From a virus: a DNA stretch of 55,555 nucleotides. Positions 1 to 55,555 of this stretch are shown piece after piece (position 1 is the first letter of the stretch; each line of letters opens with the position of its first letter). The translations under genes were made by a program, and so were the position numbers. A model generated the notes under the pieces. The model saw only the letters and a list, made by a program, of their open reading frames with translations. It ran no database searches and was not told where the DNA came from. The DNA is taken from positions 1-55,555 of IMG/VR virus record IMGVR_UViG_3300005265_000014. One strand, written 5' to 3'.

Positions 1-32
1 GGCGGCTGGGCGGCTGGGCGGCTGGGCGGCTC
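1..32. repeat. Four tandem copies of GGCGGCTG
   Basis: Four consecutive 8-bp units GGCGGCTG, the last ending in C. They start exactly at base 1, so the array may continue outside the window or be an assembly edge effect. Confidence 0.9.
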
Positions 33-167
33 GTGGGTTTTAATACCGCGCCCCCACAGGCCGCACAGTTACTATAACCCATATCCATTTCATCCACCCC
101 CTACAACCCGGTCTACCACTATAATACAACCACATACAATGCCCCCAACCGCGCTCCGCCACAACCC

Positions 168-214
168 CTATATATTGTGGTCACAACCACTACAACCACT
201 ATATATTGTGGTCA
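168..214. repeat. 16-bp direct repeat CTATATATTGTGGTCA, two copies
   Basis: CTATATATTGTGGTCA occurs at 168-183 and again at 199-214, spaced by 31 bp, i.e. about three helical turns. This fits a pair of binding sites on one face of the DNA, but no protein can be assigned. Confidence 0.7.
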
Positions 215-492
215 TAGTGTCACATTGACACTAACTACTGGGTGGTGTAGTCAATATGACACCGCTACAACCCGCACAGCCACTACACCCCCGACTGGGG
301 TAGCAGGAAATAATTGTCGAGGGGTGTGGATTGTAGTGATTGTGAGGGTAGGATTGTAGGGGTAATTGTGTTTGTGAGGTCTGGTTGTAGTGTCGGTGGT
401 GCGGGTGGGTCTGATTGTGGCGGGTGTAACAATTATGCGGGATACGGGGTTGTTCGGCCCTTTCCACTGTGGCGCTGCTCAAATCCGTGGCC

Positions 493-504
493 TTGACGCG
501 TCAA
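493..504. promoter_or_regulatory. Palindrome TTGACGCGTCAA, copy 1
   Basis: A perfect 12-bp palindrome, repeated exactly at 651-662. Identical 14-base context (CTTGACGCGTCAAA) in two places of an otherwise variable region suggests a dimeric operator. Function is inferred only. Confidence 0.5.
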
Positions 505-650
505 ACCCACCACAACCCCTTATCCCACATACACTTACGACCTGCCCACTTTCCAACCCCGAGTGCTCATAAAACAGGCACCCGTTTATACCTCTTGTGC
601 TGAATCCGAGACTCCTGTGGGTAATATGGGCTGTCGCCGATTATATCGAC

Positions 651-662
651 TTGACGCGTCAA
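651..662. promoter_or_regulatory. Palindrome TTGACGCGTCAA, copy 2
   Basis: Second exact copy of the 12-bp palindrome, 76 bp upstream of the first gene. It contains a TTGACG word but no convincing -10 hexamer at normal spacing follows. It is better read as an operator than as a -35 box. Confidence 0.5.
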
Positions 663-737
663 AATAATTATGCCGATTTTGCCGATTACATGCAACAAAA
701 CACTCACATTGAACCTACATAATAATAGAGGTGCCAC

Positions 738-1250
738 ATGCAGTGCGAATATATCACAAGTGCTGGTCAGTGCAAGAGGAAGGCCACTCGCGGACGTTTC
801 TGCGACGACCACTCGGCCACCACAACCCAGCACATGATCGACCAGTACCGGATCACATGCAAATTGCTCGGGGATTCCCCGCAACGCCATTCTCAAGCCG
901 ACGAGATCAAGTCGATTCGCGGCGAGATCGCCTTGCTGAAATCCCTGTTGGAAACCCGCCTGAACATGATCAGGTCGGACGCCGAGCTAGTAGCGGCTAT
1001 GCCAACGCTCAAAGATTACGCCCTGGCAGTCGAGAAACTGGCCACGGCGTGCCACAACATGGACGTGAAACTGGGCAACCTGCTGAACAAGCAGACACTC
1101 ATGTCTCTTGCCCAAGACATTATTCAAATCCTCGACACCGCGATTCGGCCGCTTGCAGGCACAACGCCGACACAGGAAACCATTGACCAAACGATCGAGG
1201 AAATCGGTCAGAAAATCGTCGAAGCAATCGCTACCAAGGAGAACCAATGA
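738..1250 (+). CDS. Cys3His-motif protein with helical body, unknown function
   Basis: I do not recognise a named family. The first 25 residues carry three Cys and one His (Cys3, Cys12, Cys22, His25) in a small basic module that could bind zinc. The remaining 145 residues look mostly helical, with heptad-like Leu/Ile spacing near residues 58-80. An AGAGGTG ribosome binding site lies just upstream of the chosen ATG. It is the first gene of the rightward run, downstream of two palindromic sites, and overlaps the next gene by ATGA. A small-terminase-like or regulatory DNA-binding role is possible from size and place, but no motif proves it. Confidence 0.75.
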   Translation: MQCEYITSAGQCKRKATRGRFCDDHSATTTQHMIDQYRITCKLLGDSPQRHSQADEIKSIRGEIALLKSLLETRLNMIRSDAELVAAMPTLKDYALAVEKLATACHNMDVKLGNLLNKQTLMSLAQDIIQILDTAIRPLAGTTPTQETIDQTIEEIGQKIVEAIATKENQ

Positions 1251-1435
1251 AGAAATCGCCCCTGAAATCGAAAACCGTATGGCTCAACCTCGTCGTCCTG
1301 GCCGTCGCCCTTGTCGGTGCCGCGCAGGGCGTTGACTGGGTTGCCGCGAACCCGCAAGTTGTGACCATCCTGGCGGCCGTCAGCGGTGGCCTGAACTTGG
1401 TGCTCCGATTCCTCACTTCGGAACCGATCAAATGA
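1247..1435 (+). CDS. Small membrane protein, holin-like
   Basis: A 62-residue protein with a basic N-terminus (KKSPLKSKTVW) and two hydrophobic segments, about residues 12-28 and 38-56. The KSKT(V/F)WLN start followed by two short membrane helices is a layout I recall from small phage proteins often annotated as holin-like. It overlaps both neighbours by 4 bp, so it is translationally coupled. Nearby exported peptidase-like genes would fit a lysis or envelope role. No endolysin is recognised next to it, so holin remains an inference. Confidence 0.7.
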   Translation: MKKSPLKSKTVWLNLVVLAVALVGAAQGVDWVAANPQVVTILAAVSGGLNLVLRFLTSEPIK

Positions 1436-1608
1436 GCAAAAAGAAAACCAAGAAAGACTGGATCAAGAGTGCGATTAAGCACCCTGGCGCTCTTACCCGC
1501 AAGGCAAAAGCCGCAGGGATGACACCCACGCAGTATTGCCAACAGCCAAACTTGAGCCCGCAGTCACAGCGGCAATGCCGCTTAATGAAGACCCTCAAGA
1601 GGTTTTAG
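1432..1608 (+). CDS. Small basic conserved phage protein (58 aa)
   Basis: A 58-residue protein starting MSKKKTKKDWIKSAIKHPGA. The segment WIKxAIKxPGALTRKAKAAG and the closing MKTLKRF match a short conserved phage protein type that I recall, generally of unknown function. It begins in an ATGA overlap with the membrane protein before it. The high Lys/Arg content suggests nucleic-acid or capsid association, but that is inference. Confidence 0.75.
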   Translation: MSKKKTKKDWIKSAIKHPGALTRKAKAAGMTPTQYCQQPNLSPQSQRQCRLMKTLKRF

Positions 1609-1610
1609 CG

Positions 1611-1832
1611 ATGCGAGCATTTTGCTCACAGTGCGGCCGAGACTGGGAGTGGCCCACCGGCGACCTGCTTTGCTACTGTGGACAAGTGCTTGAGCCGCAA
1701 ACACCCGCCGAACGCCAAGAAAAGCGCAAACGGCACCTAAAACACCTCGAAATGGTACGAAGAAATGAAGATTTTCGCCTCTATTGCCCTTCTTTTATTG
1801 ACCAGCAGCGCCACATTGACGCTGGCAGATGA
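1611..1832 (+). CDS. Small zinc-ribbon-like protein (73 aa)
   Basis: The start was placed at the ATG just after an AAGAGG site and the previous stop. An earlier in-frame ATG would overlap the previous gene by about 70 bp. The N-terminus has CSQC (Cys5, Cys8) and CYC (Cys21, Cys23), a probable zinc ribbon, followed by a charged helix rich in Arg, Lys and Glu. The 3' end overlaps the start of the next gene by 68 bp. No family assignment is possible; a small nucleic-acid or protein-binding adaptor is the simplest guess. Confidence 0.65.
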   Translation: MRAFCSQCGRDWEWPTGDLLCYCGQVLEPQTPAERQEKRKRHLKHLEMVRRNEDFRLYCPSFIDQQRHIDAGR

Positions 1833-2430
1833 CACCCCTGCCCCGGCTGAGGCGAAAGTTGTGCTCTCCGCTCCGGCCGCCGCTAAAATCGGTGAGCTGG
1901 TCAGGTTGGACGCTTCAAAATCGGTAGCAGACTCGTTCAAATGGATTGTGATACCGGAATCGTCCGATTTTCTCGTATATGACGGCGGAGCGAGAGCCGT
2001 TTTTTCTGCTCGGGTGGCGGGAAAGTACCGTTTTGTGCTCGCGGTGGCCAAGGGAGGGTCTGTTGACGTAATTACTTATGTGGTCACGGTCGGCAAAGCC
2101 CCTGAGCGACCGCAGAGCAACGACCTCCGTGCCTGGATTCCTTATTGGCGATACCAACTGAATCTCCCGCACGAACAGGCCGCCGCCCTGGCCGCCAGTT
2201 TCGACCGTGTGGCGTCTAGATACGAGGTGCTGACAAAGCCGCAGGACTGGATTAAAGCGACAGCAGAGGCCAACAGAGAGGCTCTGGGCGATAATATCGA
2301 CCAATGGGTGCCTTTGCTTGACAAAATCGGAGCCGCGTTGAGGAAAATGGCCGAGAATGGTCAACTGAAGACACCTGAACAACACCGCGACGTGTGGAAA
2401 GCGATCGCAGAGGGCCTCAGAAAGGAATGA
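1765..2430 (+). CDS. Exported protein with PKD/Ig-like domain
   Basis: Residues 1-21 form a clear secretion signal (MKIFASIALLLLTSSATLTLA, cleavage near Ala21). About residues 30-110 read as a beta sandwich of the PKD/Ig type, with patterns such as AAAKIGELVRLDASKS and VAGKYRFVLAV. About 110-221 is helical and charged. Secreted PKD-like proteins are unusual in the early part of a phage map. The next genes encode a peptidase with a twin-arginine-like leader and a thioredoxin-fold protein with a hydrophobic leader, so this may be part of an envelope-directed cassette. Its start lies inside the previous gene. Confidence 0.75.
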   Translation: MKIFASIALLLLTSSATLTLADDTPAPAEAKVVLSAPAAAKIGELVRLDASKSVADSFKWIVIPESSDFLVYDGGARAVFSARVAGKYRFVLAVAKGGSVDVITYVVTVGKAPERPQSNDLRAWIPYWRYQLNLPHEQAAALAASFDRVASRYEVLTKPQDWIKATAEANREALGDNIDQWVPLLDKIGAALRKMAENGQLKTPEQHRDVWKAIAEGLRKE

Positions 2431-2431
2431 C

Positions 2432-4303
2432 ATGAAACGACGTGACGCGCTAAAAGCCATTTTAGGGGTGTTTACTACCCCTTATATTTTGCAAGCCTCT
2501 CAGCGGAGGCTCCAACTTTTCGGCTGGCGACGTGACGCGCACTCCCTGCAATCCTTCATAAAACGACACCAGTACCCCTTTATTTCGCAGCAGGACGCGG
2601 ATATTCGCGGCACCGGCAAGGGAAAGAAGGCATATTTGCACCTGGCGCTGGAGCGAGCGACCGGCAGGGCGTTCGTGCCACACAACCAAGGGGCACCCGA
2701 CTGCGTGAGCCATGCTTCAGCACTGGCTGTTGACTTGCTGAACGCGGTACAAATTATCACCCGGCGTGAGCCGTACAGGTGGGTGGCTCCCACTGCCACG
2801 GAACCGATTTACGGCGGCTCCCGAGTGGAAATTGGCCATTACACAGACGGTGACGGAAGCACAGGGCACTGGGCGGCCGAGTGGCTGGCTTCATATGGCG
2901 TGCTTTTGCGTAAACGCTACCCAGGCTACGACTTTTCCGAGTACAGTGCTGATTTGGCCCTCAAACTGGGCCAGGAAGGCTGCCCGGACAGCCTTGAGCC
3001 AGTGGCGAAGTTGCACCCGGTCAAGAAAACGGCCATTTGCACCTCATACGAACAGTTGTGTGACTGCATTTACAACGGCTACCCGGTCATGGTTTGCTCG
3101 GATGTTGGGTTCGGCAACGGGCATTGCCGCCGCGATCGTGAGGGGTTTTTAAGGCGGAGAGCCTGGCCTTGGCCGCACGCGATGGTTTTTGGCGCGTACG
3201 ACGACGAGTACAAACGGCCGGGTGCATTGTGCTTCAATAGTTGGGGCTGCTTTGACGAGCAAACAGAAATTCTAACAGATCAAGGTTGGAAGCTATTCAA
3301 AGACCTCGACCAAACAGAAAAAGTTGCCTCGCTTAACAAAAACCACGAGTTGGAATATCAATCGCCTACTTGTTATCACCGTTATCAATTCAACGGTCAC
3401 CTGTGGCATCACAAGTCTCGCGACATTGACTTTGCAGTAACTCCAAATCATAAACTTTACTACTCGGCTCGCGGAAGCAACGACTGGAAATTTGCAAGAG
3501 CCGATGAACTTCATAAATGTGTCAAGTTCAAGAAAAACGCCAAAAACACGAACAAGGATGTAAAGTGGCACTACGTAGGCGGTGTAAAAGTCGATATGGA
3601 CTTGTGGCTTGAGTTCCTTGGTTACTGGCTCTCTGAAGGACATGCAATTAAGAAACAAGCATATTTCAAAGGAGCAAAGAACGGAAAACAAAGAGTAGTT
3701 GGAGTCAGTCAACTCAAGAAAGAAAGCCGCAAAAAGATGTGGGCTTGCTTACAGCAACTGCCTTTCAAGTTTCACAAATCCAAGAAAGGCTTTACACACT
3801 GCTGTAAATCATCACTTTTGGAAGAGTTGTTACCTTTTGGACACGCGCATGAAAAATACATTCCTGACTATGTATGGGAATGTTCAGAAAGACAGTTGAA
3901 AATTTTCTACGAAGCATTGATGCTAGGTGACGGAAGTATTTCTAAATGTTCTACAGGCGTCAAGCGAACTTATTACACGTCCTCCAAGCGCCTTGCAGAT
4001 GATTTTCAACGTCTACTGCTGCATTGTGGCTTGTGTGGAGATGTTTCCTATACTGACAGGCGGGGACGAAAAAACGGAGAAAACAACACAACTCGGTATA
4101 TTGAGTATCGAATTGGAATAAAAGTAAAAGCATTTGAACAGGCTGTCGACTATACTCCTGTTCTTCTTCCGTATGAAGGTGAAGTATTTTGCGTCACTGT
4201 TCCTAACCACACAATTTATGTCCGACGCAACGGCCGCGCTGTATGGATGGGGAACTCAGATTGGATTAGTGGTCCGACGCGGGGTAAGCAGCCAGAACGC
4301 TGA
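2432..4303 (+). CDS. Papain-like cysteine peptidase precursor with intein; C-terminus frameshifted
   Basis: The extein parts (residues 1-272 and 609-623) look like a C1-type cysteine peptidase. Gln86 and Cys91 sit in QGAPDCVSHASA, the catalytic His249 in WPHAMVFGAYDD, and Asn269 in FNSWG. The N-terminus MKRRDALKAILG resembles a twin-arginine leader, suggesting export of a folded protein. An intein (residues 273-608) begins directly after the NSWG motif. After splicing only 15 residues follow before a stop. The expected tail (ADTVDSMLRQGDSFAFS) is present in the next frame, so the gene seems to carry a small deletion or frameshift. Possible roles are peptidoglycan-crosslink cleavage or host-protein cleavage; no substrate can be read. 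Confidence 0.8.
   Translation: MKRRDALKAILGVFTTPYILQASQRRLQLFGWRRDAHSLQSFIKRHQYPFISQQDADIRGTGKGKKAYLHLALERATGRAFVPHNQGAPDCVSHASALAVDLLNAVQIITRREPYRWVAPTATEPIYGGSRVEIGHYTDGDGSTGHWAAEWLASYGVLLRKRYPGYDFSEYSADLALKLGQEGCPDSLEPVAKLHPVKKTAICTSYEQLCDCIYNGYPVMVCSDVGFGNGHCRRDREGFLRRRAWPWPHAMVFGAYDDEYKRPGALCFNSWGCFDEQTEILTDQGWKLFKDLDQTEKVASLNKNHELEYQSPTCYHRYQFNGHLWHHKSRDIDFAVTPNHKLYYSARGSNDWKFARADELHKCVKFKKNAKNTNKDVKWHYVGGVKVDMDLWLEFLGYWLSEGHAIKKQAYFKGAKNGKQRVVGVSQLKKESRKKMWACLQQLPFKFHKSKKGFTHCCKSSLLEELLPFGHAHEKYIPDYVWECSERQLKIFYEALMLGDGSISKCSTGVKRTYYTSSKRLADDFQRLLLHCGLCGDVSYTDRRGRKNGENNTTRYIEYRIGIKVKAFEQAVDYTPVLLPYEGEVFCVTVPNHTIYVRRNGRAVWMGNSDWISGPTRGKQPER
3248..4255 (+). mobile_element. Intein with LAGLIDADG homing endonuclease (336 aa)
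   Basis: The intein begins at Cys273 (CFDEQTEILTDQGWK, block A) and ends with WMGN before Ser609, the +1 nucleophile. Block B is seen as TPNH (Thr337, His340), and block F as VFCVTVPNHTIYV near 584-596. Two LAGLIDADG-type helices, FLGYWLSEGH near 395 and ALMLGDGS near 495, mark a two-motif homing endonuclease. The penultimate residue is Gly rather than the usual His, a known variant. The reading frame is intact throughout, so both splicing and endonuclease may be active. The insertion falls between the catalytic NSWG motif and the tail of a cysteine peptidase. Confidence 0.93.
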
Positions 4304-4400
4304 TACAGTTGACTCGATGCTTCGGCAGGGCGATTCGTTTGCGTTCAGTTCCTACGTTGGGTTTCCTAGGTTCGTGATCCCTGATTATACACTGCACTAA
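4299..4400 (+). pseudogene. Out-of-frame C-terminal tail of the cysteine peptidase
   Basis: This short frame reads ADTVDSMLRQGDSFAFSSYV followed by a further 13 residues to a stop, with no start of its own. It fits the end of the upstream peptidase, whose own frame stops at 4303. A small indel near 4290-4300 would join the two; residues usually linking the halves also seem missing, so the event may be a short deletion. Sequencing error, natural decay and recoding cannot be separated here. Confidence 0.6.
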
Positions 4401-4401
4401 A

Positions 4402-4848
4402 ATGAACAGAACATTCACCACCCTGGGATTCCTGTATGTCATATTCGCGTTATTTACGTTTAGCAGCGCTCTGGCTCCGCGTAAAACGTCTTCTCAGAGA
4501 GACGCTTGTCAAAGGGGTGAGCTGGACACGCCTGAACACCCTGTATGCGATAATCGGGGATTGGATCAGTTTAACCCGCAGGCCGCGCCAGACTTCCGAA
4601 TCGAAAAGTGGGGAGCCGGTTGGTGTTCCGCCTGCCGACGATGGGACCGACTCGAATTACCGACTCTATTGAAGGAGGGTTTTTCGACAACGACGCGCGA
4701 CGTTGATAAGGAAAAACCGCCGACGAAGTTTCGCACGGTCCCGCACATCATCATTTACTACAAAGACAAAATCATTCACGAAGGCGGGTATATGACCGCC
4801 AAAGAAATCCTGTCGGTGATCAAGCAGTATGACTACGATTTGTATTGA
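4402..4848 (+). CDS. Exported thioredoxin-fold protein
   Basis: An N-terminal hydrophobic segment (residues 7-24) acts as signal or anchor. Residues about 64-145 show a thioredoxin fold: the redox motif WCSAC (Cys75, Cys78), and a Val-Pro pair at 113-114 in the place of the cis-proline, followed by HIIIYYKDK and a final helix. It is expected to reduce or form disulfides outside the cytoplasm. It lies directly after the exported cysteine peptidase and overlaps the next membrane protein gene by 20 bp. A role in activating or maturing cysteine-containing exported proteins is plausible but unproven. There is no strong ribosome binding site. Confidence 0.8.
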   Translation: MNRTFTTLGFLYVIFALFTFSSALAPRKTSSQRDACQRGELDTPEHPVCDNRGLDQFNPQAAPDFRIEKWGAGWCSACRRWDRLELPTLLKEGFSTTTRDVDKEKPPTKFRTVPHIIIYYKDKIIHEGGYMTAKEILSVIKQYDYDLY

Positions 4849-5095
4849 CCTGCTCGCTCACGCGGCAGTTGTCGCTATGTTGGCGACACTCATTTCGGAG
4901 AGCAAATTACTTTCACCAGTGCGTGAAAAACTCAACTGGGATTTGTTGTACTGCCCTGTTTGTTTGAGCTACTGGTTGTCGGCACTTTACTTGTGGTTTG
5001 GAGTAAACCACTATTTTCTTACGTTAGCACTATCCCAAGTGTGGATTTTGGTTGTGCTTAAAGTCTACGCAGAATTAGACAAAGCGAGCGAATAA
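4829..5095 (+). CDS. Small membrane protein, DUF1360-like
   Basis: An 88-residue protein with hydrophobic stretches at about 5-22, 45-58 and 62-80. The central YCPVCLSYWLSALY resembles the C-x2-C-x-x-(F/Y)W pattern of the DUF1360 membrane family. The gene starts within the end of the thioredoxin-like gene, so the two are coupled. The function of that family is not known to me; co-expression with a redox protein is noted without a firm conclusion. Confidence 0.65.
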   Translation: MTTICIDLLAHAAVVAMLATLISESKLLSPVREKLNWDLLYCPVCLSYWLSALYLWFGVNHYFLTLALSQVWILVVLKVYAELDKASE

Positions 5096-5096
5096 C

Positions 5097-6392
5097 ATGG
5101 GTGGAGTTCCGACGTTTCTTACCGATGGTGAAGGCAGTCCTATTGGAGTGGCTGATGGCGCTATCCAGGTCACTTCAAGCGGAACAATTACTGAAGGGGC
5201 TTTAGCTGTTGAGTTTGCACAAGACGGAGGCAGCTCTGATGCCTTTGGACGCCTCCGTGTGAGTCAGCCCACCACACTCTTTGATTCTAAACTTCTTGGT
5301 GATAATAAACCTCTGGATTGGGATGATCAAGAAACAAGTGGTAGTGGCACAAGCAGCACATACAATGCTAGTCGCAGTGATGTAAAAATGGCAGTGACAG
5401 CTAACACGGCTGGCACTCGTGTTCGTCAAACATATCGCCATTTTAATTATTACACTGCAAAGTCACAAGTGATTTTCCAAACCTTTGTAATGGGTGCCAC
5501 AGGTAATGGAATTGTAAAACGAGCGGGGTATTTTGACGGAGAAAACGGACTGTTTTATGAAAACAATGCCGGTAGCAATTACCTAGTACGTCGCTCAAAA
5601 ACATCAGGGTCAGTGGTTGATACAAAAATAGCACAAGCTAATTGGAACATCGACAAACTAGATGGAACCGGAGCTAGTGGTTTCACCCTCGACAACACTA
5701 AAGGCCAAATTCTTGTCATTGATTTTGAGTGGCTGGGAGTCGGGCGTGTTCGCATGGGCTTCGTTATTAACGGGCAAATCATTTATTGTCATGCTTTTAA
5801 TCATGCCAATGATGTGTCAGCCGTTTACATGACAAGTCCTAATCTTCCGTTGCGGTATGAAATTAGCAATAATGGGACCGGCTTGGCCGACAGCATGTAT
5901 GCCATTTGTGGCTCAGTGGCCACTGAAGGAATGAAGGATCAAATTGGTCATCCCCACGCTTATTGTGACACAGCCAAAATAACTCTTCCGAATACAACGG
6001 ACTGGTTTCTTGCGACAGCAATGAGGCTTAAGTCCACGCATCTGCACGCCAATGTTCTTATTCGAAATATTCAAGCTTTTTGTGAAACATCAGATTCAAT
6101 TTCATACAAGTTGTGTATAGACCCAACTTTCAACGCTGCTCTTACTTGGAATGCTGTCACTAATTCAGTGGTGGAAGTAGCAGATGGAAGTGCCAGTATA
6201 AAAGTGACTTCCGATGGTCATATACTATATGCTGGGCACACGTATGGAAAAGCAGGCAACGTGCAACCAACAATGGGTGACTTTGCTTCTCTTGGCTCGA
6301 AAATAGATGGTACCCCTATTGTGATGGCTTTAATTGTTCGAGGCAATACTACAAATGCTAAAGTACGCACCGCACTCAACTGGAGTGAGTAA
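5097..6392 (+). CDS. Virion structural protein with DAFGRLRVS motif
   Basis: A 431-residue beta-rich protein. Residues about 48-66 carry DAFGRLRVSQPTTLFDSK, a signature I recall from virion proteins of many environmental tailed phages. The rest alternates Gly/Ser/Thr-rich strands, compatible with a surface-exposed jelly-roll or adhesin domain. There is no signal peptide. It sits between the small exported-protein cluster and the packaging genes, and its stop overlaps the start of the next small gene. Likely roles are a tail-associated or head-surface component; the precise position in the virion cannot be told. Confidence 0.7.
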   Translation: MGGVPTFLTDGEGSPIGVADGAIQVTSSGTITEGALAVEFAQDGGSSDAFGRLRVSQPTTLFDSKLLGDNKPLDWDDQETSGSGTSSTYNASRSDVKMAVTANTAGTRVRQTYRHFNYYTAKSQVIFQTFVMGATGNGIVKRAGYFDGENGLFYENNAGSNYLVRRSKTSGSVVDTKIAQANWNIDKLDGTGASGFTLDNTKGQILVIDFEWLGVGRVRMGFVINGQIIYCHAFNHANDVSAVYMTSPNLPLRYEISNNGTGLADSMYAICGSVATEGMKDQIGHPHAYCDTAKITLPNTTDWFLATAMRLKSTHLHANVLIRNIQAFCETSDSISYKLCIDPTFNAALTWNAVTNSVVEVADGSASIKVTSDGHILYAGHTYGKAGNVQPTMGDFASLGSKIDGTPIVMALIVRGNTTNAKVRTALNWSE

Positions 6393-6541
6393 TGCCTATC
6401 AAACGCTGTCAAGTCAAGGGGAAGAAAGGCTGGAAGTACGGAGACCAGGGCAAATGTTACACAGGGAAGGACGCGAAACAGAAAGCGTACAAGCAAGCCT
6501 ACGCGATTGAAAAGCGCAGGGGAGGTAAAATCCACGAATGA
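6392..6541 (+). CDS. Small basic phage protein with GKCYTGKDAK motif (49 aa)
   Basis: Starts MPIKRCQVKGKKGWKYGD and continues with QGKCYTGKDAKQKA. This two-cysteine, Lys/Gly-rich pattern is typical of a small protein encoded near the terminase in many tailed phages, and I know of no defined function. The ATG overlaps the preceding TAA by one base and its stop overlaps the next ATG, so translation is coupled on both sides. Family recognition is from memory. Confidence 0.8.
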   Translation: MPIKRCQVKGKKGWKYGDQGKCYTGKDAKQKAYKQAYAIEKRRGGKIHE

Positions 6542-6855
6542 GACTCAAAGCACTCGCACGTCGCGTTAAACGGCAGGCCGACAGGGAACTTCGCAAGGGC
6601 CGACTAACATCCGAAGAGCATCGCAAAGTTGTAGCCGTCACCAACAACCAGCACACTTTGCGTATGCTCCGCGACAAGATTCGTGAACAACGCCTCAATC
6701 CATACGAGGGCCCAGATCGTTTGGTCGGTATGAATTGGAAGGAGATTTGGGCAAACTTGTGGGACTGGCTCGTTGAGAACTGGCCGACGATCCTGCGCCT
6801 TATTCTCACTATAGCACCTTTACTACTCATGGAGAACCCGAATGAGGATTCCTAA
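6538..6855 (+). CDS. Basic helical protein with C-terminal membrane segment
   Basis: A 105-residue protein. Residues 1-55 are strongly basic and helical. Residues about 66-98 are Trp-rich and then hydrophobic (NWPTILRLILTIAPLLLM), a single membrane helix or amphipathic anchor. It overlaps both neighbours by a few bases within the run leading to the terminase. I do not recognise the family. A membrane-anchored lysis accessory protein would fit the topology, but so would other roles. Confidence 0.65.
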   Translation: MRLKALARRVKRQADRELRKGRLTSEEHRKVVAVTNNQHTLRMLRDKIREQRLNPYEGPDRLVGMNWKEIWANLWDWLVENWPTILRLILTIAPLLLMENPNEDS

Positions 6856-7189
6856 TCCGTACCGCTGGCACCCGCACACGAAAGTCACCTCCATTATGGA
6901 CGGACAAGAAGTTGTCAGCGTCCAGGGAGCAGGTGAATGGCTCGAAGTCCCTGAAGGATCTTTGGAAGCACGCATCGACGCGATCGACAAAGGGCGAAGC
7001 GACGGAGAAGTTCTGCAAACCAAAATGTGGGGCCGTGAGATGGGTGGCGTCATGGATGTGAAAGACTTCATGGCAAAGAAGAAACTGGAAGCCGAGATGA
7101 AGAAAATGGAAGAGGCAAAGAAGGCCGCGAAGAAGCCCGAGCCCAAGGCGAAGAAGGAAGCCCCGCCTCGCATCGTTAAGGAAGACTGA
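6842..7189 (+). CDS. Unknown protein with Lys/Glu/Ala-rich tail
   Basis: A 115-residue protein; its start overlaps the previous gene by 14 bp. Residues 1-75 are mixed and folded-looking (MRIPNPYRWHPHTKV). Residues 76-115 are a low-complexity charged helix with runs of KKxEEAKKAAKKPEPKAKKE. It ends 14 bp before the large terminase start. The location suggests a head or packaging accessory protein, but no motif supports a function. Confidence 0.65.
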   Translation: MRIPNPYRWHPHTKVTSIMDGQEVVSVQGAGEWLEVPEGSLEARIDAIDKGRSDGEVLQTKMWGREMGGVMDVKDFMAKKKLEAEMKKMEEAKKAAKKPEPKAKKEAPPRIVKED

Positions 7190-7203
7190 ACAATGGAGCA
7201 GTT

Positions 7204-8871
7204 ATGGGTGGTTTACTTACCGACTTCGGAGACATTCTGAATCAAGGGTTGGTATCCCGTACACTCAACAACTGTAGCCGATGGGTAACTCACAGGCGCA
7301 TAATGGGAGCCCCGTTTGAAGGCCCTTATTCGTTTCGTTACCATCCCTGGTGCAAAGAGGTTCACGACACACAAGCCAGCTTCATTTCGATAATGAAGGC
7401 GGCACAGATGGGGCTGACTGAAGTCGCCATCAACAGAGCGTTCTTCACAATTGACGTGTTGAAGCGAGATGTTTTGTACGTCTTGCCGACCGCCTTGAAC
7501 GCCAGCGACTTCAGCAAGTCACGATTCAACACAGCATTACTACACAGTCCACACCTGAAAGGGTTGTTCACTGACACGAACACGGTGGGCTTGAAACAAG
7601 CAGGAGGGGTAAACCTCTACATTCGCGGCTCGCGCGGCGATAGCAACTTGAAGTCGATTCCGGTTTCAGTGCTGATCCTTGACGAAGCCGACGAAATGGA
7701 TCAGAAGCAGATTTGGCTCGCTCTTGAGCGGTTGTCGGGTCAGCTTCACAAAACAGTGCTCAGCCTAAGCACTCCAACGATTCCGAACTTCGGTATCCAC
7801 AAGCTCTACCTTCAAGGAACGCAAGAGCACTTTTACTTCAAGTGCCCTCGTTGCGGAAGGCTGACAGAGTTTACATTTCCAGAGTGCCTGGAAATATGTG
7901 GCGAGACAATCACGGACCCGGATATTCGGAAATCGTTTCTCAAATGCAAAGAGTGCAAGAAGAAGATTGACCACGAAGAGAAACCGGATTTTCTCGGACG
8001 CGCTTTCTGGGAGAACACTGTAAAAGTCGAAGAAGACCATCGAAGTTTCTACATCAACCAGATGTATAGCTACACGGTCAAGCCATACGAATTGGCGATG
8101 GCTTATTTCCGTGGGGTTGGTGATGAAGCCGCGATGGTTGAGTTTTACAACTCGAAGCAAGGCTTGCCTTACATCCCTGATGGCGGGCAAGTAACAGACG
8201 GAGAAATTGAGAGAGCCATACGGAGGTATGTGAAGTCAGAGCAACGCCCCGATGTTGGCACCGATCGCTGCATTGTGATGGGTATTGACCAAGGCAAGAT
8301 GAATCATGTTGTCATTGTTGAATACTTACTCAAAGGTGACAACTTAATGGACATCAATGCTTCGGCTTTCGCAAAGGTGTTAGCAGAGTTCAAACTGCCC
8401 GGAGACGACTTCACGCTGTTGGACCCTTTAATGCGTGAATGGCAGATCAAAGCGTGCGTAATTGATGCAGACCCGCAAATCAACGATGCACGGCGGTTCG
8501 CACGGAGGTTTCCAGGTTACGTTTACCTGTGCCGTTACCGGCGAGGTGTAACCGGAAAAGAATTGCAATTGAGTGAGGAACATAGCGGGTCTCCGATCTT
8601 GACGGTAGATCGGTCAAACTGGTTGGATGCGTCGATGGGGCGGTTTCATTCGGATAGGATTCACCTCCCGGCTGACACATCCTTGGAGTTCAAAGACCAC
8701 ATCAAAGCCCTTGTGAGAACTTACGAGAAAGATGATCAAGGAAACCCCAAGGCCATTTATCTCAATACTTCAAGTGATCACTATGCCCATGCTTACAACT
8801 ACGCCGAAATCGCACTGCCGATGGCAACAGGTGTCGCTGCTTCCGGTGACGTAGATGGAGTTATTTTGTAG
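7204..8871 (+). CDS. terL: Terminase large subunit, GpA-like
   Basis: The ATPase and nuclease that pumps phage DNA into the procapsid. The N-terminal ATPase shows a Walker A variant AAQMGLTE near residues 66-73 and a Walker B VLILDEADEMD near 155-165, followed by a threonine/serine motif III (LSLSTPT). A zinc-ribbon-like insert, CPRCG near 214 and CKECKKK near 248, separates the ATPase from the nuclease, as in GpA-type terminases. The nuclease begins with GIDQGKMN near 360 and has further acidic residues in VIDADPQ. Length (555 aa) is normal. A GGAG site precedes the ATG. The portal gene starts immediately after its stop codon. Confidence 0.93.
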   Translation: MGGLLTDFGDILNQGLVSRTLNNCSRWVTHRRIMGAPFEGPYSFRYHPWCKEVHDTQASFISIMKAAQMGLTEVAINRAFFTIDVLKRDVLYVLPTALNASDFSKSRFNTALLHSPHLKGLFTDTNTVGLKQAGGVNLYIRGSRGDSNLKSIPVSVLILDEADEMDQKQIWLALERLSGQLHKTVLSLSTPTIPNFGIHKLYLQGTQEHFYFKCPRCGRLTEFTFPECLEICGETITDPDIRKSFLKCKECKKKIDHEEKPDFLGRAFWENTVKVEEDHRSFYINQMYSYTVKPYELAMAYFRGVGDEAAMVEFYNSKQGLPYIPDGGQVTDGEIERAIRRYVKSEQRPDVGTDRCIVMGIDQGKMNHVVIVEYLLKGDNLMDINASAFAKVLAEFKLPGDDFTLLDPLMREWQIKACVIDADPQINDARRFARRFPGYVYLCRYRRGVTGKELQLSEEHSGSPILTVDRSNWLDASMGRFHSDRIHLPADTSLEFKDHIKALVRTYEKDDQGNPKAIYLNTSSDHYAHAYNYAEIALPMATGVAASGDVDGVIL

Positions 8872-10692
8872 ATGGTAGTTCATCAAAAACATCTAATATC
8901 GTCGCGGCATCCGTTTTATTCTGCTGACGAGTTGTATTGGCAGACGTGGCGTGAGACGTATGATGGTGGCCCACAATTCGTCATGAAAAACTTGCTGATG
9001 TTCAGCAACCGAGAGACGCAAGCTGACTTTGACTCCCGTAAGTTCTACACTCCAATCCCGGCGTATGCTAAGGCGGCAGTGAACGATATTCGTAACTCTA
9101 TTTTCCAGCGATTGCGAGACGTTTCACGACGTGGCGGAAGTGAAGCCTACATGAAAGCCGCTGACGGTGAGAGGGGCGGAGTCGATAATAAAGGCTCGTC
9201 GATGCAGTCATTTCTCGGCATTGACGTGCTGACTGAGCTGCTGGTGATGGGGCGTGTCGGTGTCTATGTTGACATGCCCCGCTTGTCAGGCTTCCAAACC
9301 CTAGCTGACGAAGGTGCTGCGCGGCCTTACTGTTACATGTATCCAGTCGAAGATATTTTGTCTTGGCAGGAATCGAAGCCAGAAGATCCGGGCGACTTCT
9401 CAGCAGTGTTGTTGCGGGATCAGGGACTTACGTACAATAACAATTTTGGCGGTGGTGTAGGGCTGCCGGACGGCGGTTATGTTCGATACCGTTATATTTG
9501 GGTGTGTCCGCGCACCCACAAAGTCAAGATGAAGCTCTACAATGAAGAAGAGCAACTAATCAACTTGCAAGGTATGCCAGTAGTCGAAGAGTTCGGCGTG
9601 ATTGAGCTTGATCTTGACCGCATCCCGTTTACGATGCTTGACATTGGCGGCAGTCTGCTGAAAGACGTTTACAAGCACCAAGTCGCTTTGCTCAACCTGG
9701 GCAGTAGCGACGTGGCCTATGCTTTGAAAGCAAACTTCCCGTTCTATGTCGAGCAGCAAGACCGGCGAGCGGTGGGTTCTCACTTGAAGAAGTTTGTTGA
9801 CACTGATGGAACTTCCAACACGGCTGCAAACACAGTAGCCGGGCAAGAAGCACAAGTCGGCGTCACTCGCGGGCGTGTGTATGACTTGCAGGCGGAAGCG
9901 CCTCAGTTCATTCATCCGAGCCCCGAACCGCTGATGGCCAGCATTAAACTGCAAGAGAAGCTGGAAGACGACATTCGTAAACTGGTCAACTTGTCTGTGC
10001 AGAATAAAATCGGCACACGGGCGGTGTCGGCCGAAGCGATGAAGCTGTCTGATCAAGGGTTGGAAGCCGGGCTGTCCTACATTGGGCTGGTGTTGGAAAA
10101 CGCCGAACAACGCATGGCTGAGCACTGGGCCGCCTATGAAAGTCGTGATTTATCCAAGCGGAAGGTGGCCAAGGTCAAGTACCCAGACCGATATAGCTTG
10201 AAGAACGATGAAGACCGCATCAAAGAAGCCAAAGAGCTGGCCGAACTGATGTATACGGTTCCTGGTAAGGAAGTCAAGAAAGAGCTGGCGAAGAACATCG
10301 TCGCCACTCTGCTAATCGGCCGTGTGAATACTGACACGATCGACAAGATTTTCAAGCAGATTGATTCATCCGACTATGCGACCTCTGATCCTGAAGTCAT
10401 TATCCGCGCTCATGAGGCGGGATTATGTGGCGAGCAAGTAGCCTCAGTTGCTCTTGGGTTCAACAAAAACGAGTATTTGCAAGCTCGGAAGGACCACGCC
10501 GAGCGAGCCAAGAGGATTCTTGAAGCGCAAACGGAAGCCAAGGGCAACATGGCCGCCCGTGGCGTCACGGACTTGACAAACGACAACGACGGAGGGAAAA
10601 GGGAGCGAGAACAAGCAAACGACACCACCCCGAACGCCGATAAGAAGGTTCCGGTACGTGGAAAAGGTAAAGACCTGAAGAAAGGCGAGTAA
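8872..10692 (+). CDS. Portal protein, DUF4055-like
   Basis: A 606-residue protein directly after the terminase, the usual place for the dodecameric portal. The N-terminal region (residues 1-60, with AYAKAAVNDIRNSIFQRL) and the long central helical segment near 360-430 fit DUF4055-type portals. Residues 540-606 are a charged, disordered tail rich in Lys, Asp and Glu. It starts at the first base after the terminase stop, so translation is coupled. The portal call rests on position, length and overall pattern; no catalytic motif exists for this family. Confidence 0.85.
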   Translation: MVVHQKHLISSRHPFYSADELYWQTWRETYDGGPQFVMKNLLMFSNRETQADFDSRKFYTPIPAYAKAAVNDIRNSIFQRLRDVSRRGGSEAYMKAADGERGGVDNKGSSMQSFLGIDVLTELLVMGRVGVYVDMPRLSGFQTLADEGAARPYCYMYPVEDILSWQESKPEDPGDFSAVLLRDQGLTYNNNFGGGVGLPDGGYVRYRYIWVCPRTHKVKMKLYNEEEQLINLQGMPVVEEFGVIELDLDRIPFTMLDIGGSLLKDVYKHQVALLNLGSSDVAYALKANFPFYVEQQDRRAVGSHLKKFVDTDGTSNTAANTVAGQEAQVGVTRGRVYDLQAEAPQFIHPSPEPLMASIKLQEKLEDDIRKLVNLSVQNKIGTRAVSAEAMKLSDQGLEAGLSYIGLVLENAEQRMAEHWAAYESRDLSKRKVAKVKYPDRYSLKNDEDRIKEAKELAELMYTVPGKEVKKELAKNIVATLLIGRVNTDTIDKIFKQIDSSDYATSDPEVIIRAHEAGLCGEQVASVALGFNKNEYLQARKDHAERAKRILEAQTEAKGNMAARGVTDLTNDNDGGKREREQANDTTPNADKKVPVRGKGKDLKKGE

Positions 10693-10693
10693 C

Positions 10694-10846
10694 ATGGTCG
10701 CGAAGTTCAACGGGAAAACGAAAACAAAAGCCCCGGCAGCCCTGCCGAGTGGCACAAAAGTGAAGCAGCAAGCAAAGAAAATCGAGTCGCCCGCGAGCAA
10801 AGCAAAGCAGCGCGGTGGGTCGGCTAATATCGGCTACGCTGGCTAA
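10694..10846 (+). CDS. Small basic protein between portal and adaptor (50 aa)
   Basis: Reads MVAKFNGKTKTKAPAALPSG, then a Lys/Ala/Ser-rich segment ending GGSANIGYAG. It begins one base after the portal stop codon and ends 10 bp before the next gene, which has its own GGAG site. High lysine and lack of hydrophobic core suggest a disordered, possibly DNA-contacting head protein. No family is recognised. Confidence 0.6.
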   Translation: MVAKFNGKTKTKAPAALPSGTKVKQQAKKIESPASKAKQRGGSANIGYAG

Positions 10847-10856
10847 GGAGTAAGCG

Positions 10857-11402
10857 ATGGCGTCATATTACGGAACAACCGCCGGTGCTAATCAGTATTT
10901 TGACCAGCGTTTGCACTCGGAAAGTTGGACAGAATCAATTCCGTCCGACCGACCAAAAGCGCTGCTTGAAGCCACGCGGATCATTGACGCATTGAATTAC
11001 AAAGGCGTCAAACACTCTGTGTGGTTGGTTATGTACGAGTATGACGCCAGCACCGAGAAAGAAGAGTTGATCAAGCCCGCACCAACGCGAGACGAGATCA
11101 TCACAGCGGACCAATCGCAGGAACTTGAGTTCCCGCGCGGAAAAGACACAACAGTTCCCCAAGAGATCGAGTGGGCTTGTTATGAGACAGCCTTGGCGAT
11201 CATCGAGGGCTTCGATCCAGAAGATGCTGTTGAACGCTTGAATGTAATCAAGCAATCGTATGCTGCCGTTCGGACCACCTACGCCGAAGGCAGTCAAGTA
11301 ATGGAGTACCTCGGTTATGGTATTCCCACGGCCCGAGTGTGGAGATGGCTGTTGCCTTATCTCACAGGGCCTAATCCAATTGTAATGTGTAGGGTTGACT
11401 AA
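10857..11402 (+). CDS. Head-tail adaptor, DnaT-like/gp6-like fold
   Basis: A 181-residue protein with an N-terminal pattern (YYGTTAGANQYFDQRL, then KALLEATRIIDALNYKG) typical of the so-called DnaT-like phage proteins, which are head-completion adaptors with a helical bundle. Middle and C-terminal helices (EWACYETALAII) fit the same family. It lies after the portal and before the scaffold. Some databases label this family a DNA-binding protein; the genomic place favours a portal-ring connector. Confidence 0.75.
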   Translation: MASYYGTTAGANQYFDQRLHSESWTESIPSDRPKALLEATRIIDALNYKGVKHSVWLVMYEYDASTEKEELIKPAPTRDEIITADQSQELEFPRGKDTTVPQEIEWACYETALAIIEGFDPEDAVERLNVIKQSYAAVRTTYAEGSQVMEYLGYGIPTARVWRWLLPYLTGPNPIVMCRVD

Positions 11403-11418
11403 CGAAAGGTTAGGATTC

Positions 11419-12216
11419 ATGGCAGTTTATGACTATTTTGTGTCGCTTCTTTGTTACGAAGGTGAGGGCGATCCCGCCCCGAAGCCGAGCGAAACACCGC
11501 CTCCGAGTGGCACAGATGGTGGAAACAACGACGGCAGTCGAGTGTTTACGCAAGAAGACCTGAACAAGATTCTTGCCGAAGACAAACGGAAGCATCAAGA
11601 ACGGTATAAGCAACTGGAAAGCAGCTATCAAGAACTGCTTCAGAATCAGAACTTGACCACCGAAGAGAGGGACTCGCTGCGGTCTCGATTGGAAGACTTG
11701 CAAAAGAGTTTTCGCACGAAAGAGCAGCAGGCCGAATACGAACGCAAGCAAGCGGAGGAAAAGTACCGCAACGAATTGGAAACAGCCACCAAGCGAGCAG
11801 AGCATTGGGAAAACCTTTTCAAGAAGGAGACCACTGTCCGCTCGTTGCAAGATGCCGCCGCAGGAGCGGACGCTTTCAACCCGAATCAAATTGTTGGTCT
11901 TTTGAGTCCCTTCACCGAGTTGAAAGAAGTTGAAGGGAAGCTGATGCCAATGGTTGACTTCCCCGACATTGACGAGAAAACTGGAGAAGAAATCCGAACT
12001 CTTCGCACGCCAGTCGACGCTGTGAAGCGTATGCGTGAACTGCCAAAGATGTACGGAAACCTTTTCAAATCGAACGTAGTCAGTGGCGTCGGAGCTGGTA
12101 ATGCAGGCCCGAGCGCGAACGCTGACGACATTGACTATTCCTCTTTGACCCCTGATCAGTACCGAAAGCATCGGAAAGAGATCAAGGAACGACTCGGTCA
12201 AAGGAGTGGTCTCTAA
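11419..12216 (+). CDS. Capsid scaffolding protein
   Basis: A 265-residue protein, mostly acidic and helical, with a long predicted coiled coil from about residue 45 to 145 (repeated Glu, Gln, Lys, Arg and Leu). It has a flexible Gly/Asn/Pro-rich start (KPSETPPPSGTDGG) and a short basic helix at the C-terminus (RKHRKEIKERL). That basic end is where scaffolds bind coat protein. It lies directly upstream of the coat gene. I chose the ATG preceded by AGGTTAGGA over an upstream TTG that overlaps the previous gene. Assembly-time function and loss from the mature head are inferred from family knowledge. Confidence 0.82.
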   Translation: MAVYDYFVSLLCYEGEGDPAPKPSETPPPSGTDGGNNDGSRVFTQEDLNKILAEDKRKHQERYKQLESSYQELLQNQNLTTEERDSLRSRLEDLQKSFRTKEQQAEYERKQAEEKYRNELETATKRAEHWENLFKKETTVRSLQDAAAGADAFNPNQIVGLLSPFTELKEVEGKLMPMVDFPDIDEKTGEEIRTLRTPVDAVKRMRELPKMYGNLFKSNVVSGVGAGNAGPSANADDIDYSSLTPDQYRKHRKEIKERLGQRSGL

Positions 12217-12353
12217 GCTCTTGTACCGCAAACTTAGAGCTTACCCTACCGCGAACGCGGGTAAGCCTCACGTAGACCAGGGTGCGTGTGGTTTGTTTTA
12301 ACCTGGGAGTCGGTTTTACTCAAACTTACTCAAAACTGTATAGGGAGTTCAAA
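12217..12353 (+). promoter_or_regulatory. Hairpin-rich leader upstream of the coat gene
   Basis: Two possible stems overlap at the junction. The first pairs TAAGCTCT (12214-12221) with AGAGCTTA (12236-12243). The second pairs GCTTAC with GTAAGC (within 12239-12266) around an inner CCGCG/CGCGG stem. They share bases and could be mutually exclusive. No T-run follows, so a simple terminator is unlikely. A GGGAG site at 12345 region precedes the coat ATG. Confidence 0.5.
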
Positions 12354-14676
12354 ATGAACCAATACCCTCTGTGTTACGCGAATGACAATGACGCTTTGAT
12401 CCCTGAGATTTGGGCTTGATTTTGGGCCAGCTAAAAGGTGACTTTTAGTAAAAAACACTGAGCTATATGCGGGAACATCTCGCTAGGTTAGGAGTACGAT
12501 GCTCAGAACATGCAGCTTTTGCAAGGAAGCCAAAACGCTCGACAAGTTTGACAAGAATGGCAAGTACCTTTATTCCGTCTGCAAAGATTGCAAACGGTTA
12601 AAGACGGTTTGCCGTCGTTATAACTTGTCGATCAAAGACGTAGAGTTTTTGTTCGCGTTTAAGAACTGCATGTGCTGTGATGAACCGTTCAAATCGACTA
12701 GGCTTCGCCATATACACCACACTTCATCCGGTGTTCGCGGAATCGTTTGTCAGAGGTGCAACCATGTGTTGGGCCAGGAGACAAAAGAAGATTTGTACCG
12801 TATTCAATCTTGTATTGAGTTCATTGCAGGAGCACGTAAAAACCTCCTAAATAGAGACAATCCGCAGGAAAGACCTTCGACAAAAGAGTTGAAAGAAGGA
12901 ATCCTCAACGACTACACGCTCGGCTCATACAGAATTTGTAACAAGTGCGGAGAAGAAAAACCCTTTTCTGAATTTTCTCAACACAGTGTAAAGAATCCTT
13001 GGAAGCGACTCCATTGTAAGTCTTGTGCCAGTGCCATGACGGCCGCCAAAACTTACGGAATCACCCTGCAAGAAGTTTTTGATCTGAGAAAGAAAACTCA
13101 TTGTGACTGCTGTAATAGCAAGTTCACAAAGAAAAACAAAGCGGACATTCATCATATTGGTGTTGTCCGGGGTTTGGTGTGCCATCACTGCAATCGACTC
13201 CTTGTCGATGAAAGTCGTGAACAACTTCTCCGACTGCTCGCTTGCGAGCGGTGGATTCTGGATGATGAAGATATAGTCTGCTCTGCATGGAGACATGCAG
13301 AGGCGAGCAGAAATGACTCGCCCCTCGCGTGAAGCGAGAGTAACAAACGGCAAGAGTCTCTGGCGATCCTCGAAGAGAACATGGTGATGGCCAATTTGGT
13401 CCACCGCGATTTTAGTCCGTTGGTCGCTAGCTACGGTGACGTGGTTAACACCCGTCGGCCGAGCGAGTTCAGCACCAAGCGTAAGACGCAGGCTGACAGC
13501 GTTGTGAACCAAGACGCGACCTCGACGAACGTGCAGGTTCCCTTGAATCAGCACGTCTACGTTACGTTCACGATCAAGGACGAGGAAGCGTCCATGTCCT
13601 TCAAGGAGCTGATCAGCTACTACATGGAGCCCGCTGCAATGCAGATGGCTCGCTCCGTGGACCGGATTCTGCTCGGTCAGGTTCAGCGTTACCTCGCCAA
13701 CAAGGCCGGTAAACTGGCTACTATGTCCAGCTCGAACGCCAAGGACTGGATTCTGGAAGCGCGCGAAGTCATGAACGTCAACAAGGCGTATCCGAACGGT
13801 CGCAACTTGGTCATCAGCCCGCAGGCCGAGACCGAGATGTTGAAGACCGAGCTGTTCATCGCTGCGAACCAGCGTGGTGACGGTGGGACGGCTCTTGAGG
13901 AAGCACGTCTCGGCCGTGTCCTTGGCTTCGATACGTACATGGACCAGAATGTGCCTTATCGGTCGATCACCGACGCCGATGTTGCCACTTTGAACCATGC
14001 TGCCGGTGCCGCTGCTGGTGATACAGGCAATAAGGCTGTCACAAGTGCCACAGAAGTGACAAACGGTTCGTTTGTTTGGTTTACTGGTGATGCACAGCCG
14101 CAGATCGTCTCGGCTCATACTGGCTCTGGTTCGACGACTGGTGTTACGCTTGTGGACGCCTACAAGTATGACGTTTCCGCCAACGCTGTTGGTTATGCGT
14201 TCTTGCCTGCCACTGTCGCTGACACTTATGCGGTTGATTATGCTAAGGCCATTACGCTGAATGGTATCACGTCAAATAAGCTGCCAGTCGTTGGCCAACT
14301 GTTGGCGTTTGGTACTGGGTCCGGTCGCCATACTTACACGATTATTGAAGTTGATACTGTCAACGCAACGAGCGTGAAAGTTTGGCTGGATCGTCCACTG
14401 GATACAGGTGTGACGGCCGCTGATCCCGCGTTTCCTGGCCCGCACGGCTCCTTCTGCTTTGCGTTCCATCGTGACGCGTTGGCTCTGGTCACTCGACCGT
14501 TGGCAGTTCCGGCGAATTCGCTGGGTGTTCAGTCTGCGGTTGGCAGCTACAACAACTTGGCGATGCGTGTTGCGATGCAGTACGATATCACCAGCCAGGG
14601 TACCAAGGTTACCTTGGACATGCTCTGCGGCGTGGCTGTCTTGGATGGAGACCTCGCCTGCGTTCTGCTTGCGTAG
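12354..14676 (+). CDS. Major coat protein, P22-like, split by a group I intron
   Basis: Exon 1 is 12354-12416 (21 codons, ending ALIPEIWA) and exon 2 is 13351-14676 (starting QESLAILEEN). Joined, they give an uninterrupted 462-residue protein reading ALIPEIWAQESLAILEEN across the junction, the conserved N-terminal helix of P22-type coats. Downstream, NLVHRDFSPLV and an Ala-rich spine helix follow, and an inserted Ig-like beta domain lies at about 230-400. Without splicing, translation stops at a TGA whose first base is the first intron base, giving a 21-residue peptide. A strong terminator follows the gene. Confidence 0.9.
12417..13350 (+). mobile_element. Group I intron, td-like (IA2), in the coat gene
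   Basis: A 934-base intron. Stems found by eye: P1 exon GGCU (12413-12416) with GGCC (12425-12428), a U-G pair at the splice site; P2 12431-12436/12443-12448 with loop GGTGAC; P3 12459-12464/12922-12927; P4 12469-12473/12861-12865; P5 12478-12481/12854-12857; P6 12866-12869/12902-12905; P6a 12874-12878/12895-12899; P7 12910-12914/13274-13278; P8 12930-12935/13255-13260; P9 13281-13289/13294-13302 with a GAGA tetraloop; P9.1 and P9.2 follow. The intron ends in G13350. The AGATATAGTC segment and P9 closely resemble the T4 td intron as I remember it. L5 and L8 are each greatly enlarged by coding sequence. Confidence 0.93.
12499..13332 (+). CDS. Intron-encoded protein with two endonuclease VII-like units
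   Basis: The 277-residue protein is a tandem duplication. Unit 1 has zinc pairs C5/C8 and C28/C31, then CMCC (57-60), HIHH (71-74), VRGIVCQRC (79-87). Unit 2 has C147/C150, C173/C176, CDCC (202-205), DIHH (217-219), VRGLVCHHC (223-231). Both match the recombination endonuclease VII type of HNH/beta-beta-alpha-metal nuclease. A TTAGGAG site precedes the ATG. Unit 1 (residues 1-118) is encoded in intron loop L5 and unit 2 (146-252) in L8. The linker and C-terminal tail are encoded by ribozyme core. Expected role: homing of the intron into intron-less coat genes. Confidence 0.88.
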   Translation: MLRTCSFCKEAKTLDKFDKNGKYLYSVCKDCKRLKTVCRRYNLSIKDVEFLFAFKNCMCCDEPFKSTRLRHIHHTSSGVRGIVCQRCNHVLGQETKEDLYRIQSCIEFIAGARKNLLNRDNPQERPSTKELKEGILNDYTLGSYRICNKCGEEKPFSEFSQHSVKNPWKRLHCKSCASAMTAAKTYGITLQEVFDLRKKTHCDCCNSKFTKKNKADIHHIGVVRGLVCHHCNRLLVDESREQLLRLLACERWILDDEDIVCSAWRHAEASRNDSPLA

Positions 14677-14681
14677 TCAAC

Positions 14682-14751
14682 TCGGTGCCTAATGCACCGA
14701 TCGTTATAAAGCCCGGCAGGGCTCACCTGCCCTGCCGGGTTCTTTTCTTTT
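14682..14751 (+). terminator. Double-hairpin intrinsic terminator after the coat gene
   Basis: A 7-bp hairpin (14682-14688/14694-14700) is followed by a perfect 11-bp GC-rich stem (14712-14722/14729-14739) with loop TCACCT and then a T-rich run TTCTTTTCTTTT. It is a textbook rho-independent terminator placed after the most abundant virion protein. Confidence 0.92.
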
Positions 14752-14761
14752 GGAGTTTTAC

Positions 14762-15040
14762 ATGGCCAGTTATGTAGCAGATGCCACGATCATACCTGAT
14801 GGCTACAGGCAGATTTTCCCGACTTCCGTTTCAGGCGTTGGCGGAGGGAACGGGCGAGTGGCGTTGATTCAATGCCTGAATCAGAATGTTCGGTGGCGAG
14901 ATGATGGAGGTAATCCCACCACGTCTCTTGGAAATCGACTCCATGCTGGCGAGTCCATGTGGTATTTTGGCGACTTACGGGCCATTCGTTTCATCGAAGA
15001 GGCTTCTGGAGCCGAACTCAACATCGCAACGTATCAATGA
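14762..15040 (+). CDS. Small virion-region protein (92 aa), unknown
   Basis: A 92-residue protein starting MASYVADATIIPDGYRQIFP and ending in an ATGA overlap with the next gene. Gly-rich loops and alternating strands suggest a small beta fold, with YFGDLRAIRFIEEASGAELN at the end. A TGGAG site lies upstream of the ATG, just after the coat terminator. Its position next to proteins with decoration-like domains suggests a capsid or fibre accessory, but no family is recognised. Confidence 0.65.
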   Translation: MASYVADATIIPDGYRQIFPTSVSGVGGGNGRVALIQCLNQNVRWRDDGGNPTTSLGNRLHAGESMWYFGDLRAIRFIEEASGAELNIATYQ

Positions 15041-15753
15041 AATACAATTCCCTGCCAATGCGGTCGCCTACGCCGTTCGTGCCCGCTGGGCAATCGGCAG
15101 GGCTCAAAGAAAAGCGATTGCTTGCTTATTCAAGCCTCGCTTTAGTAGGCGACGTGCTGTTAAACGGTGACTACAACAAGGAGATTGAAAGCACTCTCCT
15201 GTTACAAGACTCCGGCGACCAGCATTTGAACCATGGTAACGACCCTGCTACCGACGTATTGAATCTGGCTGGAAGCGTCGGACTGTTGATGGAAATGTTG
15301 AGACCAGCTAGCAGCACTTTGAACCTGAGCGATTACGCTCATGCAACGCTTGACGGTTATCACCCATCTGGAGACTCTGATCTAAACAAACACCAAGTTA
15401 TATTTGACTCGGCAACCAAGTCCGGTCAAGTAGTCTACATTTCAAGTGACGGCCATGTAGACCTAGCCCGAGCGGATTCGGGCACAACCGCTGATGCTAT
15501 TGGATTGTCTGTCAACACAATCACAATCAACAGCACTGACTATATTTTAACAGAGGGCTCGATTACCAAAACAGATTGGTCGAATATTTCAGACGCCTCA
15601 GCTCTTGTCCCAGGGGCCATTTATTACCTTAGCTCGGTTGACTCCGGTGACATAACAATCAATGCTCCTTCTTCCGGCTATCTTGTCAGAATCGGAAGAG
15701 CAATAAACTCACAAACGCTTGATATAGAGATCGCCCAGGAGGTGAGGCTGTGA
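15037..15753 (+). CDS. Fibre or decoration protein with VRIGRAIN-type domain
   Basis: The start is the ATG in the ATGA overlap; a longer frame upstream is antiparallel noise. Residues 1-110 are a mixed region (LNLSDYAHATLDGYHPSGDS). Residues about 130-238 form a beta domain with SGQVVYISSDGHVDLARADS, ALVPGAIYYLSS and YLVRIGRAINSQTLDIEI. The same domain recurs in the next gene. In other phages this compact beta domain occurs on tail fibre tips and capsid decorations. The three genes from here to 17986 overlap by 4 bp each, a single translational unit. Confidence 0.7.
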   Translation: MKYNSLPMRSPTPFVPAGQSAGLKEKRLLAYSSLALVGDVLLNGDYNKEIESTLLLQDSGDQHLNHGNDPATDVLNLAGSVGLLMEMLRPASSTLNLSDYAHATLDGYHPSGDSDLNKHQVIFDSATKSGQVVYISSDGHVDLARADSGTTADAIGLSVNTITINSTDYILTEGSITKTDWSNISDASALVPGAIYYLSSVDSGDITINAPSSGYLVRIGRAINSQTLDIEIAQEVRL

Positions 15754-16232
15754 CAGTAAGAAAGCCACTTGTAGTTGTAAATGGACAAATCCAACAGTTG
15801 CAATCGGGCGACTCGATTGAAGTGTCGGGTTCGTCTTCGATTCAGTTGGATGTGACGAACAACCAAGGCACAACAATCAACATCTGTCAGGCTGTTTATC
15901 TGGATGCAGCCGACAGTGTGAAATTGGCGAAGGCTGACGCAGCATCTACCAAAGGATTCTTTGGTTTGGTAGGGGATGCTACAATTGCTTCCGGCTCTTC
16001 TGGCACCATCTATGTTGAAGGTGTGTTGACAGCGACAACAACACAGTGGGACGCGGTGACAGGTGACACAGGTGGCTTGACTGCTGGCGACGTTTATTAT
16101 CTTGATCCTTCGACTGCTGGCAAAATCACGAAGACAGCCTCGACAACTACTGGTCAGTATGTTGTTCGTGTTGGGCGGGCTATCAATACAACAGACATGG
16201 AAATTGACCATAATTTGTCAATCTTACTATGA
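15750..16232 (+). CDS. Paralogous decoration-type protein (160 aa)
   Basis: Nearly the whole protein is one copy of the domain seen in the upstream gene: INICQAVYLDAADSVKLAKA, then LTAGDVYYLDPS, then YVVRVGRAINTTDMEID. The N-terminus MTVRKPLVVVNGQIQQLQSG resembles that of the next protein (MTQRIPLVTVAGELQQQP), so the N-terminal attachment segment is shared between neighbouring genes while the C-terminal module differs. This suggests a docking peptide used by alternative surface modules. Confidence 0.7.
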   Translation: MTVRKPLVVVNGQIQQLQSGDSIEVSGSSSIQLDVTNNQGTTINICQAVYLDAADSVKLAKADAASTKGFFGLVGDATIASGSSGTIYVEGVLTATTTQWDAVTGDTGGLTAGDVYYLDPSTAGKITKTASTTTGQYVVRVGRAINTTDMEIDHNLSILL

Positions 16233-17986
16233 CTCAAAGAATTCCTTTAGTAACAGTTGCGGGCGAATTACAACAGCAACCTATTGGAGATGAATTGCTG
16301 TTGCGAGGCACCTTAAACATAGATACCTACTATGTTACGGCTGCAAGTGATTTAGCTTTGGTTCCCGGTGGGACAGGAGCATTAAAAGCATCAACTACAG
16401 GCGACACTAGAGGTCAGAAAGCTGTTGATTGGCAAATAGATAGAGCAGACAGCTCACAGGTGGCCAGTGGAAACTTTTCAGTCATCGGGGGCGGTGCCAA
16501 CAATAAAGCAAGTGGAAACCACGCTGTAGTTATTGGCGGAGAAACTAACAAAGCGACTGGTTTATTTTCATTTGTAGGCGGGGGTGCATCAGCAAATGCG
16601 TCTGCAAATTATACTGTAGTAAATGGTGGAAATAACAACAAAGCAACGAATTCAAATGCTGTTGTTAGTGGAGGCGAATATAACACCGCGTCGGGTGAAC
16701 ACTCAGTAGTAAACGGAGGAAGGTATAATACAGCTAATCAAATAGGCTCTGTTTGTTGTGGCGGACGTTCTAATGGTGCTGGCGGAGAATATGCAATTGT
16801 TAGCGGGGGATGGCAAAACACAGCAGTGGGAAACCATTCATTTGTGGGTGGGGGTGGTGTAGTAAATGCCACAGCAAATTATGCTGCCATAGCAGGAGGT
16901 TATTATAACACAGCAAACAATACCTATACTTTTGTAGGAGGCGGAAGACAAAATTGTGCTAGTGGAAACTGTGCTACATCTGTTGGTGGGTTAAGTAATC
17001 ACGCGAAGTCTGATTATGGTGCATGCTGCGGTGGAAAAAGTAATACAGCAAATGGTGTTTATTCTTTCATCGGTGCTGGTTATAGTAATATAACCACCGC
17101 TAACTCTGCTGTAGTCTGCGGAGGGTATACTAATAATGCAAGTGATACAGGAGCAACAATAGTAGGAGGATTTAATAACACCGCCAACAAAGAAAAAACA
17201 TTTGTTGGAAGCGGTAACAATAATGCCGCGACTGCTAACTATGCTGCTGTTGTGGGCGGCGAGACCAATACTGCTAATGGCTCTTATGCTTTCGCAGGGG
17301 GCGGGTATCAGAATTACGCTTCTGGTAGTTATGCGGCCGTTTGCGGTGGTTATACTAACAGCGTAAGCGGCGGGTATTCAGTTATTGGCGGCGGCTGGAA
17401 TAACACTGCTAATGGATCTTATTCAACTATTCTTGGAGGTCATAGCAATGTGGCTTCAGGCAGCCATGCAGCAGTTATAGGAGGGTACACAAGCACGGCA
17501 GCAGGCGATTACAGCACAGTATTTGGCAAGTATGCTCAAACAACTCGACATGGTGAAGTATCGCAGTGTGGTGGAAGAATTGGGAAGGACGGAGACGCCC
17601 AAATTATGACCTTCACATTAGGTAGGAATGACGGGTCTGGCAGCTTTGTTTCACTATATTTGGACGTTGACGGCCCTGGTGCTGGTACTGCACGTTTAAC
17701 AATTCCTGATGATACGGCGTGGGCTTTTAGAATCTTGTTGACAGGATTATCAACTAGTGGTTCAAAGATGGGAGCTTATCAGTTTCTCGGGGCTTTAAGA
17801 AAAGACGGCTCTGCGGCGGCGGCTTTTATTGGCACTCCTACAAAAACTGTTATTGCTGAGGATGACTCGGCATGGGATGCTCAAATTGTCGTCACATCGA
17901 ACATTCTCGATATTCAAGTTAAAACGACTTCTGGTTGGTATGCTAATTGGTGTGCTAGAGTAGAAGTCACTCAAGTTAAGGTATAA
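16229..17986 (+). CDS. Tail-fibre-like protein with 24 beta-roll repeats
   Basis: Residues 1-80 contain the docking-like N-terminus shared with the previous gene. Residues 81-440 are exactly 24 repeats of 15 residues, consensus G-x-Y-S-x-V-x-G-G-x-x-N-T-A-S. This is the left-handed beta-roll found in YadA-type head domains and some phage fibres. Residues 441-585 are a non-repeated beta domain (IMTFTLGRNDGSGSF, LTIPDDTAWAFRILLTG) that I recall at the ends of fibre proteins. It is likely a trimeric adhesin exposed on the virion. Base composition is more AT-rich than the flanking head genes. Confidence 0.8.
   Translation: MTQRIPLVTVAGELQQQPIGDELLLRGTLNIDTYYVTAASDLALVPGGTGALKASTTGDTRGQKAVDWQIDRADSSQVASGNFSVIGGGANNKASGNHAVVIGGETNKATGLFSFVGGGASANASANYTVVNGGNNNKATNSNAVVSGGEYNTASGEHSVVNGGRYNTANQIGSVCCGGRSNGAGGEYAIVSGGWQNTAVGNHSFVGGGGVVNATANYAAIAGGYYNTANNTYTFVGGGRQNCASGNCATSVGGLSNHAKSDYGACCGGKSNTANGVYSFIGAGYSNITTANSAVVCGGYTNNASDTGATIVGGFNNTANKEKTFVGSGNNNAATANYAAVVGGETNTANGSYAFAGGGYQNYASGSYAAVCGGYTNSVSGGYSVIGGGWNNTANGSYSTILGGHSNVASGSHAAVIGGYTSTAAGDYSTVFGKYAQTTRHGEVSQCGGRIGKDGDAQIMTFTLGRNDGSGSFVSLYLDVDGPGAGTARLTIPDDTAWAFRILLTGLSTSGSKMGAYQFLGALRKDGSAAAAFIGTPTKTVIAEDDSAWDAQIVVTSNILDIQVKTTSGWYANWCARVEVTQVKV
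16469..17548 (+). repeat. 24 in-phase 45-bp coding repeats
   Basis: Twenty-four consecutive 15-codon units with no insertion or deletion. DNA sequences of the units have diverged while the Gly-Gly, Asn and Ala positions are kept, so the array is old and under selection at the protein level rather than a recent slippage product. Confidence 0.9.
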
Positions 17987-17991
17987 AAGTA

Positions 17992-18357
17992 ATGGATAGA
18001 ATCCCATCTGAGAAGGTAGTTGTTCTTCCAGCCAGCAAAGAAAAGGTTTATCCAGACCTTTATGTGGTTTCTTTCCGTCTTGGTTTGAATAGAGATGGGT
18101 CTCAACCTATTTCGATTACTTTTCGACCTTACAACTTTGACACGAAAGAAATTGACCCAAACATGGAGCACGAGGTCTTGGATTCTTTTAGTAATGTTTG
18201 GGATCTGGCTGCCAAATATACAAAAGTATCTGAAAGTCTTCAAAATCTTGTCAACATTCTTGGGTTACTTCATAAGTCACAAGTGTTAAAACAATCTAAT
18301 GATCCGAAGGCAACAGAAAAATTGATAGAGGTGGAACGTAGTCTAGGAGCAGAGTGA
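17992..18357 (+). CDS. Unknown 121-residue protein of the fibre cluster
   Basis: Residues 1-55 look like a beta domain (VVVLPASKEKVYPDLYVVSF) and 56-121 like helices (EVLDSFSNVWDLAAKYTKVS). It lies 5 bp after the repeat fibre gene and its TGA overlaps the next ATG by one base. I do not recognise the family. A fibre chaperone or small fibre-attachment protein is possible because such genes often follow long fibre genes. Confidence 0.6.
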   Translation: MDRIPSEKVVVLPASKEKVYPDLYVVSFRLGLNRDGSQPISITFRPYNFDTKEIDPNMEHEVLDSFSNVWDLAAKYTKVSESLQNLVNILGLLHKSQVLKQSNDPKATEKLIEVERSLGAE

Positions 18358-18602
18358 TGGATTTTGCAGCATTGATGCACGACTTCGGCCCTGTTATAGG
18401 GATCATTTTATTCTTCATTTGGAGAGATTGGAAGCGCGAAGATAGGCTTGTGGCCCGTGTCGAAGCTCTTGAAAAATATCAACAGGACACATTGGAAAGT
18501 CTTGTTAGGGAAAACATCGCCGTAATTGCACATAACACCGAGCAGCTTAAGTGGACGAGCACCTTAATTCAAAGCTGCCACGCGGGAAGACGTGATGACT
18601 AG
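18357..18602 (+). CDS. Single-pass membrane protein with coiled coil, BhlA-like topology
   Basis: An 81-residue protein with one N-terminal hydrophobic helix (residues 10-21, GPVIGIILFFIW) followed by a charged coiled coil (residues 28-60, ARVEALEKYQQDTLESLVRE). That topology matches BhlA/UviB or XhlA-type phage lysis accessory proteins. The start ATG was chosen over a GTG one codon earlier because it makes a TGATG junction with the previous stop. The function is inferred from topology alone. Confidence 0.6.
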   Translation: MDFAALMHDFGPVIGIILFFIWRDWKREDRLVARVEALEKYQQDTLESLVRENIAVIAHNTEQLKWTSTLIQSCHAGRRDD

Positions 18603-20487
18603 ACCGAATTACAATCTAATCCGCTTTATTCGTCGTTGCATTAGTCAAATGAAACGTGAATACGGTGGTCCGGTCACTATTTATCATCTGAACGACGCCA
18701 CTACCAACTTACAAACGGGAGTGAAGTCGGTCGATCGTGATTCGGTTTACATCTCACGAGCGGTGGTACTGCCGAAGAAACTTTCCCGCGACGCTGTTCA
18801 ATCAATCTCTTTGATTTCGGCCAACAAGAAAGTCGTTCAAGGAGGCACGTACGACCCTGGAACTCGCACATTCATTATTGATCGTCGTGATGTTCCGTCG
18901 GACTGGGACTTGCGTCAAGATGACTGGATTGTTTATGACAGCAAGCGGTACGACATGAAATGGATTAGCGAGTTCGAACAAAAGACGGCGTGGTTAGTTG
19001 TCGGACGTGAAGTCGAAAGACTTGTCCCCGAGGAGGACATATACTGCGCCGGGACTTCGCTCATTACACTCAGCGACGAAGTTTCCTATTTCATTCGCTC
19101 ACGCATCTTGTTTGACGTGGCCGACAGCTTTGGGTTGTCGGATGTTGCAGATCATGTGCTGAACCACACTTATAAGGAGTCCGCTTCTAGCACCTTATCA
19201 CTTTCGACTTCGCTCGATTACATTTTGAATATCACCTATTCAAAGTCTCCTGCGGACACGCTCTCCTTGTCCGGTGTTGCCAGCGCGACAAAGAGCAAGT
19301 ATTATAAAGAAGCAGTTAACAGCAACTTATCAATCACAGACGCCGTTACATTTACAATTCCCGTCCCGGTATCGGTCACCAGTAATCTGTCCATGAATCA
19401 AACAGTGAATGGAGCCACTGACGGGGCTATCGCGTGTCCGTTATTAGATTGGACTTTAGTTGGGTCGGCGTATTGGGCTAATTACCGCAGCTACATTGAA
19501 ACCAACAAGAGCGTAGCAGGGACAAATAACATCAGTACGTTTAATGCTTCGAGCACCGGGTTCCTTGGAGCCGCCGTAGGCCCAGATGCTACTACAATCT
19601 GGGCTGTTCCGAGAAACAACACGGTCGCAATGAAAATTGATACCACAAATCAAACCACTTTTAATGTTGGAACATACAACTCGAACCTTGGAAAGTGGTA
19701 CGGGGCTGTGTTGGGACACGATGGAAAAATCTATGGTGTTCCCTACCGGGCAACAACAATTCTTCGACTTGACCCATCTACAGGAAATCATTCAACATTT
19801 GGTTCTTTATCAACAACTGTAGGCAAGTGGTGGGGAGGTGTTTTGGCTGGCAATAGCAAGATTTATGGAGTGCCTTACAACGAACAAGCAGTATTGAAAG
19901 TAGATCCTTCAACAAATACCGCCACAACATTTGGAACACTTTCAGGGTCAAGTATGTATGCTGGCGGAGCACTGGCCTCAAATGGAGACATTTACTGCGC
20001 GCCGTTTAATGCCTCGACTGTTTTGCGGATACACACAAACAACGATACGGTCAGCACCTTCGGATCGTTAGGAACAACGGTAGGAAAGTGGCAAGGAGCG
20101 ACACTAGCTACCAACAACAAGATTTACTGTGCTCCATATAGTGGCGGAACGATATTAAAAATCGACCCGTCCACGGACACTACAACAACTATCGGATCAT
20201 ACTCTGGTACGTTGCAGTGGCACGATGTAGTGATGGCACCTAACGGTATGCTGTACTTCATACCTTTTGACGCCACGACAATACTTCGCCTTAACCCTGC
20301 TACCGACTTCGTTACCACGATTACCGTCCCTGTTACAGGTGAGCGGTGGGCGGGTGGGTTTTTAGCCCTCGATGGGAAAATCTATTGTATACCTTATGCT
20401 GGTAACAATGTGTTAGTCATTGACCCGGACAGCGACGTGGCGTTCTGCACAAATATTTGCAAATGTGCCTACTTTAACAAGAGTTAG
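18595..20487 (+). CDS. Adaptor-like N-terminus fused to a seven-bladed beta-propeller
   Basis: Residues 1-155 look like a head-tail connector or completion domain (ends with VYDSKRYDMKWISEFEQ, a pattern of neck proteins). Residues about 155-275 are Ser/Leu-rich repeats of the type LSLSxxVxY and NLSMNQTVN. Residues about 310-620 hold seven blades of about 43 residues, each with W-x-G-x-x-L-x-x-(D/N)-G-K-I-Y-x-x-P-Y and ILRLDPST. A propeller of this sort is a likely sugar- or protein-binding head. It may be a neck-attached receptor-binding or decoration protein. ATG chosen over a GTG one codon upstream. Confidence 0.7.
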   Translation: MTRPNYNLIRFIRRCISQMKREYGGPVTIYHLNDATTNLQTGVKSVDRDSVYISRAVVLPKKLSRDAVQSISLISANKKVVQGGTYDPGTRTFIIDRRDVPSDWDLRQDDWIVYDSKRYDMKWISEFEQKTAWLVVGREVERLVPEEDIYCAGTSLITLSDEVSYFIRSRILFDVADSFGLSDVADHVLNHTYKESASSTLSLSTSLDYILNITYSKSPADTLSLSGVASATKSKYYKEAVNSNLSITDAVTFTIPVPVSVTSNLSMNQTVNGATDGAIACPLLDWTLVGSAYWANYRSYIETNKSVAGTNNISTFNASSTGFLGAAVGPDATTIWAVPRNNTVAMKIDTTNQTTFNVGTYNSNLGKWYGAVLGHDGKIYGVPYRATTILRLDPSTGNHSTFGSLSTTVGKWWGGVLAGNSKIYGVPYNEQAVLKVDPSTNTATTFGTLSGSSMYAGGALASNGDIYCAPFNASTVLRIHTNNDTVSTFGSLGTTVGKWQGATLATNNKIYCAPYSGGTILKIDPSTDTTTTIGSYSGTLQWHDVVMAPNGMLYFIPFDATTILRLNPATDFVTTITVPVTGERWAGGFLALDGKIYCIPYAGNNVLVIDPDSDVAFCTNICKCAYFNKS

Positions 20488-20489
20488 TG

Positions 20490-22271
20490 ATGAAAAATCT
20501 ATCTCGCTGGGTGTTTGCTTCAATCGCCTACTACTTTAAGACGATCGCCGATGATCTTAACCTTCCATACTTTGTTGAGGGTGTCGATGAACGCGAGCCA
20601 GACGATATGTTGCAAAACCATTGTGAGATGCGAGTGACTGGTCCGTTCACTAAGGAAATGAGCAGAGGGTACTATCACATAGAAATAAATATCAATGTAT
20701 TGCTCACAAATCTTATGGAGATGACGGGTGAAAACGCATACTCTATTATTGATTGGTGTGGTGCATTTCAGGAATCTATGCTAGACCCGATCCCGGTGTA
20801 TAAGTATGGAACAGGGCCGCAGGACACCGGGCAGTGGATTGGTTGCTTACGTGTAAAAAACAACACACAGGTTAATGTTTTTCATTTCGGACAAGTTAAC
20901 AAGACGGATAGAATAAGGCAGTCAGAATTGGACGCCGTGTTCGAAATGGATATTCTTGAAAATGTTGTACTTCAAGGGTTAAACAAGTTTACAAGTGCTT
21001 CGACTTTTCTGCCTTTTGCTCACGCTGTTGAATTAGGAGCCATAATAAAAGAAAGTGTCTCACAAAACGTGGCTCTGGTGTCTTCTAGTCAAGGTTCGGT
21101 GCAGTTTTCATCTACTTGGGACACAACAAAACCCGGCACAAGTAATTCTCAACAAGTGACACTCCCTCTTGTAAATAGTGGGAATTACGATTTCACTGTT
21201 TATTGGGGTGACGGAGCTTCTGACCACATTACAACTTGGAATTCCCCCTCTACTACACACACTTACAACGCGTCTGGTGTATACAACGTAGTGATAAAAG
21301 GCGACATTGAAGGTTGGCAATTTAACAGTGGGGGTGACTGTCAAAAGATGACAAACGTGGACGAATGGGGCGTTCTTCAACTAGGTGATGTTGGAGGAAG
21401 TCATTTTCGCGGGTGCGTCAACTTAACATGTAATGCCACTGACGCTCCGAATTTGAAAGGGGTTACTTCACTATCTCGTAGTTTCCAAGGGTGTCACTCA
21501 TTTAACGGAAACATTAACGCCTGGGACGTGTCCGACGTTGTTGATTTTTCTTGGTGTTTTTACGGGTGTGTTGCTTTTAATCAACCGCTTGATAAATGGA
21601 ACATGTCAAACGCCGTTGATATTCGATACATGTTTAGGAGTTGCATTGAATTTAATCAAGATATTAGTTCTTGGGATATAAGAAAAGTCAACTCTTTAGC
21701 TTACACGTTTTTCGACTGTTACAAGTTTAACTCCCCTTTGAATACTTGGAACACGTCAAACGTGACTAATATAACGGCCACGTTCTACAAGTGTTACAAA
21801 TTCAATCAGCCTTTGAATAATTGGGATGTTTCAAAGGTCGGCAGCTTTTACTACACATTTAATGAGTGCAAAGAGTTTAATCAAAACTTGAATGACTGGG
21901 ACACGTCCAGTGCATATAACATGGTGGGCACGTTTTATAGGTGCGACAAGTTTAATCAACCGCTGGGCAATTGGGATGTTTCAGGCGTCTCTAACATGAG
22001 TCACGTGTTCGGCTATTGCTTGTTGTTTGACCAAGACCTAGGGTCTTGGGATATTGCTAATGTCACCGATATGACAAATATGTTTTTGTCCGGTGGGCTG
22101 AGCACAAATAACTACGATAGCCTTCTTGTTAATTGGGAATCGCAGTCTGTGCAACCTAATGTAAACTTCCATGCTGGCTCGTCAAAGTATTCTGCTGGAG
22201 CACCGGCAACAGCTAGGAGTAATTTAGTTGTTAGTGACGGCTGGACAATAACAGACGGAGGACCGGCATGA
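20490..22271 (+). CDS. Tail-terminator-like N-terminus fused to PKD and BspA-type repeats
   Basis: Residues 1-175 resemble a tail-completion protein (DDLNLPYFVEGV, HIEININVLLTN, then RIRQSELDAVFEMDILENVV). Residues about 205-275 are PKD-like (DFTVYWGDGASDHIT, HTYNASGVYNVVIKGD). Residues about 320-530 contain repeats of about 25 residues with consensus F-x-x-C-x-x-F-N-Q-P-L-x-x-W-D-x-S-x-V, the BspA/DUF285 surface repeat known from bacterial lipoproteins. The fusion puts a cell-surface-type adhesive module on a tail protein. It starts at ATG, one codon after a GTG, just past the previous stop. Confidence 0.7.
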   Translation: MKNLSRWVFASIAYYFKTIADDLNLPYFVEGVDEREPDDMLQNHCEMRVTGPFTKEMSRGYYHIEININVLLTNLMEMTGENAYSIIDWCGAFQESMLDPIPVYKYGTGPQDTGQWIGCLRVKNNTQVNVFHFGQVNKTDRIRQSELDAVFEMDILENVVLQGLNKFTSASTFLPFAHAVELGAIIKESVSQNVALVSSSQGSVQFSSTWDTTKPGTSNSQQVTLPLVNSGNYDFTVYWGDGASDHITTWNSPSTTHTYNASGVYNVVIKGDIEGWQFNSGGDCQKMTNVDEWGVLQLGDVGGSHFRGCVNLTCNATDAPNLKGVTSLSRSFQGCHSFNGNINAWDVSDVVDFSWCFYGCVAFNQPLDKWNMSNAVDIRYMFRSCIEFNQDISSWDIRKVNSLAYTFFDCYKFNSPLNTWNTSNVTNITATFYKCYKFNQPLNNWDVSKVGSFYYTFNECKEFNQNLNDWDTSSAYNMVGTFYRCDKFNQPLGNWDVSGVSNMSHVFGYCLLFDQDLGSWDIANVTDMTNMFLSGGLSTNNYDSLLVNWESQSVQPNVNFHAGSSKYSAGAPATARSNLVVSDGWTITDGGPA

Positions 22272-22579
22272 GAACCCTTGTTGCTGAAAATGATACCTTT
22301 TGGTTTACGTATCAAAACGGCGTGTTGCATACGGGCATGACTAATAAAGGGTTGCAAACTAGCACCAATGCAAAGGTGTTTGAGTACGGCGACGACATGA
22401 AAAATAAGTTGGCACCGCACATAAAATCAATAAAAGAACTTACTGTCGATTCACTTGAGCCATCTTGTCCAGGCGTGTATAAGTATCAAGGCAAAGTTGT
22501 TCTACTGCCCGATGACAACTGTAAACCCGGCTGCACTTTATATGACGCCGTGAAAAACAAATTAAAAATTGAACTATAA
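22268..22579 (+). CDS. Unknown 103-residue protein
   Basis: Starts in an ATGA overlap with the BspA-repeat gene (MRTLVAENDTFWFTYQNGVL). Two Cys pairs lie in the second half (LEPSCPGVYKYQGKV and DDNCKPGCTLYDAV). No family is recognised. It is the last gene before a triple hairpin array and so closes the fibre/adaptor transcription unit. Being coupled to the preceding gene, it may be a chaperone or a small tip protein for that product. Confidence 0.6.
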   Translation: MRTLVAENDTFWFTYQNGVLHTGMTNKGLQTSTNAKVFEYGDDMKNKLAPHIKSIKELTVDSLEPSCPGVYKYQGKVVLLPDDNCKPGCTLYDAVKNKLKIEL

Positions 22580-22600
22580 GGGAGGTTGCGGACCCTTATT

Positions 22601-22675
22601 ACCGCTTCGGCGGGTTTCCCCCCTTTTTACCGCGTCTTGCGGGTTTTCCCTTTACCGCTTCGGCGGGTGTGTTTA
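22601..22675 (+). terminator. Three-hairpin terminator array
   Basis: Three similar short hairpins in a row, each CCGC-loop-GCGG: 22602-22613 (UUCG loop), 22630-22642 (GUCUU loop, followed by GTTTT) and 22655-22666 (UUCG loop, followed by GTGTGTTT). The repeated unit is about 26 bp, TTTACCGC-loop-GCGGGTTTTCCC. The array separates the fibre genes from the tail tube gene. Confidence 0.75.
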
Positions 22676-22706
22676 CTAACAACTTACCTCCTAGGAGACC
22701 CTTATA

Positions 22707-23462
22707 ATGGCACGAATCGAAATGCGTGACGTGACCATCTACATTCAAGATGGTTTGAGCGGGTCTGCCGTGTTGTCCGCGAACGCGAGCCAGAATGACA
22801 CCTCAGTAAACATCGGTTCAGTAAGCCTGAATACCGATGACACTGACTTGGTGCCGGTCGGTGCTCGGTTCTACATTGCCGGTGAGACGGTTAACACTGT
22901 CCATACGGTGACCGCACGCGACCCTTCGGCAAACAGTCCGACAACGTGTATTACATTCACCCCTGCTCTTGGTGCTGGTTCTTACAATAGCGCCAACAGC
23001 AACAACGCAATCACTGTCATCAACCAGCGGATCGAAGTCAAGATTGGCGAAGGCAACTTGACTTGGACGGAATCGAAAGAGTACGAGTACCTGCGGGAAC
23101 GTGGCGACCTCGACACAGTTAAGGAAGGCGACGAACAGCCGGTTGAAATGAGCCTTGAGTTCGTTTACGAGTATGTCAAGACTCAATCCGGTAAGACGAT
23201 CACGCCGGTCGATGCGCTGAAGCAGAAGGGTGAGGCGTCCGAGTGGGTTTCGTCTTCGGACGACTTGTGCGAGCCTTATGCTGTTGACATTCTCGCAAAG
23301 CACTGTGTCCCGTGTGGCACGGACTATGACGAGGATGTTCTGTTCACGGACTTCCGGTATGAATCGCTCGATTTCGACCTGAGCGCGGCCACAATTTCTG
23401 TGTCCGGCAAATGCAACGTCAGCGAGCCTGACGTAACTCGTTCGGATGATGACGAGTGCTAG
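22707..23462 (+). CDS. Major tail tube protein
   Basis: A 251-residue beta-rich protein with its own strong AGGAG site, insulated by terminator-like hairpins on both sides, as expected for a highly expressed tail tube subunit. The N-terminus MARIEMRDVTIYIQDG and the core IEVKIGEGNLTWTESKEYEY followed by TVKEGDEQPVEMSLEFVYEY fit the tube fold with a hairpin that forms the ring. An Ala/Ser/Thr-rich inserted domain lies at about 20-105. It is followed by the frameshifted chaperone gene and the tape measure, the classical tail order. Confidence 0.8.
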   Translation: MARIEMRDVTIYIQDGLSGSAVLSANASQNDTSVNIGSVSLNTDDTDLVPVGARFYIAGETVNTVHTVTARDPSANSPTTCITFTPALGAGSYNSANSNNAITVINQRIEVKIGEGNLTWTESKEYEYLRERGDLDTVKEGDEQPVEMSLEFVYEYVKTQSGKTITPVDALKQKGEASEWVSSSDDLCEPYAVDILAKHCVPCGTDYDEDVLFTDFRYESLDFDLSAATISVSGKCNVSEPDVTRSDDDEC

Positions 23463-23476
23463 ACTTTGTTGGTGGC

Positions 23477-23496
23477 GGCCGGAAAGGAGTCCGGCC
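23477..23496 (+). terminator. GGCCGGA/TCCGGCC hairpin after the tail tube gene
   Basis: A perfect 7-bp stem whose six-base loop is AAGGAG, itself a Shine-Dalgarno sequence. No T-run follows, so it may be a weak terminator, an mRNA stabiliser or a translation control element between tube and chaperone genes. Confidence 0.5.
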
Positions 23497-23539
23497 TAAC
23501 CCAGCCCTCATTTCCTAAGCCTCAAAGTGGAGAAGAAAC

Positions 23540-24198
23540 ATGAAAATTGGTGGAGTGAAAGTACAGCCGTGCGAAGAGATTTTGGTTCTTCCGCGACCGA
23601 CCGGAGACGACATTGTAATTCGGGCGAAAGCCGTCTCAGTGAACGAAGAGTTTGACAAGAAAGTGCCGGAGCCGGTCGCCCCCTCGCTGTTGACCAAGGA
23701 TGGAGAAAAGAAGGACTATGACGACAAGGATTATGTCGAAGCCATGCGACAACGAGATTCGATGCGATTCGCTTACTTGTGCATCAAGTCGATCGAAGCA
23801 AGCGAGATCGAATGGGAGAAAGTTGACTTGGAACGCCCGAGCACATGGGTTGGCTGGACCGACGAGATGAAAGAAGCAGGCTTGTCGGACATTGAGATCG
23901 GGCGAATCGTTAATTTGATCTTGGCCGCAAACTCTCTTGACGAGGTGAAAATCGAAGAAGCTCGCAAGGCTTTTCTACTTGGTCAGGGGGCGTAGCTCGA
24001 AAGGTTCTCTGGCCTAAGTACCGCACCACGGAATATGTCATCTGGGCCGCGTGCCAAAAGTTCGGAGTGAAGCCACCCGGAGTAAGAGACAGGTGGGAAG
24101 ACTGTGATGCTTTGGCACAGGCCCGGTTGATAGCGTTCCATCAAACTTTCGAGCACGATCAAGCAGAACGACTGAAACTGATACCGAGGCTTTTCTGA
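23540..24198 (+). CDS. Tail assembly chaperone with probable -1 frameshift (G / G-T type)
   Basis: The short form is 151 residues and stops at 23993-23995. Just before it, GGT CAG GGG GCG TAG contains a run of five G. Slipping back one base on GGG leads into a frame that stays open to 24198 (GVARKVLWPKYRTTEYVIWA and 49 more residues), giving a 219-residue fusion. This is the usual arrangement of tail chaperones between tube and tape measure genes. The N-terminal part is beta-like and then helical (SDIEIGRIVNLILAANSLDE). The second frame has no start codon with a binding site. The next gene begins in a TGATG overlap with the extended stop. Confidence 0.78.
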
Positions 24199-24713
24199 TG
24201 AAGTTCACCACAGACTTCTACTCATTTAACCTAGACTTGAAGGGTTATCGTTTAGAGGTTCTTCGGTATCTACGTCAAATTAACGAGAAAGCTGGGCAGG
24301 TCTGGATAAAAACTGTTGTAAATGAAACCCCAATACCAACGTGGTCTGGTGCTTCCCGCGCCACGTTTCAAAAGCTGGCAACTGAGCTGGGGACCACGGT
24401 TCCGATTGGACCCATAAGAGCTAAGAAAAGCAGGGTCAGCATGGGGATTGCCTCGGCTTCTGGCAGCGGTGTGGAAATACGCGACAACGCTGCTGACTTG
24501 TATGTGGGTTTCACCTACGCAACCACACTACTGTATCTAGCCTACAACGAATACAACAAGGCTGTTGCTGGTCCTTACCCTCAGCCGTTCAGTAACAATG
24601 TTCGTTTCACTCCTTATCATTTTCAGGATAGGGCTTCTACTGCGTGGGGCGCTGTAGCAAAGACAGCCCGGTTACCAGACCCGTATGACTATTTAGACGT
24701 GAGGAAAATGTAA
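24198..24713 (+). CDS. Tail-region protein before the tape measure (171 aa)
   Basis: A 171-residue protein that overlaps both neighbours at TGATG-type junctions. The N-terminal helix (DLKGYRLEVLRYLRQINEKA) and later beta segments, with GIASASGSGVEIRDNAADLY and PYHFQDRASTAWGAV, loosely recall HK97 gp10-like neck proteins, which also act on tail completion. The position between chaperone and tape measure is unusual for that family. I call it a tail assembly protein without a firm family. Confidence 0.65.
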   Translation: MKFTTDFYSFNLDLKGYRLEVLRYLRQINEKAGQVWIKTVVNETPIPTWSGASRATFQKLATELGTTVPIGPIRAKKSRVSMGIASASGSGVEIRDNAADLYVGFTYATTLLYLAYNEYNKAVAGPYPQPFSNNVRFTPYHFQDRASTAWGAVAKTARLPDPYDYLDVRKM

Positions 24714-27700
24714 TGGCCAAACAGATTACGCAAAAACTCGGCTTCCAAGCTGGTGGAGCCATGCGCAATTTGGGCTCCCTCACGAAGAAACTTGAAGAGG
24801 CTAATGCAGCGCTGAGAACTTTCAAGGACACCGCAGGTGGAGCAGCCATTAGCGGCCTGGGTAAAGTTGATAAGGCTGTTGACAAATCTTCAAAGAAAGT
24901 CAATCAGTTTACAGTTTCTTGGGGCACAATGGTTCGTGTTTTGCAGACACAAATCATTGTTCGCGCTCTTGGAACTCTCATTCAATCCCTTCAAGAAGGT
25001 ATTGAAAGCGCTCACGAACTCGGGTTGGCAATCGAAGAAGTTCAAACAATCAGTGGCCGTGGGCAGACCAGTATGGCGTTGTCAAACGACATACTTGAGT
25101 TGTCTTCTGCTATCGGTAAAGCGCCGAAAGACCTTGCCGAAGGCTTGTATCAAACCTTGTCAAACCAAGTCGTTGAAGCTGGTGAGGCGTTGAACTTCAC
25201 TTCTGAAGCGGCTAAGTTGGCCACTGTCACGGCTTCCGACACCAAAGACGCTGTGAACGCCCTTTCATCTGTGATGAACTCTTACGGTATGGAAGCCAGC
25301 CAAGCAGGGAAAGTCTCAAGCAGCTTGTTCAAGACTGTTGAACTTGGTCGTTTGCGACTCGGTGAGATTGCCGATGTGATTGGTCGTGTCACCCCGTTAA
25401 CAGCGGCTATGGGTGTGTCTTGGAATGAGACCGCCGCAGCGATCGCTGTGATGACCCGTCAAGGTGTGCGAGCCGACACCGCCATCACTCAATTGCGAGC
25501 AGTGATGTCGAAGTTGATCAAACCCACTAAGGAAATGAAAGAACTGTTTCATAAGTGGGGTGTGAAAGACGGTAAGCAAGCCATCAAGACGTTCGGGGGT
25601 CTCCGTGGCGTTTTGAAGAAGATGGCCAAAGAAACAGGTGGTAGTTCTGAAGAGATGGCCAACCTGTTTCGACGTGTTCGCGCCATCGTCGGTCAAATGA
25701 GTTTGATGACTGACGAAGGGAAGCTGTTCGCTGATACGATGAACGAGATCGCAAGCGAGACCAACGCCGCTCAAGACGCCTGGGATATATTCGCCGAATC
25801 AGATGCGCAAAAGCTGACGCGATCTATCCAAGAGTTCAAAAACGTGATGCTGTCTCTTGGTGTGAAACTGCTCCCTGTCTTGAACAAAGGCATGGAAAAG
25901 CTGAACAGACTGCTTGAAAACTCAGTCAAGACATGGAAGGTTTTAACAGGAGGGATAAGCAACGCTGAGAAGGTAGTCAATACTTTCAAGCAGAAGGCCA
26001 AAGAAGCAGCGAAAGCCATCGAAAAGATGCGCAGCGACCAAGGCCCGACGATAGCGAAACAGTACGAAGATGCTTTGGCTTCTGCGGATAAGTATTATGC
26101 AAGTGTGAACAAGCAAGAACTCTTGCTAATGTCGATTCGTGACAAAGCCATCGAGCGAGCGACTCAGAGTTACAAAGACGCCAATAAAGAAATCGCTAAG
26201 TTCTTCCAAGATGCTGTTCGCGATCTTGAGAACTTCATAAAAGATTCAAGCAAGCGAATCGAGAACAACGCAAAGCAAGCGGCCAAAATCCAGAACCAAA
26301 TTGAAGACAAAATCTTGTCTAATAAACTGGAAGGCGCGAACAACTACTACTACAAGAAAGACCTTCTTGACAAAGCGTTAATGAAGGCGGAGCGCAAGTT
26401 CGCTGATCAAATGTCCAAAGTGGACTACACCAACAAGTCAAAAGAAGCGGCGTTGGCGGCGAATGAGCGGGCTTTAGAGATGGTGCGAAAAGCGCTGCAA
26501 AATGCTCGGAACGATAAAACTCAAGATCACACAAAAGATATTCGCCGTTATGAAAAGGCGGAAATCCACCTGATGCAACAGCGGAAGGGGGTGGTCGAGA
26601 AGAACACGGAAGCCATTAAAAAGCATCGAGATGAAGCGAAAGCATCTCTTGATGACGCTAAGAAAAACGCCAGCGAAATTGAGAAGGCTTTCAAACAACT
26701 GGATGACCTTCTTTCGAGCGGTGATTTATACAGCAGCGATGAAGGTGTTCGTAAAAGTGCCGAAGCGTTACGCGACGAGCTAAAAACCAAAATCATCGAG
26801 GCCGCCAGCGATACAAAGAACGGCAAAGCGTTATTGAAATCTCTTGATCTTGATAACACCTACACCAAACTTACAAACGGTTTGACCGCCGCGATGAACG
26901 CTGCTCAAAAGGATTGGGAAGCAGAAGTAGTAAGAGCACAAGAGGCATTTAACAAGAAAGTCATCCATATCCGTGCTCAGATTGATGCTGAAAACGTAAT
27001 CAAGAAGACTGGTCAAGCGTTAGGTGTTAACCGGGTCGAAGGTGAGACCGAAGCCGACTACGCTCGTCGAACCAACGAAGCTGCGATCAATATTTTGCAA
27101 AAACGTCAAGACATAGAAACCAAGGTGGCGGAGTCCGGCGTCAGAAATGCAAAACGTCGCGAGGCGGTAGAAGCCAGTTTGAAAGGAGTCTTCGCCGACA
27201 CCAACCAACGGTTAAGTGTTCTTCTTAACACTGAGTATCAAAGACAGATTGCTCTCGACAGGACGCAAACTAAGACGGAGGCACTAGACAAAGCTGAAAA
27301 GATATGGGCCTCGAAGTGGAGAAACAACGAATACTTTGGCCCGATGACCAAGATGCAAGAGAAGTTTCGTGGTTTTGTTGAAGATTTGAAAGAGGGTAAG
27401 CTAGTTTCGACAGAGGTGCTGCAAAACACCAACACCGAATTAGGAAACCTAGTCAAAGCTGGTAAGATACCTGTAGACATGGCTAATGGATGGGCCGGAA
27501 TACTTGTTGAGTTGAAGAAGTGGTCACAGGAAAACGAGAACATCAACAAGACTATGAAAGACATGCCAAATGACGAGGCTTTGATAGCCGCAAAGAATCG
27601 TTTGGCAGAGACTCAGAAAACTGCTGACGCTGAAAAGAGAACAGCCGACGCCACTAATCAGCAAAAGGATGCGGCTGCTAATGTTGCTCAGCAGATGCAA

Positions 27701-28213
27701 AATGTAAAGAGTGCTGCACAAGGTGCGAAGGAGCAGATTGAAGGCATCAACAGCAAGATGAAGGATGCCGCCAATAACGCAACCAGTGTTGGGGTCAATT
27801 CACAGGCTTCGGTCGGTGGTATCAGCGCAGCGGCTCGGACAGCGGCTGTGCTGGCCGCCAACATGGAGCGGGCCGCCGCAGCATCAGCACAAATTGGAAG
27901 CGGTGGAAGGGCGGCCACGGCGTTCCACGGACGTTTCTTTGCGGCTGGTGGGCGAGGCATGGATAAGATTCCTGCTTTCCTGTCGCGCGGCGAATCTGTA
28001 ATCAACAGCAAGAACTCTGCACGCTTCTTCTCTGAGATCAATGCGATGAATCAAGGCTCGAAACCTGTGTTCCGTGAGCAGGGCGGGTCGGTCACCAATG
28101 TTGGTGATGTTAACGTCACGGTAAAAGGCGGTGACACGTCACAACAAACTGTCCGAGAAATCGGGCGGGCTCTCCGACGGGAGATTCAACGTGGAACCAT
28201 CAAACTTTCCTAG
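24713..28213 (+). CDS. Tape measure protein
   Basis: A 1166-residue protein, the longest in the window and mostly helical. Residues about 60-360 match the minor tail/tape measure core: SWGTMVRVLQTQIIVRAL, ASDTKDAVNALSSVMNSYGM, VSWNETAAAIAVMTRQGVRA. Residues about 420-1010 are long coiled coil. The C-terminus has a Gly/Ala-rich segment (FHGRFFAAGGRGMDKIPAF) of the type often seen at the end of such proteins. At about 1.5 angstrom per residue the length would suggest a tail near 170 nm, a rule-of-thumb estimate. No transglycosylase or peptidase domain is seen. Confidence 0.93.
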   Translation: MAKQITQKLGFQAGGAMRNLGSLTKKLEEANAALRTFKDTAGGAAISGLGKVDKAVDKSSKKVNQFTVSWGTMVRVLQTQIIVRALGTLIQSLQEGIESAHELGLAIEEVQTISGRGQTSMALSNDILELSSAIGKAPKDLAEGLYQTLSNQVVEAGEALNFTSEAAKLATVTASDTKDAVNALSSVMNSYGMEASQAGKVSSSLFKTVELGRLRLGEIADVIGRVTPLTAAMGVSWNETAAAIAVMTRQGVRADTAITQLRAVMSKLIKPTKEMKELFHKWGVKDGKQAIKTFGGLRGVLKKMAKETGGSSEEMANLFRRVRAIVGQMSLMTDEGKLFADTMNEIASETNAAQDAWDIFAESDAQKLTRSIQEFKNVMLSLGVKLLPVLNKGMEKLNRLLENSVKTWKVLTGGISNAEKVVNTFKQKAKEAAKAIEKMRSDQGPTIAKQYEDALASADKYYASVNKQELLLMSIRDKAIERATQSYKDANKEIAKFFQDAVRDLENFIKDSSKRIENNAKQAAKIQNQIEDKILSNKLEGANNYYYKKDLLDKALMKAERKFADQMSKVDYTNKSKEAALAANERALEMVRKALQNARNDKTQDHTKDIRRYEKAEIHLMQQRKGVVEKNTEAIKKHRDEAKASLDDAKKNASEIEKAFKQLDDLLSSGDLYSSDEGVRKSAEALRDELKTKIIEAASDTKNGKALLKSLDLDNTYTKLTNGLTAAMNAAQKDWEAEVVRAQEAFNKKVIHIRAQIDAENVIKKTGQALGVNRVEGETEADYARRTNEAAINILQKRQDIETKVAESGVRNAKRREAVEASLKGVFADTNQRLSVLLNTEYQRQIALDRTQTKTEALDKAEKIWASKWRNNEYFGPMTKMQEKFRGFVEDLKEGKLVSTEVLQNTNTELGNLVKAGKIPVDMANGWAGILVELKKWSQENENINKTMKDMPNDEALIAAKNRLAETQKTADAEKRTADATNQQKDAAANVAQQMQNVKSAAQGAKEQIEGINSKMKDAANNATSVGVNSQASVGGISAAARTAAVLAANMERAAAASAQIGSGGRAATAFHGRFFAAGGRGMDKIPAFLSRGESVINSKNSARFFSEINAMNQGSKPVFREQGGSVTNVGDVNVTVKGGDTSQQTVREIGRALRREIQRGTIKLS

Positions 28214-28222
28214 GAGTTTAAC

Positions 28223-28717
28223 ATGAAAGCTAAGACGAATCTTCGTGGTCGCTTCATCGTGAAGCATTTGGACAAAGACGGTAACCTCAAGGGTGAATAC
28301 GAGTTCCCAAACGGGATCGTTGACGAGGGCCTAGACCATATTCTTGACGTAGCGTTCCACGGTTCGGCGCAAGTCGGCACTTGGTACATTGGTCTCGTTG
28401 ACAACAGCGGTTTCTCGGCGTTCGCCGATGCTGATACCCTGTCGAGCCACGCGGGGTGGTCGGAAAACACCGACTACACCGAAACCAACCGCGTTGAGTG
28501 GGACGAGGACGCTGCTTCCAGCCGCTCGATCAGTAACAGCACGACTGCTGACTTCTCGATTAACGCCAGTGGCAACCTGAAGGGCATCTTCGTGTCCAGC
28601 AACAACACTAAGAGCACCGGCAACACCGGTACGCTTTGGAGCACGGCGGCGTTCTCCAGCGTTGTTGCAACAGCAAACGGGGACACCCTGAAGGTCACGT
28701 ACACCGTGAGCGGCTAA
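28223..28717 (+). CDS. Conserved virion protein (164 aa), tail or capsid accessory
   Basis: The N-terminal half has FIVKHLDKDGNLKGEYEFPN and then LDHILDVAFHGSAQVGTWYI, followed by SSHAGWSENTDYTETNRVEW. This layout (a leading strand with NLVxxxGL-like segment, then a TWYIGL strand) is one I recall as a widespread uncharacterised phage structural protein. An AGGAG site lies just before the ATG. It sits between the tape measure and a tRNA gene. The function is unknown; the beta-rich make-up suggests a surface or tail component. Confidence 0.7.
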   Translation: MKAKTNLRGRFIVKHLDKDGNLKGEYEFPNGIVDEGLDHILDVAFHGSAQVGTWYIGLVDNSGFSAFADADTLSSHAGWSENTDYTETNRVEWDEDAASSRSISNSTTADFSINASGNLKGIFVSSNNTKSTGNTGTLWSTAAFSSVVATANGDTLKVTYTVSG

Positions 28718-28725
28718 GCCCCGCA

Positions 28726-28798
28726 GCCACCGTCGCCCAGTTGGCCGGGAGGTCGATTTGTAATCGACATGACGCAGGTTCGAGTCCTGCCGGTGGCT
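28726..28798 (+). tRNA. tRNA-Thr, anticodon TGT
   Basis: Acceptor stem GCCACCG pairs with CGGTGGC; anticodon stem GTCGA/TCGAC encloses loop TTTGTAA with anticodon TGT (reads ACA); T-arm GCAGG/CCTGC encloses TTCGAGT. The D-arm is GCCC with GGGA, weak at one pair. CCA is not encoded. It lies within the tail genes, directly ahead of the lectin-like pair. Confidence 0.92.
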
Positions 28799-28813
28799 CT
28801 TAGGAGAATTGAT

Positions 28814-29857
28814 ATGACATTACTGTGGGTAGATGGCTTCGAGATGTACGGTGCTTCAGGTGGTGCTGTCAATCCGTCCACCGGATTCAAGCAGAAGTAT
28901 TATGGGTATTATGAAAACCGTATTGACGTGGACACCAGCAGAACTGGCAGCGGTAACTGCATCCGATTTGATTCTTCGTCTACTCGCATAACCACTCCGC
29001 CTCTCACTACAAATCGAACACTTATTGTTGGAGTGGCGTTCAAAACCACGGATGTAAATACAGAAGATATTCTATTTAGTTTTCGACACCCTTACACTGG
29101 TGGCTACACTGTTGGCTACAACTGTTTGGAAGTAATGCTTGACAGTGGAGAGATCAAAATACTCCGCGCCAACACTCAACTCGGCTCCACCAGCAACCTG
29201 GCTTTGACGGCGAATACATGGAGGTATCTTGAAGTCAAGGTTTATTGTGACGACACCAACGGAACCTACGAAGTTAAAGTAGATGGCACTTCAGTTCTAA
29301 CAGGGACAGGAGACACAAAGTATTCGTCATATTGGAATTATTACTCAACTATTATGTTCCGAAGGAAAACGTCGAACCACTTGTGGATAGATGACTTATA
29401 CATTTGCGACGGAGCAGGTAGCGACAACAACGACTTTCTCGGTGATTGTAAGGTTCTTGAAGTTTTGCCTAATGGGGATGCTTCTGGTAACTGGACAGCT
29501 CAAGGTGGCGGCTCTCGTTATGTAGAAGTCGATGAAGCGGTACTGGATAACGACACTACTTATATTTCAAGTGATACAACAGGTGAGCAAGCAGTGTTTG
29601 ATTATGCTGGCGCAAACATTGGGTCTGGGTCAGTAAAAGGCGTGATGCTTTCTACCTACGCCAAGTTCTCTGGTATGACTGAAAAGCACATCAAGCACTT
29701 GACTCAAAACGGCACCGGTAACATAGTTGATGGGACCGCTCAACTGTGTCAAGAAGAATACATGGCTGTGACAGAAGTGTTTGAAGAAGACGCAGATGAC
29801 GCTTCTTGGACTCAAAGCACTATTAACTCAGCTCGCTTTGGCGTGGAGACAGTTTAA
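28814..29857 (+). CDS. Lectin-like (LamG/concanavalin-fold) virion protein, copy 1
   Basis: A 347-residue protein; the ATG after TAGGAG is chosen because a longer frame would run into the tRNA. The pattern MTLLWVDGFEMYG, then TNRTLIVGVAFKTTD, NTWRYLEVKVYCDDTNGTYE and LWIDDLYICDGAGSDNNDFL, is a concanavalin/LamG-type beta sandwich. The C-terminal third (VLPNGDASGNWTAQGGGSRY) is a second module. The next gene is a clear paralogue. Such proteins on virions usually bind glycans; a receptor or decoration role is inferred. Confidence 0.75.
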   Translation: MTLLWVDGFEMYGASGGAVNPSTGFKQKYYGYYENRIDVDTSRTGSGNCIRFDSSSTRITTPPLTTNRTLIVGVAFKTTDVNTEDILFSFRHPYTGGYTVGYNCLEVMLDSGEIKILRANTQLGSTSNLALTANTWRYLEVKVYCDDTNGTYEVKVDGTSVLTGTGDTKYSSYWNYYSTIMFRRKTSNHLWIDDLYICDGAGSDNNDFLGDCKVLEVLPNGDASGNWTAQGGGSRYVEVDEAVLDNDTTYISSDTTGEQAVFDYAGANIGSGSVKGVMLSTYAKFSGMTEKHIKHLTQNGTGNIVDGTAQLCQEEYMAVTEVFEEDADDASWTQSTINSARFGVETV

Positions 29858-29858
29858 T

Positions 29859-30890
29859 ATGACACTGTTATGGACTGAAGGTTTTGATGCGTTCGGGACC
29901 GCAACCGGCGCAGAGCCCGCGCCAGATGGCATCATACCTCGCAAGTGGGCCAGTGGGTCAAGCGAGAACTATACTGACATAGAGAATGGTTACAAAAGAG
30001 ATTATTGCTGGGAGCCGGGAGGGGCGAGATCTCTTTATACCCCGACGGGGCTGACGACCAACAAAACTTTGATCGTCGGTTTTCAATACAGCCCTTGGTC
30101 TATTGATAGGCCACAAGAAGGGGTGTCTTTCAACTTGATAACGCTCCGAGAAGGGACAACGGAAAGCCTCATTCTAAAACAAGTAGGCCCGTCACTAGAG
30201 GTGTGGAGAGGAAGCACACATCTTGACAGCTACCTTCGTTTGATGATGCGAGGTGAAAAGTGGTTTTGGCTTGAGTTCAAAGCTACTTGTGACAACACCT
30301 CTGGTAGCTATGAGGTGAGATTAAACGGTCTTACTATCATGTCTGATACAGGTGTTGATACTCAGGGAGGCTCTCAAGGTTATTGGGATAATGTGCGATT
30401 TGGCAATTTTAAGTCCAATGAAAAGATAGATCATCTTTATATTTGTGACGGATCAGGTAGCGACAACAACGATTTCCTAGGAAATGTCACGGTTCATACG
30501 ATCCGCCCTGACGGGGATAACACAAACAATTTCGCCACCACCACCAACGCTTCCCATTACCAAGCGGTGGACGAGGATCAAGTTGACGATGACACCACAT
30601 ATGTTGAAGACAGTTCATCTGGTGCTACTGAAATCTATACTTATGAGCCTACTGTCAATTTTACAACCGTGCATGGTCTTACAGTACACTCTCAAGTGAA
30701 TAGCGGAAACGCCTCTGTTACGTTTCAAACAGTAGTGGATTCAAGTGGCTCAACCACTACCCAGAACTCAACGATCAATACTTCCGACTACACGAATGAA
30801 ATGTTTATCGTTGAACAAGACCCTAACACCTCGTCGGCTTGGACCGCCTCAACCATCAACTCAGTTAAGGCCGGGATTAAACTTCCATGA
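29859..30890 (+). CDS. Lectin-like virion protein, copy 2 (paralogue)
   Basis: A 343-residue protein with the same order of motifs as its neighbour: MTLLWTEGFDAFG, TNKTLIVGFQYSPW, EKWFWLEFKATCDNTSGSYE, IDHLYICDGSGSDNNDFLGN and then IRPDGDNTNNF. The shared YICDG(A/S)GSDNNDFLG stretch shows a tandem duplication. The N-terminal sugar-binding loops differ much more than the framework, as expected if the two bind different ligands. It starts one base after the previous stop and overlaps the next start by 4 bp. Confidence 0.75.
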   Translation: MTLLWTEGFDAFGTATGAEPAPDGIIPRKWASGSSENYTDIENGYKRDYCWEPGGARSLYTPTGLTTNKTLIVGFQYSPWSIDRPQEGVSFNLITLREGTTESLILKQVGPSLEVWRGSTHLDSYLRLMMRGEKWFWLEFKATCDNTSGSYEVRLNGLTIMSDTGVDTQGGSQGYWDNVRFGNFKSNEKIDHLYICDGSGSDNNDFLGNVTVHTIRPDGDNTNNFATTTNASHYQAVDEDQVDDDTTYVEDSSSGATEIYTYEPTVNFTTVHGLTVHSQVNSGNASVTFQTVVDSSGSTTTQNSTINTSDYTNEMFIVEQDPNTSSAWTASTINSVKAGIKLP

Positions 30891-32305
30891 CAATTCGCCT
30901 CACCAATCAATACCTCGAAGTTCTTGGCAAAGAGAATCAAGACGGCGAGGTTAGAGTCACCCGCCAGTACGCCTCAATTCTTGTTGCGTCTGGTGGTGGC
31001 ACCACGCATAATGAGGCAGTCACACAGAATCTTTCTCTATCTTCAACAGCCATCGGTCGAGTCCCAAGCCAAGGTGTTGACAGCAGCTTGAACTTATCTG
31101 CCTCGGCATCCGGGGTAACATTCAGAGAAGAGCAAAACACCGCTTCTAATTTGTCTCTGAGCGGGACCGCCACGGCATCTCGAACTCGAAGTTTCTCTTT
31201 AAGCAGCACTCTTAATTTCGCTTCCCTCGGCGGCAAATCAGAAAACGCCGAGGGTTCCAGCACTCTTAACTTATCAGATGAACAAGTTACTCAGTTCTTG
31301 TTTGGTGACCGCACACCAGCTGGGAACGAACTTAACCTGACTCAAACTGTAACTACTCTCAGCTCTATCAATCCGACAAGCGACCTCGGGTTAAGTCAGT
31401 CGGTCGAAGTTCAAGCACCAATCAAACCAAGCATCGCCCATGTTCTTGGGTTGTCGCAGCATACCAGCACCCCTTACCATATGTGGGTGGAGCATGATAT
31501 ACATCTGACCGATCAAGGGCGGGTGCCAATCGTTTACACGTTCACAAGCACTCTCAACTTGACTGATGTGGCCACCATCTACACAGTTGAGCACACACTG
31601 AACCTAAGCGACTCTGTTACCTTTGGTCTGTCATACACGGCTTTCAACACTCTCAACATATCGCATGAGATGGAGATGACCGGCATCTTCATGCGGTCAG
31701 TCGAGCACACAAACATCCTGGGCCATGCGATGACTTGGTTTGAAGATGGCAAGTGCTTACGGAAACAGTATACTCCGTTCCAAGGTGAGTCTACGTTGAA
31801 CGATGACGTGACACCGCCAAAAGACGAGTTGCAAGATCCACAAGGCAACCTGAATGATAAGTTCTCGCTTTACATCCCGCCCCTCGGGGTGCCGACCAGC
31901 AAGGTAACACTGAGAAAACCTGAGCTGGACAATCGCGACCGAAACGCATACACACGGGTGAACAATGAAACCCGTGGTGGGAAGGTTATAATCTATTCTG
32001 ACCCGGACTGGCCAAAGGTTCGCACGATGATCGTCACTATCGTTGGTTTGTTAGAATCTGATGTTGACAATCTACAAACTTTTATGCTTAACACGTTGGG
32101 TCAAGAAATCGGAATCACCGACTGGGAAGGTCGGTTATGGAAAGGGTTTATCACTAACCCAAACGAAGTGGCTGTGCAAGATGGCAAAAAACAATGGACA
32201 GTCACATTCGAGTTTGAGGGTGAGATGCTTGACGTTGAGCAGCCCGACGGAGATGACGGATCGGAAATGAATCTTTCACATACAGTAACGGCGGTAATAG
32301 TATGA
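30887..32305 (+). CDS. Distal-tail protein with LNLS repeats
   Basis: Residues 1-35 are a short start segment. Residues about 45-275 contain some ten degenerate repeats around STLNLSD (SSLNLSASAS, SNLSLSGTAT, STLNFASLGG, STLNLSDEQV, HTLNLSDSVT). Residues about 310-460 form a compact domain: KVTLRKPELDNRDRN, then ITDWEGRLWKGFITNP and QWTVTFEFEGE. This C-terminal domain resembles the next protein as a whole. The last residues return to the repeat (MNLSHTVTAV). A ring-forming distal tail role for the C-terminal domain is inferred from position ahead of the hub. Confidence 0.65.
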   Translation: MTIRLTNQYLEVLGKENQDGEVRVTRQYASILVASGGGTTHNEAVTQNLSLSSTAIGRVPSQGVDSSLNLSASASGVTFREEQNTASNLSLSGTATASRTRSFSLSSTLNFASLGGKSENAEGSSTLNLSDEQVTQFLFGDRTPAGNELNLTQTVTTLSSINPTSDLGLSQSVEVQAPIKPSIAHVLGLSQHTSTPYHMWVEHDIHLTDQGRVPIVYTFTSTLNLTDVATIYTVEHTLNLSDSVTFGLSYTAFNTLNISHEMEMTGIFMRSVEHTNILGHAMTWFEDGKCLRKQYTPFQGESTLNDDVTPPKDELQDPQGNLNDKFSLYIPPLGVPTSKVTLRKPELDNRDRNAYTRVNNETRGGKVIIYSDPDWPKVRTMIVTIVGLLESDVDNLQTFMLNTLGQEIGITDWEGRLWKGFITNPNEVAVQDGKKQWTVTFEFEGEMLDVEQPDGDDGSEMNLSHTVTAVIV

Positions 32306-32685
32306 GCTTCATAATGAAGGCCCCTTACCCTGGGGTACGTACAACGACGTTGCTTCCTTCGCCTCGATGGGGAGACTCCAAAGCTCTGACAGCCACAGTC
32401 ATGAGCATGAGAGCTGTAGACGGTACTGTTTACACGTATGTCAAGTCAAGGGCGAATCGGAAGCGTTTTCAGTGGGACTTTGAAATAGCCCGCAACAAAG
32501 CCCTTGAACTTCGTGAGTTCATCAACTCCTATCAAGGCAAGTTGATTCAAGTCATCGACCACGACGGTGATACATGGATCGGGTATCTTCGCAACAACCC
32601 ATTCGAGTTCATGGGTGAGGGAAGAGCAGTCGGGTGGCCCGGTGATGAGACGATGACAGTTCAATTGGAGTTTGAAGAACGATGA
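32302..32685 (+). CDS. Distal tail-like protein (127 aa)
   Basis: A 127-residue beta protein with RRFQWDF-like strand pairs (RFQWDFEIARNKALELREFI, then LIQVIDHDGDTWIGYLR, then ETMTVQLEFEE). The same strand-helix-strand order is found in the C-terminal domain of the preceding protein, so these two may form a heteromeric ring or one arose from the other. It overlaps both neighbours by 4 bp. The placement between tape measure and hub genes matches a distal tail or minor tail L-like role. Confidence 0.65.
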   Translation: MSFIMKAPYPGVRTTTLLPSPRWGDSKALTATVMSMRAVDGTVYTYVKSRANRKRFQWDFEIARNKALELREFINSYQGKLIQVIDHDGDTWIGYLRNNPFEFMGEGRAVGWPGDETMTVQLEFEER

Positions 32686-35600
32686 GAACACTCACAGCAA
32701 ACGCACAGGCAAAACTTGCTCAACACATGGGCACTGAAGTTATGGCCATTCTTGAAGTGGAGTGGACCGACGGCGGAGGTGTTCTGTATACCGACCAGGA
32801 TTTAACAGGCGCGGAGACCAAACTGATTTCCCTGTCTGGTTTTGATTCGTCAATGATTCTTGAAGGCTCGAATGATTCGCAAGAGTTGGGGGTTGTGTTA
32901 GATGACACAGATGGGGCCATTCGCAACATCTACAACTCGATGGACATTCATAAGCGACCGGCCAAAGTGTACCTGTTGCATAAAGGACTTCCGCTCAGCG
33001 ACAAGATTCTTGTGTTCAAAGGTGAGTTGGTCACCCCGATAACATGGGACGAGTCGCAGCGATCAGCGTCATTTAATGTGCTGTCAAAACTCAATTCAAA
33101 ACAAGTCGGCTTCTCAATGGAAGAAGGTGACTTTCCGAACATCCCAGAAGAGGCGCTGGGAAAGGCGTGGCCGCTCGTATTCGGCAGTGTTTGCCATCTG
33201 CCAGCCGTCAAAGTGCGAGCGCCACGCCGAGGTTATTTGGAAGGTGGAGTTGGAATCCACGACTTTACTTTGGAGCCTCGCATCTGTCAAGCGATAAAGA
33301 TTCAATGCCCGAGTCAATCGACCGGCAATCAATCTTTCATGACTCAAGGTGCCAACAACCAATGGTCGGCCACTGTTCAGAAAACTGTTGGCCCTGACTT
33401 GGAGTGTATTAACCGACGCTTCGGTGAAATCTGCCGGTTGAAAGATTTGCTCGAACAGCAAATGGCTTATGAGTATGACGAGTTTGATGTTTATAATGGT
33501 GTAAGTTTTCCTCAAGGCGATAATACCATCATCTTCATCGACAACGCCACATTCAGCGGGCATTTCACCGGCAACACGTTTCATGTGAAATGGCGTAAGC
33601 ACCCTGAGTACGATGACTTTGATCATGTCGCCTGTAGAGATGTACCTGCAATGGGCTACGGTTCCACGCCCTCTGCTGCTCAAATAGGAGGGTCAAGCAA
33701 CAAGAACAATACAGGAGGATATTGGCAAATAGGGCACGGCAATGCACCTGGAACCGGATTGCAATCAGCAACGTGGATTCCGGCCGGAAACAGTACATAT
33801 TTCACACCAAGTCAAAATGACGCTCAGGCATTTGCATCTTGTAATGAGGCATTGTCAAGTGCTCCCGGCATGGTTGGAGGTCCAAAGGATTCATGGGCTT
33901 ACTACGACGAAATGGAAGAGTCGAGTTTCTTCTGGGCACCGCCCGGCTCCGAGGTTTACATGGAGTCGGAGTCAGAGATTCTTTACATCGTGTCGCTTCT
34001 TCCCGGTACTGTTGATGGCGTGGCAGCGTACCGGCAAGCACCGAACGGCTTCCGCTATCTGACAGAGGTGCCTGCTGATCACTACACAGTTTACACAACC
34101 AACTACGTTGGTTATGATGTTGTTGAAATTGGCATGAATAAAGCGTTACCGCTTTACAACGATCAGTGGGAAGACCAAATCTATGTGTCATTCACTTCGT
34201 CAATTGGGCCAAACCCGTGTGACATTATTGAGTGGCTTGTCAACAAGTACACTGATTTGACTATTGATTCGACTTCATTTGCATCGGTCAAAGCAGCATT
34301 GACAAACTACCCGACCAACTTCTATTTGACTGACCGACCGGACGTTTATGACTTAATCAACGATATTGCGTACCAGTCGCGTTGTGAAGTGTATGTTCGC
34401 AACAGTGTTCTTTACATTCGCTACTTGTCGCAAGAGCCAACCTCGGTTCGCACCATCACCAAAAGCGACATACTTTCCGGTACGTTCGTTGAAAGTTTGA
34501 GTGAGACCGAAGATGTTTACACAACTCACAACATCAGTTGGAGCAAAGCCGGAGCGGCTGTAAGAGATGACAAAACAGTTGATCGAAAACTGATTTTGAA
34601 GTACAACGTGGACAAGTATGGGACCGTCGAAGAAGACTGGGACTACTACACCCACAACATCTACAGTCTTGTTTTGAAGTCGAGCACCTTCTGGCTGATC
34701 CGAAAAGCGAACAGTTGGAAGAAGGTTAGTTTCAAACTACCGTTGAAGCATCTGGACTTGGATGTTGGTGACTGTGTGACGTTGGACTTTGCACAGTTTT
34801 CCTCCGATCCTGTCAAGGTGGTGATTGAAAGTATGCAGGTTAATCCAGATAAGTATACAATTGATGTTATCTGCTGGACTCCAATACGATCGGGTGAGAC
34901 CGAGCCTTATTACTGGGCGTGGCCGTCTCAGCAGTCACAGTATCAGATTTGGCCATTACCGGAAGATGAACACGGTGGTGGTGGATACGGCTTTGAGGTC
35001 ACTCCGCCGATCGGGCACCTGCTGCTTGGTGGTGCACACCGAGACGACCAAATCATTATCTCGTCCGGTGATCAGCATCCTAGTGACCTGGGTGATACGC
35101 TCCCGGTGGTAGATTGTGAGTTGTCTGATTACTTGAACTTCGATGAAATTGAGCCAGAGATTCAAGCAAAGCAGATTGCTCAATCTGCCGCGCGTCAAGT
35201 CACAGAGAGCCAAATGTCCGGCGGCGGAAACGCAGGTGGAGGGGACACAAAGAAAAGGTCTGTTGACACATGCGGAACTGGAGCAGGCTGCAATTACAAG
35301 GTCACTGTCCGATGGCATACTAGCCATGCTCAAGGGCAAGCCAACGCTAGCGGAGGGGCTAAACACGGAGGGCCATGCGGAGGCCCGTGTCATTGTAGGG
35401 GCGGCTGTCCTACATGTTTCGGGCCGATTTGGAGTGTGTGCCATACGTACGGATCGGCTCGAATGGCTGTTCTTGCCGCCCAGTATTGGGAAAATACGTA
35501 TGGGGGACATGAAGATGGATGGTGGGAATGTAATGAAACAGGTGTTCTTAGAGCAAAAGCAGCGGACGGAGCACATGACCCAGCCACAACCAACAACGGT

Positions 35601-35753
35601 GCTGATTGTGAAAGTGTTAGGGATGTAACAATCGACACTATGAATGGTAAAGACGGCACTGAAGCCACGAACGAGAAGGCTGAGCCAATTGGTCAAACCG
35701 GAGACGAACCTGAAACCTCTCCTGGTCAGCCGACCGAAAATCCTTATGTGTAA
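32682..35753 (+). CDS. Tail hub/tip protein with cysteine-rich C-terminal domain
   Basis: A 1023-residue protein. Residues 1-180 form the first beta domain (ILEVEWTDGGGVLYT, VVLDDTDGAIRNIYNSMDIH, FPNIPEEALGKAWPLVFGSV), typical of the hub that opens the tail tip. Residues about 480-740 contain a second hub block (VFVESLSETEDVYTTHNISW-like strand order, then LPLKHLDLDVGDCVTLDF). Residues about 850-960 are a Cys/Gly-rich insert with about a dozen cysteines (CGGPCHCRGGCPTCFG). The Cys-rich part may bind metal or be disulfide-bonded outside the cell. It is the last large tail gene. Confidence 0.75.
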   Translation: MRTLTANAQAKLAQHMGTEVMAILEVEWTDGGGVLYTDQDLTGAETKLISLSGFDSSMILEGSNDSQELGVVLDDTDGAIRNIYNSMDIHKRPAKVYLLHKGLPLSDKILVFKGELVTPITWDESQRSASFNVLSKLNSKQVGFSMEEGDFPNIPEEALGKAWPLVFGSVCHLPAVKVRAPRRGYLEGGVGIHDFTLEPRICQAIKIQCPSQSTGNQSFMTQGANNQWSATVQKTVGPDLECINRRFGEICRLKDLLEQQMAYEYDEFDVYNGVSFPQGDNTIIFIDNATFSGHFTGNTFHVKWRKHPEYDDFDHVACRDVPAMGYGSTPSAAQIGGSSNKNNTGGYWQIGHGNAPGTGLQSATWIPAGNSTYFTPSQNDAQAFASCNEALSSAPGMVGGPKDSWAYYDEMEESSFFWAPPGSEVYMESESEILYIVSLLPGTVDGVAAYRQAPNGFRYLTEVPADHYTVYTTNYVGYDVVEIGMNKALPLYNDQWEDQIYVSFTSSIGPNPCDIIEWLVNKYTDLTIDSTSFASVKAALTNYPTNFYLTDRPDVYDLINDIAYQSRCEVYVRNSVLYIRYLSQEPTSVRTITKSDILSGTFVESLSETEDVYTTHNISWSKAGAAVRDDKTVDRKLILKYNVDKYGTVEEDWDYYTHNIYSLVLKSSTFWLIRKANSWKKVSFKLPLKHLDLDVGDCVTLDFAQFSSDPVKVVIESMQVNPDKYTIDVICWTPIRSGETEPYYWAWPSQQSQYQIWPLPEDEHGGGGYGFEVTPPIGHLLLGGAHRDDQIIISSGDQHPSDLGDTLPVVDCELSDYLNFDEIEPEIQAKQIAQSAARQVTESQMSGGGNAGGGDTKKRSVDTCGTGAGCNYKVTVRWHTSHAQGQANASGGAKHGGPCGGPCHCRGGCPTCFGPIWSVCHTYGSARMAVLAAQYWENTYGGHEDGWWECNETGVLRAKAADGAHDPATTNNGADCESVRDVTIDTMNGKDGTEATNEKAEPIGQTGDEPETSPGQPTENPYV

Positions 35754-35764
35754 GGAACAAAAGG

Positions 35765-36343
35765 ATGCGTAACTGTAGCAAAAGACAAAAGGTTGTTGAC
35801 AGAGGCACCGGGATCGTTGTATTTCGATGTTTGAACAAGCGTTGCAACATGCACAGGAAGAATGTGGATGAATCTGTTTGTGACAACTGCCCAGTAGCAG
35901 TAAGCAAACACTCTCGTCCTTGTTTGAAGAGGACTGTGCATGAGGCCGCTGAGAATCGAAACAGTGTGACAGCCGAGGAACTTGTGAACGTCACGGATGA
36001 AGAAGTCATGACGATGATCAAGGACGCAGGCATGGAGATCAAAGGGCTGGATGATCAGCCTTTGAAGATCGAGGAAGACGGCACAGTTCCTCAGTACCCA
36101 CCTATGTCGATGCAACTTTGGGCGTACAAAGAAGCGCTGCTGAGGTGGAACAAGGCCGGGCGGCCGGTACGTAGCAAAGAAGAAGTGGAGATGATTCATG
36201 AGACGCACTGTAAGAACTGCGACTGGTACGACTCAGAAAAGAAACGCTGTAAGGGGTGTGGTTGCCGCGTGACTGTTGGTGAGTTGGCGGTGCTCAACAA
36301 GATCAAGATGAAAACTGAGCACTGCCCAAAGGAGTTGTGGTAA
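35765..36343 (+). CDS. Zinc-cluster protein (192 aa)
   Basis: Two cysteine clusters bracket an acidic middle. The N-terminal cluster reads CLNKRCNMHRKN then CDNCPVAVSKHSRPC; the C-terminal one reads CKNCDWYDSEKKRCKGCGC and ends TEHCPKELW. The latter pattern is common at the end of phage tail-gene blocks in small zinc proteins of unknown role. Its stop overlaps the next ATG. The first cluster seems to accept a link to the hub protein before it, which is also Cys-rich, but that is only proximity. Confidence 0.7.
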   Translation: MRNCSKRQKVVDRGTGIVVFRCLNKRCNMHRKNVDESVCDNCPVAVSKHSRPCLKRTVHEAAENRNSVTAEELVNVTDEEVMTMIKDAGMEIKGLDDQPLKIEEDGTVPQYPPMSMQLWAYKEALLRWNKAGRPVRSKEEVEMIHETHCKNCDWYDSEKKRCKGCGCRVTVGELAVLNKIKMKTEHCPKELW

Positions 36344-36900
36344 TGGAAACTGCTTTCTCTTGGCTTGGTCAAATCTTTGAGGCGTTGTTACAGTTCGTGC
36401 CTCGAAGAATCATAATCAGGGCAACAGAAGGTGGTGTGAAATGGTCGTTGTGGCGACGACCAATGGAGATGAAGCCGGGCATACGAGTCTACTGGCCTCT
36501 CATTTCCGATGTTGAAGTGATAGTGACAGCTCGCCAGTCATTCAACACTCCAACTCAGGCCCTTGAGACAAGGGATGGTGTGGAGGTTGTGGCTGGCGGG
36601 GTCATTATCTACCATATCAACGACGTTGTGAAGGCGATCGGCGAGAAGAACTGGTCGCCAGAAACTACGGCCGGGGACATCGCGCAAGCCGCTATTGTTA
36701 GCGTGGTGGCGTCTTGGGATCACGATAGTCTACTCGCCAATATCAGCGGGAAGGTGGAAGAGCAGATAACTGAGAAGTGCCGTCGTGACCTGAGACAGTA
36801 CGGCATCTACCCGACTCGCGTGGCTCTCACTGACTTTTCTCAAACACATAACCTAAACCATTCAGGCATCAATGTTGAGGTGAATTATGGCGAAGTGTAG
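36343..36900 (+). CDS. SPFH/Band 7 (prohibitin-like) domain protein
   Basis: A 185-residue protein with a hydrophobic N-terminal segment (residues 3-19, a hairpin-like membrane anchor) followed by an SPFH core: KPGIRVYWPLISDVEVIVTA, then LETRDGVEVVAGGVIIYHIN, AAIVSVVASWDHDSLL, and RRDLRQYGIYPTRVALTDFS. The order matches stomatin/prohibitin domains, which oligomerise on membranes. The usual long C-terminal coiled coil is missing, so it is a short version. An AAAGGAG site precedes the ATG. SPFH proteins in phages are uncommon; possible roles are membrane microdomain shaping during infection or protecting against host defences. Confidence 0.8.
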   Translation: METAFSWLGQIFEALLQFVPRRIIIRATEGGVKWSLWRRPMEMKPGIRVYWPLISDVEVIVTARQSFNTPTQALETRDGVEVVAGGVIIYHINDVVKAIGEKNWSPETTAGDIAQAAIVSVVASWDHDSLLANISGKVEEQITEKCRRDLRQYGIYPTRVALTDFSQTHNLNHSGINVEVNYGEV

Positions 36901-37093
36901 GAAATGCCGAGATAAGAAGAAGAGTCTTGATCGCAGCCCAAGGCGTCCGCCTCGCGGGTCAATCCGCAAGGCCAGACGCGAAGAGCAGCGTAGACGGAAG
37001 AAGGCTCGACTAGCCGCCGAGAAAGCGCATCAAAGCCCCGTACAGTTGAGCGGTGGCGAGACAATCAGAGAGAGCGTCGTGAGCGTGGTCTAA
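36887..37093 (+). CDS. Small Arg/Lys-rich protein (68 aa)
   Basis: Starts MAKCRKCRDKKKSLDRSPRR and stays strongly basic to about residue 45. It has a good GAGG site inside the SPFH gene and overlaps that gene by 14 bp. At its 3' end it overlaps the last 84 bases of the leftward exonuclease gene, an uncommon convergent overlap. Probably a nucleic-acid-binding protein if expressed; the last 20 residues may be only a read-through tail. Confidence 0.55.
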   Translation: MAKCRKCRDKKKSLDRSPRRPPRGSIRKARREEQRRRKKARLAAEKAHQSPVQLSGGETIRESVVSVV

Positions 37094-37612
37094 CTGAATA
37101 TCGAACCTTTTGCACAAAGAGGTGAGAGCCAAACGATGGAATGGTGCATGACGCCCGTGCCATTCGTACAGGTCATTGACGGTGGCGGCTAGCGTCATAG
37201 TGTCTCGTGGGTGGACATGCCACATGTCGTAACAAGCATCCAATCCGAGCCAGTGGATCAAAAACGCTCGCTCGAAGCCCCAGTTATGGGCCAACGGCAC
37301 TACCTTACGAGCGAGCCCCAATTCGAGACCTTTGAACCACTCTTCAAACAACTCGATAGCTCGACTTTGAGTAACGCAATCTCTTAACTGCTCGTTGCTG
37401 ATGCCGTGCTTCTTCGCGGCTTCTTCGCTCATTCTTTCTGGGTACTCAGGCGCAATGTTCAAATAGAAGAAGTGGTAGTTTGGATGTGGCTCAAAGTGCT
37501 GATCCAAAGGCACACAAGCGATTTGAATGATCTCATGGTAGCCCGCCAGAACTCCCGTGGTCTCTACATCGACAGCACAGAGAACATGCCCTTTCATGTT
37601 AGGTAGACTCAT
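37010..37612 (-). CDS. DnaQ-like DEDDh 3'-5' exonuclease
   Basis: A 200-residue exonuclease. Motif I is AVDVETTG (Asp15, Glu17), motif II HNWGFERAFL (Asn110, Glu114 in place of the more usual Asp), and motif III HDALSD (His178, Asp183). It resembles stand-alone proofreading or RNase T-type enzymes. It is the last gene of the leftward trio, overlapping the diphosphohydrolase gene by 14 bp. The family A polymerase of this phage has its own exonuclease domain, so this enzyme probably serves recombination, repair or host DNA degradation. Confidence 0.85.
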   Translation of the reverse strand: MSLPNMKGHVLCAVDVETTGVLAGYHEIIQIACVPLDQHFEPHPNYHFFYLNIAPEYPERMSEEAAKKHGISNEQLRDCVTQSRAIELFEEWFKGLELGLARKVVPLAHNWGFERAFLIHWLGLDACYDMWHVHPRDTMTLAATVNDLYEWHGRHAPFHRLALTSLCKRFDIQLDHAHDALSDCLATAQLYGALMRFLGG

Positions 37613-38078
37613 TTACTCTCTCCATCAGTTTCTTTTCCAGTGCGATTAACGAAGGCGTCTTCTCACCGTCCGCTATCACGAACCTCAAATCCGGCGCGGG
37701 GTACTTCTTCCCTTTAGCATTGATCTCTTTCTGCGCCTTCCAATGCTTCATCCGTTTATCGAATACCTCCTGGTCGATAATCGGCCGGTCATTGTAGTTC
37801 AACTCAGCAAGAGCCGACAAGTTCCACACAGCGTGCGCCAGATGGGCGCATCCTGAATCCTGATCATAGAACTCACCAGCAAAGAAGTAGTCCAAATGAC
37901 GAAACAGCGAATCGAGATACTCGGCGTCCGGCTTGTTGCCCTGTCGCCAATTCCCTTCGTTGTACTTGTTGGCTCCAAACTCTTTCACCCTTGCCACAGC
38001 CGCGTTCATCCAGCGAAAGCTGCGAGCGAAGTAGGATAGTTTCGGCTTGCCTTGGTTGTAGCGTAACGCTTCACTCAT
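37599..38078 (-). CDS. dATP/dGTP diphosphohydrolase-like protein (DUF5664 type)
   Basis: A 159-residue helical protein with LRYNQGKPKLSYFARS, then VKEFGANKYNEGNWRQG, SLFRHLDYFFAGEFYDQDSG and CAHLAHAVWNLSALAELN. These match the dATP/dGTP diphosphohydrolase N-terminal family, an all-alpha NTP pyrophosphatase group with an acidic metal site (Glu/Asp in FAGEFYDQDSG). It would hydrolyse deoxynucleoside triphosphates to monophosphates and adjust the precursor pool. A relative, MazZ, is used in Z-genome phages, but no PurZ is seen here. It lies between the primase-helicase and exonuclease genes with 4- and 14-bp overlaps. Confidence 0.8.
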   Translation of the reverse strand: MSEALRYNQGKPKLSYFARSFRWMNAAVARVKEFGANKYNEGNWRQGNKPDAEYLDSLFRHLDYFFAGEFYDQDSGCAHLAHAVWNLSALAELNYNDRPIIDQEVFDKRMKHWKAQKEINAKGKKYPAPDLRFVIADGEKTPSLIALEKKLMERVNEST

Positions 38079-40807
38079 GTTGTCTCCTTTGTCACTTTAC
38101 CATTCACTTTCTTGTAAGGCTCCGAAGGGGTGGCCTTCGGGTCAAACGACAAGTTACCAATGATAACTTGGTTGACCCTGGTCCCACGCCCAATTGGGAA
38201 CCTCTCTGACAATCTATCTCGAATGGCTTTGTTATTCCACTCAGCCTTCTGATAGTCTTCCAACGTATCGTGGAACCGTTTCTTCAGGTCCACAAGTTTC
38301 ACAGCCTGCCCTGGTATCAGGAAGCAGTAGTCTTCGATGAATTGCTCCAATTCATTGACGTTCCCGGCGGCGGCTTCCAGTTTCCCTGCTGTCTCGATCA
38401 CGGGCAGCATCAACCGTCCTGTTGGTGGCGGTATCTCGAAGTCCATTAGAGTTCGCAGAAAGTGGGAGGCTTCAGTTTTCAGCCTCACATGCAACTCGTC
38501 TCGCGGAATCTCTGCTTCCAGCGTCGGAACATTCAAAGCCGTGATCCGCGTGTCGCCAGGGAACACCGGCAGGTTACTCCGGTTGTTGGCCATTTGCACG
38601 AAGTGCAAGGTGCTGGGCAGGTCTTCCACTTCTCTGTATTTGGCATGGATCGAGATGTTAAGTCCAGTTGTCCATTCTTTCAGTTTGTTGTATGCGGACG
38701 ACCCGGCCTTGGAAATGTCAACTTCGTCGATCACCGCCAGGATACCGCCTCGCAGTTCGCCGTTGTACCCTTGCTCAGACGTAAGGGCTCTGTCGGCTTT
38801 CACAACTCCCTTGGTCAGCAGCAACGCCAAGGCTTCATGGAATGAAGACTTGCCGCAATTCTGAGGTCCATACATGAACAGGTAAGGTAACTTGCCGAAC
38901 GGGTTTTGGAACATGCAGGCCACCCAAGCGGTCAGGTAATCGCCACCGTTCATTATTCCCCATTCCTTGCACCACGGTAGTTGAGGGATGTATTCATTCA
39001 GTTCTACCCCACAATGAGCCATGATCCTGTCCCATGTCGGGTGGTGAGGTGATTCGCCTTCCTTCAGCACGGCTGGTGAGAAAGCAAACTGAGCTGAGTC
39101 TCGATTCCATCTCCGGCCACCTGGGTACTCTGGCTGGAAAGGCTCGTTGACCAACACCCATGACTTGAAAACAGCTCCGCCTAAGATCGGGTCCGGCTTC
39201 TGGAACCCTAATGTAAGCAGGTAGGACTTGATGTTCTCTCGCGGGTGTTGTGTCCACTCTTCGCTAACATCTCGCAGCACCCAAGAGTCGAACTTGTTTC
39301 CAATCTTCAGGGCTCGTACTTTGTCGTCCAACTCAGACCAAAGGTTCTCTTCTTCAACCTCTTTGTCTGCTGTTACGATCGCGTCTCGTATCCACCGCTC
39401 CCACCCTTTTGGAGTCTTCACAAAGTGAGGAAAGTCGCCCTTGTCATCCCCTCGCTTCTTTTCGATTACCAGAACCACCTTGTCGCCCGCTCCAAGATAG
39501 AGGGACAAAGCACGCCCTTCCGCCTTGGCCGGTAACTGCAACTCTGATTCCAACAATTGAAGTGCTGCGAGTAGGTCGGAGGATCGGTCAAACATGAACC
39601 CTTGTTTACTCTCAGGGCCTTCATACCCGCCGCACGCCAAGCATATCTGTCGCAAGGTCGCGGGGAAGTTGTAGGTGGTGTGAGTCCACTTGCCTTGCTT
39701 ATCCCACAATGGGTGCTCAACCGTATTCTCACCGAAGCGGTAAACATCCCAAGCACCGTCTGGCTTCGGACGCATGAAGCAGTTGGCCTTACCTGGGTCG
39801 GTATCCAACGTGTTTGTGTCGAACAGACCACGTAGTGGCTTGCCCGCTTCCTTGAACTGGTCATACACTTGCTTCAGCCCGGCCGTGTGCCCTTGCCATA
39901 AGTGGTGGTCATGAACCCACAAGCTGGTATGACCAGTGCTCTCCAACGCTTCCAGAACTGCCAAGTGTGATTCATCCAGTTGCACCTTGGCGAAGGCTTG
40001 AGTCATCTCGTCTAACTCGTCACCTTTGGTTGTACCATCGGGCGTCCATCCTTGGACGCGCACTTTGGTTCTGCTGCCGGAGACGACTTCAAGATGGTCC
40101 CGCCAATTCAACGGAACATCAGCAGCAGTGAGGAAGTTTGTTGCGGGCTTCACCAACTCATAACCACGATTCTCTTTCGTGGCATTTACGTGGTGAATCC
40201 ACATAACCATGCCGAAGCAATCGACCTTGCCTTCAAAGTCGAAGCCGGTGGCTTTCGCCAACACCGGCAGCATGGCTCGAGCAACCGCAGAGTGCTCGTT
40301 ATGATTCTGAGTGATCGGATAAGGTTCTTGGAACCGTATGTAAATGTGCCGCCCGTTACCGCGCGTCGAGCGGACAACTTCGAGCCACGGAACGTCAATC
40401 GTATCAAGTTTTTCAATCTCTTGCTGTGGGATACCAACGCCTTCAGCATGGTCGAGAATCGAATCAAAGTCAAAACCCACCATGTAGGTCTGACGATTCT
40501 TCCAGTCCCACCAAGTTGTGCCAATGGCTTTCAAGCGATTGCCGACAATAAACTGGATTGGTGGATCGCTGTAATTCGGCTCAGTCGCGGCATTATAAGG
40601 CCAGCGGATTGGGCCGAACACCTCGCCGTCTTGCTCATACTTACTGGTGTCGGGAATCTTGTTGCCGGTCTTGTGACACATTATTTGTGTCTCAAAGCGG
40701 GCGGGGTCTGCACCCCAGCGAGATATAAGGTCTAAGTTGTTGTGTTCTTTCGACAGTACATTATCATAGTACAGCTTGAACGCTGTGGTCACTGACGGGT
40801 TTGGCAT
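38075..40807 (-). CDS. Primase-helicase (AEP primase plus SF3-type helicase)
   Basis: A 910-residue fusion. The N-terminal archaeo-eukaryotic primase shows the catalytic pair in GFDFDS (Asp113, Asp115) and the nucleotide-binding His154 in RSTRGNGRHIYI. The middle (about 250-560) includes a Cys-containing linker region. The C-terminal helicase has a Walker A GPQNCGKSS near residue 650, Walker B LAVIDEVD near 690, and an Arg-finger-like segment (NNRSNLPVFPGDTR) further on. The order matches D5-like primase-helicases of phages and plasmids. It unwinds DNA and makes primers for the family A polymerase at the other end of the window. Its promoter must lie in the repeat-rich divergent region just upstream. 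Confidence 0.9.
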   Translation of the reverse strand: MPNPSVTTAFKLYYDNVLSKEHNNLDLISRWGADPARFETQIMCHKTGNKIPDTSKYEQDGEVFGPIRWPYNAATEPNYSDPPIQFIVGNRLKAIGTTWWDWKNRQTYMVGFDFDSILDHAEGVGIPQQEIEKLDTIDVPWLEVVRSTRGNGRHIYIRFQEPYPITQNHNEHSAVARAMLPVLAKATGFDFEGKVDCFGMVMWIHHVNATKENRGYELVKPATNFLTAADVPLNWRDHLEVVSGSRTKVRVQGWTPDGTTKGDELDEMTQAFAKVQLDESHLAVLEALESTGHTSLWVHDHHLWQGHTAGLKQVYDQFKEAGKPLRGLFDTNTLDTDPGKANCFMRPKPDGAWDVYRFGENTVEHPLWDKQGKWTHTTYNFPATLRQICLACGGYEGPESKQGFMFDRSSDLLAALQLLESELQLPAKAEGRALSLYLGAGDKVVLVIEKKRGDDKGDFPHFVKTPKGWERWIRDAIVTADKEVEEENLWSELDDKVRALKIGNKFDSWVLRDVSEEWTQHPRENIKSYLLTLGFQKPDPILGGAVFKSWVLVNEPFQPEYPGGRRWNRDSAQFAFSPAVLKEGESPHHPTWDRIMAHCGVELNEYIPQLPWCKEWGIMNGGDYLTAWVACMFQNPFGKLPYLFMYGPQNCGKSSFHEALALLLTKGVVKADRALTSEQGYNGELRGGILAVIDEVDISKAGSSAYNKLKEWTTGLNISIHAKYREVEDLPSTLHFVQMANNRSNLPVFPGDTRITALNVPTLEAEIPRDELHVRLKTEASHFLRTLMDFEIPPPTGRLMLPVIETAGKLEAAAGNVNELEQFIEDYCFLIPGQAVKLVDLKKRFHDTLEDYQKAEWNNKAIRDRLSERFPIGRGTRVNQVIIGNLSFDPKATPSEPYKKVNGKVTKETT

Positions 40808-41338
40808 TAGTCTCTCCGTACATCTTGAAGTGTCTACCTATCTGTAGGTTCACAACCAGCCAGAACGTGCATACAAAATGTCAAAGTGTCGAAATACTGC
40901 CTCACCCTTCTGAGGCGACGACAAAACTCCGCAGGGTGGGTTTTGACGTAAGTTGGTCAGTGACATAGGTTTGCGATTTCTACCTCTGCGGAGGTATAAG
41001 CAAAACTCCGTCACCCTTGTGGGTGGTAAGTAATCAATGTGAGGGAGATTGAAATGGCTCGATCGGGTGGGAGGTGGTCTGTGGACCCTCTGAAGTGGGA
41101 CGGGTGGTTTGGTACTAACTCCGGTGGGTGGGTTTTGCCGTAAGTTGGTTCGACATCTAGGGTTAGTTAACTTACCCCCATGCGGAGGTACAGAGCGAAC
41201 TCCGTCGTCCTTCTGGGTGGTAAGTACCTCTTGCTGGTGGGAAGGTCTCTTCTGCGGTGGGAGTGGTATTTCAACACCCCTCAGAAGTGGTGATTTGACA
41301 CAACTCGTTTCCAGCAAGGGAGTTGTGCAAAAACCCCT

Positions 41339-41366
41339 CTGCGGAGTTTTGATCAAAACTCCGCAG
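41339..41366. repeat. 28-bp perfect palindrome
   Basis: The arms CTGCGGAGTTTTGA and TCAAAACTCCGCAG meet with no spacer. A related imperfect inverted repeat (CGGAGT/ACTCCG arms) lies at 41582-41603. It could form a cruciform or bind a dimeric initiator. Confidence 0.92.
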
Positions 41367-41427
41367 GGTGGGTTTTGTCGTAAATCCAAACACACTAACA
41401 ACTTACAATCTTGAGTGCGGAGTTTTA

Positions 41428-41513
41428 AGCGCCGGAGGTGAAATGTTTGGTATATGAAAAACTTTGCAAGTTCGCAAAATTATCATAGGGGGTCGTTGAG
41501 AAACTCCGGCGCT
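41428..41513. repeat. 10-bp inverted repeats flanking an AT-rich segment
   Basis: AGCGCCGGAG at 41428-41437 is the exact reverse complement of CTCCGGCGCT at 41504-41513. The 66 bp between are AT-rich and contain a smaller TTTGC/GCAAA inverted repeat. A DNA-unwinding element is one reading. Confidence 0.8.
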
Positions 41514-41680
41514 CCGGCCATCTCCGCGACCCGAAATCATAAACACTGACCCACCCTGAAGTTACGACGAAAGTACCACCACGGAGTTTTGTGCAACACT
41601 CCGCAGAGGGGTACGAAATAGAAACTTTTGCTTTTGTTTGCACCATACCTGTATCACTGAACCCATAGATAAGTAGAGCC

Positions 41681-42610
41681 ATGAGCAACCAACAAAATGT
41701 CGCTATGACAAAACTGATCGCACCGGCCCGAGCCCTTCGGCCGATACGCCGGAACGACCCAGAGTATGTTGAGCTGGTCGGCTCTATTAGGAAGGATGGT
41801 ATACTGCAACCGATTCTTGTTCGACCGAAAGATGACAAGTACGAGATTGTGGAAGGCTGGCACAGAATGGAAGCCGCGCGAGAAGCCGGACTCGATGAAG
41901 TGCCTTGCCTCATTAAAGAGATGACTGATAAGGAAGTCCTTATCTATCAGATCAAGTGCAATGCGATCCGTCCTAAGACTCGCTCGTTCGAGTACGCCCG
42001 ACGCCTCAAAACTTTGATGGAAGAGGGGGTGACAATCCAAGAGCTGAGTGCTATAATTGATAAGAGCGTGAAGTGGATCATGGATCAGCTCGCTCTTAAC
42101 AGATTGTGTGAAGCAGCTCGCGGGCCGGTTGAGCGGGGCGAGATCAAAATGAAGGCGGTGTTGGCATTAGCCAATTTGCCAGAAGACCTTCAAGAGAAGT
42201 TCGTCGATGATGCAATAGCAATGTCAGCAGTCGAGTTTGAGGTGCGGGCCAAAGCAGCCTTGCGAGACTTCAAAGCCTACCTGCTGAAAGAGCTGAAAAG
42301 AAACAGAGAGATCGGGGCCGTCACACCGCAACTCCGATCGGTAGTGCAACTTCGAAAGGAAGCATACGAGTCTAAGCACGCGAAGAAAGTGCTAAAAGAG
42401 ACAGGAGCCAAAACCCCGCTCGAAGGCTGGGAAGCCTGCATGTCATGGTTATTTCAACTGGACCCCGTATCAGTCGAAAGGAGAAAGAGGAACGAGAAAG
42501 AGAAAGCAGAACGGATGAACAACTCAGAGTTTCGCAAATGGAATCGCAGGATCATCAACAAGTTTGTTAAGCCACAATCAAGAACCGGAGATTATCGAAA
42601 TGTCGAATGA
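41681..42610 (+). CDS. ParB/Srx-domain protein
   Basis: Residues 10-100 are a ParB N-terminal-like domain: box II EIVEGWHRMEAAREAG with the E-G-x-H-R signature (Glu58 to Arg62), preceded by YVELVGSIRKDGILQPILVR. Residues about 100-190 read as a helix-turn-helix (QELSAIIDKSVKWIMDQLAL). Residues 230-309 are basic and charged. Phage ParB-like proteins may partition DNA, act as CTPases or nick DNA; nothing here selects one. It is the first rightward gene beside the candidate origin, a location that suits an origin-binding or segregation protein. Confidence 0.82.
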   Translation: MSNQQNVAMTKLIAPARALRPIRRNDPEYVELVGSIRKDGILQPILVRPKDDKYEIVEGWHRMEAAREAGLDEVPCLIKEMTDKEVLIYQIKCNAIRPKTRSFEYARRLKTLMEEGVTIQELSAIIDKSVKWIMDQLALNRLCEAARGPVERGEIKMKAVLALANLPEDLQEKFVDDAIAMSAVEFEVRAKAALRDFKAYLLKELKRNREIGAVTPQLRSVVQLRKEAYESKHAKKVLKETGAKTPLEGWEACMSWLFQLDPVSVERRKRNEKEKAERMNNSEFRKWNRRIINKFVKPQSRTGDYRNVE

Positions 42611-43298
42611 ACTCACTCCCTTCAAAGTCAACCTTCCCGCAGTCAGCGACGAGCAGCTTAATACGCTGGATGAAGTCGCAAAGGGCTCGGATTTCCTTCC
42701 TCGTATTCAACTAATCACCAAGGGTAAGTACGTCGATACCGGCAAGATCGCCCCTGGTCACTGGGGTGTTCCGCTCGCCGGTGGCGACGAGATCGAAGAC
42801 CTTGGCGACAAGATTGACATTATTCCCTTCTGCTACCGCCCGAAAGCGCTGGACGTGAGCGACCGTGACGCGATCATTGCCGTCTACGACGTGAGCGACC
42901 CTGAGTTCCAGCGGATCAAGAACGCTCCGAAGAACACCGGCTGCATGTGGGGGCCTTCCTTCCTCGTTTTGGAACGGGCCACCGGCAAGTTGTACGAGTT
43001 GTTCTTTGGCAACAAGTCCGGCCGCAATGAGGCGGGCAAGTTGAAGCCCTTCCTCCCGACTCAGGCGAACGGCGGGGTGCCTTCGGCCGCTTCTCTTGGC
43101 ATCCGTTACAAGCAGATGCCCGAGTACGGCTGGCACGTTCCGGTCATCACGAAGTGCTCGGAACCGTTCGATTCGGACAACGTGAAGTTCACGGACGAGC
43201 AGTTGAAGACTGAGATCGAAAAGTTTCTCAACCCTGAGAAAGAGGGCGTCGAGAAAGTTGACGAGAAGCAAGCCGAGACGCAAAAGCGTGCTCGCTAA
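42600..43298 (+). CDS. Highly expressed unknown replication-region protein (232 aa)
   Basis: Starts at the ATG overlapping the end of the ParB-like gene (MSNELTPFKVNLPAVSDEQL). The core, KIAPGHWGVPLAGGDEIEDL, IDIIPFCYRPKALDVSD and GKLYELFFGNKSGRN, is beta-rich, and the C-terminal 35 residues are an acidic, disordered Glu/Lys tail. A beta-core with an acidic tail resembles the layout of phage single-stranded DNA-binding proteins, which lie beside the polymerase and primase genes. GC-rich codon choice and a strong terminator after it suggest high expression. No family is recognised, so ssDNA binding is a hypothesis. Confidence 0.6.
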   Translation: MSNELTPFKVNLPAVSDEQLNTLDEVAKGSDFLPRIQLITKGKYVDTGKIAPGHWGVPLAGGDEIEDLGDKIDIIPFCYRPKALDVSDRDAIIAVYDVSDPEFQRIKNAPKNTGCMWGPSFLVLERATGKLYELFFGNKSGRNEAGKLKPFLPTQANGGVPSAASLGIRYKQMPEYGWHVPVITKCSEPFDSDNVKFTDEQLKTEIEKFLNPEKEGVEKVDEKQAETQKRAR

Positions 43299-43312
43299 AG
43301 CGTGAAACTTGG

Positions 43313-43342
43313 AGCGGGGTGGTTCGCCACCCCGCTTCTTTT
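43313..43342 (+). terminator. Intrinsic terminator after the 42600-43298 gene
   Basis: A perfect 10-bp stem (AGCGGGGTGG with CCACCCCGCT) closed by a TTCG tetraloop, then TCTTTTC. Strong rho-independent terminator. Confidence 0.93.
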
Positions 43343-43355
43343 CATCGAGGAACAC

Positions 43356-43709
43356 ATGGATTACAACCTGAAGAAAACTCTGGAGTGGTGTGCTGAAAAT
43401 GGGCTTACTTTCAAGGTGGTTAATGAGTTTGGCGTATTGGCTATCACCGCAAGAAGCGGGAACGTGTTCGCGTCATATGCAATCGAAGAACCTGTTACAC
43501 CAGAAACAGTTGGACACTCTATGTTCGCTGCTCTCTACTCTGTTGAGCACGGAACCAAGTTCCATCAACGATTTGGCTACTTCCCTCCGATTAGAAAGGG
43601 AGATAGCGGAGAGCAAACTGGAACAAGCGAACACTCGATTGCTGACAGCTCAAATGGCGAATCTACCGCACCGCACTTATATACCCACCCTGAAACACGA
43701 CGGGGTTGA
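43356..43709 (+). CDS. Unknown protein (117 aa), C-terminal frame doubtful
   Basis: The ATG follows a GAGGAA site just after the terminator. Residues 1-72 look coding (MDYNLKKTLEWCAENGLTFK, later SMFAALYSVEHGTKFHQRFG). The last 40 residues are low-quality, Ser/Gly/Thr/Glu-rich. In the same stretch another frame encodes a plausible helix (LEREIAESKLEQANTRLLTA) and a folded end. The natural product may therefore be one protein of about 154 residues, with a frameshift near 43570-43595 in this sequence. Function unknown. Confidence 0.55.
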   Translation: MDYNLKKTLEWCAENGLTFKVVNEFGVLAITARSGNVFASYAIEEPVTPETVGHSMFAALYSVEHGTKFHQRFGYFPPIRKGDSGEQTGTSEHSIADSSNGESTAPHLYTHPETRRG

Positions 43710-43818
43710 GTGGGTGGCGATAGCCGAGTTCTATGAAGGCATCAAGTTGGTAGGTCGTGGTGACTGCCCTCAAGCCGCTTTAGCAGACTTCGATAATCAA
43801 TGGCTGGGAATTAAATGA
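43654..43818 (+). CDS. Small protein or C-terminal half of the preceding gene
   Basis: The ATG at 43654 opens a 54-residue frame, MANLPHRTYIPTLKHDGVEW, then LVGRGDCPQAALADFDNQWL, which ends 4 bp into the next gene. The frame is open further upstream to about 43570 with coding-like helix sequence but no start. It is thus either a separate small gene or the end of the 43356 gene after a frameshift. The final segment GRGxCPxxAxxDFxxQW recalls small HicB-like or phage antitoxin-type beta folds, without certainty. Confidence 0.5.
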   Translation: MANLPHRTYIPTLKHDGVEWVAIAEFYEGIKLVGRGDCPQAALADFDNQWLGIK

Positions 43819-44330
43819 GCGCGGCGATACTGGTTCAATTCTCTTCGCTTGAGTTGCCTCGTTACCTGAAGGTGGGTCGCAAGGCACTCGATCGAAGCCT
43901 GTCAGAGCGGGCCGACGACGGCGGTCATGAACCTCCACTGCATCACATGCTCTGCATTGCTGCCATGAAGTCACCAGACCTCAAACCTAGCGCCGAGGCG
44001 TGCCGCCCTTACATGAACCTGTTCCATGCTGGCTTCGTTGTGATCGCCGAAGATTACGACTGGGCGGAGATACTTGAAGCGGCCAGTATGCCCTCTATCA
44101 TGACAGAGACCATCGAACGCGGGTATAGTGTCGGGTTCATCGCTGGCACACTCTCACAGTGGCGGGACGCAATGCTTCGCGGGTGTCAACCAGAAATCAT
44201 GCGAGGTGTTCGAGAAGCGTTCAATTCTGTCTATACCGAGTTCAAGAACATCGGCCTCTCGCATTTGTTCGAGTTCAAAACGAAGCCAAACCCAAGAGAT
44301 CACACTTTTCTACTGGAATACAAGAAGTAA
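43815..44330 (+). CDS. Unknown 171-residue protein
   Basis: It starts in a TGAGC/ATGA junction with the previous frame and ends 4 bp before a promoter. The sequence is mostly helical with mixed charge (MLCIAAMKSPDLKPSAEACR, then IMTETIERGYSVGFIAGTLS). No motif is recognised. It closes the transcription unit that began after the terminator at 43.3 kb. Its location between ParB-like and helicase genes suggests DNA metabolism, but there is no direct evidence. Confidence 0.55.
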   Translation: MSAAILVQFSSLELPRYLKVGRKALDRSLSERADDGGHEPPLHHMLCIAAMKSPDLKPSAEACRPYMNLFHAGFVVIAEDYDWAEILEAASMPSIMTETIERGYSVGFIAGTLSQWRDAMLRGCQPEIMRGVREAFNSVYTEFKNIGLSHLFEFKTKPNPRDHTFLLEYKK

Positions 44331-44333
44331 CAC

Positions 44334-44361
44334 TTGACAAATCTCTCACATGTGGTATAAT
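44334..44361 (+). promoter_or_regulatory. Sigma-70-type promoter, leaderless for the helicase gene
   Basis: TTGACA, a 16-bp spacer ending in TGTGG, and TATAAT. Only six bases separate the -10 box from the helicase ATG, so transcription should begin at or next to the start codon. Two more promoters of the same pattern lie at 52024 and 55291. Confidence 0.88.
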
Positions 44362-44367
44362 TGAAGT

Positions 44368-46885
44368 ATGGAAGAACTCAAACTTATTACGCAGACGAAG
44401 AAGGGCACACTAATCAAGTCGCCTGTTACGATCGAGCGCAAAGACGGGCGCATCTTCTTCATTAAGTCACCCTTCTCGTTGAAAGACGAGATCAAAGCCA
44501 TGAAGGGTTCGAGGTGGCACGGGTTCATTCCAGACGACGGTCGCAAGATTTGGTCGGTTGAAGACTGCTACCGGAACAACTTCCAACTTGACTTCATGGC
44601 TGGTGGCAACCCGTATGAAAACTGGGACCAGCCTCTGAAGCATTTTGAGTATTCACGCGGGTTATGGGACCATCAGAAATTGATGGCCGACCACTGCCTT
44701 ACGTATCACTATCAGATTCTTGCGGCAGAGATGGGGTGCATCGACGGTGACGCGGTTGTTCATTGTAATCGCGCTGGCAAGGGGTTTTCACTTTCACTGC
44801 GTGAACTATGTTATAAATTTCACGGAGGGGCAACATATAAGGGCACTTTCCCCTGGTGACACGGTTATGGTGTCTGCTCCGAAAGGGTATAGCAAAAATA
44901 CAAAGGTGGCGCAAACACCCCCTAAGAAACTTGAAAAAACCACTAAGCAGGGGGTGGGTTGCTTTATTGATAAAGACGGATATGTGCGAGTGTCAGGTCT
45001 TAGAGACCACTATCGAAATAACAACGGGCAGGTTTATGAGCATATCCTGGTGATGGAAGAGTTGCTTGGCAGGAAAATACAAACGGGTGAGTGTGTGCAC
45101 CACTTAAATCATCAGAGGTGGGATAATAGACCCTGCAACCTTACTTTAGTGTCTTCTAACTCGCGGCACGCACGGATACATTCAAAAGACACGAAGAACA
45201 ACGTCTTTTCTGGAAAGCCTGATGTTTATTATTTTACATTTGAAAAGGTCGTCAGTGTAGAAGACGCAGGTGAAACAGATGTTTATGATGTTGTGTGTGA
45301 GGGGCCTTATCACAATTTCGTTGCTGATGGCGTAGTCGTTCATAACTGTGGTAAAACGCTGTCCGCTATCGAAGTGATGGAGTTGAGTGGGGTCACTGAC
45401 TGGTGGTGGGTTGCTCCGAAGTCCGGTCTTGCTGCTGTTGAGCGCGAGTTCGAGAAGTGGGGACTCAAGGTACAGCCTCGGGTCATGACCTACGAGCGTC
45501 TGAGAATCGAGATCGAGCGGTGGGAAGACGGGATGCCCGCTCCACAAGGCGTGATCTTCGATGAATCCAGCAGGCTGAAGACGGCCACCTCAAAGCGAAC
45601 AAAAGCCGCCATGCACTTGGCAGACGCTATTCGAGACGAGCATGGGTGGAACGGCTTTGTCATTCTTATGTCCGGTACACCGGCACCGAAGTCCCCTGTT
45701 GACTGGTGGGCTCAGTGCGAGGTGTGCTATCCCGGCTTCCTGAAAGAAGGATCAGCAAAAGCGTTCGAGTGGCGTCTGGGCTTCTTCGAGAAGCAGATGA
45801 CCAACAGCGGGGAGTTCTGGAAGCGGAAGGCGTGGCGCGACGACGAGACCCGCTGTGAAATCTGCGGGGAATACAAGTACCTGCTGAATGAAGATGACGA
45901 AGTTGAAGGCCGGTGGGTAGTCGATGACAATGGTGCCCCCATCCTGAATCCGTGTCACGACACCTTGGACATATTCGGCGACGGTAAAGCACATGAGTGG
46001 AAGCCGTCGAAGAACGAGGTGGCCTACGTTTATGAGCGTCTTGACGGGTTGGTGCTGCCGCTCGCCAAGAAGGATTGCCTCGACATTCCTGACAAGATTT
46101 ACCGAGAGGTCAACCTTGAGCCGTCATCCACAATCAAGCGGGTGGCTCGGGCTCTGGCTCAGTCGGCTGTCAGCGCGATACAAGGGTTGACTTGGCTGCG
46201 TGAGTTGTCCGACGGGTTCCAATATCGTGAGAAGCAAGTTGGTGAGATTGATTGCAAAACGTGTAATACCACCGGTAAAGCCTTTGTCTGGGAAGAAGGC
46301 AAGAAGCAGGAGGACGTTTGTGAAGTCTGCGGTGGAAAAGGTAAGATTCCGAACATGGTTCGGGAGACCAAGCAGATTCAGTGCCCGAAGGATCAAGCGG
46401 TGCGTGACCTGCTGGAAGAGAATGAAGACCAGGGACGTATCGTGCTGTTCGCCGGTTTCCAAGGCTCGATTGATCGCATTGTCGGCATCTGTCACAAGCA
46501 GCAGTGGAATGTTGTGAAGGTGGACGGACGTGGGTGGAAGATTCTTCCGTGCGATGATACCAAGATTCCGAAGACAGTCAAGCCTCTTTCCTACTGGGCG
46601 AATCTGGATAACCCGCGAGTCGCCTTTGTTGCTCACCCGGAGTCGGGCGGTATGGGCCTCACGCTTACTGAATCACGGATGGCTGTTTTCTATTCAAATG
46701 ACTTCAAGCCGGAAAGCCGGATGCAGGCGGAAGATCGTATTCACCGGCCGGGGATCGACGAGAACAAGGGAGCAACAATCGTTGACCTGTTCCACCTCGG
46801 TACAGATCGAAAAGTGTTGAGCGTGTTGCGGGACAACCGCCGACTAGAGAAACTTACTCTTGGTGAGGTACAAGAAGCACTATGA
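44368..46885 (+). CDS. SNF2-type DEAD-box helicase, interrupted by a frameshifted intein
   Basis: The extein is a superfamily 2 helicase. The Walker A is ILAAEMG/CGKTLSAIEVM, cut by the intein after the Gly; motif II is GVIFDESSRLKTATSKRTK (DESS), and motif VI is SRMQAEDRIHRPG. A zinc-like CKTCNTTGKA/CEVCGGKGK insert of DnaJ type lies before motif IV. The N-terminal 100 residues include LWDHQKLMADHCL, a Q-like motif. The 610-bp intein is not a multiple of three; frame 1 stops at 44857-44859 and frame 2 continues from there. As written, the full helicase cannot be made by simple translation. Confidence 0.85.
44737..45346 (+). mobile_element. HNH-type intein, apparently shortened and out of frame
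   Basis: Begins at Cys124 of the helicase (CIDGDAVVHCNRAGKGFSLS) and ends with VVVHN before the +1 Cys. Block A and the C-terminal blocks (VYDVVCEGPYHNFVADGVVV) are present. An HNH endonuclease lies between: HILVMEELLGRKIQTGECVH, then HLNHQRWDNRPCNLTLVSSN. Block B (T-x-x-H) is not found; the frame changes near 44820-44855, between KFHGGATYK in one frame and RALSPGDTVMVSAPK in the next. This suggests loss of roughly 60-70 residues around block B. Splicing would be expected to fail. Confidence 0.85.
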
Positions 46886-47232
46886 ACCCTGAACCCATCG
46901 CAGCCTTGAAACTGGAAGGTAATGAACTGCTTACTCTCGACTTGAGAAGCATCTACCGTGGCGAGTACGCCAATGACGTTATGGATTTGCTCACTCTGTC
47001 AGAGACGGAGAACACAGAGGTGGTCATCTCTGATACCGGCTTGCTGTACGACATTCGATACGGCGGGCAGTCAATTGGCTACTTCGCTATCCGAAACATT
47101 CTGAATACGTTGAAACTCAAACTGCGTCAAGCAGAGTTGATGTTTCACGGGCTGTTAACGGACGACCGCTACATTCAACTTCGCGGCGTCAAGTATTTGA
47201 TTCCATTGTTTGGAGTTAGTGATGTTTGCTGA
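46882..47232 (+). CDS. Unknown 116-residue protein
   Basis: ATGA overlap with the helicase gene. The sequence LLTLDLRSIYRGEYANDVMD and later YIQLRGVKYLIPLFGVSDVC alternates strands and helices; no family is recognised. Its last 11 bases overlap the next small gene. Helicase-coupled expression suggests a DNA metabolism partner. Confidence 0.55.
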   Translation: MNPEPIAALKLEGNELLTLDLRSIYRGEYANDVMDLLTLSETENTEVVISDTGLLYDIRYGGQSIGYFAIRNILNTLKLKLRQAELMFHGLLTDDRYIQLRGVKYLIPLFGVSDVC

Positions 47233-47380
47233 AGAACTGTATGATGAAATTTCTATATCTGATTTCAGTCAAGAGGTGTTCATCGAAATCGACGATCGAG
47301 TGCTGAGAATCTCGGAGGTGTACCGCACCTCTCAAGGCATTTTCATTGTTGCTGAAACCGATGATAGAGGTATGCGATGA
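47222..47380 (+). CDS. Small acidic protein (52 aa)
   Basis: Reads MFAEELYDEISISDFSQEVF and ends DRGMR at an ATGA overlap with the methyltransferase gene. It is acidic with a net charge near -9, and lacks hydrophobic helices. It overlaps the previous gene by 11 bp. Small acidic proteins of this kind in phages can be DNA mimics or inhibitors, but nothing specific is seen. Confidence 0.55.
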   Translation: MFAEELYDEISISDFSQEVFIEIDDRVLRISEVYRTSQGIFIVAETDDRGMR

Positions 47381-48531
47381 TTATTTGTCCGTGCTGTGGT
47401 TCTGTTAACACCGAAAGATTTTATCGTGCTGGGAAGCACCCTCAGTCATTATTGGAGATGTACCGCTGTGGAAACGACTCGGTGGCGATCCCTCTTTATG
47501 AAGTGGATATACACGTCTGCTGGAACTGTGAGCACTTCTTCAATGCTTCTTATGTTGAAGTGAACAACGCATACTCTAATGATGGATGCCGTATGTGGAA
47601 CAACGGCAAAGAATGGAAGCGACACGTCCAAAGAGTTCAAAGCGACATAGAGAACCTACCAGTCGATTTGGTGATCGAGGTTGGCGCTGGCGACGGTTCG
47701 TTTCTCAATAACCTGCGAGTGGACTCTGTTAAGCTGGCGATTGACCCGGCTGCATCCATTGAGAGGTGCGAAGAGTTCGGCATCCCATACGAACGGAATT
47801 ATTTCGACCCTTATAAGCACATCCCAGAGGGAGCCAAAAGTAGCATCATCATAATGCGGCATTTCCTTGAGCACATTCAAAGACCTCGCTTGTTGCTTGA
47901 ATCAATCGCGAACGCTTGCAGGGAGCAAGACGAGTCGTACCTGCTGGTTGAGGTTCCTTGCATCGAGAACGCCGTCAGTTGCGGAAGGATAGAAGACTGG
48001 ACCTATGAGCATCTCCATCACTTTACACAAAACAGCCTGCTTGAATTGTTGCGGTCTTCCGGCTTCAGCACTTTGAAATGTCGGTATGCTTACAACAATG
48101 AAGTGCTGGTGGTTCTGGCCATGCGGTACAAGATCAAGAGCCGTATCGACCTGCTATCTGCGTTGGAACGATATGAGGGTGTTGAAAGAGCCGTGCAGCG
48201 AACGAAAGAGAAACTGCATAAGTGGCGAAACTACGTTGCTTACTGGGGCGGGGCCGGGAAGAGTGTCCTGTTTCTGCGAAAGTTCGATGTGCCTCACGAC
48301 GCCATTGTTGTGGACAGTGATCTGAATAAGCAAGGCTTCTACGTTCCAAGCACAAGGATCAAAATACAACCGCCTTCGTACTTGGTTTATAAGCCTCGCA
48401 CACACATTGTTGCCACCACGTCGTGGCGGGCATCAGATATTCGCAACGAGATAAAGAAACACTGTGTCCCGTGCGAACACTTATGGAAGTTTGAAAACGG
48501 TCAACTTGTGGAGATCCCTCTTGGCAACTAA
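47377..48531 (+). CDS. Sugar C-methyltransferase-like protein
   Basis: A 384-residue protein in three parts, as in TylC3/NovU-type sugar C-methyltransferases. The first is a putative zinc-binding N-terminus (ICPCC at 3-7 and VCWNC at 47-51). The second is a SAM-binding domain with VIEVGAGDGSFL (99-110) and RHFLEHIQRP. The third is a C-terminal domain (VAYWGGAGKSVLFLRKFDVP, DSDLNKQGFYVPSTRI) of the C-methyltransferase C family. It could methylate a nucleotide-linked or glycan sugar, or a related substrate. The next gene encodes a glycosyltransferase and overlaps it by 11 bp, so the pair likely modifies one target. Confidence 0.85.
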   Translation: MIICPCCGSVNTERFYRAGKHPQSLLEMYRCGNDSVAIPLYEVDIHVCWNCEHFFNASYVEVNNAYSNDGCRMWNNGKEWKRHVQRVQSDIENLPVDLVIEVGAGDGSFLNNLRVDSVKLAIDPAASIERCEEFGIPYERNYFDPYKHIPEGAKSSIIIMRHFLEHIQRPRLLLESIANACREQDESYLLVEVPCIENAVSCGRIEDWTYEHLHHFTQNSLLELLRSSGFSTLKCRYAYNNEVLVVLAMRYKIKSRIDLLSALERYEGVERAVQRTKEKLHKWRNYVAYWGGAGKSVLFLRKFDVPHDAIVVDSDLNKQGFYVPSTRIKIQPPSYLVYKPRTHIVATTSWRASDIRNEIKKHCVPCEHLWKFENGQLVEIPLGN

Positions 48532-50368
48532 GAAACGACAGAAACAGTTGAAGAAGATGAAGCAACGCAAGCAGCGGTCGCTCAGGAATCAATTTGTCTT
48601 GATGCCTGAAGACCCGAAGGTTGACATTCCTTCGATTAACTATGCTGCTTGGATGCGGGCGATCGCTGAGAAGGACACCTCGGTGTTTGATGCGGTGTGT
48701 CAATACTTGATGCACTTTGAACAGCATCATTACTTGCGATTTGGCTATCGGGCTCTGAAATCAATTTGCGAGTTTGTCAGCGCGGTGTATGCGGTCATGG
48801 CGTCCGACCTCGTTCCGAACCGGCCGCAAGAAATCAACATGCTTCAAGCGTCACACATGTTCGCCCATCTGGTTGACATGAGTGGTTATCAGACGAACGA
48901 CGGCGTGTTGCAAAACCTGATGACAAAGGAGAATAATGTCGCCAAGGTGTTGTTCCTGATGAACTCCCACGGTGCGTTCCAGATCGACCAAGAGAAACTG
49001 TTTGCGGCCAACCCTTATCTCTCTTCTCTTTGGTACAACATGTATGTGCTCGGGGTCGGGGCCACGACGAAGACAATTCAAAGGAACATTTACCGTCATC
49101 TGGAAAAGATGGACGAGCGTTGGATGGTTCCAAACCACTTCTTGTCTGGTGTGTATTTCACTTGCACGTATCACAACCCGGAAGCGGCGTTACGTGTGAA
49201 GAGCATCATGAATCGGGCGATCAAGAAAGGCAACCTACCTGAGATCAAGAACACACCAAGGGAAGGGTCGGTCGCTATCATCACGAACAAGTGGCATCGC
49301 AACCACGCCGTGTATAAGTCTGCCTCCCCGCTGGTCGAACAGTTGGTTGGCAATTACGATCTCACGCTGGTGTGGACGGGAGACCCGGCTGAGTTGCCTA
49401 GCACTCAAGTCACGGACTACTTCGACAAGGTGTGCTACTGTTACTTCGACAAGCAGGGCAATTTCATCATACCAGACGAAGTGAAAGATAACGATTTCCA
49501 ATTCATCTACTTCCCTGACATTGGAATGACGAACGAATCTATTTGGTTGAGCAATTTGCGGATCGCTCCGATTCAAGCAGTTGGGTACGGGCACCCGGAC
49601 ACTACTGGAGCCGACAATGAGATCGACTATTTTGTTGGTGGACAAGTTGAGAAAGACTCAACCGACCAGTACGCCGAGACAATGGTTCTGTTGCCGGGCC
49701 TCGCTCAAGAGCCTGCATGGCCGACGGCCGAGCGGAAGCACAACTACAAGGATGATGGAATCGTGCGGGTGAACTGCGTGTGGGGGCCGGACAAGTACAA
49801 CTACACCCTGCTGACTATCTTGGCCGAGATCAACAACGTGGTCTGGGGAGAGAACAAAGAATCGAAGCATGAGTTTCACTTCTTCTGTTCGCCCGGCGTT
49901 AACCGCTACGCTGCTGTACCGTCATTCATTGCCAATGTTACAGCGATGCTACCGAACGTGGTTGTTCACGCCGAACAAGAGTATTATGACTACATGGAAA
50001 ACGCCGAGCAGCACGACTTCTCCATGAACTCGTTCCCGTTTGGCTGCTACAACGTGTTGGTCGAATCCCTTTACATGGGCTTGCCGTTTACTACGTTGGT
50101 TGGTGATCGGTTTTACAACCGGGCGGGTATGTGGCTGAACGAGCAGATCGGGATGCCGTACAACAACTTCGACAACCCGCGCGAATGGATCAACGCAACG
50201 GCCAAACTCATTCTTGACCCGGACGAGTTGAAACGACAACGCGAGCATCTCGCAAGCATCGACCTGAAAGACTCGCTCTTCAGACTGGAAGACCAGCATT
50301 TTCTCGAAGCCGTTAAGTACATGATCGACAACCACCCCTTTACAGAAACGAAACTGATAGGAGTCTGA
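48521..50368 (+). CDS. OGT/HMW1-like glycosyltransferase
   Basis: A 615-residue protein from a TTG start inside the end of the methyltransferase gene, chosen for the GAG-rich site and basic start (LATKKRQKQLKKMKQRKQRS). The C-terminal half shows an OGT-family (GT41-like) core: YGHPDTTGADNEIDYFVGG near 355-373, then TMVLLPGLAQEPAW, and NVLVESLYMGLPFTTLVGDR near 510-530. The N-terminal half is helical, in the place of the TPR-like domain. It probably transfers a sugar from a UDP donor to a protein acceptor. With the methyltransferase before it, it may glycosylate virion or host proteins. Confidence 0.8.
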   Translation: MATKKRQKQLKKMKQRKQRSLRNQFVLMPEDPKVDIPSINYAAWMRAIAEKDTSVFDAVCQYLMHFEQHHYLRFGYRALKSICEFVSAVYAVMASDLVPNRPQEINMLQASHMFAHLVDMSGYQTNDGVLQNLMTKENNVAKVLFLMNSHGAFQIDQEKLFAANPYLSSLWYNMYVLGVGATTKTIQRNIYRHLEKMDERWMVPNHFLSGVYFTCTYHNPEAALRVKSIMNRAIKKGNLPEIKNTPREGSVAIITNKWHRNHAVYKSASPLVEQLVGNYDLTLVWTGDPAELPSTQVTDYFDKVCYCYFDKQGNFIIPDEVKDNDFQFIYFPDIGMTNESIWLSNLRIAPIQAVGYGHPDTTGADNEIDYFVGGQVEKDSTDQYAETMVLLPGLAQEPAWPTAERKHNYKDDGIVRVNCVWGPDKYNYTLLTILAEINNVVWGENKESKHEFHFFCSPGVNRYAAVPSFIANVTAMLPNVVVHAEQEYYDYMENAEQHDFSMNSFPFGCYNVLVESLYMGLPFTTLVGDRFYNRAGMWLNEQIGMPYNNFDNPREWINATAKLILDPDELKRQREHLASIDLKDSLFRLEDQHFLEAVKYMIDNHPFTETKLIGV

Positions 50369-50369
50369 T

Positions 50370-51629
50370 ATGCTGACAGAGGAACAAGTAGTTGGAATCA
50401 AGAATGACCTTGCTCGCGGTGTATTGACGCAACAGCAGATCGGCGACAAGTACGGAATCAGTCGGTCCTATGTCAGCGACATTGCTTGTGGCCGTATTCA
50501 CGGAGCTGTGCAGAGCGAGGTGCCGGAAGCCACGGATGAAGAGTCTCAGATTTTCAAGTTGCAGGCGGAGATCGCTCACCTGCGAGACGAACGCAACACG
50601 TACAAACGGCAGTTGCAATCAGCGGCCAAGACTCAAGGCTTGTTCCAAGCGGTCGCCGATGAACTGGAACGACGCATCCAACCGTTCAAGGCGTTGCCTC
50701 CGGCCCGCAAGGAGTTCAAGCAAGAGAAGGGCACCATTCGAGAACACCTTGTTATGCACCTGTCGGACGGCCACCATGACCAGATCATTACCCCTGAAGA
50801 CACCGGAGGTTTGGAGACCTATGACTTTTCGATTAGCATGTGCCGCGCCGAGAGGTATGTTGACACGATCCTCAAGTGGACTCAACAAACCCTCGCGCCT
50901 CAGTTCCAGTTCCCTTCGCTCACGGTGCTCGCCTACGGGGATCACACCAGCGGGGAGATTCATGGTCACACCGCACGATCCTATTTCCGAAATGCTTTCA
51001 AAAACTCGTTGGCCATCGGCCAACTGCACTCTCTGATGTACCGAGACCTTGCCCCTTACTTTGAACAGGTGAACATCCTCTATGTGCCGGGAAACCACGG
51101 GCGGCGGTCGAAGAAGAAAGACTATCTCGGAGCCCACGATAATTTCGATTACCTCATTGCTAAGACCGCAGAACTCTATCTACGAGATGTGCCTAACATC
51201 ACCTTCCAGATACCCAACGCTTTCTGTGCAAACGTGGATATTGGCGGGGTCGGATTTCAAGTGTTCCACGGGGATGATGTTCGATCATCGCTCGGAATCC
51301 CCCACTATGGATTGGAAAAGAGACGACACCGAATGAAGGCGATCAACGCGGTGCAGGGCGGCACACCGATTCGCTACTTCTGCTGTGGTCATTTCCACCG
51401 GCACAGCAGCATGTCGGAAGTGGACGGAGAGATGATCATTAACGGTGCGTGGACCGCCACGGACGCCTACGCCTACAACGCTCTTGGCGGCTACACCGAG
51501 CCAACCCAGTTGATTCACGGTGTGAATGTTGAGCATGGCATCACTTGGCGGCTGCCTGTCAAGTTGCGGTGTGACTACGAGCGTCGAGGCCCTCGCAGGT
51601 ACAAAATCGACATGATGAAGGAAATGTAA
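50370..51629 (+). CDS. HTH-metallophosphoesterase fusion
   Basis: Residues 10-45 form a helix-turn-helix (TQQQIGDKYGISRSYVSDIA), residues 55-85 a coiled coil, and residues 125-350 a calcineurin-like metallophosphoesterase with all core motifs: D-x-H (Asp133, His135), GD (190-191), GNH (241-243), HGD (300-302) and G-H-x-H (340-343). The enzyme domain needs two metal ions and cleaves phosphoesters; SbcD-type nucleases use the same fold. The DNA-binding domain suggests a DNA-targeted nuclease or a regulator. It follows the glycosyltransferase by one base. Confidence 0.82.
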   Translation: MLTEEQVVGIKNDLARGVLTQQQIGDKYGISRSYVSDIACGRIHGAVQSEVPEATDEESQIFKLQAEIAHLRDERNTYKRQLQSAAKTQGLFQAVADELERRIQPFKALPPARKEFKQEKGTIREHLVMHLSDGHHDQIITPEDTGGLETYDFSISMCRAERYVDTILKWTQQTLAPQFQFPSLTVLAYGDHTSGEIHGHTARSYFRNAFKNSLAIGQLHSLMYRDLAPYFEQVNILYVPGNHGRRSKKKDYLGAHDNFDYLIAKTAELYLRDVPNITFQIPNAFCANVDIGGVGFQVFHGDDVRSSLGIPHYGLEKRRHRMKAINAVQGGTPIRYFCCGHFHRHSSMSEVDGEMIINGAWTATDAYAYNALGGYTEPTQLIHGVNVEHGITWRLPVKLRCDYERRGPRRYKIDMMKEM

Positions 51630-51630
51630 A

Positions 51631-51738
51631 ATGAAGAACTTCCTGTTGGCTGGCGCTGTTTGCGTCGGGGTGTTCGTGCTGGCTTTGTTTGCTTTGCACG
51701 GGTTGATTTACCTCTATTTTGAGATGTTGGCACTATGA
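51631..51738 (+). CDS. Tiny membrane protein (35 aa)
   Basis: Reads MKNFLLAGAVCVGVFVLALF, then ALHGLIYLYFEML. One hydrophobic helix covers most of the protein. The start follows the phosphoesterase stop by a base and the stop overlaps the next ATG. It may be a membrane anchor or small toxin-like peptide, but no family is known to me. Confidence 0.55.
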   Translation: MKNFLLAGAVCVGVFVLALFALHGLIYLYFEMLAL

Positions 51739-51965
51739 AACTGACTGCTGAAGAAAAGGCTGGCCTCGTTATGGCGGCTGTGATGCTGTTCATTGTGGCC
51801 TTGGTTTTTTACGCGGGTATTCTGGCGGCCCTTGGCTGGGTTGTCGCTTTGGCGTGGAACGCTTGGTTGGTCCCCGCTGTCGAGGGGCTGCCTGTGATCT
51901 GCTGGTGGCAGGCGGCTCTCGGACTGGCACTGATTCGTGCTGTGATCCAATTGTTGAAAGACTAA
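51735..51965 (+). CDS. Small membrane protein, two helices (76 aa)
   Basis: Two hydrophobic segments, residues 10-35 and 45-68, separated by a Pro/Glu loop (LVPAVEGLPVICWWQ). It is coupled to the tiny membrane gene before it through an ATGA overlap and followed by a strong terminator. Holin or antiholin roles are possible for such pairs, but no lysis enzyme is adjacent. Confidence 0.6.
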   Translation: MKLTAEEKAGLVMAAVMLFIVALVFYAGILAALGWVVALAWNAWLVPAVEGLPVICWWQAALGLALIRAVIQLLKD

Positions 51966-51988
51966 CCTCCTTTCATGTAAGGAATTGC

Positions 51989-52020
51989 GGGCGGTGGGCG
52001 AGAGCCTGCCGCCCATTTTC
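51989..52020 (+). terminator. Intrinsic terminator after the small membrane genes
   Basis: Stem GGGCGGTGGGC / GCCTGCCGCCC (11 pairs including two G-T wobbles) with a GAGA tetraloop, followed by ATTTTCTATTT. It overlaps the start of the next promoter. Confidence 0.9.
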
Positions 52021-52023
52021 TAT

Positions 52024-52051
52024 TTGACTTTTCCAAATAGTGTGGTATACT
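52024..52051 (+). promoter_or_regulatory. Sigma-70-type promoter before the zinc peptidase gene
   Basis: TTGACT, a 16-bp spacer ending TGTGG, and TATACT. It drives the peptidase and DNA polymerase genes. An AAAGGGA site lies ahead of the ATG, giving a leader of about 14 bases. Confidence 0.85.
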
Positions 52052-52071
52052 TGAGGTAGAAAGGGACAACA

Positions 52072-52728
52072 ATGATTGAATTAGTTCTTTCGCTGCTGAT
52101 CGCAGCGACCTCTATTATTGAGCAGCACCAGCCGGTTCGACCGAACCTGCCGGATCAAGGTTACGGGTGGCTGATCAACGATCTTGAACAGCATACCCAC
52201 GCCGGACACCCGATGCGCAACGAGCAAGACCCAGGCAACTGGGCACACGAACTCACCCACCAAGTCAACAGCGACCTGCGACAACTTACCAGGGCGAACG
52301 ACGGAGCCTTCTACTGGGATCACGGGGAATACTGCCGCCTGCTATATCCAAATGTCACACTGGCTCAGGTGGCCGGGATGGTGCCGCGTGATAAGCGAGG
52401 TGAGTTTTATCATCTCTACTTGATCGAGATGCAGCGGTGGTGGAACAATGAGTGCTTGTACGTGCTGGACGAGGCCACGGCTTACGCGAACGGGTTACAG
52501 TACCACGCCACGACCCACACCAAAGATGCACACAGGCTGCAAGGTGCCAAGGAGTTCATCGACTACTCGAACGCCTTGGTGGCGGCCGTCGAGAAGTACG
52601 ATCCTGACTACAAGCAGTTGAACAAGTTGAGAACATTTGTTCACTTGAACAACAAGCGGATTCGTGCTATCATATTGAAGTACGAAGGTGATGAAGTTCC
52701 GCCCTACGATTTCACGGAGCAGCAATGA
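52072..52728 (+). CDS. Exported zinc metallopeptidase-like protein
   Basis: Residues 1-14 are a short hydrophobic leader (MIELVLSLLIAATS), then a zincin-like domain with HELTH (His59, Glu60, His63) and a later DEATAYANG (Asp133, Glu134), whose Glu may be the third ligand in the gluzincin manner. The rest of the 218 residues are helical (RGEFYHLYLIEMQRWWNNE). It is the only gene between a dedicated promoter and the polymerase gene, overlapping the latter by 4 bp. An envelope-acting peptidase is unexpected there. Substrate unknown; lysis or host-factor cleavage are possible. Confidence 0.72.
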   Translation: MIELVLSLLIAATSIIEQHQPVRPNLPDQGYGWLINDLEQHTHAGHPMRNEQDPGNWAHELTHQVNSDLRQLTRANDGAFYWDHGEYCRLLYPNVTLAQVAGMVPRDKRGEFYHLYLIEMQRWWNNECLYVLDEATAYANGLQYHATTHTKDAHRLQGAKEFIDYSNALVAAVEKYDPDYKQLNKLRTFVHLNNKRIRAIILKYEGDEVPPYDFTEQQ

Positions 52729-55283
52729 GTTACCGAGAAGGCGCGATAACACTTGATACCGAGACTCTCGGCTACCACGGGCTGATGGTCCTTCTTCAAT
52801 GGGCGGAAGAAGATGGTCCGATCCACCTTCACAATTTGTGGGGTGTACCTGTTCGTGACACCTTAAACCTTATTGAAAAGATATTTGATACCACTATTGT
52901 TGGTTTCAATTTGACTTTTGATATTTTTCATTTGTGTAAGATTTACACAATGTTTCGTCTGCTCCCGCCTGATGTTATTCCGAGCACAATCCCTGTTACC
53001 AAACTGGCGGAAATAGAAAAGGAGGCTCGGGATGGTCCGTGCTTGAAGCCTCGTAACGCTATGGACCTGATGCTCCACTCTCGCAAGGGGAAGTACCAAA
53101 CCCTAATGAGCAGGCACGACATTCGTGTGACGAAGGTGCCTACCCTGCTGGCCGAGCCACTTCGAGACAAATTGGAAAATCTGATCGAGCTGGACGGGAT
53201 TCTGTTCGCCGGTCGGAAGAATCCGAACGCTCCAAAGTGGGGTGTCTACGATCGAATCAAACGAGGAAAGGAAGATCAGGTTGACCCGAACTTCAAAGAC
53301 GTGGTGCTGCGCTTCAAGCCAGCCCGTGGGTTGAAGTTCCTTGCTCAACACTGCCTAGGGCTCGATCCCGAGTTCCATTCGTTCAAAGACGTGTACCCTG
53401 AACATCCAGGGAAGATCGCCGAGTTGGGTTACGCTCCGTTCGCTCTGGGCATCTCGGATGCTGAGAAAGACTGGCGCGTATGGGACAAACAAGGAAAACT
53501 GAAAGGGCGGGCGTGGCCTGCCTACTTACACATTCACATTGCACATTGGAGAGACAATGAAGAAGCGAGACGCTACGCGAGAGACGACGTTAAGTACACC
53601 CGGATGCTCGACGAGTATTTCGGATACCCGGAGGCAGGTGATAACGACTCCGTGCTCGCCTGTATGGTTGCGGCGGTACGCTGGCATGGATTTGCAGTCA
53701 ACACTGACCAGATCGCCCAACTACTTTCAAAATCCAGGCAGGTCGTTGAGGCATCCCCAGTAAATATCAATCGGCCGTCCGAAGTCAAAGCCTACATCCG
53801 TGAGGTGATGGACGAGTCTGAGGCTGTGCTGATCGACAAGAGCACGAAGAAAGCCAACCTCGAAAAGATTCGAGCGAACTACGTTGTTAACCCGGATGAC
53901 GTGGACCCGGAGCTAGGCGGCGAACTGTGCATCAGGTGCTTCGGAGAGGGCACAGAAGGCGACGGGGACTGCCCCAGGTGCGAGGGCAGGGGTTATTTAC
54001 CGGAAGGCCCCACACTGGCGTCTGTGCGTGCTGACAGGATTCTCCACGCGAAAGCCTCAGCCAAGGAGGTCGAGCTGTATAAGAAACTGCTGCAAGCGGG
54101 TCGGTTCCACGCCAGTTTCAAGGTCATTGGTACGCTCAGTAGCCGGATGGCGGGTGGCGACGGACTGAACGCTCAAGGCATCAAGCAGTCGGAAGAAGTC
54201 AGGTCGGCTTTCCCTCTGAAATGGGAGGGCATGGTGCTGGATGGTGGCGACTTCGACGGGTTCGAGGTGACCATCGCGGACGCTGTGTTTGGTGATGCTA
54301 AGCTGCGTCAATACCTGCTGGAAGGCGTGTCGATTCACACACTGATGGCGAAGCAGTTGTACCCAGACAAGACAATGGAGCAGATCAAAGCGTCGAAAGG
54401 GTACAAAGATGGCGGCGACGTTGACATGTATACCCGTGGCAAGCAGGCTGTGTTCGCCACGTTGTACGGTGGTGACGCCAACACGATCAACAAGAAGTTG
54501 AGTATCCCGAAGAAGATCGCTGAAGCCGCCTACGACGGATTCCAAGCGGAGTTCCCCGGCATCAAGGAGACCCGCGAGAAGATCGCGACCGACTTCCAAG
54601 CCCTGAAGCAGCACGGTGAGATCGGGACCGGCCATATCAGCTACAAAGAGCCTGCTGAGTACGTCGAGACCTTCTTAGGCTTCCGACGATATTTCACACT
54701 TGAGAACAAAATAGCCAAGGCTCTTTACGATCTGGCGCGCGACACACCCAGGGAATGGCGTAAACTGGATTTCACCGTCGTCCGGCGCGACAGGGAGCAA
54801 ACCCCAGCCGGGGCAGTGTCTTCTGCTTTGTATGGCGCAGCGTTCCAGATTCAGGCAAGTACCATCCGGGCCGCCAACAACCACCTTATCCAGTCTCCGG
54901 GTGCTATGATCACCAAGGAGTTGCAGCGAAAGATATGGGACTTGCAGCCCTTCGGCGTGTCCGAGTGGTGTGTGGCCCCGCTCAATGTGCACGACGAAAT
55001 TCTTGTGGTGCTTCGCCCGAGCATGTCGGATCGAGTGGCCAAGGTGGTCATCAAGGTCGTTGAGTCATTTCGTAACAAAGTGCCACTGATTGGAATGAAG
55101 TGGGTCAAGAACATGGAGAACTGGGCTGGTAAGAAAGGGGCTGGTGGCGAGGCGATCCACATTAGCCCGAAAGGTGTCTCGTTCGACGAAGAGACCTACG
55201 TGCCGCCCGTGGACATTGAAGAACTTGAAGAGTGGGAAGAGGAAGAAGAGTACGTCGAAGTCGATTTGTCAAAATATGTTTGA
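52725..55283 (+). CDS. Family A DNA polymerase with 3'-5' exonuclease
   Basis: An 852-residue replicative polymerase. The exonuclease motifs are TLDTETLG (near 9-16), VGFNLTFDIFHL (Exo II) and YARDDVKYTRML (Exo III). The polymerase has motif A GGDFDGFEV near 507, motif B RGKQAVFATLYGG near 570 and motif C NVHDEILV near 753. Motif A is a T7-like D-x-x-G-x-E with Asp replacing the usual Ser. A zinc-hairpin-like insert CIRCFGEGTEGDGDCPRCEG lies near 402-421, and the last 40 residues are very acidic. It overlaps the peptidase gene and pairs with the distant primase-helicase. Confidence 0.93.
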   Translation: MSYREGAITLDTETLGYHGLMVLLQWAEEDGPIHLHNLWGVPVRDTLNLIEKIFDTTIVGFNLTFDIFHLCKIYTMFRLLPPDVIPSTIPVTKLAEIEKEARDGPCLKPRNAMDLMLHSRKGKYQTLMSRHDIRVTKVPTLLAEPLRDKLENLIELDGILFAGRKNPNAPKWGVYDRIKRGKEDQVDPNFKDVVLRFKPARGLKFLAQHCLGLDPEFHSFKDVYPEHPGKIAELGYAPFALGISDAEKDWRVWDKQGKLKGRAWPAYLHIHIAHWRDNEEARRYARDDVKYTRMLDEYFGYPEAGDNDSVLACMVAAVRWHGFAVNTDQIAQLLSKSRQVVEASPVNINRPSEVKAYIREVMDESEAVLIDKSTKKANLEKIRANYVVNPDDVDPELGGELCIRCFGEGTEGDGDCPRCEGRGYLPEGPTLASVRADRILHAKASAKEVELYKKLLQAGRFHASFKVIGTLSSRMAGGDGLNAQGIKQSEEVRSAFPLKWEGMVLDGGDFDGFEVTIADAVFGDAKLRQYLLEGVSIHTLMAKQLYPDKTMEQIKASKGYKDGGDVDMYTRGKQAVFATLYGGDANTINKKLSIPKKIAEAAYDGFQAEFPGIKETREKIATDFQALKQHGEIGTGHISYKEPAEYVETFLGFRRYFTLENKIAKALYDLARDTPREWRKLDFTVVRRDREQTPAGAVSSALYGAAFQIQASTIRAANNHLIQSPGAMITKELQRKIWDLQPFGVSEWCVAPLNVHDEILVVLRPSMSDRVAKVVIKVVESFRNKVPLIGMKWVKNMENWAGKKGAGGEAIHISPKGVSFDEETYVPPVDIEELEEWEEEEEYVEVDLSKYV

Positions 55284-55290
55284 AAATCAT

Positions 55291-55318
55291 TTGACTTTGC
55301 TCGAAACTGTGGTATAAT
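55291..55318 (+). promoter_or_regulatory. Sigma-70-type promoter after the polymerase gene
   Basis: TTGACT, a 16-bp spacer ending in TGTGG, and TATAAT, eight bases after the polymerase stop. It is the third promoter of the shared pattern and points into a non-coding, hairpin-rich segment. Confidence 0.88.
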
Positions 55319-55368
55319 TGTAGTGTAAGGCAAGAGGAAACCACTTAACTACTTCGGAGGGCCTGCCT

Positions 55369-55392
55369 ATGCGTGCCAACAACACCATCTAA
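55369..55392 (+). other. Seven-codon open frame with a strong ribosome binding site
   Basis: CGGAGGG precedes ATG, then MRANNTI and stop. It is the first open frame after the promoter. It could be a leader peptide or chance; the rest of 55319-55469 shows no gene. Confidence 0.3.
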
Positions 55393-55469
55393 GTAATTAG
55401 TGTCTGCGATCGGCAAAAGAACCGAATAGTGATTCAGAAACAACCGAGTAGTGAAAAGAGAGGTGCGAC

Positions 55470-55555
55470 ATGTACCGAGCCGGGGAAACCCGGCACGCCC
55501 CGGACAGCCGGGGCAACTTTAGCCCTGATGGTGTAATGGTTGGCGCATACTTGAG
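55470..55555 (+). CDS. Possible partial gene at the window edge
   Basis: An ATG with an AGAGGTG site opens a frame that stays open to the end (MYRAGETRHAPDSRGNFSPD and 8 more residues plus part of a codon). It conflicts with the tRNA reading of 55522-55555 and overlaps two strong hairpins. Too short to judge. Confidence 0.3.
   Translation, partial: MYRAGETRHAPDSRGNFSPDGVMVGAYL
55479..55513 (+). other. Two adjacent GC-rich hairpins
   Basis: GCCGGG-GAAA-CCCGGC at 55479-55494 (GNRA tetraloop) and CCCCGG-ACAG-CCGGGG at 55498-55513. Both have perfect 6-bp stems with only three bases between. An open frame from ATG 55470 with an AGAGGTG site also runs through them to the window edge, so they may be part of a coding region or of a structured RNA. 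Confidence 0.55.
55522..55555 (+). tRNA. Probable 5' part of a tRNA, cut by the window edge
   Basis: GCCCTGA could be the acceptor strand, TG positions 8-9, and GTGT with GCAT a D-stem around AATGGTTGGC, followed by ACTTGAG as the start of an anticodon stem. The D-loop with GG fits a tRNA. Only half the molecule is present, so identity cannot be read. The alternative is the partial open frame from 55470. Confidence 0.45.

What the first reader, a model, noticed from the sequence alone, without database searches (positions are those of the whole stretch)
44737..45346. Decaying intein in the Walker A motif of the helicase
The P-loop is split exactly between AAEMG and CGKT. The intein has block A, an HNH domain and the C-terminal splice blocks, but block B is missing and its length (610 bp) breaks the frame. 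If real, the phage lacks a functional helicase of this type, or relies on recoding; alternatively two polypeptides are made and rejoined by a split intein. A split is imaginable because a second start could be used near 44872 (ATGGTGTCTGC).
Basis: partly seen in the sequence, partly recalled or inferred. Interest (0 to 1): 0.75.

Follow-up and report, generated by a model that had tools for sequence, protein, structure and literature searches.

The report
Broken intein inside phage SNF2 helicase
A self-splicing protein insert (intein) in a phage helicase gene has lost about 200-235 bases from its core, including the catalytic histidine block, so as assembled the phage cannot make this helicase; this looks like ordinary, recent decay of a mobile element or possibly an assembly fault, not a new splicing system.

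Summary
An HNH-type intein (44737-45346, 610 bp) splits the Walker A motif of a SNF2-type phage helicase (AAEMG|CGKT). Blocks A, HNH, F and G are present. Block B is absent and the frame is broken. Relatives in IMG/VR settle what is missing: 21 intact relatives keep the whole profile (positions 1-244) in one frame, while the window keeps 1-35 and 95-244. Orthologous helicases with the same intein (L050/L051, L038-L040) and with an empty site (L003-L005 and others) exist. Against the nearest intact intein (L050) about 233 bp are gone (about 200-233 bp across relatives), which is not a multiple of three. The lost part holds most strands of the N-terminal Hint half and TPDHE. It is nowhere else in the window. 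Neither a ribosomal frameshift nor a split intein can replace it, although restart at ATG 44867 is possible. The exteins show no other damage, so the lesion is recent or an assembly artefact; reads were not available. Inteins and exteins have discordant trees, so the intein arrived by transfer. In passing: the other intein-bearing gene here (papain-like protease) also carries a small frame-breaking deletion, while most other genes, compared with relatives, are clean.

The parts
44368..44736 (+). N-extein of SNF2-type helicase, ends ...ILAAEMG
   Evidence: ORF in frame 1; aligns with intact helicases L002-L013 and at 55-71% with intein-bearing orthologues L038-L040, L050
44737..44844 (+). Intein N-terminal remnant: Cys1, block A, up to HGGATYKG
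   Evidence: 78% identical over 36 aa to L050 intein; profile positions 1-35, E 2e-11
44840..44857 (+). Deletion junction: about 200-233 bp missing, block B included; frame shifts here
   Evidence: alignment with L038-L044, L050, L051; profile positions 36-94 absent
44857..44859 (+). TGA stop ending the N-part ORF
44867..44869 (+). ATG in the C-part frame, 7 nt after the stop, with GGTGA (44855-44859) as possible Shine-Dalgarno: possible restart
   Evidence: anti-SD duplex -7.2 kcal/mol; 17% of all ATGs at 41-55 kb do as well or better
45035..45160 (+). HNH_3 homing endonuclease domain, conserved HH..N..N residues kept
   Evidence: Pfam PF13392, E 4.4e-7; invariant columns in A1
45245..45346 (+). 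Intein C-terminal splice blocks F and G, ends ...VVVHN
45347..46885 (+). C-extein of the helicase: CGKT..., SNF2-related region and Helicase_C, no further break
   Evidence: dN 0.19 vs L038 with saturated dS

Best explanation
This is a class-1-type HNH homing intein that entered the Walker A motif of an accessory SNF2-type phage helicase and then suffered one recent internal deletion of about 200-233 bp. The deletion removed block B and most of the N-terminal half of the Hint splicing core and shifted the frame. As assembled, translation of the N-half stops at 44859. A second product (HNH + intein C-part + helicase C-part) could be made by restart at ATG 44867, but the two cannot be spliced and the P-loop stays split, so this helicase is null. 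Shown: the anatomy, the missing segment, its absence elsewhere in the window, and intact relatives at the same site. Inferred: single event, recency, and loss of function. The deletion may be fixed in the phage, a minor variant, or confined to the sequenced molecules.
For: Intact inteins at the identical site in orthologous helicases: L038/L002, L039/L024, L040/L006, L041-L044, L050, L051. All 21 full relatives (L038-L058) cover profile 1-244 in one open frame. The window covers 1-35 and 95-244. The window is closest to L050: N-part 78%, C-part 53%. W-to-GD spacing is 66-67 residues in six relatives, and the corresponding codons are 1 nt apart in the window. A predicted fold of L050 puts six strands (45-111) in the missing segment and matches solved inteins: Ssp DnaB mini-intein 6frg E 3.9e-9, Mxe GyrA 1am2 E 8.4e-8. 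His B:10 is the most conserved intein residue, and only two inteins were known without it, one of them a pseudogene (PMC4031507; PMC3196547). The exteins are undamaged, with end branches equal to L038 (0.2 each) and dN 0.19 against saturated dS, so the lesion is young.
Against: No reads and no independent copy of this phage were found (an exact pattern across the N-extein/intein border found nothing), so a real deletion and an assembly or chimera fault are not separated. The exact ancestor is lost, so the breakpoints are known only to about ten bases and a two-step loss is possible.
Confidence: 0.74

Rival explanations
1. Assembly or library artefact: the true phage has an intact intein, and the deletion arose from chimeric molecules or a wrong path where intein-plus and intein-minus (or variant intein) genomes coexist.
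For: Exteins undamaged. Of the genes compared with relatives, the only two frame breaks not explained by the group I intron lie in the two intein-bearing genes, which is what trouble at polymorphic sites would give. 21 of 21 full relatives are intact.
Against: The lesion lies inside the intein, about 100 bp from one extein border and 500 from the other, not at the polymorphic border. A graph assembler needs reads that cross the joint, and the joint has at most a few bases of possible overlap (inference). The capsid intron site in the same record is clean.
Confidence: 0.21
2. Natural split intein: the two ORFs are made separately and trans-spliced.
For: TGA 44859 and ATG 44867 with a GGTGA motif would allow coupled translation. 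Phage fractured genes with split inteins and endonucleases are known (own knowledge of the gp41/NrdJ type; such structures appear).
Against: Block B and six predicted strands are in neither fragment nor elsewhere in the record: best hit E 1.5, against 3e-19 for L050 with a profile that left it out. No full relative is split.
Confidence: 0.02
3. Recoding: a programmed +1 ribosomal frameshift near CCC TGG TGA joins the two frames.
For: The two frames overlap (44684-44856), and CCC TGG TGA could in principle slip (inference).
Against: The joined product would still lack about 75 residues of the Hint core; no full relative needs a shift here.
Confidence: 0.01
4. Host-gene decay first: the helicase is dispensable and the whole gene is a pseudogene.
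For: The genome has another P-loop replication protein (DUF5906, 38075-40807) and a family A DNA polymerase, so the SNF2 protein is probably accessory.
Against: No second lesion in about 1.9 kb of extein and no acceleration on the branch.
Confidence: 0.02

Closest known systems
Class 1 inteins with Hint fold (Ssp DnaB, Mtu RecA, Mxe GyrA)
   Same: Cys1, block F, HN|C junction; intact relatives have the T..H block B and a predicted Hint fold
   Different: The window copy lacks block B and about 75 residues, and its frame is broken
Arthrobacter sp. FB24 Arth_1007 (DnaB) intein, annotated as of phage origin, an intein pseudogene (PMC3196547)
   Same: Degraded intein without His B:10; there shown not to splice
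   Different: There the loss is of catalytic residues in a putative class 3 intein with tiny exteins; here it is an internal frame-breaking deletion, with an HNH domain and full helicase exteins kept
Mycobacteriophage P-loop and helicase inteins (PMC5050341)
   Same: Phage inteins in Walker A motifs of ATPases; helicase hosts recorded
   Different: I saw no broken or frameshifted intein in the passages read there; hosts are mostly terminases
Split inteins / fractured phage genes (gp41-1, NrdJ-1 type)
   Same: Two ORFs with intein parts on either side
   Different: In functional split inteins the two halves together hold all splice blocks; here block B is lost

Membership tests
HNH-containing class 1 intein (as origin) | Block A with Cys1 at the N-junction | tested here: met
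   CIDGDAVVHCNRAGKGF, 78% to L050 over 36 aa
HNH-containing class 1 intein (as origin) | Block B T..H | tested here: not met
   Profile positions 36-94 missing in the window; present in all full relatives
HNH-containing class 1 intein (as origin) | Blocks F and G ending His-Asn followed by Cys+1 | tested here: met
   VYDVVCEGPYHNFVADGVVVHN|C
HNH-containing class 1 intein (as origin) | HNH endonuclease domain | tested here: met
   PF13392, 4.4e-7
Functional intein | One continuous frame through both exteins | tested here: not met
   610 bp, remainder 1 mod 3; TGA at 44857-44859
Functional intein | Protein splicing | not testable with these tools
   needs expression
Split intein | All splice blocks present, shared between two genes | tested here: not met
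   Missing segment absent from all six frames of the 55,555-base record
SNF2-type helicase host | Walker A and Helicase_C in an orthologous protein | tested here: met
   Helicase_C 1.3e-6; 71% to L038 C-extein; empty-site orthologues AEMGTGKT/AEMGVGKT

The most novel reading that the evidence does not exclude
Homing itself damages host genes: both intein-bearing genes of this phage (helicase, papain-like protease) carry frame-breaking deletions in or next to the intein, while the other genes that could be compared have none, as if endonuclease cutting followed by faulty repair left dead alleles.
Probability: 0.08. Interest if true: 0.5.

Novelty: new member of a known kind. Interest (0 to 1): 0.27.

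Why it matters
It documents an intein caught early in decay: splicing core lost before the endonuclease and before any extein damage. This is the reverse order of the usual homing-cycle picture, in which the endonuclease degenerates first because splicing is under constant selection (PMC8966425). Such a state should be short-lived unless the helicase is dispensable. It also shows transfer of this HNH intein family among phage helicases.

Tried and rejected
Nucleotide search of public phage genomes with 44000-47000: no match. Exact pattern across the extein/intein border in IMG/VR: none. Search of bacterial and archaeal genomes with the intein alignment: only HNH-domain hits. An idea that the TGG in the window is the conserved W of W-D-x-S-I-P-T, giving a CCTGG microhomology, was weakened by L050, whose W lies about ten residues further on, so the exact breakpoints stay open. 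The first profile of the missing segment was contaminated by one over-long row and was redone with a positive control. Programmed frameshift and split intein rejected because the missing segment is absent.

Full report
What is there. The helicase gene starts at 44368 and reads to ...ILAAEMG at 44736. The intein begins with TGC at 44737 (CIDGDAVVHCNRAGKGFSLSLRELCYKFHGGATYKG...) and the frame stops at TGA 44857-44859. From 44684 to 46882 another frame is open and reads ...RALSPGDTVMVSAP..., the HNH domain, blocks F and G (...VYDVVCEGPYHNFVADGVVVHN) and then, from 45347, CGKTLSAIEVME... to the end of the helicase. The intein is 610 bp. Pfam gives HNH_3, Intein_splicing (C-terminal half only) and Helicase_C.

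Relatives. IMG/VR holds orthologous helicases at up to 72% identity. Several have no intein and read AAEMGTGKT or AAEMGVGKT (L003, L004, L005, L008 and others). Others carry an intact intein at exactly this place: L002/L038, L006/L040, L024/L039, L041-L044, L050, L051. The same intein family also sits in the P-loop of other helicases (for example L045-L049). Each of 21 full relatives matches the whole 244-position family profile in one open frame. The window matches 1-35 and 95-244 only, in two frames.

What is missing. The nearest intein is that of L050 (78% over the N-part, 53% over the C-part). Its residues 37-111, with TPDHE, have no counterpart in the window. From the L050 codon positions the loss is about 233 bp (inference; about 200 bp by the W-to-GD spacing of shorter relatives). 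Either figure is not a multiple of three. A predicted fold of L050 (mean pLDDT 77.5) places strands 45-47, 54-60, 63-85, 90-93, 98-102 and 108-111 in this stretch, and the model matches solved Hint-fold inteins. So the loss removes most of the N-terminal half of the splicing core. A profile of the missing segment finds nothing in the six frames of the window (best E 1.5), while a profile made without L050 finds L050 with E 3e-19. The record is the whole held genome.

Consequences. His B:10 is the most conserved intein residue. Of two known inteins without it, one is a pseudogene and the other compensates with a lysine (PMC4031507; PMC3196547). Here the strands that carry it are gone as well, so splicing is very unlikely. 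A ribosomal frameshift would join the frames but not restore the fold. Restart at ATG 44867 is plausible (GGTGA, duplex -7.2 kcal/mol) and would make an HNH/intein-C/helicase-C polypeptide, but the P-loop stays divided between two proteins. The phage also encodes a DUF5906 replication protein and a family A DNA polymerase, so loss of an accessory SNF2 protein may be bearable (inference).

History. On exteins the window groups with L038 and L040 (96/99). On the intein it groups with L050 and L051 (100/99). This discordance fits transfer of the intein between phage lineages. The exteins show no further stops or shifts, have the same branch length as the intact L038 orthologue and dN 0.19-0.26 against saturated dS. 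The lesion is therefore young, or not in the phage at all. In the homing-cycle view the endonuclease is expected to decay first (PMC8966425); here the splicing core went first, most simply by one accident.

Real or artefact. No reads were available and no second copy of this phage was found. I compared the window with ORFs of seven related phage contigs. About 45 kb of genes were compared, a few of them only partly covered. Sense-strand frame breaks appear at three places only: the helicase, the papain-like protease that holds the second intein (a break near 4294 that costs about 17 bp against L079/L090), and the capsid gene, where the break is explained by a group I intron (RF00028, 12408-13300, E 3e-20). 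Two unexplained breaks in the two intein genes could mean trouble at polymorphic sites in assembly, damage linked to homing, or coincidence. I put a real deletion at about three in four and an artefact at about one in five.

Verdict. A real feature, correctly read, of a known kind: an intein in decay. Not a split intein, not recoding. Interest is modest.

Noticed in passing
2432-4400 (+): Papain-like protease with a second, LAGLIDADG-type intein (3248-4255, continuous frame) just after NSWG. The C-extein is itself frame-broken near 4294, about 17 bp missing against L079/L090; the rest reads on at 4296-4394 in another frame.
   Followed up: partly
12351-14676 (+): Capsid-like gene interrupted by a group I intron (Rfam RF00028, 12408-13300) that encodes an endonuclease VII-type ORF (12499-13332). 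Related phages G008 and G009 have the gene uninterrupted.
   Followed up: partly
28726-28798 (+): A tRNA gene in the tail region (Rfam E 5.5e-9).
   Followed up: no
L041-L058: One HNH intein family occupies the P-loop (MG|CGKT) of several different phage helicases in IMG/VR; intein and extein trees disagree for the orthologous set.
   Followed up: partly
L077 (PP511596, Dulem virus 38): An annotated polymerase/primase contains an HNH intein-like stretch matching profile 81-244; not marked as intein in the record.
   Followed up: no
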